DNA from: an uncultured Gammaproteobacteria bacterium
GTDB lineage: Bacteria; Pseudomonadota; Gammaproteobacteria; Nitrosococcales; Methylophagaceae
DNA: 41,666 bases
Direction: 5' to 3'
Assembly: GCA_905479985.1 (NCBI GenBank)
Contig: CAJQOM010000023.1
Span: forward strand, 1 to 41,666
How positions within the stretch are numbered: position 1 is the stretch's first letter; every line of letters starts with the position of its first letter. Shown one piece after another: positions 1 through 41,666 of the stretch. The translations under genes were made by a program, and so were the position numbers. The notes beneath the pieces were generated by a model that saw nothing but the letters and a program-made list of their open reading frames with translations, searched no databases and was not told the origin of the DNA.

Positions 1-51
1 GTGCGGTCGAATTGGCGGAATGAAGGCCAAGCAACCAGCCTAGAAACAAAG

Positions 52-84
52 AAACCGCCTCGGAACTACCCGGGCGGTTTTCTT
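52..84. terminator. Rho-independent terminator after the tRNA-Ala/tRNA-Glu unit
   Basis: A stem of 52-59 (AAACCGCC) plus 61-63 (CGG) pairs with 70-72 (CCG) plus 73-80 (GGCGGTTT), with one bulged T at 60 and a 6-base loop. T-rich sequence flanks it on both strands. It lies downstream of the leftward tRNA genes and can end that transcript; it could also stop rightward transcription entering from outside the window. Nothing recognisable is visible in bases 1-51. Confidence 0.75.
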
Positions 85-158
85 TTGTATCAACTGGGAC
101 AAGGCAGCTGGGACAAGGCCCAAATTCCCCAGTATTATCAGCTACTTACAACTGTAAG

Positions 159-234
<76 letters not shown>

Positions 235-254
235 CTAAAACGGTGCTTTGATAC

Positions 255-330
<76 letters not shown>

Positions 331-344
331 GAAAGCAAGCGCAT

Positions 345-373
345 ACTATAGGGATTCAAATTTGTACTGTCAA
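345..373 (-). promoter_or_regulatory. Sigma-70 promoter of the tRNA-Ala/tRNA-Glu unit
   Basis: On the minus strand there is a perfect -35 TTGACA (373-368), a 17-base spacer and a -10 TATAGT (350-345). A GC-rich stretch ATGCGC follows, like the discriminator of stringently controlled stable-RNA promoters. The tRNA-Ala 5' end is 14 bases beyond the -10. Confidence 0.85.
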
Positions 374-504
374 CAAATAGTTTTAAATCCGTTACTATTT
401 TATTGGCTGCCTGACGGGTGATTGCTGATACCTAAGCGTGTTAGTTTTTTTAATAATTCTGTAAGTGATTGATATTTAATCTTTCATGTCTTTTCATAAC
501 CTTA

Positions 505-549
505 TATAGTCATGCTAGATTTGATGTAAGTGCGTTTCTATGAGATAAA
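505..549 (+). promoter_or_regulatory. Candidate promoter region of the lptD operon
   Basis: The gap 374-612 is AT-rich and holds no gene. Two weak sigma-70-like signals can be read: a -10-like TATAGT at 505-510, and a pair TTGATG (521-526), 17 bases, GATAAA (544-549). No convincing sigma-E site is visible, although lptD-surA is sigma-E controlled in Escherichia coli. Low certainty. Confidence 0.3.
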
Positions 550-612
550 TTAGAGATTATTTGATATTTTATCCTACCTATTATAGGTGTGGGTTTGACC
601 TTGAGGGGTGCC

Positions 613-2847
613 ATGCGCAGACTGATTGCTTTTTCGACGCTGACTTTGTCTTGCTTTAGTGCGTCGGTTTTAGCCGAACAGACGCAATGGCAGCATTGTG
701 ATTTAACACGTGATGTTGATTTTTTGCCTTATGTTGTGCCGACTGAGAATGAGTTGGTAGATGTTCAGGCGGACAGTGCGCAATTGGTGAGTGAAGGGAC
801 CTCTGTTTTTAGTGGTAATGTGATTGTGACGCGTGGCGGTCGTGAGTTGACGGCTGAGCGGGCAACGTATAACCGGAGTTCTGGCACAGTTACAGCTCAA
901 AATAAAATGCGCTTGCGTGATAGTGAAATTGTACTGGATGCTGAGCAGGCCGAGTGGTCGATGTTGAGTGATGAGGGTGCATTGATTGGTGCAGAATATT
1001 ATCTTCGTCAGAATCATGCCCGTGGCCGCGCTAACCATGTCTTTAAGGGTGGCGCTGCTGCGACTGACTTAAAGCATGCAAGTTATACGACGTGTGCTAA
1101 GGGTGATAACTTTTGGGATATGCAGGCGACAACCGTTAATCTTGATCACGAGGAAGCGGTTGGTACCGCAAAAGATGTTGTGATTCGCATCAAAGATGTT
1201 CCCGTTTTTTACACGCCTTATATTACCTTCCCTTTAAATGATGATCGAAAGTCAGGTCTGTTGGCACCTTCTTTTGGAGCCAGTAGTGAGACTGGCTTTG
1301 ACCTTCAAACACCTTATTATTGGAATATAGCGCCGGGGCGTGATGCGACAATTACACCACGCTATATGTCTGAACGCGGGCTGCAACTCAATGGTGAATA
1401 TCGCTATCTTTATGAGCAAGGAGAAGGTCAAATTCAAGCGGGCTTTTTAGCCAGTGATGATTTAAAAAATGATGGTGATGATGTCAACCCATTTTTTGGT
1501 GATGATCGACAACATTTTAGTTTTAAACATACCAGTGACTTTAAGTCTCGTTGGTCGAATGATATTGATTATAACTATGTGTCAGATGATGCTTATTTAG
1601 AAGACTTTGGCTCGAATTTAAGTTTGGCCAGTACGACCCATTTGAACCGTCGATTTAACCTTAGGTATGGTGGCGACAATTGGCGTTTCACTGGTCGACT
1701 TCAAGGTTATCAGACGATTACCGATGCGAGAAAACCTTACCAACGTTTGCCCCAGTTATTACTTGAAGGGACTTTTCCTGAACAAGCGCTGGGCTTGAGT
1801 TATGGGTTACGGACTGAATACACTGATTTTGACCATAAGGATTTGGTTGATGGACAGCGTTTTGATATTGAACCATCAGTGAGTTTGCCTTTGCAGTCTG
1901 CTTCGGCTTTTTTGACACCCAGAGTGGCTTTAAAACACACGCAATACCGTTTAGATGACAATAATACGGCGATTACCGATGATGCGCCGAGTCGGACTTT
2001 GCCTATCGCGAGTATTGACAGTGGTTTGTTCTTTGAACGTGATATGACGCTTTCTGGCGGACATTATATTCAAACACTAGAGCCGCGCGCATTCTACCTT
2101 TATATTCCTGAGCGAAGTCAGGGTGATATTCCTGTTTTTGACAGTAGCTTGCGAACCTTTAATTTTGGTCAATTATTTTCCCATGATCGTTTTTCGGGGT
2201 CGGATCGCGTTGGCGATGCTAACCAGCTTTCATTGGCGATAACGTCTCGGGTACTTGATGCTCGGACTGGTCGTGAGAAATTTAGAGCAAGTTTGGGGCA
2301 GATTCAGTATTTTCGTGACCGCGATGTAACGTTACCTAATGGGGCTGAAGGCAGACGTTCTGGTTCTGATTTTGTGGCAGAAGTGGCTGCGGAAGTGGCG
2401 AAAAATTGGATGGCACGTGGTGAAATGCAATGGGGACATAATTGGGATGCCTCTAATTTCTCGGCTGTACAAGTACGTTACCGCGGTGATGATGGCAAAA
2501 TTTTGAATTTATCGCATCGCTATCGTCGTGATGGCGTATCGACGCTAGAAGGACTTGAGCAAGTCGATGTGTCTGGTCGATTGCCGATTAATAAGCAATG
2601 GAGCGTCGTCGGTCGTTATTACCGTTCAATTCGTGATGGTCAGTTATTAGAAGGATTGGCTGGGGTTGAATACGAAAGCTGTTGTTGGTCGACCCGATTA
2701 GTCGTGCGTGATTATATTAATGATGTGTCCGATCAAGATAGGAATTTGGCCATTTTACTGCAAGTCGAGTTAAAAGGATTAGGTAACTTTGGTCAGAAAA
2801 CAGATTCGTTATTAGAGCGGAGTATTTTAGGCTTTGAGGCTGATTAG
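613..2847 (+). CDS. lptD: LPS-assembly protein LptD (outer-membrane beta-barrel)
   Basis: LptD inserts lipopolysaccharide into the outer leaflet of the outer membrane together with LptE. The ATG at 613 is preferred over an upstream in-frame GTG at 589 because GAGGGG (603-608) sits 4 bases upstream and the product then begins with a clean signal peptide cleaved after VLA. The mature protein has an OstA/LptA-like jellyroll domain (about residues 45-145), then a long beta-barrel domain. All four cysteines needed for the LptD disulfides are present: C29 near the mature N-terminus, the one in TTCAKGD, and a CC pair near the C-terminus in YESCCW. The 744-aa length is normal. It heads the order lptD-surA-pdxA-rsmA known from many gammaproteobacteria. 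Confidence 0.96.
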   Translation: MRRLIAFSTLTLSCFSASVLAEQTQWQHCDLTRDVDFLPYVVPTENELVDVQADSAQLVSEGTSVFSGNVIVTRGGRELTAERATYNRSSGTVTAQNKMRLRDSEIVLDAEQAEWSMLSDEGALIGAEYYLRQNHARGRANHVFKGGAAATDLKHASYTTCAKGDNFWDMQATTVNLDHEEAVGTAKDVVIRIKDVPVFYTPYITFPLNDDRKSGLLAPSFGASSETGFDLQTPYYWNIAPGRDATITPRYMSERGLQLNGEYRYLYEQGEGQIQAGFLASDDLKNDGDDVNPFFGDDRQHFSFKHTSDFKSRWSNDIDYNYVSDDAYLEDFGSNLSLASTTHLNRRFNLRYGGDNWRFTGRLQGYQTITDARKPYQRLPQLLLEGTFPEQALGLSYGLRTEYTDFDHKDLVDGQRFDIEPSVSLPLQSASAFLTPRVALKHTQYRLDDNNTAITDDAPSRTLPIASIDSGLFFERDMTLSGGHYIQTLEPRAFYLYIPERSQGDIPVFDSSLRTFNFGQLFSHDRFSGSDRVGDANQLSLAITSRVLDARTGREKFRASLGQIQYFRDRDVTLPNGAEGRRSGSDFVAEVAAEVAKNWMARGEMQWGHNWDASNFSAVQVRYRGDDGKILNLSHRYRRDGVSTLEGLEQVDVSGRLPINKQWSVVGRYYRSIRDGQLLEGLAGVEYESCCWSTRLVVRDYINDVSDQDRNLAILLQVELKGLGNFGQKTDSLLERSILGFEAD

Positions 2848-2971
2848 TACGTCGGAAAGAAAGAACTTAGTATCTGACGCCGCTGTCTCTTAACCATTAA
2901 GTGATATGCGATAAGAAATGGTTATTATTCTGTAGAATGATGCCACATTTATATTTTATTTAGGCTTTTCA

Positions 2972-4237
2972 ATGATTAGATTTTTTATTTTATCCCTGTT
3001 GATGATGTCATCTGTCTGGGCACAGCCTCTGGATCGTATTATTGCGGTCATTAATGATGAGGTGGTTCTTGAAAGTGAGTTGATCGAGTCGGCGCAAACG
3101 ATTAGTTTGCAGTTGCAGAAGAGGGAAGTGGCTTTGCCGCCGCGTGATGTGTTTATTTCTCAGGTGCTTGAACGGTTGATCATGAAGAAGTTACAGATAC
3201 AAACGGCATCACGCATCGGTATTCGGTTGGGCGATGACGATTTGAATGCGTCGATCAAGAATATTGCTCGAAATAATAAGATGACTTTGACTGAATTCCG
3301 TGATGTTTTAGAACGTGATGGTTATGAATATGGTGCGTTTAGGGAGACTATCCGTGAAGATATGATTGTGAGCCGTTTAAATAAGGTTCAGGTCGGCGAT
3401 AAGATTGTGGTATCTGATAGGGAAATCGATAATTTCTTGGCAACGCAGGCTGTACAGGGTGGCGTGCAAGATGCCTATCGCTTATACCATATCTTAATCG
3501 GTGTGCCGGAGGCGGCTTCGCCTGAACAAGTTCAAACGGCTGATGCTAAATTGGAGAAGGTGCAATTATTGTTAGCGAATGGTGGTGACTTTTCTGAAAT
3601 CGCTTCTGGTTATTCTGATGCCCAGAATGCGCTTGAAGGCGGTGATTTAGGGTGGCGTCTACAAGGCGAGTTACCGAGCATATTTGCCAATGTTGTTCCA
3701 GGTTTGGAAATAACACAAGTCAGCGATGTTATTCGTAGCGGTGGTGGTTATCATTTGGTTAAACTTGTAGATAAAAAAAGCCAAGAAGAGCATATGGTTA
3801 AACAGACAAATGCAAGTCATATCTTAATTAAAACAAATGATATTGTCAGTGATGAAGATGCTGAAAAGCGGTTAAACACATTGCGGACACGTGTTGAAAA
3901 TGGGTCAGACTTTGCTGAGCTAGCGCGCGCGCACTCTGATGATATGGTGTCGGCGATTCGTGGCGGTGATTTAGGGTGGTCAACACCAGGCACGATGGTG
4001 CCAGAGTTTGAGAAACAGATGAATGCATTGACCAATGATGAAATGAGTGAGGTGTTTAAGAGTCGTTTCGGTTGGCATCTTATTTTACTTCATGAGCGTC
4101 GTGAGGAGAATATGGCTGAGGAATATAAGCGTAGTAAAGCACGTGATCAAATACATAGCCGGCGTATGGCAGAAGAATTAGAGGCTTGGACGCGTCAGCT
4201 TCGTGATGAAGCCTATGTTGAGTATAGAAATCTTTGA
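2972..4237 (+). CDS. surA: Periplasmic chaperone / peptidyl-prolyl isomerase SurA
   Basis: SurA escorts outer-membrane proteins, including LptD, through the periplasm. The 421-aa product has a signal peptide ending SVWA before QPLDRI and a SurA N-terminal chaperone domain (about 20-165). Two parvulin (PPIC) domains follow at roughly 168-270 and 281-382; each carries the HILI start, GGDLGW core and GYHL or GWHL end typical of the fold. The gene lies 124 bases after lptD. Its last codons overlap the start of pdxA by 4 bases (TTGA), so the two are translationally coupled. The Shine-Dalgarno signal is weak. Confidence 0.96.
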   Translation: MIRFFILSLLMMSSVWAQPLDRIIAVINDEVVLESELIESAQTISLQLQKREVALPPRDVFISQVLERLIMKKLQIQTASRIGIRLGDDDLNASIKNIARNNKMTLTEFRDVLERDGYEYGAFRETIREDMIVSRLNKVQVGDKIVVSDREIDNFLATQAVQGGVQDAYRLYHILIGVPEAASPEQVQTADAKLEKVQLLLANGGDFSEIASGYSDAQNALEGGDLGWRLQGELPSIFANVVPGLEITQVSDVIRSGGGYHLVKLVDKKSQEEHMVKQTNASHILIKTNDIVSDEDAEKRLNTLRTRVENGSDFAELARAHSDDMVSAIRGGDLGWSTPGTMVPEFEKQMNALTNDEMSEVFKSRFGWHLILLHERREENMAEEYKRSKARDQIHSRRMAEELEAWTRQLRDEAYVEYRNL

Positions 4238-5229
4238 GTCACATACCCCGTATAGCACTCACTGCTGGTGAACCAGCAGGGATTGGTCCTGATTTAGCGA
4301 TACAACTGGCTGAACATTATCAAGATTATGAACTGATTGTGATTGCTGATCCGGTATTGCTATGGCAGCGTGCTGAGCAATTAGGCTTAGTGATTGATTT
4401 TGAATTAATTGACCTTGATGCACCGGCCACAGCAACACCGGCTGGGGTGTTACGTTATTTACCAGAACAATTGGCTGAGCCAGTGGAGGCCGGGGTATTA
4501 GATAGCCGCAATGCAGATTATGTCTTACGTAGCTTATTAACGGCGCATCGCGGTTGTGAATCTGGTCAGTTTGATGCGATGGTGACATGCCCTGTTCATA
4601 AAGGGGTCATTAATGATGCCAAAATTCACTTCACAGGACATACTGAATTTTTAGCAGCACAAGCGGGTGTTGATAAAGTAGTGATGATGTTGGCTTGTGC
4701 TTCTTTACGTGTTGCGTTGGCGACAACCCACTTACCATTGCGTGATGTACCTGATGCGATCACGTCTGATTCATTAAAACAAATTATTCAGATTACCGAG
4801 TCTGCGCTGCAAAGCCAGTTTGGTATTGAGCAGCCCAGGATTGCGGTGTGTGGTTTGAATCCACATGCTGGTGAAGATGGCCATTTGGGTCGTGAAGAGA
4901 TAGAAGTGATTAATCCTGTGATTGCTGAATTTCAAGCGACAGGTTCTGCAATAACCGGCGCATGGCCCGCGGACACCATCTTTTTAAAAGAGCGTCTGGC
5001 GGAAATTGATGTTGTGCTGGCGATGTATCACGATCAAGGTTTACCGGTTTTGAAACATGCTGGGTTTTCTAGTGCAGTGAATGTAACGTTAGGATTGCCT
5101 TATATTAGAACGTCGGTAGACCATGGGACAGCATTAGATTTAGCCGCAACGGGAAAAGCAAAAATGGGTAGTTTAGAAGCAGCATTAGAGATGGCAAGAA
5201 TGATGGTTGCCAGTCGGGAAGTACATTAA
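4234..5229 (+). CDS. pdxA: 4-hydroxythreonine-4-phosphate dehydrogenase PdxA
   Basis: PdxA oxidises 4-phosphohydroxy-L-threonine with NAD in the DXP-dependent route to pyridoxal 5'-phosphate. The 331-aa protein has the family start TAGEPAGIGPDL and the FTGHTEFLA segment. Its three metal-binding histidines are recognisable in ATTHLPL, LNPHAGEDG and MYHDQGLPVLK. The start is a TTG that overlaps the surA stop; no ATG lies near the conserved N-terminus, so the rare start is well supported. rsmA follows 2 bases after the stop. Confidence 0.96.
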   Translation: MSHIPRIALTAGEPAGIGPDLAIQLAEHYQDYELIVIADPVLLWQRAEQLGLVIDFELIDLDAPATATPAGVLRYLPEQLAEPVEAGVLDSRNADYVLRSLLTAHRGCESGQFDAMVTCPVHKGVINDAKIHFTGHTEFLAAQAGVDKVVMMLACASLRVALATTHLPLRDVPDAITSDSLKQIIQITESALQSQFGIEQPRIAVCGLNPHAGEDGHLGREEIEVINPVIAEFQATGSAITGAWPADTIFLKERLAEIDVVLAMYHDQGLPVLKHAGFSSAVNVTLGLPYIRTSVDHGTALDLAATGKAKMGSLEAALEMARMMVASREVH

Positions 5230-5231
5230 TA

Positions 5232-6044
5232 ATGGCTCAAAATAGATTAAGAGCAAGAAAGCGGTTCGGTCAAAATTTTTTACAAGATGAGATGGTGATA
5301 GCCGATATTGTTGGCGCAATTGATCCTGCTGCAGATCAACATTTGGTTGAAATTGGGCCAGGGCATGGTGCGATTACTCAACATTTGGTGTCAGCCTGTC
5401 AGCGATTAGATGTGGTTGAGATAGATCGAGACTTAATCCCTTTATTGCAGACAAAACTGGGTCATTATCCACAACTGCATATTCATGAAGCTGATGCGCT
5501 TGCCTTTGATTACACAGAACTGGTGTTAGATGATGTGCCATTAAGGGTTATTGGTAATTTGCCATACAATATTACGACGCCATTATTATTCCATTTATTA
5601 GCGCAATCACACTGTATTACTGATATGTGCTTTATGTTACAGAAGGAAGTGGTCGATAGGATTTGTGCGCAACCGGGCTCTAAAACATACGGTCGTTTGA
5701 GTATCATGATGCAATATCAATGTGAGGCTACGAAGTTATTTACTGTCTTTCCTGATGCTTTTATCCCTATGCCAAAGGTGGATTCAGCCATTATTTATAT
5801 CAAGCCATTATCAGAACGTATTGGGGGTGGCTTACCTATAAAGGCATTGAATAAAGTGGTGACTCAGGCCTTTTCAATGCGTCGAAAAACTATTTCTAAC
5901 ACCTTGAAAAGTATCATGTCTCTGTCAGTGTTAGAGCGGCTAGATATTGATTTTAAACAGCGGCCTGAGACGATTTCTGTTGAAGACTATGTGGCGATTA
6001 CGCAAGCTTGGTTAGCGGAGCAGGACGACGTTAAGCTGCCATGA
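5232..6044 (+). CDS. rsmA: 16S rRNA dimethyladenosine transferase RsmA (KsgA)
   Basis: RsmA uses S-adenosylmethionine to dimethylate two adjacent adenines near the 3' end of 16S rRNA, a late checkpoint in 30S assembly. The 270-aa protein shows the N-terminal RFGQNFL signature (about residues 11-17), the SAM-binding EIGPGHG (40-46), the acidic VVEIDRD and the catalytic NLPYNI motif near residue 110. A C-terminal helical domain with FSMRRKT follows. It is the last gene of the lptD operon; no clear terminator follows it. Confidence 0.97.
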   Translation: MAQNRLRARKRFGQNFLQDEMVIADIVGAIDPAADQHLVEIGPGHGAITQHLVSACQRLDVVEIDRDLIPLLQTKLGHYPQLHIHEADALAFDYTELVLDDVPLRVIGNLPYNITTPLLFHLLAQSHCITDMCFMLQKEVVDRICAQPGSKTYGRLSIMMQYQCEATKLFTVFPDAFIPMPKVDSAIIYIKPLSERIGGGLPIKALNKVVTQAFSMRRKTISNTLKSIMSLSVLERLDIDFKQRPETISVEDYVAITQAWLAEQDDVKLP

Positions 6045-6134
6045 GGCTGTCATTGTTATTCACTCAGTCTATCTAAATGGTTCTGTTGGTTTGATGTCGT
6101 CTGAGAATGAATAATAAAAAGGGTTTGAAATGGC

Positions 6135-6163
6135 TTGACACCGTGATTTTGCTGTAGTTAGAT
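6135..6163 (+). promoter_or_regulatory. Sigma-70 promoter of hupB and the following tRNAs
   Basis: A perfect -35 TTGACA (6135-6140), 17 bases and a -10 TTAGAT (6158-6163; TAGATA one base on is an alternative). It is about 80 bases before the hupB start and leaves room for the leader hairpin at 6172-6190. Confidence 0.7.
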
Positions 6164-6171
6164 ACACACTT

Positions 6172-6190
6172 CCCACAACATTACTGTGGG
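6172..6190 (+). promoter_or_regulatory. Hairpin in the hupB leader
   Basis: CCCACA (6172-6177) and TGTGGG (6185-6190) form a perfect 6-bp stem with a 7-base loop at or near the 5' end of the predicted hupB transcript. No T-run follows, so it is not a terminator. It could stabilise the mRNA; no known riboswitch is recognised. Confidence 0.5.
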
Positions 6191-6243
6191 CTATAGCGAC
6201 GCCGTTGGACAAAATATTATTAACTAAGATGAGGAACTAAGTT

Positions 6244-6516
6244 GTGAATAAATCTGAATTGATTGATGCAATTGCAAGTGCTGCCGATATTTCTAAAGCG
6301 AAAGCTGCTTTGGCTGTTGATGGTATGACTTCTGCTGTAACGACTGCTTTAAGTACTGGTGATCAAGTTACTTTAGTAGGCTTTGGTACATTCTCTGTTC
6401 GCGACCGTGCAGCACGCACAGGCCGTAACCCTCGTACAGGTGAAGAGATTAAAATTGCAGCCGCTAAGATACCCGCTTTTAAAGCTGGTAAAGCCCTTAA
6501 GGATGCTGTAAACTAG
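6244..6516 (+). CDS. hupB: DNA-binding protein HU, beta type
   Basis: HU is a small histone-like dimer that bends DNA and compacts the nucleoid. The 90-aa product is full length: an N-terminal helical dimerisation part ([11 protein letters not shown]), the GFGTF turn and the beta-arm with the family signature [10 protein letters not shown] whose proline intercalates between base pairs, then a C-terminal helix. The start is GTG with GAGGA (6231-6235) 8 bases upstream. Only 15 bases separate its stop from the mature tRNA-Val, with no terminator between. Confidence 0.97.
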
Positions 6517-6531
6517 CGTTTTTTTTCTGCA

Positions 6532-6607
6532 GGGTGCTTAGCTCAGCTGGGAGAGCATCGCCCTTACAAGGCGAGGGTCGGGGGTTCGATCCCCTCAGCA
6601 CCCACCA
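6532..6607 (+). tRNA. tRNA-Val (anticodon UAC)
   Basis: Acceptor stem GGGTGCT/AGCACCC, anticodon loop CTTACAA (anticodon TAC), T-arm with GGTTCGATCCC, discriminator A and encoded CCA at 6605-6607. It sits directly behind hupB and is probably cut from a mixed mRNA-tRNA transcript. Confidence 0.97.
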
Positions 6608-6615
6608 GAAAAAAT

Positions 6616-6692
6616 GGAGCGGTAGTTCAGCTGGTTAGAATGCTGGCCTGTCACGCCGGAGGTCGCGGGTTCGAGTCCCGTCCGCTCCGCCA
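6616..6692 (+). tRNA. tRNA-Asp (anticodon GUC)
   Basis: Acceptor stem GGAGCGG/CCGCTCC, anticodon loop CTGTCAC (anticodon GTC), T-loop TTCGAGT, discriminator G (an aspartate identity base) and encoded CCA at 6690-6692. It lies 8 bases after tRNA-Val and before a strong terminator. Confidence 0.97.
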
Positions 6693-6702
6693 TTATGAAT
6701 AG

Positions 6703-6731
6703 AAAGGCGCATCGTATGCGCCTTTTTTTTT
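6703..6731 (+). terminator. Rho-independent terminator after hupB-tRNA-Val-tRNA-Asp
   Basis: A perfect 10-bp stem, AAAGGCGCAT (6703-6712) with ATGCGCCTTT (6716-6725), a 3-base loop, and a T-run to 6731. Confidence 0.93.
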
Positions 6732-6775
6732 GCTTATTAAATAGCTAATGTAGGATTTTCTTGTAGGTTTCCCTT

Positions 6776-8659
6776 ATGTTGCATTTTATTCGTGAACGAG
6801 CCCAAGGCTGGGTTGCCTGGTTTATTGTTGGCCTAATTACCATTCCCTTCGCTTTATGGGGTGTTAATTCATACATCACTGGCGATTCAGATGTTGTGGT
6901 TGCGACGGTGAACGGCGAGCCTATCAAGCAAGTTGAATTTCAGCGCGCTCAACAGCAATTTCGCGACAATATGCGTCAGCGAATGGGCGATAGTTTTGAC
7001 CCAAGCTTGTTTGATAATACAGACACTAAACAAGCGGTATTAGATGGGTTAATCCAACAACGGTTACTTTTCGCCGCGAATAAAACATTAGGCCAGCGCG
7101 TTAGCGATAGTGATATCAGCCGTGCCGTGCAACAGACTGAAGCTTTTCAAGTAGATGGCCAATTTAGTATAGAACGTTATAAGCAATTATTATCGCGGGC
7201 TGGTTTTTCGCCTTCGACGTATGAAACGCAATTGCGGATGGATTTATTAGGCCGTGAATTGACGAATAATATTCAAGGTACGGCAACAGTGACAGATTAT
7301 GACGTTAATCACTTACTGCGTATTGAGAAACAAAAACGCGAATTAGCTTATGGGATTGTTGAATCAGCCGCGCTTGCATCGGCTATTGAAGTTAATAGTG
7401 TCGAAGCAATGGCGTTTTATGAGGCACATCAAGCGCGTTATACAACACCTGAACGCGTATCAGTCGATTATGTAGAACTTTCTGTGGCTGGTTTGGCTGA
7501 CCAGGTAATGGTTGATGATGCGGCGCTGACTCAGTTTTATACTGACAATCAAAGCCAGTTCATGAGTCCAGAACAGCGTCGTGTTAGTCATATCCTGATT
7601 GAAGGTGATGTTGAAACAGCATTAAAAATATTAGCTGCTGCTGAGCATAGAGTTGCGCAAGGCGAGGCGTTTGATGTTGTGGCAAAGGCGTTATCACAAG
7701 ATACAGGTTCAGCTGCTGACGGTGGTGATCTTGGCTTTATGCAAGCTGGGGTCATGGGCGATGCTGCATTTGATGATGCGTTATTTAGTTTAGCGAAAGT
7801 GGGCGATGTCAGCCAAATTGTTAAGACAGAATATGGCCACCATTTAATTAAGCTTACTGATGTTCAAGCGCCGGAAGGCAAGGCACTTGAAGATGTCAAA
7901 GCCGATGTTGAAGCAAGTTACCGTCGTCAACAAGCGGAACAATTATTTTTTGAACAGGCGGAGCTCTTAGCGGAGTTGAGTTATGAAAACCCCGATAGCT
8001 TAGAACTGGCATCTGAAGAGTTGGCTTTAACGATTAAAAGTTCAGCATTGTTTACCCGTGAAGGCGGTACTGGGATCGCTGGGCACACTAAATTAGTGGC
8101 TATGGCGTTCAATGATGACGTGTTGGTTGAAGACCTCAACAGTGCCGTTATTGAGTTATCTGATACCCATTTGGTTGTGATACATAAAAAAGTTCATGAA
8201 TTAACCAGTCAACTGGCTTTTGATGCTGTCGCAGCTGAGATTAAGCGCCAGTTAAAATTAGAGCATGCAGAGAAAAAAGCGGCTGAAGTGGGTCAAGCTT
8301 TATTAACCAAATTACAATCAGGTGCAGCGGCATCGCCTTTATTTTCTACAGGACAGTGGCATGAGATGTCAGTGGTTGAGCGGAGCCAAGCAAACGTTGA
8401 TAGAGAAATCCTTGATCAAGCTTATGCGATGCAGAAACCGACTGATAGAGCTGTGTTCCATGGTTTTAGTTTAGCCAATGGTGATTATGCCATTGTTGAA
8501 TTGAAATCGGTGATAGAAGTCGACACTGACGCTGTTTCTGAACAGGACCGTGCGGGCCTATCTGCTTATCTTGCAAGGAATCAAGGTGACAGTGAATTGA
8601 AAGCATTTCTTGCCAGTTTGAAAGCCGATGCAGATATTGAGATTTCGCCTAACTTTTGA
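6776..8659 (+). CDS. ppiD: Membrane-anchored periplasmic folding factor PpiD
   Basis: PpiD is a SurA-related chaperone anchored in the inner membrane near the Sec translocon, where it meets newly exported proteins. The 627-aa product has a short cytoplasmic N-terminus (MLHFIRERAQG), one membrane helix at about 12-35 and a SurA-N-like chaperone region. One parvulin domain lies at about 265-360 (RVSHILIEG ... GGDLGF ... YGHHLIKL), followed by a long C-terminal region. Length and layout match E. coli PpiD (623 aa). It stands alone between two terminators, behind hupB, an order common in proteobacteria. Confidence 0.95.
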   Translation: MLHFIRERAQGWVAWFIVGLITIPFALWGVNSYITGDSDVVVATVNGEPIKQVEFQRAQQQFRDNMRQRMGDSFDPSLFDNTDTKQAVLDGLIQQRLLFAANKTLGQRVSDSDISRAVQQTEAFQVDGQFSIERYKQLLSRAGFSPSTYETQLRMDLLGRELTNNIQGTATVTDYDVNHLLRIEKQKRELAYGIVESAALASAIEVNSVEAMAFYEAHQARYTTPERVSVDYVELSVAGLADQVMVDDAALTQFYTDNQSQFMSPEQRRVSHILIEGDVETALKILAAAEHRVAQGEAFDVVAKALSQDTGSAADGGDLGFMQAGVMGDAAFDDALFSLAKVGDVSQIVKTEYGHHLIKLTDVQAPEGKALEDVKADVEASYRRQQAEQLFFEQAELLAELSYENPDSLELASEELALTIKSSALFTREGGTGIAGHTKLVAMAFNDDVLVEDLNSAVIELSDTHLVVIHKKVHELTSQLAFDAVAAEIKRQLKLEHAEKKAAEVGQALLTKLQSGAAASPLFSTGQWHEMSVVERSQANVDREILDQAYAMQKPTDRAVFHGFSLANGDYAIVELKSVIEVDTDAVSEQDRAGLSAYLARNQGDSELKAFLASLKADADIEISPNF

Positions 8660-8685
8660 AGTGACTTCTCCATAATGCAGACAAT

Positions 8686-8713
8686 AAAAAAGGCGCTTTT
8701 AAGCGCCTTTTTT
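8686..8713. terminator. Bidirectional terminator between ppiD and fabI
   Basis: A perfect 13-bp stem, AAAAAAGGCGCTT (8686-8698) with AAGCGCCTTTTTT (8701-8713), with a 2-base centre, A-rich on the left and T-rich on the right. It serves the convergent ppiD (+) and fabI (-) genes. Confidence 0.93.
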
Positions 8714-8736
8714 ATGTGTGAATTATAGCTCCGTGG

Positions 8737-9525
8737 TTATTTGTCACCGATACCAATAGTACTGTAACCGGCATCGACGTAAGTGATTTCACCGGTGACA
8801 CCAGAAGCAAGATCAGAACATAAGAAAGCAGCAACATTACCGACTTCTTCAATGGTGACATTGCGGCGTAACGGTGAGTTACGTTCACCATAGGCTAACA
8901 TTTTGCCAAAGTCACCAATGCCTGCTGAAGCCAACGTTTTAATTGGGCCTGCGGATATCGCGTTAACGCGAATACCTTGTTCACCAAGTGAATACGCCAT
9001 GTAGCGAACATTGGCTTCTAAAGCGGCTTTGGCCACCCCCATGACATTGTAGTTTTCAATGGCGCGTACCGCGCCGAGGTAACTTAATGTCAGTAGTGAG
9101 CCGTTGCGTCCGGCCATCATGTCTTTACCGGCTTTAGCTAAAGCAACAAAACTATAAGCACTGATATCGTGCGCTATGGCGAAACCTTCACGGGTGACAC
9201 TGTCAACATAACTACCTTGGAGTTGTTCACGTGGTGCAAAGCCAACAGAGTGGATGATGGTATCGAGTCCGTCCCATTGTTGTCCGAGTTGCTCAAAAAC
9301 AGCATTAATTTGGTCATCGCTGGCGACATCACAAGGAAAGAGTAATTCGGGACCGGTACCACATTGTTCTGCGATTTTCTCAACACGCGTTTTGAGTTTG
9401 TCAGTTTGATAGGTGAAAGCGATTTCTGCGCCTTCACGGGCCATCGCTAGCGCGATACCAGCAGCAATTGAGCGTGGGCTGGCAACGCCAACAATTAATA
9501 CACGTTTGCCTTGTAAGAACCCCAT
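8737..9525 (-). CDS. fabI: Enoyl-[acyl-carrier-protein] reductase (NADH) FabI
   Basis: FabI reduces trans-2-enoyl-ACP in the last step of each round of fatty-acid elongation. The 262-aa length equals that of E. coli FabI. It has the atypical short-chain-dehydrogenase nucleotide motif [14 protein letters not shown] near the N-terminus and the catalytic Tyr-x6-Lys pair in YNVMGVAK at about residues 158-165. The C-terminal segment [12 protein letters not shown] is also conserved. A strong Shine-Dalgarno TAGGAGA lies just upstream of the ATG. It is a single gene, convergent with ppiD and divergent from the lipoprotein gene at 9647. Confidence 0.97.
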
Positions 9526-9646
9526 GGGTTGTCTCCTAAATTAGCTAATGAACGGTTAAAACACCGGTAGTTTACCTGTTTATGATAGAGGCAGTCACGT
9601 TATGAACTGTTTATAATGATTGCACTATCAAAAATGGGTAAAAACT

Positions 9647-11794
9647 ATGCGACGATTTTTATCGTGCTTTTATATTGTGATTTTCGGGTGTTTGGTTGGC
9701 TGCGATCTCGATGCGATTAATTCGCCTTACGCTGAACAGCAAGTCAAAGAGAATACGCTTTATAGTTCTTTTGCATTGCGGCCAAAACACCTCGATCCTG
9801 CCCGTTCCTATAGTTCTAATGAAGTGCAATTTACCGGGCAGATTTATGAACCGCCGTTGCAATATCATTATTTAAAACGGCCTTACGAATTGATGCCGTT
9901 AACTGCGACAGAAATGCCAGCAGTGCATTATTTAAATGAAGCGGGTGAGACGGTCGATGAAAACCAAGAAGAGATTGCTTTTAGTGTTTATACCATTACG
10001 ATCAAGCCGGGGATTGAGTTTCAACCGCATCCTGCTTTTGCTCGTGATGAGAAGGGTTCACTGCTATATCACGCGCTGACTGATGCGGCTTTGGCAGATA
10101 TTCAGACCTTATCTGACTTTGAACAGACGGCGACCAGAGAGTTAGTGGCGGAGGACTATGTTTATCAAATAAAGCGGTTGGCCAGCCCTAAAATACATTC
10201 GCCTATTCTAGGCTTAATGAGTGAGTATATTGTTGGGTTATCTGACTATGCTGCTCAATTAAGGGAAATGTCCAAACAAGGACAGGGTATTGATTTACGT
10301 GCTGGCAACTTATCGGGTGTTCGTGTGATTGATAAGTACCGTTATGAGATCAAAGTATTTGGCCGTTACCCACAATTGCGTTATTGGTTGGCGATGCCTT
10401 TTTTTGCTGCCGTGCCTTGGGAGGCCGATGCCTTATATAAACAAGCTGGGCTGATCAAACGTAATATTACGATGGATTGGTTCCCAGTCGGTACTGGGCC
10501 GTACCGTTTAACCGAAAATAACCCGAATAGCCGGATGGTGCTGGAAAAAAACCCACATTATCGTGATGATCCTTACCCGTCCGAAGGTGAGCCAAAGGAT
10601 GCTGAGAATGGCTTATTAACCGATGCGGGGCAATTGATGCCTTTTGTGGATAAGGTGGTGTTTTTATTAGAGAAAGAACAAACCTCTTATTGGAATAAGT
10701 TTTTGCAAGGTTACTACGATGTTAGTGGGATTAGTTCAGACAGTTTTGAACAAGCGATTCAAGTCGGTAATGGCGGTGATTTTGGCCTGAGTGATGAGAT
10801 GGTGAAGAAAGGGGTTGCCTTAAGAACAGCGATCGGCACGTCAACTTATTATATGGGTTTTAATATGCAAGATGCGGTGGTTGGCGGCTTGTCTGATTCG
10901 GCAAAGTTACTTCGACAAGCAATTTCAATTGCGATTGATTATGAGGAATATATTTCTATTTTCTTAAATGGCCGAGGCATTGCAGCACAAGGACCGATAC
11001 CGCCCGGCATTTTTGGTTATGAAAATGGCGAAAAGGGTGTGAATACCTATGTCTATCAATGGCAAGATGATCGGTTACAGAGACAGTCGCTTCAACAGGC
11101 AAAAAGTTTATTAGTGGCAGCGGGTTATCCAGCAGGGCGTGATGTGCAAACAGGAGAACCTTTAACCTTGTATCTGGATGTGCCAGCGAGTGGACCTGAA
11201 GCTAGGGCAACCTTTGATTGGTTACGCAAACAGTTTCAAAAACTGGGCATTCAGTTGGTAGTACGAAGTACAGACTATAATCGCTTCCAAGATAAGATGC
11301 GTAATGGTCAGGCACAATTATTCCAATGGGGTTGGAATGCGGATTACCCCGATCCTGAGAACTTTTTCTTTCTGCTTTATGGCCCGAACAGTAAAGCGAG
11401 TCATGGCGGCGAAAATGCGGCGAATTATGATAACCCAGAGTTCGATCGCTTATTTGAACATATGAAAGTGATGCCTAATACAGCTGAACGGCAAGTGTTG
11501 ATTAATAAAATGTTGGTTATTTTAAGAGAAGATGCGCCGTGGGTCTGGGGTTATCATCCAAAACAGTTTTCACTTTATCACTCGTGGAATCAAAACGTGA
11601 AGCCGAATTTAATGGCGAATAATACGATGAAATATCGTCGAATTGATGCAGGAAAACGTTTTGCACTTCAACAAGTCTGGAATCGGCCGATACTATGGCC
11701 GTTGTTAGTATTACTTTTAGTGATTATTTTGCTGATTTTGCCTGCTAGTTGGGTTTATTTTAGAAAAAATCATAAAAAAATGGTTTTAAAGTGA
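9647..11794 (+). CDS. ABC-type extracellular solute-binding lipoprotein, family 5 (peptide/nickel type), with C-terminal membrane anchor
   Basis: The 715-aa product belongs to the OppA/DppA-like SBP_bac_5 family (seen in LDPARSYSSNEVQFTGQIYE, YEIKVFGRYPQLRYWLAMPF, MDWFPVGTGPYRL and QWGWNADYPDPENFFFLLYG). The ATG at 9647 is preferred over a TTG at 9620 because a TATAAT lies at 9612-9617 and because the product then begins with a lipoprotein signal peptide with lipobox LVGC (C19). Residue +2 after that cysteine is Asp, the inner-membrane retention signal of the E. coli Lol system. Unusually, the C-terminus has a hydrophobic helix (about 687-708) followed by a basic tail RKNHKK. No permease or ATPase gene adjoins it. 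The substrate is unknown. Confidence 0.85.
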   Translation: MRRFLSCFYIVIFGCLVGCDLDAINSPYAEQQVKENTLYSSFALRPKHLDPARSYSSNEVQFTGQIYEPPLQYHYLKRPYELMPLTATEMPAVHYLNEAGETVDENQEEIAFSVYTITIKPGIEFQPHPAFARDEKGSLLYHALTDAALADIQTLSDFEQTATRELVAEDYVYQIKRLASPKIHSPILGLMSEYIVGLSDYAAQLREMSKQGQGIDLRAGNLSGVRVIDKYRYEIKVFGRYPQLRYWLAMPFFAAVPWEADALYKQAGLIKRNITMDWFPVGTGPYRLTENNPNSRMVLEKNPHYRDDPYPSEGEPKDAENGLLTDAGQLMPFVDKVVFLLEKEQTSYWNKFLQGYYDVSGISSDSFEQAIQVGNGGDFGLSDEMVKKGVALRTAIGTSTYYMGFNMQDAVVGGLSDSAKLLRQAISIAIDYEEYISIFLNGRGIAAQGPIPPGIFGYENGEKGVNTYVYQWQDDRLQRQSLQQAKSLLVAAGYPAGRDVQTGEPLTLYLDVPASGPEARATFDWLRKQFQKLGIQLVVRSTDYNRFQDKMRNGQAQLFQWGWNADYPDPENFFFLLYGPNSKASHGGENAANYDNPEFDRLFEHMKVMPNTAERQVLINKMLVILREDAPWVWGYHPKQFSLYHSWNQNVKPNLMANNTMKYRRIDAGKRFALQQVWNRPILWPLLVLLLVIILLILPASWVYFRKNHKKMVLK

Positions 11795-11899
11795 TCCTAG
11801 TTCAATTTTTTTTAAGTACGGTTGGGTAGAATTGTGTTCAGTATTTAATTAAGCCGTTGGGCAAAATAATAATAATTTAGGATTAGTGAGGATGCACGA

Positions 11900-12679
11900 G
11901 TGGATTTAGCTACGCTGATTGGGATAATAGTAGCCTGGGCGTTAATCATTGCAACGATTGCGTTAGGTTCAGGTGCATTGGTGTTTATTAATGGCCCTTC
12001 CGTGATGATCGTGCTTGGCGGTACGATTGCTGTTGTGATGATGCGGTTCACCTTAAGCCAGTTCCTTGGCGCGTTTAAGACCGCCGGCAAAGCTTTTACA
12101 AATAAAAGTGAATCTGCAGAAGAATTAATTGCTTCGGTCGTTGATTTGGCGACAGTGGCACGTAAAGAAGGTATGTTGGCATTAGAAGGCCGTGAAATTA
12201 ATAATCCTGTATTGCAAACCGGTATTATGATGTTGGTTGATGGCCATGAACCGGGTGTTGTACTCAAATCTCTTACGACTGAAATGAATGAAACTGTCGC
12301 ACGCCATGGTGTGGGTCAAGCTATTTTTAAAGCAATGGGTGATGCCGGCCCGGCAATGGGCATGATTGGGACATTGGTGGGTTTGGTTCAAATGTTATCG
12401 AATATGTCAGACCCGAAGTCGATCGGGCCTGCGATGGCTGTGGCCTTGCTGACAACACTATATGGCGCGATGTTAGCCAATATGTTTGCGTTACCGATAT
12501 CAGATAAATTGGCTTTGCGTAGTGCTGAAGAGCAAACGAAGAAGAATATTATTATTATGAGTGTGTTGGGTATTCAAGAAGGCCAAAACCCGAAAGTATT
12601 AGAAGAGCTACTTAAGAATTACTTGCCAGCCTCTAAGCGTGATGCTGAGTTACCTGACGCGGGCGAAGCCGCTGAATAA
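11900..12679 (+). CDS. pomA: Flagellar motor stator protein PomA (MotA family, Na+ type)
   Basis: With PomB it forms the stator that couples ion flow to flagellar rotation. The 259-aa protein opens with MDLATLIGIIVAW as in Vibrio PomA and has four membrane helices. The cytoplasmic loop carries charged residues for rotor contact, and the conserved block GDAGPAMGMIGTLVGLVQML precedes helix 3. The start is GTG with GAGG (11888-11891) 8 bases upstream. Its stop overlaps the pomB start by one base. The Na+ assignment rests on similarity to PomA rather than E. coli MotA and on the PomB partner. No other flagellar genes lie in the window. Confidence 0.93.
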   Translation: MDLATLIGIIVAWALIIATIALGSGALVFINGPSVMIVLGGTIAVVMMRFTLSQFLGAFKTAGKAFTNKSESAEELIASVVDLATVARKEGMLALEGREINNPVLQTGIMMLVDGHEPGVVLKSLTTEMNETVARHGVGQAIFKAMGDAGPAMGMIGTLVGLVQMLSNMSDPKSIGPAMAVALLTTLYGAMLANMFALPISDKLALRSAEEQTKKNIIIMSVLGIQEGQNPKVLEELLKNYLPASKRDAELPDAGEAAE

Positions 12680-13572
12680 TGGAAGACGAACCAGAACATA
12701 AGTGTCCCCCTGAGGGTCTGCCAGCCTATATGGCCACCTTTGCAGACTTAATGGCTCTGCTGATGTGCTTCTTTGTTTTATTGTTGTCCTTTTCTGAAAT
12801 GGATGCCCTAAAATACAAGATGGTAGTGAAGTCTTTAGACAATGCTTTTGGTGTGCAGCGTGAAATCTTTGCCAATGATATTCCTAAGGGCAACAGTATT
12901 ATTGCGCAAGAATTTAGTCCGGGTGAACCACGACCAACACCTCTGAAAGAAATCCGCCAAGATACGGTTGATGAGACGCGCGATGCGCTAAAAGTTCAAA
13001 TGGATGCTGAAGCGGTGGCGAAACAAGAAGCGGAAGCGCTGGCTGAAGAAGCCGAGAAATTTAAGGAAGCACTAGAAGGCGAAATCGCGGAAGGCCTTAT
13101 TGATGTTGAGACACAGCTGCAGCGGATTGTGATTCGGATCCGTGAAAAAGGGTCTTTTCCATCTGGTGGTGCACGCCTTAATCGTGGCTTTGTACCGATT
13201 TTAGATAAAATTCATGATGTCTTATTGAATACTGATGGTAAAATTGCGGTTGCTGGTCATACTGACAATATTCCTATTAGTACACCGCGTTATCGTTCTA
13301 ATTGGGAATTATCGACGTCACGTGCGACTTCGGTTGTACATGAGTTTTTAAAAACAGGCCAGATACCGGCTGATCGTTTTGTGTTGGAAGGTTATGCTGA
13401 AACACAACCTTTAATGCCCAATGACACGTCAACAAACCGCGCTAAGAATCGGCGTGTTGAAATTATTGTGTTGAAATCTAAGGTGAAAGAATCTTTAGCG
13501 CAATCGATTGATCAGTTAAATAAAGATTATGAGTCAGTGGAAGGCCAGATCACTGATGTAGAGAAACAATAA
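12679..13572 (+). CDS. pomB: Flagellar motor stator protein PomB (MotB family, Na+ type)
   Basis: PomB anchors the stator to peptidoglycan and provides the ion-binding residue. The single membrane helix has PAYMATFADLMALLMCFFVL, with D23 matching the essential Asp24 of Vibrio PomB. A long acidic, probably helical linker (about 95-150) follows, then an OmpA/MotB peptidoglycan-binding domain with VAGHTDNIPI, NWELSTSRA and NRRVEI. The 297-aa length is usual. It overlaps pomA by one base (TAATG), so the two are translationally coupled. Confidence 0.93.
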   Translation: MEDEPEHKCPPEGLPAYMATFADLMALLMCFFVLLLSFSEMDALKYKMVVKSLDNAFGVQREIFANDIPKGNSIIAQEFSPGEPRPTPLKEIRQDTVDETRDALKVQMDAEAVAKQEAEALAEEAEKFKEALEGEIAEGLIDVETQLQRIVIRIREKGSFPSGGARLNRGFVPILDKIHDVLLNTDGKIAVAGHTDNIPISTPRYRSNWELSTSRATSVVHEFLKTGQIPADRFVLEGYAETQPLMPNDTSTNRAKNRRVEIIVLKSKVKESLAQSIDQLNKDYESVEGQITDVEKQ

Positions 13573-13653
13573 AAGTAGCCTAAGCGTTGGTTTTCATTAA
13601 CGTGGTCATGGTGACATGATAGGCGTTTTTGAATAAGAGAAGATAGACAAGTC

Positions 13654-14298
13654 ATGCAAGCATTTAATGTAGAACAAGGCATTGTGATCCCGTTAGATAG
13701 ACCCAACGTCGATACTGATGCGATTATTCCAAAGCAATTTTTAAAATCAATTCGTCGTAGTGGTTTCGGCCCAAATTTGTTCGATGAATGGCGCTACTTA
13801 GATTTAGGTCAACCCGGTGAGTCATGTGAAGGTCGTCCTTTAAATACTGAGTTCGTGCTGAATCAACCGCGTTATCAAGGCGGTAATATCTTATTGGCCC
13901 GTGAAAATTTTGGCTGTGGTTCGAGTCGTGAGCATGCTGTTTGGGCGTTGGAAGATTTTGGTATTCGGGCTGTGATCGCGCCGAGCTTTGCTGATATCTT
14001 TTTTAATAACACGAGTAAGAATGGCATTTTGGCGATTGAGTTGGCTGAAGATGTGGTTGAGGGTTTGTTCCAATCTGTTTTGACGACACCGGGTTTTGAA
14101 TTGAAAATCGATTTAGCGGGGCAGCAGATCTTGTTACCTGATGGATCGCAGCTTACTTTTGAGGTCGATGCATTTAAGAAAGATTGTTTGATGCGTGGGT
14201 TAGATGATATTGGGCTGACCTTGCAATATACTGATGAGATTAAGGCTTACGAGCAGCGTCGACAGCAACAAGCGCCGTGGTTATTTCCATCAGCTTAA
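13654..14298 (+). CDS. leuD: 3-isopropylmalate dehydratase small subunit LeuD
   Basis: LeuD partners LeuC (Fe-S large subunit) to isomerise 2- to 3-isopropylmalate in leucine synthesis. The 214-aa product has the family blocks [19 protein letters not shown] near the N-terminus and [13 protein letters not shown] near residue 90. leuC, usually just upstream in gammaproteobacteria, is absent: pomB precedes leuD by 81 bases. The large subunit must therefore be encoded elsewhere. leuB follows 44 bases later, so leuD probably opens the long biosynthetic run that ends with folC. Confidence 0.96.
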
Positions 14299-14342
14299 GT
14301 TTTGATTCGATAATAAATTAATAGATAAATTAAGAAGAGAGT

Positions 14343-15422
14343 ATGACAAAAAAGATAGCCGTTTTACCTGGTGATGGTATTGGACCAGAGATTGTTGCTG
14401 AAGCCGTGAAAGTGTTGGATGCATTAAAGCATCAAGGCTTAGATATTACGTTGGAATATGGCCTGATTGGTGGTGCTGCTTATGATGATGCTGGCACGCC
14501 GTTACCGGCCGATACCGTTGCTATTTCGAAGGCAGCCGATGCGATTTTATTAGGTGCTGTTGGTGGTTATAAATGGGAATCTTTGGATATCAGTGTCCGT
14601 CCTGAGAAGGGACTGTTAGGTATCCGTAGTGAGTTGAATTTATTTGCTAACTTACGCCCTGCGATTTTATACCCACAACTGGCAGATGCGTCGACATTAA
14701 AAGCCGATGTGGTTGCAGGTTTAGATTTGATGATTGTGCGTGAATTAACCGGTGGCATTTACTTCGGTCAGCCGCGTGGTGTTCGCACATTAGAGAATGG
14801 TGAAAAAGAAGGTTTCAATACTTTGGTTTATCGTGAAAGCGAAGTAAATCGTATTGGTAAAGTTGCATTTGATATTGCGCGTAAACGCCAAGGCCGTTTG
14901 TGTTCTGTTGATAAGGCGAATGTACTTGAATGTACTGAGTTATGGCGTGAGACGATGACAACGTTGTCTGCGGATTATAATGATGTCGAATTGAGCCATA
15001 TGTATGTCGATAATGCCGCAATGCAATTGGTTCGAGCACCTAAGCAGTTTGATGTGATGGTGACGACTAATATGTTTGGCGATATTTTGTCTGATTGTGC
15101 GTCGATGTTGACGGGGTCAATCGGCATGTTGCCATCCGCTTCTTTGGATGAAAACAGTAAAGGCATGTATGAACCTATTCATGGTTCAGCGCCAGATATT
15201 GCTGGCCAGAACATCGCTAATCCTTTGGCGACTATTTTGTCTGTTGCGATGATGTTACGTTATAGCTTAAATGAAGCTGAGATGGCAGATAAAGTAGAAG
15301 CTGCTGTGAGTGTTGTACTGGATAAAGGGTTACGAACAGCAGATATCCATTCTGAAGGTATGACGAAAGTCGGTACAGTTGAAATGGGTGACGCAGTTGT
15401 GGCGGCATTAGACAAAAAATGA
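14343..15422 (+). CDS. leuB: 3-isopropylmalate dehydrogenase LeuB
   Basis: LeuB is the NAD-dependent oxidative decarboxylase of leucine synthesis. The 359-aa protein shows [10 protein letters not shown] at the start, the substrate-binding [22 protein letters not shown], and the active-site block [17 protein letters not shown]. The C-terminal nucleotide-binding segment is [17 protein letters not shown]. An AAGAAGAGA purine stretch upstream of the ATG acts as ribosome site. Its last codon overlaps the asd start as ATGA (15419-15422). Confidence 0.97.
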
Positions 15423-16456
15423 GTGAGCAAAAAGTGAGTAAAAAAGTAGATGTGGCAGTTGTTGGTGCAACGGGTGCTGTGGGCGAAGCGATGTTGGAAA
15501 TTCTACATCAACGGAATTTTCCCGTCGGTAAAGTGTACGCCTTAGCCAGTGCACGTTCGGCTGGTAGTACGGTTGATTTTGGCAATCGTTCATTATTAGT
15601 TGAAGACTTAGCGACATTTGATTTCTCAAAAGTACAAGTGGGATTGTTTTCACCGGGTGCCAGTGTGTCGAAAGAATATGCGCCTATCGCAGCAGCGGCA
15701 GGGTGTGTTGTGATTGATAATACATCACAGTTTCGTTATGACGATGATATTCCTTTGGTCGTACCGGAAGTCAACCCTGAAGCGATTGCCGACTATAAAA
15801 ACCGAGGTATTATTGCCAATCCCAACTGTTCGACTATTCAGATGATGGTGGCGTTAAAACCTATTTATGATGCTGTCGGGATTGAACGGATTAATGTGGC
15901 GACTTATCAAGCTGTGTCAGGTACCGGTAAACCCGCCATGGATGAGCTAGCGAAGCAAACGGCTTCGTTATTGAATGGCCGTCCTGTTGAAAGTAGCGTT
16001 TATCCCAAGCAAATTGCATTTAATGTGTTACCACATATAGATGTGTTCGAAGACAATGGCTACACCAAAGAAGAAATGAAGATGGTGTGGGAAACGAAAA
16101 AAATTATGGGTGATGATACGATTGAGGTTAATCCTACGGCTGTACGTGTCCCTGTTTTTTATGGGCATTCGGAAGCACTTCATATTGAGACACGCGATAA
16201 AATCACTGCCGAAGAAGCGAAAAAATTATTTATTGCATTTGACGGTATCGAGTTAATCGATAGTCACGAGGATGGGGGTTACCCAACCGCAGTGAGCGAT
16301 GCGTCAGGGCAAGATCCTGTTTATGTCGGGCGAGTGCGAGAGGATATCTCTCATCCACGCGGACTGAATTTATGGGTAGTGGCTGATAATGTACGCAAGG
16401 GTGCGGCATTAAATAGTGTTCAAATTGCAGAAGTATTGGTTGAAAAGTATTTATAG
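15419..16456 (+). CDS. asd: Aspartate-semialdehyde dehydrogenase
   Basis: Asd reduces aspartyl phosphate to aspartate semialdehyde, the branch point to lysine/diaminopimelate, threonine and methionine. The 345-aa protein has the NADP-binding [16 protein letters not shown] at the N-terminus, the catalytic cysteine in NPNCSTIQM (about residue 135), and substrate-binding blocks [10 protein letters not shown] and [10 protein letters not shown]. The start overlaps leuB by 4 bases. The order leuB-asd-fimV-truA is the one known from Pseudomonas-like gammaproteobacteria. Confidence 0.97.
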
Positions 16457-16501
16457 TTCGTCATGATGAGTCATAAGAATCATTGGATAAGGGGTCTGAG
16501 G

Positions 16502-18994
16502 ATGAAAACTAGGTTATTCACAAGCATTAGCGTGATGGGTGCATTAGGATTTTTAGCTGCCTTGCCAGTCTATGCATTGGGACTTGGGAAAATTGAGTTG
16601 TCATCTGCTCTTAACGAACCTTTTAAAGCTGAGATACCGGTTAATGCTGCTAGCGGTGACGAGGCAGAGACATTACAAGTTCGCTTGGCATCCAATGATG
16701 AGTTTGAGCGTGCTGGTTTAGTTAAAAATGCGACGATTACTCAGCTGAGGTTCAACGTGTCTCAGAGAGCCGGCAAGACGATTATTACGGTGAGTTCCAA
16801 GAAGCCTGTTAAAGAGCCGTTACTAGATTTTTTGTTATTGGCAAAGACGAGCGGCGGTCAATTGATTCGGGAATACACGGTATTACTTGATCCACCAAAA
16901 CATGTTTTCAAAGCAACGCCGCGTGCGTCAAAGGTGGTGGCCTCGCCTAATATTAGTCAGCCTAAACGGGTGGTAAGTCAGCCGCGTCCTGCTAGTAATG
17001 ATTACCAGTATAATGCGCCGAGTTTAGCGGGTACTAACAGCTATGGTCGGACATCACGGACGGATACGTTATGGGCTATCGCGTTAAAAACACGCCCTAA
17101 TCGTGATGTGTCTGTTCATCAGATGATGTTGGCTTTGGTTGATAAAAACAAAAAAGCCTTTATTAAACAGAATATTAATGGTCTTAAAAGTGGCTATACC
17201 TTAGCAATTCCATCGGCTGCCGACCTTCAAAAACTAAGTAAACAGCAAGCAGTAGCAGGCGTTCAGCAGCAAAATGTTGCTTGGAAAAATCGTAATAGAG
17301 CACCCATTCAATCAACGGTGGCTTCAACGACAGTGACGCCAGCATCTCAACTTGAGCAAGGCAGCACAGAAGAGGCGAAAGCAGATGATGCTTTGCCCGC
17401 TGATACAGTGACGGAAGCAGTGGCTGAACCGACTGCACGGTTACAATTGTTGGGTGCCAACGATGACACGATATTGAGCGAGAGTGATTTAGGGGCGCTG
17501 GGTAACGAGAAAGTCAAAGAGCTGAGCGACCAACTGACGATGGCGCAAGAAGTGATTGAGGGGCAGCAGCAAGAAAATATTGATATCAAATCGCGGATGG
17601 CTGCAATGGAAGAGCAGATCCAAACATTGCGAAAATTGATTGCATTACAAGATCCTGATTTAGCTAAATTACAGAGCAAATTAGAGAAAGAAGCCGCGGA
17701 GGCTGAGGCGGAACTTGAAGCGACAGCAAAATTAGATGCGTTGGCTGAAGAGATAAAGGCTGATTTAAACAATAACGAACAACTGGCACCCGAGGCATTG
17801 GCTGAGTCCGATATCGTTGTTGATGAAAATGATGATGAGGCTGTTGAAGATGCTGAACTTGCTACTGTTGAGGAAGTGGCGAGTAATGAACAGCTAGATG
17901 TTGCATTAGCACCGGCCGAAGAGACTGTTGCGACACCGACCTTGTTTGAAAAAATTCAGGCCATGCTTATAAAGTATAAATTGCAAGCATTGCTGGGTGT
18001 TTTAGGCTTGCTCTTCGGTTTGTTTTTGTTAGGACGTAAACGGGCTGAAGATGAGCGTAAAGTGTCTTGGGATGAGGCGGTAGAAAATATTAAATCTCCT
18101 GCAGCGCCTGTTTCACCAGTCGTTGTTCCAGCTGCTGCGGTTGTGGCCGCTGATGAGGTTATCGCTGAGCCAGTCAAAACGGTCGATGATTTAATTAAAG
18201 ATGCTGATGTCTATGTGAGTTATGCCGACTTTGAGAAGGCAGGGTTGGCGTTAGAAGAAGCTTATAACGATGCGCCATCTAACATGGCCGTGATTCAGAA
18301 GTTATTGTTTACGCATTACAAGCAGGGTAAAGCCAGTGCCTTCGTTGAATTGGCACGTGAGTATACGGTTGAACGTGATTCAATGGAGTGGGCTGAAGTC
18401 GCTGAATGGGGCCGCAGCTTAGATGCCGATAATGCCTTGTTTGCTGAGCCATTAATTGAAGATCCTGTTGTTGATTTAGCTGAGCTAGAGTCGGGATTAG
18501 CATTTAATGTTGATGATGAGCTTGATATAGCTGAAGCGTCTACTTCTGAAGCTGAAGATGATTTATTAGATTTCAATATTGATTTAGAAGCAACTGAATC
18601 AGTTGATATCAATGATGCGGTCGCGACGGCGGAAGAGGTTGAAGTTGAAGCAATTGAAGCTCTTTCTGATAGTGATCAGGCTGCGATAGATAGCTTACCC
18701 TTATTGTCAGAAGAGGATAATTTAGAAATAGATGGCCTTGGTGACATTACTGATGGTGAGTTAGCGGCGGCATCATTAGCGTTATCTGGTGAGGATACTG
18801 ATGAGAACGCACTCGAGTTTGATCTGAGCGATTTTGATCAAGTTGATGAGGCAGAAACAAAGTTAGACTTAGCCTCAGCTTATATTGAGATGGGTGATCC
18901 TAACGGCGCGAAGACTATCCTTGAGGAAATTATCAGCGAAGGGAATGATGAGCAACGGTCACGTGCTAAAACATTGTTGGACGAATTATCATAA
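16502..18994 (+). CDS. fimV: FimV-like polar hub / peptidoglycan-binding membrane protein
   Basis: FimV proteins organise cell-pole functions and type IV pilus or twitching activity. The ATG at 16502 is preferred over an ATG at 16463 because AAGGGG (16489-16494) is well spaced and a signal peptide ending PVYA then starts the product. Order: conserved FimV N-terminal domain (LGKIELSSALNEPFKAEI), LysM-like domain at about 180-240 (DTLWAIALKTRPN), coiled coil at about 335-420 and one membrane helix near 490-510. A very acidic cytoplasmic region follows, and the product ends in a TPR-like FimV C-domain (LDLASAYIEMGD). It is 830 aa, within the variable range of the family, and lies between asd and truA as in pseudomonads. 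Confidence 0.92.
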   Translation: MKTRLFTSISVMGALGFLAALPVYALGLGKIELSSALNEPFKAEIPVNAASGDEAETLQVRLASNDEFERAGLVKNATITQLRFNVSQRAGKTIITVSSKKPVKEPLLDFLLLAKTSGGQLIREYTVLLDPPKHVFKATPRASKVVASPNISQPKRVVSQPRPASNDYQYNAPSLAGTNSYGRTSRTDTLWAIALKTRPNRDVSVHQMMLALVDKNKKAFIKQNINGLKSGYTLAIPSAADLQKLSKQQAVAGVQQQNVAWKNRNRAPIQSTVASTTVTPASQLEQGSTEEAKADDALPADTVTEAVAEPTARLQLLGANDDTILSESDLGALGNEKVKELSDQLTMAQEVIEGQQQENIDIKSRMAAMEEQIQTLRKLIALQDPDLAKLQSKLEKEAAEAEAELEATAKLDALAEEIKADLNNNEQLAPEALAESDIVVDENDDEAVEDAELATVEEVASNEQLDVALAPAEETVATPTLFEKIQAMLIKYKLQALLGVLGLLFGLFLLGRKRAEDERKVSWDEAVENIKSPAAPVSPVVVPAAAVVAADEVIAEPVKTVDDLIKDADVYVSYADFEKAGLALEEAYNDAPSNMAVIQKLLFTHYKQGKASAFVELAREYTVERDSMEWAEVAEWGRSLDADNALFAEPLIEDPVVDLAELESGLAFNVDDELDIAEASTSEAEDDLLDFNIDLEATESVDINDAVATAEEVEVEAIEALSDSDQAAIDSLPLLSEEDNLEIDGLGDITDGELAAASLALSGEDTDENALEFDLSDFDQVDEAETKLDLASAYIEMGDPNGAKTILEEIISEGNDEQRSRAKTLLDELS

Positions 18995-19005
18995 GTAGGC
19001 TTTGA

Positions 19006-19788
19006 ATGAGGCGAATTGCGCTAGGTGTTGAATATGACGGCACCCAATTTGCTGGCTGGCAAATTCAAAAGGAACAGAGAACGGTTCAAGGTTGTTTGAC
19101 GAAGGCTATTAGCCGGGTTGCAAACCAACCTATTAAGACTGTTGCTGCCGGTCGAACGGACTCGGGTGTTCATGCCTTACAGCAAGTGGTTCACTTTGAT
19201 ACAGATGCGATACGCGAACCGCATAATTGGATCCTCGGGTTAAATACCAATCTGCCTTCAGATATGAACGTGGTGTGGGCTAAAACGGTTGATGAGACTT
19301 TCAGTGCACGTTTTTCAGCCGTTAAGCGGGCTTATCGATATATTATTTTGAACCGCGTTAGTCGTTCATCGGTGAATGCGAGCCGTATGTGGTGGTATTT
19401 CCAAAAATTGGATATTGAACGAATGCAAGCGGCAGCAGATTGTTTGGTGGGCCATCATGATTTCTCAGCTTTTCGTGCAAAAGACTGCCAAGCTAAAAGC
19501 CCATTTAAAACGATGGAATCTATCACGGTATCGAAACAAGGTGATTGCATTGCAATTGATGTCATTGGTCAGTCCTTTTTACATCATATGGTACGAAATA
19601 TTGTGGGTGTTTTGGTGCCGATTGGTGAAGGTAAAAGACCCGTTTCTTGGGCCTCGGAGGTGTTAGATGGTGCTGACCGTGCTCACGGCGGGATTACATC
19701 ACCGCCTGAAGGACTCTATTTCGTGAAAGTTGATTATCCTGCCCATTACGGGCTTCCAACAGTGTCGACTTTCCCAGTGGTCTGGTAA
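19006..19788 (+). CDS. truA: tRNA pseudouridine synthase A (positions 38-40)
   Basis: TruA converts uridines 38-40 of the tRNA anticodon arm to pseudouridine. The 260-aa protein has the family start RIALGVEYDGTQFAGWQ, the catalytic aspartate D52 in GRTDSGVHA, and the FSARFSAVKRAYRY and FLHHMVRNIVG blocks. It starts 11 bases after fimV, and trpF follows 35 bases after its stop, the usual gammaproteobacterial order. Confidence 0.97.
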   Translation: MRRIALGVEYDGTQFAGWQIQKEQRTVQGCLTKAISRVANQPIKTVAAGRTDSGVHALQQVVHFDTDAIREPHNWILGLNTNLPSDMNVVWAKTVDETFSARFSAVKRAYRYIILNRVSRSSVNASRMWWYFQKLDIERMQAAADCLVGHHDFSAFRAKDCQAKSPFKTMESITVSKQGDCIAIDVIGQSFLHHMVRNIVGVLVPIGEGKRPVSWASEVLDGADRAHGGITSPPEGLYFVKVDYPAHYGLPTVSTFPVVW

Positions 19789-19823
19789 AGTAGTCAGTTA
19801 ACTTTCTTTGTCAGACTTTAGCC

Positions 19824-20438
19824 ATGAGAACACGTGTAAAAATTTGTGGTATCACACAGCGCCAAGATGCTGAATTTGCTGCTGAAATGGGTGCTGACGC
19901 GATTGGACTGGTGTTTTATGCACCGAGCCCAAGAGCCGTCACTGTTGCGCAAGCAAAGCAAGTTGTGGCTGGGTTATCACCGTTTGTCAGTATTGTGGCG
20001 TTATTTGTTGATGCGTCAGTGGCTGAGGTGGAAGCTTGTTTAGCGGCATTGCCTATTGATGTTTTACAGTTTCATGGTGATGAGAGCCCTGATTTTTGCG
20101 CGCAGTTTAATCGGCCTTATATGAAGGCGGTTAGGATGCGAGAAGAGACTAAGCTGATGGCGTTATCAGAACGGTATCATCATGCGTCGGCTTTGTTATT
20201 AGATAGTTATCAAACGGGTGTGCCAGGGGGAACGGGGCAGGTGTTTGATTGGTCTATGATTGAGGCAATTAAGCAACCGATTATCTTGGCAGGTGGATTG
20301 ACTGTTGATAATGTGGCGAGTGGAATACGACAAATAGGACCTTATGCTGTCGATGTCAGTGGTGGGGTTGAACAAGACAAAGGCATTAAAGATAAAACAA
20401 AGATAAGTGCTTTTATGCGAGAGGTAAATAATGGCTAA
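19824..20438 (+). CDS. trpF: Phosphoribosylanthranilate isomerase TrpF
   Basis: TrpF carries out the Amadori rearrangement of phosphoribosylanthranilate, the third step of tryptophan synthesis. The 204-aa (beta/alpha)8 protein has the catalytic cysteine in VKICGITQ (C8), [23 protein letters not shown] and the C-terminal phosphate loop [11 protein letters not shown], which holds the catalytic aspartate. It is not fused to TrpC as in enterobacteria. Its 3' end overlaps trpB by 8 bases. Confidence 0.97.
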
Positions 20439-21651
20439 GCAGATGGATGAGAACTATTACGATAGATACCCTGATGATCGGGGGCATTTTGGACCCTATG
20501 GTGGCCGGTTTGTAGGTGAGACGTTAATGTCTGCGATTTATGCGTTGGAAGAAGCGTATAACTTATACAAAAATGACCCTAGCTTTCAAGCTGAAATGGA
20601 TCGGGACTTAGCGGAATTTGTTGGTCGACCATCGCCGATCTACTTTGCTGAGAATTGGACCCAACGTATGGGTGGTGCCAAGATTTATTTAAAGCGTGAA
20701 GATTTAAACCATACTGGCGCGCATAAAATCAATAATACGATTGGTCAGGCGTTATTGGCTAAACGGATGGGTAAAAAACGCATTATTGCCGAAACGGGCG
20801 CAGGTCAGCACGGTGTTGCCAGCGCAACTGTTGCTGCGCGCTTGGGTATGGAATGTGTCGTTTATATGGGCGCAGAGGATGTTAAGCGCCAAGCGCAGAA
20901 TGTTTATCGGATGAAATTATTAGGTGCTGAAGTTGTGCCGGTTGAATCAGGTTCGAAGACGCTTAAAGATGCCTTAAATGAAGCTTTACGTGACTGGGTC
21001 ACGAATGTTGATGAGACATTTTATATTATTGGTACGGTGGCTGGGCCGCATCCTTATCCTGCGATGGTACGTGATTTTCAAGCGGTTATTGGGCGTGAGG
21101 CGCGTCAGCAAATGCTCGATAATACTGGCAAATTGCCAGACGCTTTGGTGGCTTGTATCGGTGGTGGTTCAAATGCCATTGGTTTATTTCACCCGTTTAT
21201 TAATGATAAGTCAGTCGCTATGTATGGCGTTGAAGGCGCTGGTCATGGCATTGAAACGGGACAACATTCAGCGGCATTGTGTGCAGGTAGTGCGGGTGTC
21301 TTGCATGGTAACCGGACTTATTTGATCCAAGATGAACGTGGTCAAATTACTGAAACACATTCTATTTCTGCAGGTTTAGATTATCCGGGTGTTGGGCCTG
21401 AACATGCGTGGTTGAAGGATATAGGCCGAGCTAATTATGTCTCTGTGACCGATGATGAAGCATTACAAGCTTTCCATGATTTGACGCGTTCGGAAGGCAT
21501 TATTCCGGCGTTAGAGACCAGTCACGCATTGGCTTATGCCAGTAAATTAGCGGCGACGATGACAGCAGACGAGTCTATTTTGGTTAATTTGTCCGGTCGT
21601 GGTGATAAAGATATGCATACCGTGGCATCCTTAGCCGGTTTGAAAGTTTAA
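20431..21651 (+). CDS. trpB: Tryptophan synthase beta chain
   Basis: TrpB condenses indole with serine on pyridoxal phosphate. The 406-aa product has the PLP lysine in HTGAHKINN (K99), the EDLNHTG block, [11 protein letters not shown] with the conserved glutamate, and the phosphate-binding glycine run IGGGSNAIG. The C-terminal NLSGRGDKD is also conserved. The ATG lies inside the trpF end behind a GAGG ribosome site. It belongs to the standard TrpB1 type that complexes with TrpA, encoded just downstream. Confidence 0.97.
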
Positions 21652-21670
21652 AGGGTTGGAAATAAAAAAG

Positions 21671-22489
21671 ATGAGTCGTATTAGTCAATGCTTTTCACAA
21701 TTAAAGGCCGATGGGCAAACTGCATTAATTCCCTATATTACAGCTGGTGATCCAGAGCCCTGGGTGACCGTGCCAGTAATGCATGCCATGGTTGAAGCGG
21801 GTGCGAATTTGTTGGAGCTAGGTGTTCCTTTTTCTGATCCGATGTCTGATGGGCCCGTTATTCAGAAAGCGTGCGAAAGGGCATTGAAGAATGATATGTC
21901 TCTTAAACATGTGATTGAGATGGTGGCGCAGTTTAGAGAGAAAGACAGTGAAACACCGATTATCCTTATGGGTTATGCCAACCCATTAGAAGCAATGGGC
22001 TATACGGCGTTTGCCGAGGCAGCACAAAAGGCCGGCGTTGATGGTGTATTGACGGTTGATATGCCACCAGAAGAGTCAGATACGTTTATGCCAACGATGG
22101 AAGCGCATGGCATAGATACCATCTTTTTAGTGTCGCCAACGACCACAGAAGCGAGAATGGCTAGAATTGCCAAGCATGCCAAAGGATTCATTTACTATGT
22201 GTCTATAAAAGGTGTGACAGGATCAGCGTCGATAGATGTGTCACAGTTAGCTGAGAAGCTGACTATGCTGAAACAATATACTGACTTACCGCTTGGGGTG
22301 GGCTTTGGGATTCGTGATGGCAAATCGGCAGCGGCTGTCTCTGATGTGGCCGATGCGGTTGTTGTTGGGAGCACGTTGGTAAACTGTATTGCCGAGCATG
22401 AACATAACTTAGAATCCTTGCCGGCAGCATTGGCTGGTTTGGTTGCAGAAATGCGGCATGCCATTAATGCGCGCGATATGGCAAAATAG
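21671..22489 (+). CDS. trpA: Tryptophan synthase alpha chain
   Basis: TrpA cleaves indole-3-glycerol phosphate and passes indole to TrpB. The ATG at 21671 is preferred over a TTG at 21656 because the product then starts as in other TrpA proteins (MSRISQCFSQLK). The 272-aa TIM barrel contains the catalytic glutamate and aspartate in ELGVPFSDPMSDGPVIQ, and the phosphate-binding GVGFGIRDG. It lies 19 bases after trpB, and accD follows 31 bases later. Confidence 0.96.
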   Translation: MSRISQCFSQLKADGQTALIPYITAGDPEPWVTVPVMHAMVEAGANLLELGVPFSDPMSDGPVIQKACERALKNDMSLKHVIEMVAQFREKDSETPIILMGYANPLEAMGYTAFAEAAQKAGVDGVLTVDMPPEESDTFMPTMEAHGIDTIFLVSPTTTEARMARIAKHAKGFIYYVSIKGVTGSASIDVSQLAEKLTMLKQYTDLPLGVGFGIRDGKSAAAVSDVADAVVVGSTLVNCIAEHEHNLESLPAALAGLVAEMRHAINARDMAK

Positions 22490-22520
22490 CCGGATATAAC
22501 ATTTTTATTAGGGTCACAAT

Positions 22521-23381
22521 ATGAGCTGGTTTGAGAAAATATTACCTTCAAAAATACGGACGACAGTACGTAGTCGCTCAGTTCCAGAGGGTGTTTGGTG
22601 TAAATGCCCCGCTTGTGACAGCGTATTGTATCGTGCTGAGTTTGAGCGCAATTTACACGTTTGTCCTAAATGTGATCATCATCAGCGTATTACGGCACGC
22701 GTTCGTCTCGAAAATTTCTTAGATGAAAATGAAGAAAGACAAGAGATCGCGATGGATGTGTTTCCTGTCGATACCTTAAAATTTAAAGACAGTAAAAAAT
22801 ATAAAGATCGGCTAACACAAGCACAAAAAGCAACAGGTGAAAATGATGCTTTGTTGGTGATGAGCGGTACGGTCAATGGTTTGCCATTAGTTGCTGTGTC
22901 TTTTGACTTTAGCTTTATGGCGGGTTCAATGGGCTCAGTTGTTGGTGAGAAGTTTGTCCGTGCGGCTAAGGTGGCATTAGAACAACGTGTGCCATTGGTC
23001 TGTTTTGCTGCCAGTGGCGGCGCCCGCATGCAAGAGGGCTTGTTTTCATTGATGCAGATGGCAAAAACCAGTGCCATCTTGGGGCAGTTAAGTAATGAAG
23101 GGCTACCTTTTGTTTCCGTATTGACTGATCCAACAATGGGTGGTGTGTCGGCTAGTTTAGCGATGTTAGGCGATATCAATATCGCAGAACCGAAGGCTTT
23201 GATTGGTTTTGCCGGCCCACGTGTTATCGAACAGACCGTGCGTGAAACATTGCCAGAAGGTTTTCAGCGTAGCGAGTTTTTACTCGAACATGGCGCTGTT
23301 GACATGATTGTCGATCGCCGCGATATGCGTGATCGTTTATCTAAAATGTTGTCAGTGCTGCAAAAGCGCGACGCAGCCTAA
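22521..23381 (+). CDS. accD: Acetyl-CoA carboxylase carboxyltransferase subunit beta
   Basis: AccD with AccA transfers the carboxyl group from biotin to acetyl-CoA, giving malonyl-CoA for fatty-acid synthesis. The 286-aa protein opens MSWFEKIL and has a zinc ribbon with C29, C32, C48 and C51 (CPAC ... CPKC). The carboxyltransferase domain follows with [33 protein letters not shown] and [11 protein letters not shown]. The trpA-accD-folC order is conserved in gammaproteobacteria; folC starts 11 bases after it. Confidence 0.97.
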
Positions 23382-23392
23382 TACGGCAAACA

Positions 23393-24658
23393 ATGCGATT
23401 TGATACCTTGCCAGAATGGCTGGCTTGGCAAGAAAATCTTCATTTTACCGAAGTTGATCCAGGACTTGAGCGGATAGGCCAAGTTTGGCAACGCTTAAAC
23501 TTAGTCGCGGCCCTGCCTTTTAAAGTGGTTACTGTTGCAGGGACTAACGGTAAAGGTTCGTCAGTTGCAATTCTAGATTCAATTTTGCGCGCGTCTGGCT
23601 ATAAGACTGGCACGTATACCTCTCCGCATTTATTACGCTATAACGAACGCATTATGGTGGCGGGGCAAGCCTGTGCAGATGAGGCCATCTGCCGTGCTTT
23701 TGAGCAGATTGATCAGGCTAGAGGTGATGTTTCTTTAACGTATTTTGAGTTTGCGACTTTAGCGGCTATTATTTTATTTTCTGAACGGCAAGTTGATATT
23801 GCAATATTAGAAGTCGGCATGGGCGGTCGCTTAGACGCTGTAAATTTGTTTGATACAGATATTGCCTTGATCACGCCGATTAGCCTTGATCATACCCAAT
23901 GGTTAGGGACAGATAGAGAAACCATTGCATTCGAGAAAGCGGGGGTTATTCGTGCTATTAAGCCGGTCGTGTGTTCCGAAGTACCAGCGCAGTCATTATT
24001 GTCTTACGCTGAACAGCTTGAGGCTCATGCCTTTATTGCAGGCCAAGACTTTCACTATCAAACTCAAGGGTCAGTTTGGAGCTGGTCTAATGGCGAACAA
24101 AACTGGGGTGGGCTTGTTCTGCCTGCTTTAGCCGGAAATTATCAGGTTCAAAATGCGGCGGCTGTTTTGCAGGTGGTGAGCTTGTTGATTGAGCAGGGTT
24201 TTGAGATTGAACCAATGCATATTAACCAAGGCTTAGCGGAAGTGACATTGGCTGGCCGATTCCAGGAAGTGGCAGGCCCAGTTACGCATTACTTTGATGT
24301 CACTCATAATGTGCAAGGTGCGATAAATCTTGCCAACTTATTGGCATCGACGCCTTGTGAAGGTCGAACGATTGCTGTTTTAGGGATGTTAAAAGACAAG
24401 AATGCGAGTGCGGTTGCTGAGCGGTTAAACGCGACGATTGATGCGTGGTATGTCGGCGGTTTGAGTGGCAACCGAGGACAAAGTGGTCCTGAACTGTCTA
24501 CACAGATTGAAAAGACAGTTTCTGATAAACCGGTTTATGTTTGCGATACGGTTGCTGATGCCTATATCAGCGCGAAGGCTAATGCTAAGCAAGGTGATCG
24601 GTTATTAATCTTTGGTTCATTCCACACCGTTGAGTCGGTGATGTTGTTATTGGCCTAA
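23393..24658 (+). CDS. folC: Bifunctional folylpolyglutamate synthase / dihydrofolate synthase
   Basis: FolC adds glutamate to dihydropteroate and further glutamates to folates. The 421-aa Mur-ligase-family protein has the ATP-binding loop VAGTNGKGSS near residue 48, TYTSPHLLRYNERI, the central-domain blocks EVGMGGRLDAVN and ITPISLDHTQWLG, and the C-terminal domain start DVTHN. It ends the long co-directional run from leuD; no terminator hairpin is visible in the 21 bases before the convergent ligase gene. Confidence 0.96.
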   Translation: MRFDTLPEWLAWQENLHFTEVDPGLERIGQVWQRLNLVAALPFKVVTVAGTNGKGSSVAILDSILRASGYKTGTYTSPHLLRYNERIMVAGQACADEAICRAFEQIDQARGDVSLTYFEFATLAAIILFSERQVDIAILEVGMGGRLDAVNLFDTDIALITPISLDHTQWLGTDRETIAFEKAGVIRAIKPVVCSEVPAQSLLSYAEQLEAHAFIAGQDFHYQTQGSVWSWSNGEQNWGGLVLPALAGNYQVQNAAAVLQVVSLLIEQGFEIEPMHINQGLAEVTLAGRFQEVAGPVTHYFDVTHNVQGAINLANLLASTPCEGRTIAVLGMLKDKNASAVAERLNATIDAWYVGGLSGNRGQSGPELSTQIEKTVSDKPVYVCDTVADAYISAKANAKQGDRLLIFGSFHTVESVMLLLA

Positions 24659-24679
24659 TGACTTCAATACCAGCCTGAT

Positions 24680-26488
24680 TTAGCTTTTTTGCTTTTTATT
24701 GTAGATGTGATCAATTTCTGCTTGATGATGGACTATGACTTTAGGCCGTTTTATTTTCATGGTGGGTGTCATTAAATCATTTTCTACTGTCCAAGGCGTT
24801 AGATGGACAGAGACCTGCCTGATCTTGGCATAGGCTGGGAAGGTCGATAGTGCTTGTCTTAGCTGTTTCGATATATAACTGTGTAGTAGTTTATCCGTCA
24901 AGCTGTTGGAATCTTGTTGATCAAGGCCCAGTGATTGGGCTAAATCAGGCCAGCTATCGGCGTTGAGTACAATGAGCGCGGCAAGGAATGATTGGCCTTC
25001 ACCTAACACCAGTACTTGTTCAAAAAGTGGGTTCATCAGGATAGCGGCTTCAATATCACCTGGCGGCACTTTTTCGCCATTGCTCATCACTAGAATATCT
25101 TTGATACGCCCCGTAATATAAACATGGCCTGTGTCACTGATGCGGGCTTGATCGCCAGTGTGAAGCCAGCCTTCGCTGTCAATGGTTTGCGACGTCGCTT
25201 CATCATTGTGCCAATAACCGAGCATGACGCCTGTTCCTTTGGCGAGGAGTTCATCATTGTCGCCAATTTTGACCGTGACACCGGGTATGACAGTACCGAC
25301 ACTACTTGGGAAGTTGTTCTCAGGTGTATTGACACTGATAACCGGGCTGGTTTCGGTTAAACCGTAACCTTGCAGTAGGCAAAAATCTAGGCCTATAAAT
25401 AATTCGGCGACGGTTTGTGGCAGAGCAGCACCACCGCTGAGAATAATGCGCATATTCCCACCTAAGCGTTGTTTTATTTTTGAAGCGACTAATTTGTTGA
25501 ATAGCGGCCAAAGTAGGAGCTTAGGGTGCCAGCTTTGTCGTTTCTGTTGGTATTCAAAGCGTTGCAAACCAGTGGCAACTGCCTTGTGAAAGAGTCGTTG
25601 TGCAAGGGGCGATTTTTCTTTAAGTTGGCTGTGAACACGCGTGTAAATACGCTCAAAAATACGGGGAACAGCAATCAATGCTGTTGGCTTAACTTGCAGC
25701 ATATCTTCCGCTAGTTGGGGGATGCCACGCGCGTAGGCGACTGTAGCACCGGCCATTATCGGTAAATAATAACCCGCAGTGCGTTCTAGGGTATGGGAGA
25801 GCGGTAAAAAAGACAGGAATATGTCACTGGGTAGGATATCAATACATTTGAGCCCGCCATAAGCGACTGAGAGCATATTTTGATGACTTAGCATCACACC
25901 TTTAGGTCGGCCAGTGGTACCAGAAGTATAAATAATAGAGGCCAAGTCGTGCGGTTGCCCCGGCGTGTTTTGTAATTCAGCGTTATCTGTACTCAACCAA
26001 TCATGAACATAGTTTGCAGGACCACCGAGTGGCGTTGATTCTTTGTTTTGTATTAAGACACGTGTTAATTCGTGTTCAGGTGTAATGGAAGGTTTAAGCC
26101 GTTGCCATTGTTTACTATTTTGTAAAAGCAGTACTTTGACGTTGGCATCGCGCAAAATATAAGCCACGTTATCGGGGCGATCGTCTGGATACAGGGGAAC
26201 AAGGGTTAGACCTAGCCCTAATGCTGCTTGATCAAAAATGACCCATTCAACGCAGTTACGTAAATTGATGGCGACCCGATCGCCTGGCTGTAGTTGCTCT
26301 TTGTTTAAGGCGGCTTGCCAACGGGCGACTTGTGTTGCAACTTCAGCCCAAGTGGTATCAAACCATTGTTTTGTGTCTGAGTTGTAGCTTCTATATGCCG
26401 TTTGATTTGGACTACGTTGGAGTCGTTCTGTGAACAAGCCGTATAAGGTACCGGCTTGTTCAGCTGAAATAACGTCTATTGTGGCCAT
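24680..26488 (-). CDS. Long-chain acyl-CoA ligase (AMP-forming, FadD15-like)
   Basis: The 602-aa protein is an ANL-superfamily adenylating enzyme. It shows the phosphate loop YTSGTTGRPKGV (about residue 190), LQGYGLTETSP (about 370), and the adenosine-binding and hinge segment GWLHTGDQARISDTGHVYITGRIKD near 440-465. The C-terminal catalytic lysine region reads TPTMKIKRPK. This layout suits the 600-aa long-chain acyl-CoA synthetases of the FadD15/FACS type rather than E. coli FadD. It follows fadL by 11 bases on the same strand. The two probably form a fatty-acid or hydrocarbon-product uptake and activation unit. The exact chain length is not readable. Confidence 0.88.
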   Translation of the reverse strand: MATIDVISAEQAGTLYGLFTERLQRSPNQTAYRSYNSDTKQWFDTTWAEVATQVARWQAALNKEQLQPGDRVAINLRNCVEWVIFDQAALGLGLTLVPLYPDDRPDNVAYILRDANVKVLLLQNSKQWQRLKPSITPEHELTRVLIQNKESTPLGGPANYVHDWLSTDNAELQNTPGQPHDLASIIYTSGTTGRPKGVMLSHQNMLSVAYGGLKCIDILPSDIFLSFLPLSHTLERTAGYYLPIMAGATVAYARGIPQLAEDMLQVKPTALIAVPRIFERIYTRVHSQLKEKSPLAQRLFHKAVATGLQRFEYQQKRQSWHPKLLLWPLFNKLVASKIKQRLGGNMRIILSGGAALPQTVAELFIGLDFCLLQGYGLTETSPVISVNTPENNFPSSVGTVIPGVTVKIGDNDELLAKGTGVMLGYWHNDEATSQTIDSEGWLHTGDQARISDTGHVYITGRIKDILVMSNGEKVPPGDIEAAILMNPLFEQVLVLGEGQSFLAALIVLNADSWPDLAQSLGLDQQDSNSLTDKLLHSYISKQLRQALSTFPAYAKIRQVSVHLTPWTVENDLMTPTMKIKRPKVIVHHQAEIDHIYNKKQKS

Positions 26489-26499
26489 AATTAATGTCG

Positions 26500-27819
26500 T
26501 TAATTAAAGAAGTAACGGGCTTGGATACTCAAGATATCAACACTGCCTTCGTATTCGCCAACTAAACGATGGTTTAAAGGTAAGTCGAGAGTCTCATCTA
26601 TTTTTGGGTCATCAATGAAAATATGGGTATAACCCGCATCTAGCGTGAGTCTATCTGATACTTTGTAACTGGCACCAATGGCAATCCATGTTCTGTCTTC
26701 ATCGGCGATACGCGCTGTTCTAAATTCATTAGAAACGGGCGTTTCATCATAAGCAATCCCGCCACGGAAGGTCCATTGGTGATTATGTTGGTAATCCAGA
26801 CCAATGGCATACCGCATTGAGTTATCCCACTGCTCTTGTTTGGTGCTATTTAATCTTGCGACATTATTTGACTTGATGGCAAGTTCTTCGAAGCGACTCC
26901 AGCGAGTCCAAGCTGCGTCGGCCATAATAGCGACTTGATCATTGAGTTTGTGGTGAATAGCAAGTGATGCAGATTCAGGTAAATCGACATTGCCTGAGAT
27001 ATTGCCATCAACGAAACCAAGAGCGCTTGCTACACCTTGGGCATTGGCTGGGACTCTAAATTTCCCATCACCTTTTAGATTATGAGAGATTTTTGAACGG
27101 TAGGCTAGGCCTAGGCGGGTTGCTTCTGTCGCTTGGTAAGTTAGGCCGAGGTTATAGCCGAAGCCCCAGTCATCAGCCGTTAGTTTAACTTGACCATCAT
27201 TACCTTGCACTGCGGCACATGCTGCAGGTACGCCAGCACAAATTGAACCAAAGTCGACGGCTTGACTCAATTCTAAGTCAATATATTGGACGCTGATGCC
27301 GAAGCCAACGGATAGTTTCTCGTTGGCTTTAAAGGCAAAGCTTGGGTTGATATTAATGGTTTTTAAGTCGGAACGAATAGCGTGGTAACGACCTTGCCAG
27401 GTATCTTTGTATTCTGTTACCAAGCCAAAGGGTGCTGTGACACCAATACCGGCGACCATACTGTCATTCAGTCGGTGGGCATAAAATAAATTGGGGACAA
27501 CTGCATCGTGGCCTGCATCGCTACCATCGTTACCTGATAACGGTGCACCGCCAACACCAGGTGCTGTCGTTGACCCCCCATCAGTAAAATCAGTTTGAGG
27601 CGAAATATAATGTAAACCAACTGCAAGTTCTGATTTGGAGAGGTTAGTTAAGCCTGCAGGGTTAAAGAAAATGGTGCTCGCATCATCTGCGACGGCTGCA
27701 CTACCTGCGAATGCACGTCCTAAGCCAGTGACACTTTGTTCTTGAATGGCAAAGCCAGATGCATAAGTTAAAGAACAGAAAGTTGTGCTTGCTAATACAA
27801 CAATGAGTTTTATTTTCAT
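26500..27819 (-). CDS. fadL: FadL/TodX-family outer-membrane transporter
   Basis: FadL proteins are 14-strand barrels that let hydrophobic compounds (fatty acids, aromatics) cross the outer membrane. The ATG at 27819 is preferred over GTG at 27828 because AGGTG lies 6 bases upstream and the product then begins with a signal peptide ending LTYA. The mature protein starts SGFAIQEQSVTGLGRAFAGSAA and holds the NPAG hatch motif in ASTIFFNPAGLTNL. It ends in an aromatic-rich last strand (ILSIQARYFFN). A two-cysteine loop at about residues 190-205 is present. It is the first gene of a pair with the acyl-CoA ligase. Confidence 0.92.
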   Translation of the reverse strand: MKIKLIVVLASTTFCSLTYASGFAIQEQSVTGLGRAFAGSAAVADDASTIFFNPAGLTNLSKSELAVGLHYISPQTDFTDGGSTTAPGVGGAPLSGNDGSDAGHDAVVPNLFYAHRLNDSMVAGIGVTAPFGLVTEYKDTWQGRYHAIRSDLKTININPSFAFKANEKLSVGFGISVQYIDLELSQAVDFGSICAGVPAACAAVQGNDGQVKLTADDWGFGYNLGLTYQATEATRLGLAYRSKISHNLKGDGKFRVPANAQGVASALGFVDGNISGNVDLPESASLAIHHKLNDQVAIMADAAWTRWSRFEELAIKSNNVARLNSTKQEQWDNSMRYAIGLDYQHNHQWTFRGGIAYDETPVSNEFRTARIADEDRTWIAIGASYKVSDRLTLDAGYTHIFIDDPKIDETLDLPLNHRLVGEYEGSVDILSIQARYFFN

Positions 27820-27904
27820 ATGGTTCACCTAGTATTTAATCTGAGTTTTATTTTTTATGTCAAAATAACTCACTTGAGGAATTGGTGCAAGTATTATCGC
27901 TAAT

Positions 27905-28588
27905 TTATTGACGTTTATACAATAAATCCCAAACTCCGTGGCCTAATTTGTGACCCCGTTGTTCAAATTTTGTTAAAGGTCGATAATCTGGCCGTGGAAT
28001 ATAATCGTGTTCAGCACAGTTTTGAAAGTCGGTATTTTCAGAGACATCTTCTAACATTTGTTCGGCATAGTGTTGCCAATCTGTTGCCATATGGAGATGG
28101 CCATTTGGTTTGATCTTTTGGGCGAGGAGTTTGACAAATTCTGGCTGAATGATACGGCGTTTATGGTGGCGCTTCTTGTGCCATGGATCGGGAAAATAGA
28201 GTTGGAGCCGAGCGAGACTATTATCGGTAATACGATGCTTGAGTAGCTCGACAGCATCGGTACAGGCAACACGTAAGTTACTGAGTTGCTCTTGTTCTAT
28301 TAAATTGAGAAGTTGGCCGACGCCGGGACGGTGAACTTCAATGCCAAGGAAGTCATGTTCAGGTTGGTTTTTTGCCATTTCTGCAAGCGAAGCGCCGTTG
28401 CCAAAACCAATTTCGATGACTTTGGGTGCTTTTCTATTAAACAGTTTGTCCAAATCAATAACGGTTTTTGCATCGTCAAGGGCATATTTCGGCCAAAGCT
28501 CATCGATGGCGCGTTGCTGCCCTGGTGTCAGGCGTCCTTCGCGTTTAACAAAGCTTCGAATGGTGCGGTGTTTTTTTTGTTCTGTCAT
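27905..28588 (-). CDS. trmB: tRNA (guanine-N7-)-methyltransferase TrmB
   Basis: TrmB makes m7G46 in the variable loop of tRNAs. The 227-aa product starting at the ATG at 28588 (MTEQKKHRTIRSF) has the SAM-binding IEIGFGNGASLAEMA, FLGIEVHRPGVG, the catalytic LYFPDPWHKKRHHKRR block and a TKFEQRGHKLGHGV C-terminus. An in-frame start 25 codons upstream (28663) would add a non-conserved segment and is not preferred. Its promoter must lie in the 95 bases shared with the divergent permease gene, which contain a perfect palindrome. Confidence 0.95.
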   Translation of the reverse strand: MTEQKKHRTIRSFVKREGRLTPGQQRAIDELWPKYALDDAKTVIDLDKLFNRKAPKVIEIGFGNGASLAEMAKNQPEHDFLGIEVHRPGVGQLLNLIEQEQLSNLRVACTDAVELLKHRITDNSLARLQLYFPDPWHKKRHHKRRIIQPEFVKLLAQKIKPNGHLHMATDWQHYAEQMLEDVSENTDFQNCAEHDYIPRPDYRPLTKFEQRGHKLGHGVWDLLYKRQ

Positions 28589-28632
28589 AAGTTTTAGCGT
28601 TATCGTTATATATGTTAAGTGCAATGTTAAAG

Positions 28633-28646
28633 CGTGGTTAACCACG
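28633..28646. promoter_or_regulatory. 14-bp perfect palindrome between trmB and the permease gene
   Basis: CGTGGTTAACCACG is perfectly symmetric. It lies directly before a -10-like TACAAT (28647-28652) reading toward the permease gene and would fill the spacer between that -10 and a weak -35 (ATGTTA, 28624-28629). A protein bound there would block or remodel the promoter. No regulator gene adjoins it. Confidence 0.5.
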
Positions 28647-28683
28647 TACAATAGATCATACATTATTAAATTAAGTGGTTTTT

Positions 28684-29769
28684 ATGTCATCTTGTTGTCC
28701 ACCACCTGAGCCTGTTGAACCTTCGGGTTGTTGTGGCTCGGAACCAACCAAAAAATCTCGCCCTGATATTCTACTTTGGTCGACATTGATTTTAGTGTCT
28801 TTCGGTTATGTCGTTGATTTGCTGTTGTCGAGTCAACTGACATCATTGTCAGCTGTTGTAGGGCAGTTGTTTTCTTCGATTCGCGAGATTATGGATAGCA
28901 TGTGGATTGGGCTTGGTTTGGGCATGTTATTTGTTGGTCTGCTGGGTCGTGTTCCAAGAGAGTTTGTGACGTCTTTATTGGGTAAAGGTGACAGCTTTAT
29001 TGGGATTTTACGTGCGACAGCTGCCGGCGTATTACTAGATCTCTGCAGCCACGGCATTTTATTGGTTGCTATGCGCTTATACCAACGTGGAGCGAGTTTA
29101 GGGCAAGTGATGGCTTTTTTGATTGCCAGCCCGTGGAATTCTTTGTCATTAACAGTGATTTTAATTGCGTTGATTGGCTGGCAATGGACTTTGCTCTTTA
29201 TCGCATGTTCGATGTTTATTGGTATTGTCAGCGGCCTGATCTTTAATAGCCTGGTCAAGAACGCTAAGTTACCAGAGAACCCAAATACGATTGAGGTAAC
29301 AGATTTCCGTGCATGGCCTGAAGCAAAGAAACAATTGAAGGCGGCTTCATTTGACCTAAGTTGGTTGAAAACGATGTTATGGGAAGGGATTAAGGATTCT
29401 CGTATGATTGTACGCTGGCTGTTATTAGGCGTGCTGTTGGCAGCGGCGATTCGTACTTTCGTACCTGTAGACAGTTTTCAAACCTATTTCGGTGCAACAA
29501 TGGCGGGTTTAGGTCTGACTATATTAGTAGCGACGATTATGGAAATTTGTTCTGAAGGGTCAACGCCTATCGCGGCAGATTTGGTGACGCGTGCTTATGC
29601 GCCGGGTAATGGTTTTGCTTTTCTGATGACGGGTGTAGCGACAGATTACACTGAAATTATGTCTTTAAAAGAAACAACAGGCTCATGGAAGGTCGCGCTA
29701 TTTTTACCCTTAATTACCGTGCCACAAGTGGTTTTATTTTCTTGGGTGATGAATCTCGCCGGAGGCTGA
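28684..29769 (+). CDS. YraQ/DUF318 (SO_0444-like) permease, putative metal efflux
   Basis: The 361-aa protein has about eight membrane helices in two repeats. Both halves carry the family loops, DLCSHGILLVAMRLYQRGAS and EICSEGSTPIAADLVTRAYAPG, each with a conserved cysteine. Members related to Shewanella SO_0444 are described as Cu/Zn efflux transporters; other members handle arsenic compounds, so the substrate is uncertain. The N-terminus carries four cysteines in two CC pairs (C4-C5 and C15-C16) among prolines, a likely metal-handling tail. The ATG at 28684 is chosen over a GTG at 28675. Its upstream region holds the 28633-28646 palindrome. Confidence 0.8.
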   Translation: MSSCCPPPEPVEPSGCCGSEPTKKSRPDILLWSTLILVSFGYVVDLLLSSQLTSLSAVVGQLFSSIREIMDSMWIGLGLGMLFVGLLGRVPREFVTSLLGKGDSFIGILRATAAGVLLDLCSHGILLVAMRLYQRGASLGQVMAFLIASPWNSLSLTVILIALIGWQWTLLFIACSMFIGIVSGLIFNSLVKNAKLPENPNTIEVTDFRAWPEAKKQLKAASFDLSWLKTMLWEGIKDSRMIVRWLLLGVLLAAAIRTFVPVDSFQTYFGATMAGLGLTILVATIMEICSEGSTPIAADLVTRAYAPGNGFAFLMTGVATDYTEIMSLKETTGSWKVALFLPLITVPQVVLFSWVMNLAGG

Positions 29770-30032
29770 AATCCCTTTTGTAGTTAGTGCTGGATAACAA
29801 GTTGAAATATGCGGTAGCGCCAGTCAGCTTGTCAATTGAATGTGATTAAGCTAGGTTATCGCTTTGTACCGAGACAAGGTGATTAAAGCAAGCACCGTGC
29901 GAAAAAGGCTTAGTCGAGGTATACTGGCTAGCCAATTTAGCAGATCGCTGTCGCCCGTTTGATCTTTTTATTGTTGAATGATCTCAGGCGATATAAGTCA
30001 TTAAGTAAAAGAATTAAGAGAGAAATGAAAGT

Positions 30033-31856
30033 ATGATTCATCCCGTATTGAAGTCTGTTACCGACGATGTCATTGAGCGTAGTCAAAAGTCGCGTAAAAC
30101 GTATTTGGCACGTGTTAATGAAGCTATGTCAGGAGACCGGCACCGTGGTGTTTTAGCCTGTGGTAACTTGGCACATGGTTTTGCTGCTTGTTCAGCAGAT
30201 GATAAGGCTGATTTGACTGGCAATAAGAAAGATAATATTGCCATTGTTTCGTCTTATAACGATATGTTGTCAGCCCACGAACCGTTTCAGCATTTCCCTA
30301 AATTAATTAAAGATGCGGCACGTGAAGCGGGCGGTGTTGCTCAGTTTGCCGGTGGTGTTCCTGCCATGTGTGATGGGGTTACCCAAGGCCAGCCGGGCAT
30401 GGAGTTATCGTTATTTAGTCGTGATGTCATTGCGATGTCAACGGCGATTGCCTTAAGCCACAATATGTTTGATGGCGTACTTTATTTAGGTGTCTGTGAC
30501 AAAATCGTACCGGGCTTATTAATTGGTGCATTGAGCTTTGGCCATTTACCTGCCGTGTTTGTTCCTGCTGGCCCAATGCCAAGTGGTCTACCGAATAAAG
30601 AAAAAGTCAGAATTCGCCAACTTTATGCCGAAGGTAAAGTCGGTCGTGATGAATTATTAAAAGCAGAATCTGAGTCATATCATAGTGCGGGTACCTGTAC
30701 TTTTTATGGTACTGCGAATAGTAACCAGATGATGGTCGAAATGATGGGCCTTCATTTACCGGGTAGTTCATTTATTAACCCATACACGCCGTTACGTGAT
30801 GAGTTAACGAAAGCAGCAACACGCCAAGTCCTTAAATTTACAGCGCAAGGTGATGATTACAGACCTATCGGTCATATGATCGATGAGAAAGCCATCTTGA
30901 ATGCTTTAGTTGGTTTGTTAGCCACAGGCGGCTCAACGAATCATACGATTCATTTAATTGCGATTGCCCGTGCTGCCGGTGTGATTATTAACTGGGATGA
31001 TTTTGACCGTTTGTCTCATGTTGTACCATCAATAACACGTGTTTATCCGAATGGTGAGGCTGATATTAATCACTTCCAAGCTGCGGGTGGCATGAGTGTA
31101 TTAATTAAAGAGTTAAGTGAAAATGGTCTGATGCATCAAGACGTGCTTGCTGTTGGTGATGAACGCGGCATGGGATCTTATACCCAAGAGCCGAAAATGG
31201 TTGATGACAAATTGGTTTGGGTAGCAGGTCCTGAAAAGGCATTGGATCCTGAAGTGATTAGCTCTGTTAAAGCGCCATTTGCCATCGGTGGTGGTTTACA
31301 TTTGATGCAAGGTAATTTGGGTCGCGGCATGAGCAAAATCTCAGCTGTTGATCCTAAACACCGCGTGGTTGAAGCGCCAGCCATGGTATTTGATTATCAA
31401 GATGATGTTGTGACTGCGTTCAAACGTGGTGATTTGAATAAAGACGTGATTGTTGTGTTGTGTTTCCAAGGGCCTAAATCAAACGGTATGCCTGAATTAC
31501 ACAAACTGACACCACCTTTGGGTGTGTTGCAAGATAAAGGCTATAAAGTCGCCTTGGTGACCGATGGTCGTATGTCGGGTGCATCAGGTAAAGTGCCTTC
31601 TGCGATTCATATGTGTCCTGAGTGTGCAGATGGCGGTCCTCTTACAAAAATCCGTGACGGCGATATCATTAGACTTAATACTGAAACGGGCGAACTTAAT
31701 GTGCTTGTTGATGATAAAGAATTAGAAGAGCGTGTGGGTTGTATGATGGCGAACACTGAGCATCATTACGGCATGGGTCGTGAGTTATTTGATAGTTTCC
31801 GTCGTGGCGTATCGAGTGCTGAGACGGGCGCGATTAACTTGTTTAATGTTGAATAA
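30033..31856 (+). CDS. edd: 6-phosphogluconate dehydratase Edd
   Basis: Edd dehydrates 6-phosphogluconate to 2-keto-3-deoxy-6-phosphogluconate, the first dedicated Entner-Doudoroff step. The 607-aa protein belongs to the IlvD/Edd family. The iron-sulfur cysteines are seen in [15 protein letters not shown] and [10 protein letters not shown], and the substrate loop in [17 protein letters not shown]. The 263-base gap before it (29770-30032) shows no gene and no clear operator. eda follows 45 bases later. Confidence 0.97.
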
Positions 31857-31901
31857 CATTAGCTAAATAGATTATTAGAACTTTGGGAAACTAAAATAGT
31901 T

Positions 31902-32537
31902 ATGAGTAGAACAAGTAAAGAGATTATGGCGATTTCGCCATTAATGCCTGTAATGGTGATTAATAATGCTGACCATGCTGTGCCTTTAGCGAAAGCTTTA
32001 GTGGCCGGTGGATTGAAAGTATTAGAAATCACATTACGTACCGATGCCGCATTAGAATCTATTCGCCGTATCGTCGCTGAAGTGCCTGATGCCGTTGTGG
32101 GTGCAGGTACGATCATTAATGAAACAACTTTGCATGCTGCCATTGATGCCGGTGCAGAATTTATTATTAGCCCAGGTACGACACCTGCATTAGCGGATGC
32201 CGCATTAAAAACAGGCGTGGCTTTTATCCCTGGTGTAGCAACACCTGGTGAAGCGCTCGCTATGTTTGCAAAAGGGATTACTGAAATGAAGTTTTTCCCT
32301 GCTGAAGCGGCAGGTGGCATACCGATGTTGAAATCAATTGGTGCACCGATTCCTCAAATCACTTTCTGTCCTACCGGTGGTGTGAATCAGAAGAATGTTG
32401 CTGATTACTACAGCCAGCCTAATGTGGGCGTTGTTGGCGGTTCTTGGATGTGTGCTGCAAGCTTAGTTGATGCTGAAAACTGGGATGAAATTACCCGTTT
32501 GTCTGTTGAAGCGATTGCATTAGCAACGGCTAAATAA
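31902..32537 (+). CDS. eda: KDPG (2-keto-3-deoxy-6-phosphogluconate) aldolase Eda
   Basis: Eda splits KDPG into pyruvate and glyceraldehyde 3-phosphate, completing the Entner-Doudoroff pathway begun by Edd just upstream. The 211-aa barrel has the catalytic base in VLEITLRT (E42), GAGTI, and the Schiff-base lysine in MKFFPAE (K130). The phosphate loop is CPTGGVN. A strong terminator closes the edd-eda unit. Confidence 0.97.
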   Translation: MSRTSKEIMAISPLMPVMVINNADHAVPLAKALVAGGLKVLEITLRTDAALESIRRIVAEVPDAVVGAGTIINETTLHAAIDAGAEFIISPGTTPALADAALKTGVAFIPGVATPGEALAMFAKGITEMKFFPAEAAGGIPMLKSIGAPIPQITFCPTGGVNQKNVADYYSQPNVGVVGGSWMCAASLVDAENWDEITRLSVEAIALATAK

Positions 32538-32560
32538 ACGACATTTAAAACGAACAAATA

Positions 32561-32595
32561 AAAAGGGCTGATGGTTTTCCATCAGCCCTTTTTTT
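32561..32595. terminator. Bidirectional terminator between eda and the DUF2063 gene
   Basis: A perfect 14-bp stem, AAAAGGGCTGATGG (32561-32574) with CCATCAGCCCTTTT (32579-32592), a TTTT loop and flanking A and T runs. It separates the convergent eda and DUF2063 genes. Confidence 0.95.
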
Positions 32596-32617
32596 ATGCT
32601 TAAGCATTATGTGTTGA

Positions 32618-33379
32618 CTAGTTTGGTAGTATGAGAATACTGCGTTGGATCCAGTCATGAATGAGTGCTCTAGCGCCTTCAATGACCACTTCAGGGTTTG
32701 GATGTTGTAGCTCTTGTGCTATTTGCTCTGCTGCGGCTTGGCCTGTTTGGCCTTCATTGAGCAAGTCGATTAAGCGCGCACTGACTGGGTTTAATTCCAA
32801 GAATAAAACATCATCGTCAAGGTCACGGTAAACCAATAAAAAAACAGGCGTGTCATTGGCAATTTCAGGCTGAAAAGTAGGTGATATTTGATGAACGGGG
32901 AAAGCATAAGATAATGGCCAGGCCAATGGCGAGGTATTAAGCTGCATCGCAAGATAATCTTGTGTCGTATCAAGTTCGATCGGTGATACGTCAGCATCGG
33001 AAATACTCAGTGCTAATTCAACCCATTCATAATGACAAAGTGCTTGAATAAAGATTGGATCATTCTTGAGATCGCGCTCATTATCGAGATAATGCAAAAA
33101 TTCGTGGGCAATTTCATTAAACAACGGTGACTTAGATTGATGCTTGACCATAAAGTCTCGCACCATGGCATGCCAGCGTTCTTCCGTCATCAGTGACTTT
33201 AGAACGGGGAAGCAGGACGACACAAAGCCTTCTATATTGTTATAGAACAAATCACGATAGATAGTTAAGCGGCGTTGTTCTATGCCTTCGGGCTTGTCAT
33301 TATTGTCGGGATCGCGAAGATAGCCACAGAATTGGTATTGAACGTCTTTAAACGAGGGGTTTTTAGGCTGTGTGTGCAA
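32618..33379 (-). CDS. DUF2063 (MbnC/BufC/HvfC-like) RiPP-pathway partner protein
   Basis: The 253-aa product has the N-terminal helical DUF2063 domain (about 8-105; QRRLTIYRDLFYNNIEGFVSSCFP and the acidic YEWVELALS) and a C-terminal part with LLVYRDLDDDVLFLELN. DUF2063 proteins partner DUF692 enzymes in RiPP pathways: MbnC with MbnB in methanobactin synthesis, and the bufferin-type clusters that bind metals. The start is probably TTG at 33379, giving a 17-base overlap with the upstream DUF692 gene. The function is inferred from family and context only. Confidence 0.8.
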   Translation of the reverse strand: MHTQPKNPSFKDVQYQFCGYLRDPDNNDKPEGIEQRRLTIYRDLFYNNIEGFVSSCFPVLKSLMTEERWHAMVRDFMVKHQSKSPLFNEIAHEFLHYLDNERDLKNDPIFIQALCHYEWVELALSISDADVSPIELDTTQDYLAMQLNTSPLAWPLSYAFPVHQISPTFQPEIANDTPVFLLVYRDLDDDVLFLELNPVSARLIDLLNEGQTGQAAAEQIAQELQHPNPEVVIEGARALIHDWIQRSILILPN

Positions 33380-34220
33380 GACGGTCTTGTCCTTGAGCTG
33401 CTTGATCTTGATACTGACGAATTTTGTCGACTTCGTTGGTCAATGTTGCTAATGATGGAATATTGAAGTCACGTTCCAATAGGGTTGGGATGACACCGTG
33501 ATGCTGATAGGTTTTTTCTAATAACGACCAAACAGGATCAATGACATCACTGCCATGGGTGTCGACTTTAAGATCATCCGCTTCATTGTAATGACCGGCG
33601 ATATGGAGATATTCGATGCGCTGCGTTGGCATCGCTTTCATATACGCTTCTGGATCATATTGGTGATTAATACTATTAACGTAAATATTGTTCACATCGA
33701 GTAATAAGCCACAATCAGCCTCGTTTAAAACGGCATTAATAAATTCAACCTCAGGCATTTCTTGGCCGGGGGCGGCATAGTAAGAGACGTTTTCAATGAT
33801 CAGTGGACGTTCTAGGATTTCCTGAACACGTTTAATGCGTTGTGCGACATAGCTGACGGCATCAGAAGTGAAAGGGATAGGCATCAGGTCATAAAGATGG
33901 CCATCGTCGCCACAGTAGCTAAGGTGTTCGCTATAGGCTTTGACATTATGTTTATCTAAGAATTTTTTGACGCGGGTAATAAAATGTTCGTCCAACGGGG
34001 CAGGGCTGCCAAGTGATAATGATAGGCCGTGGCACATCATCGGATAACGTTCGGTGAATTGAGCGAATTTCTTACCGAGTGCACCCCCCATTTCCATCCA
34101 GTTTTCTGGGGCGACTTCTAAAAAGTCAAAGGGCTGGTCATCTCGTTGTGCTAACTCGTCCATAAAGTCACGACGAAGGCCGAGTCCAGCACCAGATACA
34201 GGGTAAGATTTTGTGTCCAT
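33363..34220 (-). CDS. DUF692 (MbnB/BufB-like) multinuclear iron enzyme
   Basis: DUF692 enzymes are TIM-barrel iron oxidases that modify cysteines of ribosomal peptides (MbnB, TglH and bufferin BufB). The 285-aa protein has a near-complete set of iron-ligand and substrate motifs: CHGLSLSLGSPAP, YSEHLSYCGDDGH, ENVSYYA, LLLDVNNIYVN, EYLHIAGH, DTHGSDV and LLERDFNIP. DUF2063 overlaps its 3' end. Such pairs normally follow a small cysteine-containing precursor (DUF2282/BufA type). None is encoded in the 165 bases upstream, where the only short reading frame closes after three codons. A terminator at 34343-34376 isolates it from the rhodanese gene. Confidence 0.87.
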   Translation of the reverse strand: MDTKSYPVSGAGLGLRRDFMDELAQRDDQPFDFLEVAPENWMEMGGALGKKFAQFTERYPMMCHGLSLSLGSPAPLDEHFITRVKKFLDKHNVKAYSEHLSYCGDDGHLYDLMPIPFTSDAVSYVAQRIKRVQEILERPLIIENVSYYAAPGQEMPEVEFINAVLNEADCGLLLDVNNIYVNSINHQYDPEAYMKAMPTQRIEYLHIAGHYNEADDLKVDTHGSDVIDPVWSLLEKTYQHHGVIPTLLERDFNIPSLATLTNEVDKIRQYQDQAAQGQDRLAHTA

Positions 34221-34342
34221 CGGTCATTTCCCAAAAGGTCTATGTTGCCATTATGACAAGTTGTTAAGGGAATTGTTACAAAGATTGTTAGATTTGAAGG
34301 ATGATGCAGGGTGGGGCTGAGCTAGAATAAGTTGCAAAGAAA

Positions 34343-34376
34343 GCGTGCTATGGGGGACATAGCACGCTTTTTCATT
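34343..34376 (-). terminator. Rho-independent terminator after the rhodanese gene
   Basis: GCGTGCTATG (34343-34352) pairs with CATAGCACGC (34358-34367) as a 10-bp stem with a GGGGA loop, flanked by A and T runs. It lies just downstream of the leftward rhodanese gene, so the DUF692/DUF2063 pair needs its own promoter in 34221-34342. Confidence 0.85.
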
Positions 34377-34385
34377 GGTTCTGAC

Positions 34386-34730
34386 TTAGCTTTGGCTCCA
34401 GAGGTCATAACCGCCTTCCATAGAGCAGACATTCATATAACCCATTTGTTCTAGTGCGCGCGCTGCGAGCGCTGAGCGACCACCACTTCTACAGTAGATA
34501 ACAATGGATGCATTTTTGTCTTCGAAGGCTTCATTGCTAGCGATTTTGAATTCTAGAACACCACGAGCAATATGGTGTGAACCCGGGATGTTGCCAGCTT
34601 CATTTTCAGCTGTTTCGCGCACATCCAATGCAATGCTGCCATTGGCAATCATGGTATTGGCTTCGTCAACACTGACTTCTTTGATTGTTTTCTTCGCTGC
34701 TTGTACTAATTCCATCGCTGTCATCGGCAT
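34386..34730 (-). CDS. Single-domain rhodanese (thiosulfate sulfurtransferase-like)
   Basis: A 114-aa protein with one rhodanese domain: ALDVRETAENEAGNIPGSHHI, the active-site loop CRSGGRS (C80-S86) whose cysteine carries the persulfide, and the end MEGGYDLW. It has no signal peptide and is probably cytoplasmic. A strong AGGAGA Shine-Dalgarno lies 5 bases before the ATG. Its partner substrate is unknown; the terminator downstream makes it monocistronic. Confidence 0.92.
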   Translation of the reverse strand: MPMTAMELVQAAKKTIKEVSVDEANTMIANGSIALDVRETAENEAGNIPGSHHIARGVLEFKIASNEAFEDKNASIVIYCRSGGRSALAARALEQMGYMNVCSMEGGYDLWSQS

Positions 34731-34815
34731 GAGAATCTCCTCGTTAAGGTTGCTTATAAATATAAGTTATAGTGTATATCATTTAATGATTAAACAAAAA
34801 TCACTGTGATCCGAT

Positions 34816-34821
34816 TATAAT
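34816..34821 (+). promoter_or_regulatory. -10 element before the OppB-type permease gene
   Basis: A perfect TATAAT lies 36 bases before the permease ATG; the matching -35 is poor. This suggests the permease-DUF455 unit has its own promoter. Confidence 0.45.
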
Positions 34822-34857
34822 GGATTCTTTTCTCCAGCGAGTTAAATTCTCCCTGTT

Positions 34858-35841
34858 ATGTTTGCCTATATCGTCAGAAGAATTTTATATGCATTTCCAA
34901 TTTTAATTGGCGTGAATGCACTGACGTTTGCGCTATTTTTTATGGTAAATACGCCAGATGACATTGCACGTATGCATCTCGGCAATAAACATATTACACA
35001 GTCGTCATTGGATTCATGGAAAGAAGCCCGTGGTTATGACAAACCTTTATTATGGGCGAGTGAGCAAGACGGGCTGGTTGATAAAGCGACAGAAACGATT
35101 TTCTTTAAAAAGTCATTAAGCCTTTTTGTTTTTGACTTTGGCCAAGCGGACGATGGCCGGGATATTGGTCATGATATTAAAACCCGCATGTGGCCGAGTT
35201 TGGCGATTGCAGTGCCGACATTGATTATTGGCCTGATGGTCAATATTACCTTTGCTTTATTAATGGTGTTTTTTAGGGCGAGTTATGTCGACCTCGGCGG
35301 GGTGATCCTATGCGTCGTCATTATGTCGATCTCGAGTTTATTCTATATCATTGGTGGACAATTCTTAGTCGGCAAGCTGATGCAGTTAGTCCCGGTATCA
35401 GGCTATGGTGAAGGATTAAGTGCGATTAAATTTGTGATCTTGCCGGTGTTAATTGGTGTTGTGGCCGGCATTGGCGGTGGGGCACGCTGGTATCGAACCT
35501 TATTCCTAGAAGAAGCGGCCAAAGATTATGTGAGGACAGCCCGGGCGAAAGGCTTTTCTGAGTTGCAGGTGTTATTTAAACATGTGCTTAAAAATGCGAT
35601 GATTCCTATCTTAACGGGCGTGGTGGTGGTATTACCGACCTTATTTATGGGTAGTCTTATTATCGAATCATTCTTCGGTATTCCCGGTTTAGGCAGTTAC
35701 ACCATTGATGCCATTCAGGCGCAGGATTTTGCCATAGTGCGTGCCATGGTGTTCTTAGGTTCCGTGCTCTATATCATTGGTTTGGTCTTAACGGACTTGT
35801 CTTACACTTTGGTTGACCCACGCGTCAGCATGGATAATTAA
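34858..35841 (+). CDS. OppB/DppB-type ABC transporter permease (lone)
   Basis: The 327-aa inner-membrane protein begins FAYIVRRILYAFPILIGVN, the signature of OppB/DppB-type permeases. A periplasmic loop (about 35-110) and about six helices follow, with the EAA-type ATPase-contact loop AAKDYVRTARAKGFSELQVLFKHVLKNA. It ends FGIPGLGSY ... DPRVSM as usual. The expected second permease (OppC/DppC) is not downstream: a DUF455 gene starts with one base of overlap. No ATPase is nearby. The only family-5 binding protein in the window lies 23 kb away at 9647; a link is possible but unproven. Confidence 0.88.
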   Translation: MFAYIVRRILYAFPILIGVNALTFALFFMVNTPDDIARMHLGNKHITQSSLDSWKEARGYDKPLLWASEQDGLVDKATETIFFKKSLSLFVFDFGQADDGRDIGHDIKTRMWPSLAIAVPTLIIGLMVNITFALLMVFFRASYVDLGGVILCVVIMSISSLFYIIGGQFLVGKLMQLVPVSGYGEGLSAIKFVILPVLIGVVAGIGGGARWYRTLFLEEAAKDYVRTARAKGFSELQVLFKHVLKNAMIPILTGVVVVLPTLFMGSLIIESFFGIPGLGSYTIDAIQAQDFAIVRAMVFLGSVLYIIGLVLTDLSYTLVDPRVSMDN

Positions 35842-36650
35842 TGTCGCAAGAGAACAATGAATTGCGGGCCGCCGCATTAGCCTGTTTATTAAGCCGAGAC
35901 CCAGTCGAAAAAGCCAAACAAACGCAGATACTTTATCAACGATGGTTGCAGGGCGAATTAACCCTATCTAATATGGCAGAATTCGATGTGCCCGATCTAC
36001 CGGGACAACCCGACAAACCTGAGCTTGTTGCACCGCGAGATTTACCGCGACGACGTAATAGTGCAGAAACTGGCGTAGCACCGTTAATTCATGCCGTTAA
36101 TCATATTGAGTTTAATGCGATTAACTTGGCGCTAGATGCCATTGCCCGTTTTCCAGGGCTACCAGAAGCCTACTATGCTGATTGGATGAAAGTCGCTTCT
36201 GAAGAGGCGAAACACTTTACCTTATTACGTGAACACATGATCTCATTGGGTTATGACTATGGCAATTTCCCAGCTCATAATGGCATGTGGGAGATGGCCC
36301 AAAAGACACATCATGATCCGTTGATACGGATGGCTTTGGTGCCACGGGTATTAGAAGCACGGGGCTTAGATGTCACACCGAAAATGATGGACAAACTACG
36401 CGGTACGGGAGACCTACGTGCGGTAGAGATTTTAGAGTTGATTCTGGAAGAAGAAATCGGCCATGTCGGAATAGGCACACGTTGGTTTAATTATTTGTGT
36501 GATCAACGTGGTGTCGATTCGCTAGCCACATTTAAAGACTTGCTTGATAATTACTTCGATGGTCAGTTACGTGGCCCGTTTCATACAGAGGCACGCAAAA
36601 AGGCGGGCTTTACAGATGCAGAAATGGCCCTATTAGAAGGCAGTGCTTAA
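35841..36650 (+). CDS. DUF455 ferritin-like protein
   Basis: The 269-aa protein belongs to DUF455, a ferritin-like helical family with a probable di-iron site. Conserved carboxylate and histidine residues are seen in HAVNHIEFNAINLALDA, ASEEAKHFTLLREHM, PRVLEARGLDV and LILEEEIGHVGIG. These match the ExxH pairs of di-iron carboxylate proteins. Its start overlaps the permease stop by one base (TAATG), so the two are co-translated. No function is established. It converges with rnfH with 6 bases between the stops. Confidence 0.88.
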   Translation: MSQENNELRAAALACLLSRDPVEKAKQTQILYQRWLQGELTLSNMAEFDVPDLPGQPDKPELVAPRDLPRRRNSAETGVAPLIHAVNHIEFNAINLALDAIARFPGLPEAYYADWMKVASEEAKHFTLLREHMISLGYDYGNFPAHNGMWEMAQKTHHDPLIRMALVPRVLEARGLDVTPKMMDKLRGTGDLRAVEILELILEEEIGHVGIGTRWFNYLCDQRGVDSLATFKDLLDNYFDGQLRGPFHTEARKKAGFTDAEMALLEGSA

Positions 36651-36656
36651 GCGGGA

Positions 36657-37001
36657 TTAGTCTTTCGCTTTAGCACTGGCCGTATTGGCTTTTTGTATGT
36701 CTTGTGCGGCTTTCTTGCGTTCCATCTCGACTTTTTGGCGGCGAGATTCTTTCGGATCAGCAATCAACTTACGGTAAATTTCGATTCGGTCTTTATTTTT
36801 TAAACTGGCAGTGAGCTTACACATTTTGCCAAAAATACCGACTTTATCGGTGGCTAGATCAATTTGTGGATAGGCATCTAATACGCCAGAATGCTTAATG
36901 GCTTGTTCAACATCACAGTCGGCTGGCACTTCCAGCTCAAAAATACGCTGTTCATTGGGCAGGGCATAAGCCACTTCAATATGTAAGGTGTTATCTGCCA
37001 T
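36657..37001 (-). CDS. rnfH: RnfH / RatB family protein (UPF0125)
   Basis: A 114-aa ubiquitin-like (beta-grasp) protein: HIEVAYALPNEQRIFELEVP, GIFGKMCKL and DRIEIYRKLIADPKESRR are typical, with a lysine- and alanine-rich tail. The ATG at 37001 lies within the ratA 3' end and overlaps it by 11 bases; a start at 37031 would add ten non-conserved residues. In E. coli the homologue (yfjF) also sits between ratA and bamE. The role is unclear; the ratA-rnfH link is conserved. Confidence 0.9.
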   Translation of the reverse strand: MADNTLHIEVAYALPNEQRIFELEVPADCDVEQAIKHSGVLDAYPQIDLATDKVGIFGKMCKLTASLKNKDRIEIYRKLIADPKESRRQKVEMERKKAAQDIQKANTASAKAKD

Positions 37002-37428
37002 AAGTCTCATTGGCCCGTTTACAAAAGGCATCCACTAATGATCCTGATATTTGGGTGAAAATGGGGCCGAGCGCCATGCTAATCAGCCGGTTTGAAAATT
37101 CAAAATCCATATCTAATTGAACGCGGCAGCCTTGGTTGTCGCCAATCATGACAAATTGCCAATGGCCTTCTAAGTGTTTGAATGGCCCATCGATCAACGC
37201 AATATCAATCGCTTTCCCGGGTGTGAGTTTATTGCGGGTAGAAAACACATGGTGAATGCCACCTTTAGCCAAATCTAATGTGGCACAAATCACTTGGTCA
37301 TCAGCGCTGATGATTTTACTGTCACGACACCATGGTAAAAAGCTTGGGTAAGCTTCAATATCATTGACGAGGTCATACATTTGTTCCGGTGTATACATCA
37401 CCAGGGAGTTACGCGAAATGGTGGTCAT
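36991..37428 (-). CDS. ratA: RatA / Coq10-type START-domain protein
   Basis: A 145-aa START-fold protein with SRNSLVMYTPEQMYDLVNDIEAYPSFLPWC at the start and DFEFSNRLISMALGPIF near the end. In E. coli RatA (yfjG) was reported as an inhibitor of 70S assembly; the fold is that of the ubiquinone-binding Coq10 family, so a role in quinone handling is at least as likely. It lies beside smpB in many gammaproteobacteria; here a transporter gene stands between them. Confidence 0.92.
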   Translation of the reverse strand: MTTISRNSLVMYTPEQMYDLVNDIEAYPSFLPWCRDSKIISADDQVICATLDLAKGGIHHVFSTRNKLTPGKAIDIALIDGPFKHLEGHWQFVMIGDNQGCRVQLDMDFEFSNRLISMALGPIFTQISGSLVDAFCKRANETYGR

Positions 37429-37434
37429 TGTGTC

Positions 37435-38814
37435 CTAAGCTGAGGTGAGATCAATTATGCCAATCATATTTAAGAAGATGATAATAATGGCGATGGGTGA
37501 AATGTAACGAATCAAGAAACGCCAGATGTAATAGATGAAGCCCGGTTTTATTGCAAATTCATCATCTGTTGATTGTTTTGACATTACCCAACCTGCGAAG
37601 ATGGCGATAAACAATCCGCCCAGCGGTAGCAAGATATTGGCCGTGAGATAATCGAGTAGATCAAACAATGTTTTGCCAAACAAAGTCCAATCACTGCCGA
37701 TATTGAAAGAGAACACCGTCAATAAGCCGAGTAGCCAGGTACTGAGTCCAACCATGACAGAGGCACGGCGACGGCTAACGCCTTTGTTTTCTACTAACCA
37801 TGCCACAGCGGGTTCAATCAGAGAAATGGCTGAACTCCATGCGGCAAAAACCAAGAGTAGGAAGAATAAGCCACCATAAAAGGCACCATTGGCCATATGA
37901 CCAAATGCAATGGGTAAAGTGTGGAAAATTAAGCCCGGCCCTGCATTGGTGTCTAAACCATTGGCAAAAACGAGTGGGAATATAGCCAGTCCTGCTAAGA
38001 GTGCGACGCCTGTATCAGCCAATGCAATGGTGATGGACATTTTTAAGATAGAGGCTTCTTTCGGCAGGTAAGAACCGTAAACCATAATGGCGCCCATGCC
38101 TAAACTTAAAGTGAAAAAAGCATGGCCCATTGCTGTTAAAATCGCGTCATTAGTCAGTTTTGAAAAGTCAGGTTTGAATAAAAAGTCGATAGCTTGTTGG
38201 AAATAAGTACCGGTATTTGCTGCGTAACCCACTAATAAAATAAGGATGAATAATAGGGCAGGCATTAAGAATTTAACGCTTTTTTCTAAGCCACCTTGTA
38301 CGCCACGGGCGACGACGATCGTGGTAATAATCATAAAGATAGTATGCCAAGCGAGTAGCCGTTCTGGGTCTTGTACTAAGGCGTTATAAATACTGGTTGC
38401 GCCATCGGCGGTAACACCTTCAAATGTACCGGAGAACAGGCGAAAGACGTAGGCCAGTGCTTGGCCAGCAAAGACGCTGTAATACGATAAAATCAGGAAG
38501 CCCGCGACAACACCCATCCAGCCTAAATATTGCCAGCCGGTATTTTTGCCTTCTTCAACTGCGAGGCTATAGAGGCTATTAACCGGGTTTTGGCGACCAC
38601 GACGGCCGACCATGATTTCTGCCATCATAATTGGCAAGCCGATTAACGCTAAACACGCTAAGTAAACAAGAACAAACGCACCACCACCATTTTCGCCGGT
38701 GATATAAGGAAACTTCCAGATATTACCAAGACCAACAGCAGAACCCGTTGCAGCTAGGATAAATGCCCAGCGTGAAGACCATTGACCGTGGATTGATAGT
38801 GCAGGTCTACTCAT
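37435..38814 (-). CDS. Sodium-dependent transporter, NSS/SNF family
   Basis: A 459-aa protein of the neurotransmitter:sodium symporter (LeuT-like) family with about 11-12 helices. Helix 1 carries the sodium and substrate site GSAVGLGNIWKFPYITGENGGGAF. The next conserved blocks are GLPIMMAEIMVGRRGR and AFFTLSLGMGAIMVYGSY (helix 6 region). The substrate is probably an amino acid or similar zwitterion but cannot be read. The ATG at 38814 is preferred over a GTG at 38829. It lies 6 bases upstream of ratA on the same strand and may be co-transcribed with ratA-rnfH. Confidence 0.9.
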   Translation of the reverse strand: MSRPALSIHGQWSSRWAFILAATGSAVGLGNIWKFPYITGENGGGAFVLVYLACLALIGLPIMMAEIMVGRRGRQNPVNSLYSLAVEEGKNTGWQYLGWMGVVAGFLILSYYSVFAGQALAYVFRLFSGTFEGVTADGATSIYNALVQDPERLLAWHTIFMIITTIVVARGVQGGLEKSVKFLMPALLFILILLVGYAANTGTYFQQAIDFLFKPDFSKLTNDAILTAMGHAFFTLSLGMGAIMVYGSYLPKEASILKMSITIALADTGVALLAGLAIFPLVFANGLDTNAGPGLIFHTLPIAFGHMANGAFYGGLFFLLLVFAAWSSAISLIEPAVAWLVENKGVSRRRASVMVGLSTWLLGLLTVFSFNIGSDWTLFGKTLFDLLDYLTANILLPLGGLFIAIFAGWVMSKQSTDDEFAIKPGFIYYIWRFLIRYISPIAIIIIFLNMIGIIDLTSA

Positions 38815-38853
38815 AATATATTGGTTCACCTAACTAGATTACGTTGAAATAGC

Positions 38854-38869
38854 GACAGTTGTTACTGTC
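38854..38869. promoter_or_regulatory. Small inverted repeat upstream of the NSS transporter
   Basis: GACAGT (38854-38859) and ACTGTC (38864-38869) form a perfect 6-bp repeat with a 4-base centre, about 40 bases before the transporter start. It could be an operator or a leader hairpin. No T-run follows. Confidence 0.4.
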
Positions 38870-39045
38870 AGCTACTCGTGATTTGTTATGTGCCTATACT
38901 AACGATTATGGCGCCATTTTTATACCGTGAATTGTGATTATTTTTCTCAGCTTTCGCGGATTGTGTCGTTTATGAGACAGGGGTCTGATAAATCAGCATG
39001 TGATTAGCCGAGCGATGAACTGCTACGTCATTTATAATAGCGGCC

Positions 39046-39534
39046 ATGGCTACAAAGAAAAGTGCAAAGAAAAAAGGCGCAGGCAATAATATTGCCCAAA
39101 ACCGTCGTGCCCGACATGATTACTTCTTAGAAGATAGTTTTGAAGCAGGTCTGGTATTAGAAGGGTGGGAAGTCAAAAGCCTACGCGATGGTCGTGGCCA
39201 GCTGAATGAAAGCTATGTCCAGCTTCATCAAGGTGAAGCGTGGTTACATGGTTGCCATATCTCACCGATGTTATCGGCCTCCACTCATATCCATCCTGAT
39301 GATATTCGCCGTCGTAAGTTGTTACTGAACCGACTTGAACTTAACCGTTTGATTGGTGCGGTCGACCGAAAGGGCTATACGATTGTGCCGGTTTCAATGT
39401 ATTGGAAGAAGGGCAGAGCCAAACTCGAAATTGCGCTCGCAAAAGGTAAACAACATCACGATAAACGATCAACAGAGAAAGACCGAGATTGGTCACGTGA
39501 GAAGTCTCGGATTATGTCGAGCAAATATAACTAG
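39046..39534 (+). CDS. smpB: SsrA-binding protein SmpB
   Basis: SmpB delivers tmRNA to stalled ribosomes for trans-translation. The 162-aa protein has the conserved [20 protein letters not shown] and [13 protein letters not shown] core (E and N residues that hold tmRNA), [19 protein letters not shown], and the basic tail [15 protein letters not shown] that mimics the mRNA in the decoding centre. The ATG at 39046 gives the standard N-terminus. A -10-like TATAAT at 39033-39038 lies only 7 bases before it and no Shine-Dalgarno is visible. The tmRNA gene is just downstream. Confidence 0.97.
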
Positions 39535-39593
39535 TTCAAATATCATCTCTGTCGTAAAGAGAACCTTTGAATATCTTTGATGACAAATAGCTG

Positions 39594-39599
39594 TATAAT
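39594..39599 (+). promoter_or_regulatory. -10 element of the ssrA promoter
   Basis: A perfect TATAAT 18 bases before the mature tmRNA 5' end; the -35 is weak. It would give a short 5' leader removed by RNase P. Confidence 0.6.
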
Positions 39600-39616
39600 T
39601 GATTAGAACACTTTAA

Positions 39617-39977
39617 GGGGGCGACCTGGCTTCGACGTGGGGTACAAAACTTGAGGTGCATGCCGAGTATGTTAGTTCTCTCGTAAAAAAGACTGACAAA
39701 TTTTAGTTGCAAACGATAACAACTACGCACTAGCAGCTTAATACCCTGTGAATGCCGTCCGACCAAAGCCGTACTTATGCGTTTGGTATCGGGCGTCGAC
39801 TCTCATAAGTAAAGCCTGAAACGTGCTTGGCGTTGATGGACAAAAATCTTATCAAGATCGCGACTTGTTTTCCCTGTTCATCGGGTAGCTTGCCGTTAAA
39901 CTAATAGATGAAATAAGCATGTAGATCTGATAGCGGAGGTCTTGCGGACGGGGGTTCGATTCCCCCCGCCTCCACCA
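39617..39977 (+). ncRNA. ssrA: Transfer-messenger RNA (tmRNA)
   Basis: A one-piece tmRNA of 361 bases. The tRNA-like acceptor stem is GGGGGCG (39617-39623) with CGCCTCC (39967-39973), then A and encoded CCA. The T-arm GGGGGTTCGATTCCCCC is near the 3' end and the conserved GGCTTCGACG near the 5' end. The tag frame at 39709-39741 encodes ANDNNYALAA and a TAA stop, ending in the ALAA degradation signal. It works with SmpB, encoded 82 bases upstream, in rescuing stalled ribosomes. Confidence 0.97.
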
Positions 39978-39986
39978 AATACTAAG

Positions 39987-40010
39987 AAACCACCTTCGGG
40001 TGGTTTTTTT
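39987..40010 (+). terminator. Rho-independent terminator of ssrA
   Basis: AAACCACC (39987-39994) pairs with GGTGGTTT (39999-40006) around a stable TTCG tetraloop, followed by a T-run. Confidence 0.95.
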
Positions 40011-40045
40011 GTGGCTGTTTATATTAAAACTAACCGTATTTTCCC

Positions 40046-40966
40046 CTATTGGTTATCTTGTTTTGATGTCATTCGTTTAGCCCATGATTGATAATTTTCT
40101 GATTGCCAACAGGTGCTGGCATCACCGCCAACATGAGCAATGGCCATGTTGGTGAATGCACCCTGATGTATATCAGCGATAGGGCCTATAGCGATCATAT
40201 CTTCATGCCTGAAGGTTTTAGTTTTATTTAACTGGTCGATTTCCCGTATTGATATTCTGTTACTGCCAAAGATAATGAGCGGTTGCTCAAGTGATTGTTT
40301 TAGCCGTGGCAGGGCATTCAAGTCATCTAACTGGTTGACGGCATTGATTTGGATGCCAGATTGTAATAATAAGCCATAAAATAACCAATAATCTAAGGTG
40401 GTGAGTCGATTATCTAGATTTACTAACCAGCAATGAGCGCGTGGTTTTTGTTTATCTGCACGCAAGGTCATAACGGTTATTTGGCGTTGCCAACATTGTT
40501 GCCAAAGTTGCTTTTCCAATTGATGCCCTAGCGGTTCACTTTGCCAACGCGTCATTAATTGACGTGAAAGTGGTTGATATACCTTTTCACATAAGCTGAT
40601 AAAAGGCATCGATTTATTGAGCTTATCGAGTAAAGGGTTCAGGCTTCTTTGCTTGAGCTCGATAAGCGTGCTTAATAATTCTTGCTGCACTTGTTGCCAT
40701 GATTCATCATCTTCACTCACTTGCACTGTTGCTTCAATCGTACTGAGCAGTGCAGCGACCTTACTAATTGTTACGCCGCGATTCAACCAACTAACAATTT
40801 GCCTGATTTCTGCTATATCAGCCTCACTATATAAGCGATGACCTTTAGGCGTTCTTTGTGGCTTTATGAGTCCATAACGGCGTTCCCAGGCGCGTAGCGT
40901 CACTGCTGCGACGCCTGTTTCTTGGGAAACTTCGCTTATGTTTACGTATTCTTTAGATTTCATCAT
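40046..40966 (-). CDS. MerR-family regulator, LitR/CarH-like
   Basis: The 306-aa protein has an N-terminal MerR winged helix-turn-helix (NISEVSQETGVAAVTLRAWERRYGLIKPQRTPKGHRLY, about 8-46) with the WERRYGL and RxxxGHRLY motifs of the MlrA/CarH/LitR branch. A long C-terminal region follows that resembles the cobalamin-binding-type fold of that branch. The cobalamin-ligating DxHxxG motif is not seen, so B12 binding is doubtful; class II LitR proteins also lack it. It is divergent from the hydroxylase-like gene at 41188. A 32-bp palindrome in the gap overlaps its own predicted -35, which suggests autoregulation. The start could be either of two adjacent ATGs (40966 or 40963). Confidence 0.82.
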   Translation of the reverse strand: MMKSKEYVNISEVSQETGVAAVTLRAWERRYGLIKPQRTPKGHRLYSEADIAEIRQIVSWLNRGVTISKVAALLSTIEATVQVSEDDESWQQVQQELLSTLIELKQRSLNPLLDKLNKSMPFISLCEKVYQPLSRQLMTRWQSEPLGHQLEKQLWQQCWQRQITVMTLRADKQKPRAHCWLVNLDNRLTTLDYWLFYGLLLQSGIQINAVNQLDDLNALPRLKQSLEQPLIIFGSNRISIREIDQLNKTKTFRHEDMIAIGPIADIHQGAFTNMAIAHVGGDASTCWQSENYQSWAKRMTSKQDNQ

Positions 40967-40994
40967 TTTTACAATTACATCCTGATTTTTTAAT

Positions 40995-41023
40995 AGAATA
41001 GCAATTTCTTCTTACTTATACAA
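40995..41023 (-). promoter_or_regulatory. Promoter of the MerR/LitR-like gene
   Basis: On the minus strand there is TTGTAT (41023-41018), 17 bases, and TATTCT (41000-40995), 29 bases before the ATG. The -35 lies inside the left arm of the palindrome at 41013-41044, so a bound regulator would occlude it. Confidence 0.5.
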
Positions 41024-41044
41024 AATTGATTATTTGTATAAGTA
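41013..41044. promoter_or_regulatory. 32-bp operator-like palindrome between the regulator and hydroxylase genes
   Basis: Two perfect 12-bp arms, TACTTATACAAA (41013-41024) and TTTGTATAAGTA (41033-41044), flank an 8-base centre. Within it TATACA (41017-41022) and TGTATA (41035-41040) are 12 bases apart. As I recall, this is the spacing and sequence reported for class II LitR boxes in Pseudomonas. It is the probable binding site of the adjacent MerR protein. Confidence 0.7.
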
Positions 41045-41048
41045 CGTA

Positions 41049-41077
41049 TTTTCAATACGGCTCATCCTGATTAAAAT
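41049..41077 (+). promoter_or_regulatory. Candidate promoter of the hydroxylase-like gene
   Basis: TTTTCA (41049-41054), 17 bases, TAAAAT (41072-41077). It starts 5 bases beyond the palindrome. The roughly 100-base leader that follows holds further small symmetric elements (GGTTA-A-TAACC at 41100-41110; GTTAAAA/TTTTAAC at 41112-41127). Confidence 0.4.
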
Positions 41078-41141
41078 AGCACCGTAGTTAGAAATGTAGG
41101 GTTAATAACCAGTTAAAAGTTTTTAACCATAGATATCTGAT

Positions 41142-41217
41142 TCTAGTAGTAAATATAACAATACTCTATTTTAAGGGGAGTTTTATCATGAAAAAGCTTT
41201 TAGTTAACATCCGATAC
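41142..41217 (+). repeat. Left arm of a perfect 76-bp inverted repeat
   Basis: Bases 41142-41217 are the exact reverse complement of 41591-41666, the last 76 bases of the window. The arm covers the leader, the ribosome site AAGGGGAG and the first ten codons of the hydroxylase-like gene. Identity is 76 of 76, checked base by base; the pairing breaks at 41218/41590. The 373 bases between the arms are unique. Confidence 0.97.
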
Positions 41218-41604
41218 TGGCTAGCGCCGGTACTAATCCTTGTGACGCTATTAAGTATCATAATGGGTGGCATGTTTGTATGGGTCGGCGTAGCGTTGTT
41301 TGGCGTCGGCATCATCCTAGACACTGTCACTATGCCTTTCCACCCACCGGGTGCAGGCTTCGATGAAAACGGCGAAACAATGGGTATGCCAGCATTACAA
41401 AATGCTGTTATGTACGTTATGTTACCCGTATTTGCTTTACTGCAAGTCGCATTAGCATGGCGTGTTATGCAATATGTTGATGGTGCTGCAATTGGTGAAG
41501 CAACAATGGTTGGTATGCTACCGTTCCAATTAAGTGGTATTACTGGTCTTGAGTTAGTTGGTGCTGCAATTTCTACTGGTATCTTCGCAGGTATCGGATG
41601 TTAA
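41188..41604 (+). CDS. N-terminal fragment of an AlkB/XylM-like membrane hydroxylase (truncated)
   Basis: The reading frame gives 138 aa with about four hydrophobic segments. The start, YWLAPVLILVTLLSIIMGG then FVWVGVALFGVGIILD, resembles the N-terminus of xylene/alkane monooxygenases (XylM: RYYLIPV ... GGYWVWLGA). These are non-heme di-iron integral-membrane hydroxylases with three histidine boxes. This frame stops (GIGC-stop) just where AlkB proteins continue into the first box (N-T-G-H-E), because it runs into the inverted copy of its own start at 41591. The last five codons and the stop are therefore repeat sequence. A strong AAGGGGAG lies 7 bases before the ATG. Family assignment is moderate without the histidine boxes. 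Confidence 0.65.
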   Translation: MKKLLVNIRYWLAPVLILVTLLSIIMGGMFVWVGVALFGVGIILDTVTMPFHPPGAGFDENGETMGMPALQNAVMYVMLPVFALLQVALAWRVMQYVDGAAIGEATMVGMLPFQLSGITGLELVGAAISTGIFAGIGC

Positions 41605-41666
41605 CTAAAAGCTTTTTCATGATAAAACTCCCCTTAAAATAGAGTATTGTTATATTTACTACTAGA
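41591..41666 (-). repeat. Right arm of the 76-bp inverted repeat, at the window end
   Basis: Exact reverse complement of 41142-41217; it ends with the window, so the repeat could be longer. It carries a second, leftward copy of the hydroxylase leader, ribosome site and first ten codons pointing back at the first. Confidence 0.97.

Follow-up and report, generated by a model that had tools for sequence, protein, structure and literature searches.

De Bruijn assemblies break their contigs at near-identical paralogues. Inverted joins have also been described from chimeric DNA molecules, for which two accounts come close to the locus presented here. In the portion of the MDA study considered here, 406 of the 475 chimeras were inverted, the complementary stretches reached up to 21 nt, and the same molecule was favoured (PMC1855051). 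The account of library end repair on which we draw in part puts forward, as a hypothesis, that chimeras form via short reverse-complementary stretches, and its SimFFPE/FilterFFPE simulation gives the seed a length of 6 nt on average (PMC8458033).

The window, i.e., the whole 41,666-nt stretch of DNA analysed here, is the complete contig C23, one of the 46 contigs of a 2.21-Mb genome listed as 99.85% complete. Since the window is the whole of C23, the second arm of the inverted repeat found at its end constitutes the last 76 bases of the contig. We propose that this terminal repeat very probably reflects no chromosomal structure, but a fold-back chimera that a short-read assembly retained at one of its dead ends.

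The terminal repeat and the gene it interrupts

Read in reverse complement, bases 41591-41666 match 41142-41217 exactly over 76 nt (76/76), the two arms being separated by a spacer of 373 nt. Chance can be taken as excluded for a perfect inverted match of 76 nt. Apart from it, just one inverted repeat reaching 20 nt, with arms no more than 3 kb apart, was reported for the window: an imperfect 20-nt hairpin at 32555-32598. The heptamer GTATCGG (41591-41597) can be read as part of the native gene or of the inverted arm, and because it is common to both, only the 69 nt from 41598 to 41666 are foreign to the forward strand. Its complement CCGATAC is found a single time within 40001-41597, and this 7-nt microhomology (GTATCGG/CCGATAC) sits at the strand switch. 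The arm matches the leader of C23 itself at 76/76 nt, whereas the leader of the related copy on contig C34 is ~79% alike over 68 nt, which points to the C23 locus itself as the template of the fold-back. The features are collected in Table 1.

Table 1. Features of contig C23 discussed in the text
Feature	Positions	Strand
Regulator of the MerR family, divergent from alkB; in relative G018, its homologue adjoins an intact alkB with downstream genes of the C12 type	40046-40966	-
Native arm and proposed fold-back template: leader, ribosome-binding region and first 10 codons of the alkB-like gene	41142-41217	+
Native 5' part of the alkB-like (PF00487-family) gene, 136 codons + 2 nt	41188-41597	+
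Probably spurious 138-aa open reading frame, ending GIGC-stop inside the inverted arm	41188-41604	+
CCGATAC, proposed same-strand annealing site for the 3' end GTATCGG	41211-41217	+
7-nt microhomology GTATCGG, proposed strand-switch point	41591-41597	+
Inverted copy, almost certainly artefactual, 69 nt, reverse complement of 41142-41210, up to the contig end	41598-41666	-

The interrupted gene could be assigned through its relatives. Pfam returned no match for the window fragment alone, and the fragment is placed in the fatty-acid desaturase family PF00487 because its longer homologues on C34 and C8 match that family; NCBIfam returned no match for the three alkB proteins. The name alkB (alkB-like membrane hydroxylase) is one that we presume from the PF00487-type family. 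At 41598 the C23 frame turns into the inverted leader, and it meets a stop codon at 41602-41604. Beyond 41597, C34 continues as ...GGTATCGGTATCATTTACGGCCATGAG, and this continuation GIIYGHELSHTKG (GIIYGHELSH...) carries a histidine box of the expected kind. The copies on C34 and C8, both copies of the relative G018 and the G011 copy on its own C21 all continue with GIIYGHEL, leading into GHELSH or GHELAH.

Most of what a preliminary description had read at this contig end is borne out. The perfect 76-bp inverted repeat is present with arms that are 100% complementary, and the run GCAGGTATCGG at 41587-41597 is as described. The cut in the gene, which had been placed at codon 134/135, lies slightly further, the gene being native up to 41597. 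The same description had the cut fall just before the expected histidine box and had suggested following a homologue past codon 134; the continuation of the five homologues into the box agrees with this, the GHELSH motif directly following in the sister copy.

Copies of alkB and the assembly graph around C23

Five alkB-family pieces were found in the genome: a complete gene of 392 aa on C8, aa 1-354 on C34, reaching the last base of that contig, aa 1-136 on C23, and aa 308-392 on each of C12 and C21, starting from the first bases of both contigs. Over the 410 nt that lead from the start codon up to 41597, 22 positions distinguish C23 from C34; 17 of them fall within the initial 141 bases and the last is 41577, so that the two are identical over 41578-41597. 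The distance from the last C23/C34 difference to the end of C34 is 678 bases, and C23 is comparable over the first 20 of these only. At the other side of the gene, C12 and C21 are identical over 258 bases of the gene except for base 142, and in the stretch compared they are unlike past the stop codon.

The copies are thus near-identical within the coding region, whereas their surroundings are unlike, both for the two copies of this genome and, likewise, in G018. The G018 copies are 98.3% identical, and the longer copies from different species that were compared differ by ~13-21%. To judge from these alignments, this looks like gene conversion keeping the alkB copies alike.

We then compared both ends of the 46 contigs which, with two contigs reading as N set aside, gave 88 readable ends. 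Exact overlaps between ends were mostly of 141 nt (15 end-to-end and 9 same-direction pairs) and involved 39 of the 88 ends; four further overlaps measured 61 to 62 nt, all of them with one end of C14. Such fixed overlaps of 141 nt are what a de Bruijn graph assembler with a final k of 141 leaves behind. Moreover, record names beginning with k141_, a prefix that we take to be that of MEGAHIT, occur at 4 of 8 loci of relatives (three relatives). The last 141 nt of C34 recur exactly at the start of C12 and also at that of C21, and the fixed-k overlaps at the C34, C12 and C21 ends mark a MEGAHIT-like (k=141) contig break at a repeat. Altogether, the pieces read as a graph tangle in which two 5' ends (C23 and C34) lead into one shared middle and out to two 3' ends (C12 and C21).

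The end of C23 has no 141-nt overlap with any of the other 87 ends, which argues for a chimeric dead end instead of a plain repeat end. We had considered that the figure of 76 might itself be an assembler overlap (k-1 with k=77), and this was ruled out by the contig ends, which show 141. Hence, 76 is merely where the chimeric sequence stops, and the halt of the arm at 76 nt although k was 141 suggests that the reads ended there.

The same graph bears on an error of the assembler alone, in which an iteration at small k would have joined the two strands via a short shared word and no chimeric molecule would have existed. An iterative de Bruijn assembler typically leaves a k=141 signature of this kind, and a 7-nt word is indeed common to both sides of the joint, but 7 bases are far below the smallest usual k. 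The smallest k normally used is 21, so a graph jump would hardly be possible without a read joining the two parts, and we regard this explanation as very unlikely.

Gene starts and gene order in related genomes

Positions 40900-41590 were searched against 59 genomes, this one included, with matches in 10, and across these 59 genomes no locus gave a second, inverted match to the leader except the window with its own arm. The leader was also examined in 35 overlapping stretches corresponding to 15 distinct gene starts, 13 of which belong to six relatives and the other two to C8 and C34 here. At all 15, the leader or gene start occurs once and in gene orientation; it occurs twice only in the window. 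Eight of these starts run well past codon 136 and thus bear on the fold-back place itself, and the others break off at or before about that place, where a contig is nearly at its end.

Two alternatives named in the preliminary description fare poorly against these data. The first is an invertible segment, serving as a promoter or coding switch and bounded by the 76-nt arms, as perfect arms 373 nt apart might suggest. The segment between the arms is, however, gene interior: flipping 41218-41590 would only scramble alkB codons 11-134 and would move no promoter. Moreover, no recombinase was found in the seven Pfam-searched genes of the window (34858-40966) or recognised by eye in its other open frames, and a single arm is present at the 15 gene starts of relatives and paralogues examined. 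The second is a pair of head-to-head alkB copies, for which the arm would be a gene start pointing the opposite way. No second inverted start is present at either intact G018 locus (10-kb stretches), none of the five alkB pieces in the genome is the remainder of such a copy, and the gene order of G018, set out below, leads from the 5' part on C23 to the 3' part on C12. With no inverted leader in the relatives searched, we give the invertible segment a negligible probability, and head-to-head copies appear just as implausible. The reading that had been put first in that description, a fold-back chimera or a contig-end assembly error with microhomology at the Gly-Ile-Gly run, fits the evidence.

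The relative G018 carries two intact alkB copies ~76 kb apart on a single contig of 918,716 bases. At locus 1, what we take to be CoxE-like and MoxR-like ATPase genes stand upstream, and a GST-like gene and a 2Fe-2S/FAD reductase, both named through their family-searched C21 homologues, stand downstream. At locus 2, a MerR regulator and a presumed photolyase-like gene lie upstream, with one extra gene between MerR and alkB that is absent from C23, and the copy is followed by a reductase and by what are presumably an SDR-like protein and an FAD oxidoreductase.

We compared the genes at the contig ends with two 10-kb G018 stretches by BLASTP. The three C34 upstream genes (78-96% identity) and the C21 GST (88%) match G018 locus 1 only, and the C23 MerR (70%) and the C12 SDR-like and FAD proteins (73% and 81%) match locus 2 only. 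The C21 reductase (75% for locus 1, 74% for locus 2) and the C12 ferredoxin (75% and 72%, respectively) do not discriminate, and the alkB parts match both loci, the C23 part equally. The locus-specific matches thus pair C34 with C21 and C23 with C12.

Two further observations concern these neighbourhoods. At C12 (L022 411-725) there is a lone 104-aa ferredoxin (Fer2) where G018 has a 357-aa ferredoxin-reductase, and by this comparison the reductase part seems to have been lost at the C12 locus. Between the divergent MerR regulator and alkB of C23, positions 41017-41040 form a 24-nt palindrome, TATACAA-N10-TTGTATA, followed by AGTACGTATT, and the same form occurs near alkB starts of G018 (both loci), G011, G012 and G022, mostly with TACGTAT two bases on. 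In the stretches holding the C34 and C8 copies, as in those of G012 C13 and G016 C20, the strict pattern was not found. The palindrome of C23 is probably a MerR binding site. Elsewhere in the window, a tmRNA gene (39617-39977, tag ANDNNYALAA) adjoins smpB (39046-39534) and is ordinary.

The gene order also weighs on the idea that the inverted duplication is real, the alkB on the MerR side being truncated at codon 136 and followed by its own inverted leader, which would run past the contig end. Closely spaced inverted duplications do arise in genomes via microhomology, and both the perfect repeat and the microhomology at the joint would be in keeping with one here. Such a duplication would, however, leave the C12 3' end without a 5' partner other than the one already used for C21, and the homologous locus is intact in G018, with no inverted leader in the relatives searched. 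Moreover, at k=141 a real arm would be expected to extend beyond 76 nt, either into new sequence or into a 141-nt overlap, and neither is present. We therefore consider a real duplication highly improbable. A variant of this idea is that part of the population carries a microhomology-made inverted duplication truncating one of the homogenised alkB copies, which would amount to a natural on/off variant of one alkane hydroxylase; we give this only the slimmest of chances.

Proposed origin of the arm, consequences and comparison with described systems

We propose a model of the fold-back chimera based on the following steps: (i) the 3' end ...GTATCGG (41591-41597) would fold onto its own strand and pair with CCGATAC (41211-41217) in a snap-back, (ii) the extension primed in this way would copy 41210 back to 41142, yielding exactly the arm that is seen, and (iii) the chimeric read would be retained where the assembly graph has a dead end. 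As the shared alkB middle was assembled with C34, C23 would have lost its true continuation; its true path would run from C23 through the shared alkB middle to C12, as the gene order in one relative suggests. The marks of a snap-back artefact are found together at this joint, namely, a nearby reverse complement on the same strand, a short complementarity at the joint, and a different continuation in independent copies. One counter-point is that, at k=141, C23 would be expected to follow its true path for ~141 nt past the last difference (41577), whereas it turns at 41598.

Concerning the step of origin, ordinary library preparation would do as well as amplification. The C23 end is the only fold-back among the 88 readable contig ends, so a general amplification or chimera signature is not demonstrated for the assembly, and one folded end in 88 does not suggest heavy amplification.

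The arm at the contig end is almost certainly an artefact, to be trimmed and not interpreted. Annotation should not treat the 138-aa frame at 41188-41604 or the 76-bp hairpin as a truncated gene or regulatory element. Beyond this locus, the alkB family was found in 9 of the 29 genomes of the genus (E <= 1e-20), with 28 matches, 15 of them partial, and 11 of these 15 lie at contig ends. As partial matches are mostly at contig ends, assemblies of this genus regularly break in alkB, and since near-identical copies break assemblies, counts of alkB genes in MAGs need care. Multiple alkB copies are reported for North Atlantic MAGs in the part of the literature consulted (PMC10654063).

Compared with the break of contigs at paralogues, the locus is alike in its two 5' ends, shared middle, two 3' ends and exact 141-nt overlaps, and differs in that one 5' end closes here in a fold-back instead of a 141-nt overlap. 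It is this closure that the chimeras described elsewhere resemble. With the MDA inverted chimeras (Lasken and Stockwell 2007, PMC1855051), to the extent of the portion considered, it has in common the inverted join, the close arms and the skipped spacer, as well as the short complementary stretch at the joint and a template on the same molecule; unlike those, it is a single joint in 88 readable ends, and phi29 amplification of this sample is hypothetical. The SimFFPE/FilterFFPE chimeras, as characterised in the part of that work drawn on here (PMC8458033), are described, partly as a hypothesis, for formalin-fixed samples and are seen in reads, whereas here the chimera is seen in a contig; they are alike in that single strands pair by way of a short seed, often on the same strand, with an inverted repeat as a possible outcome.
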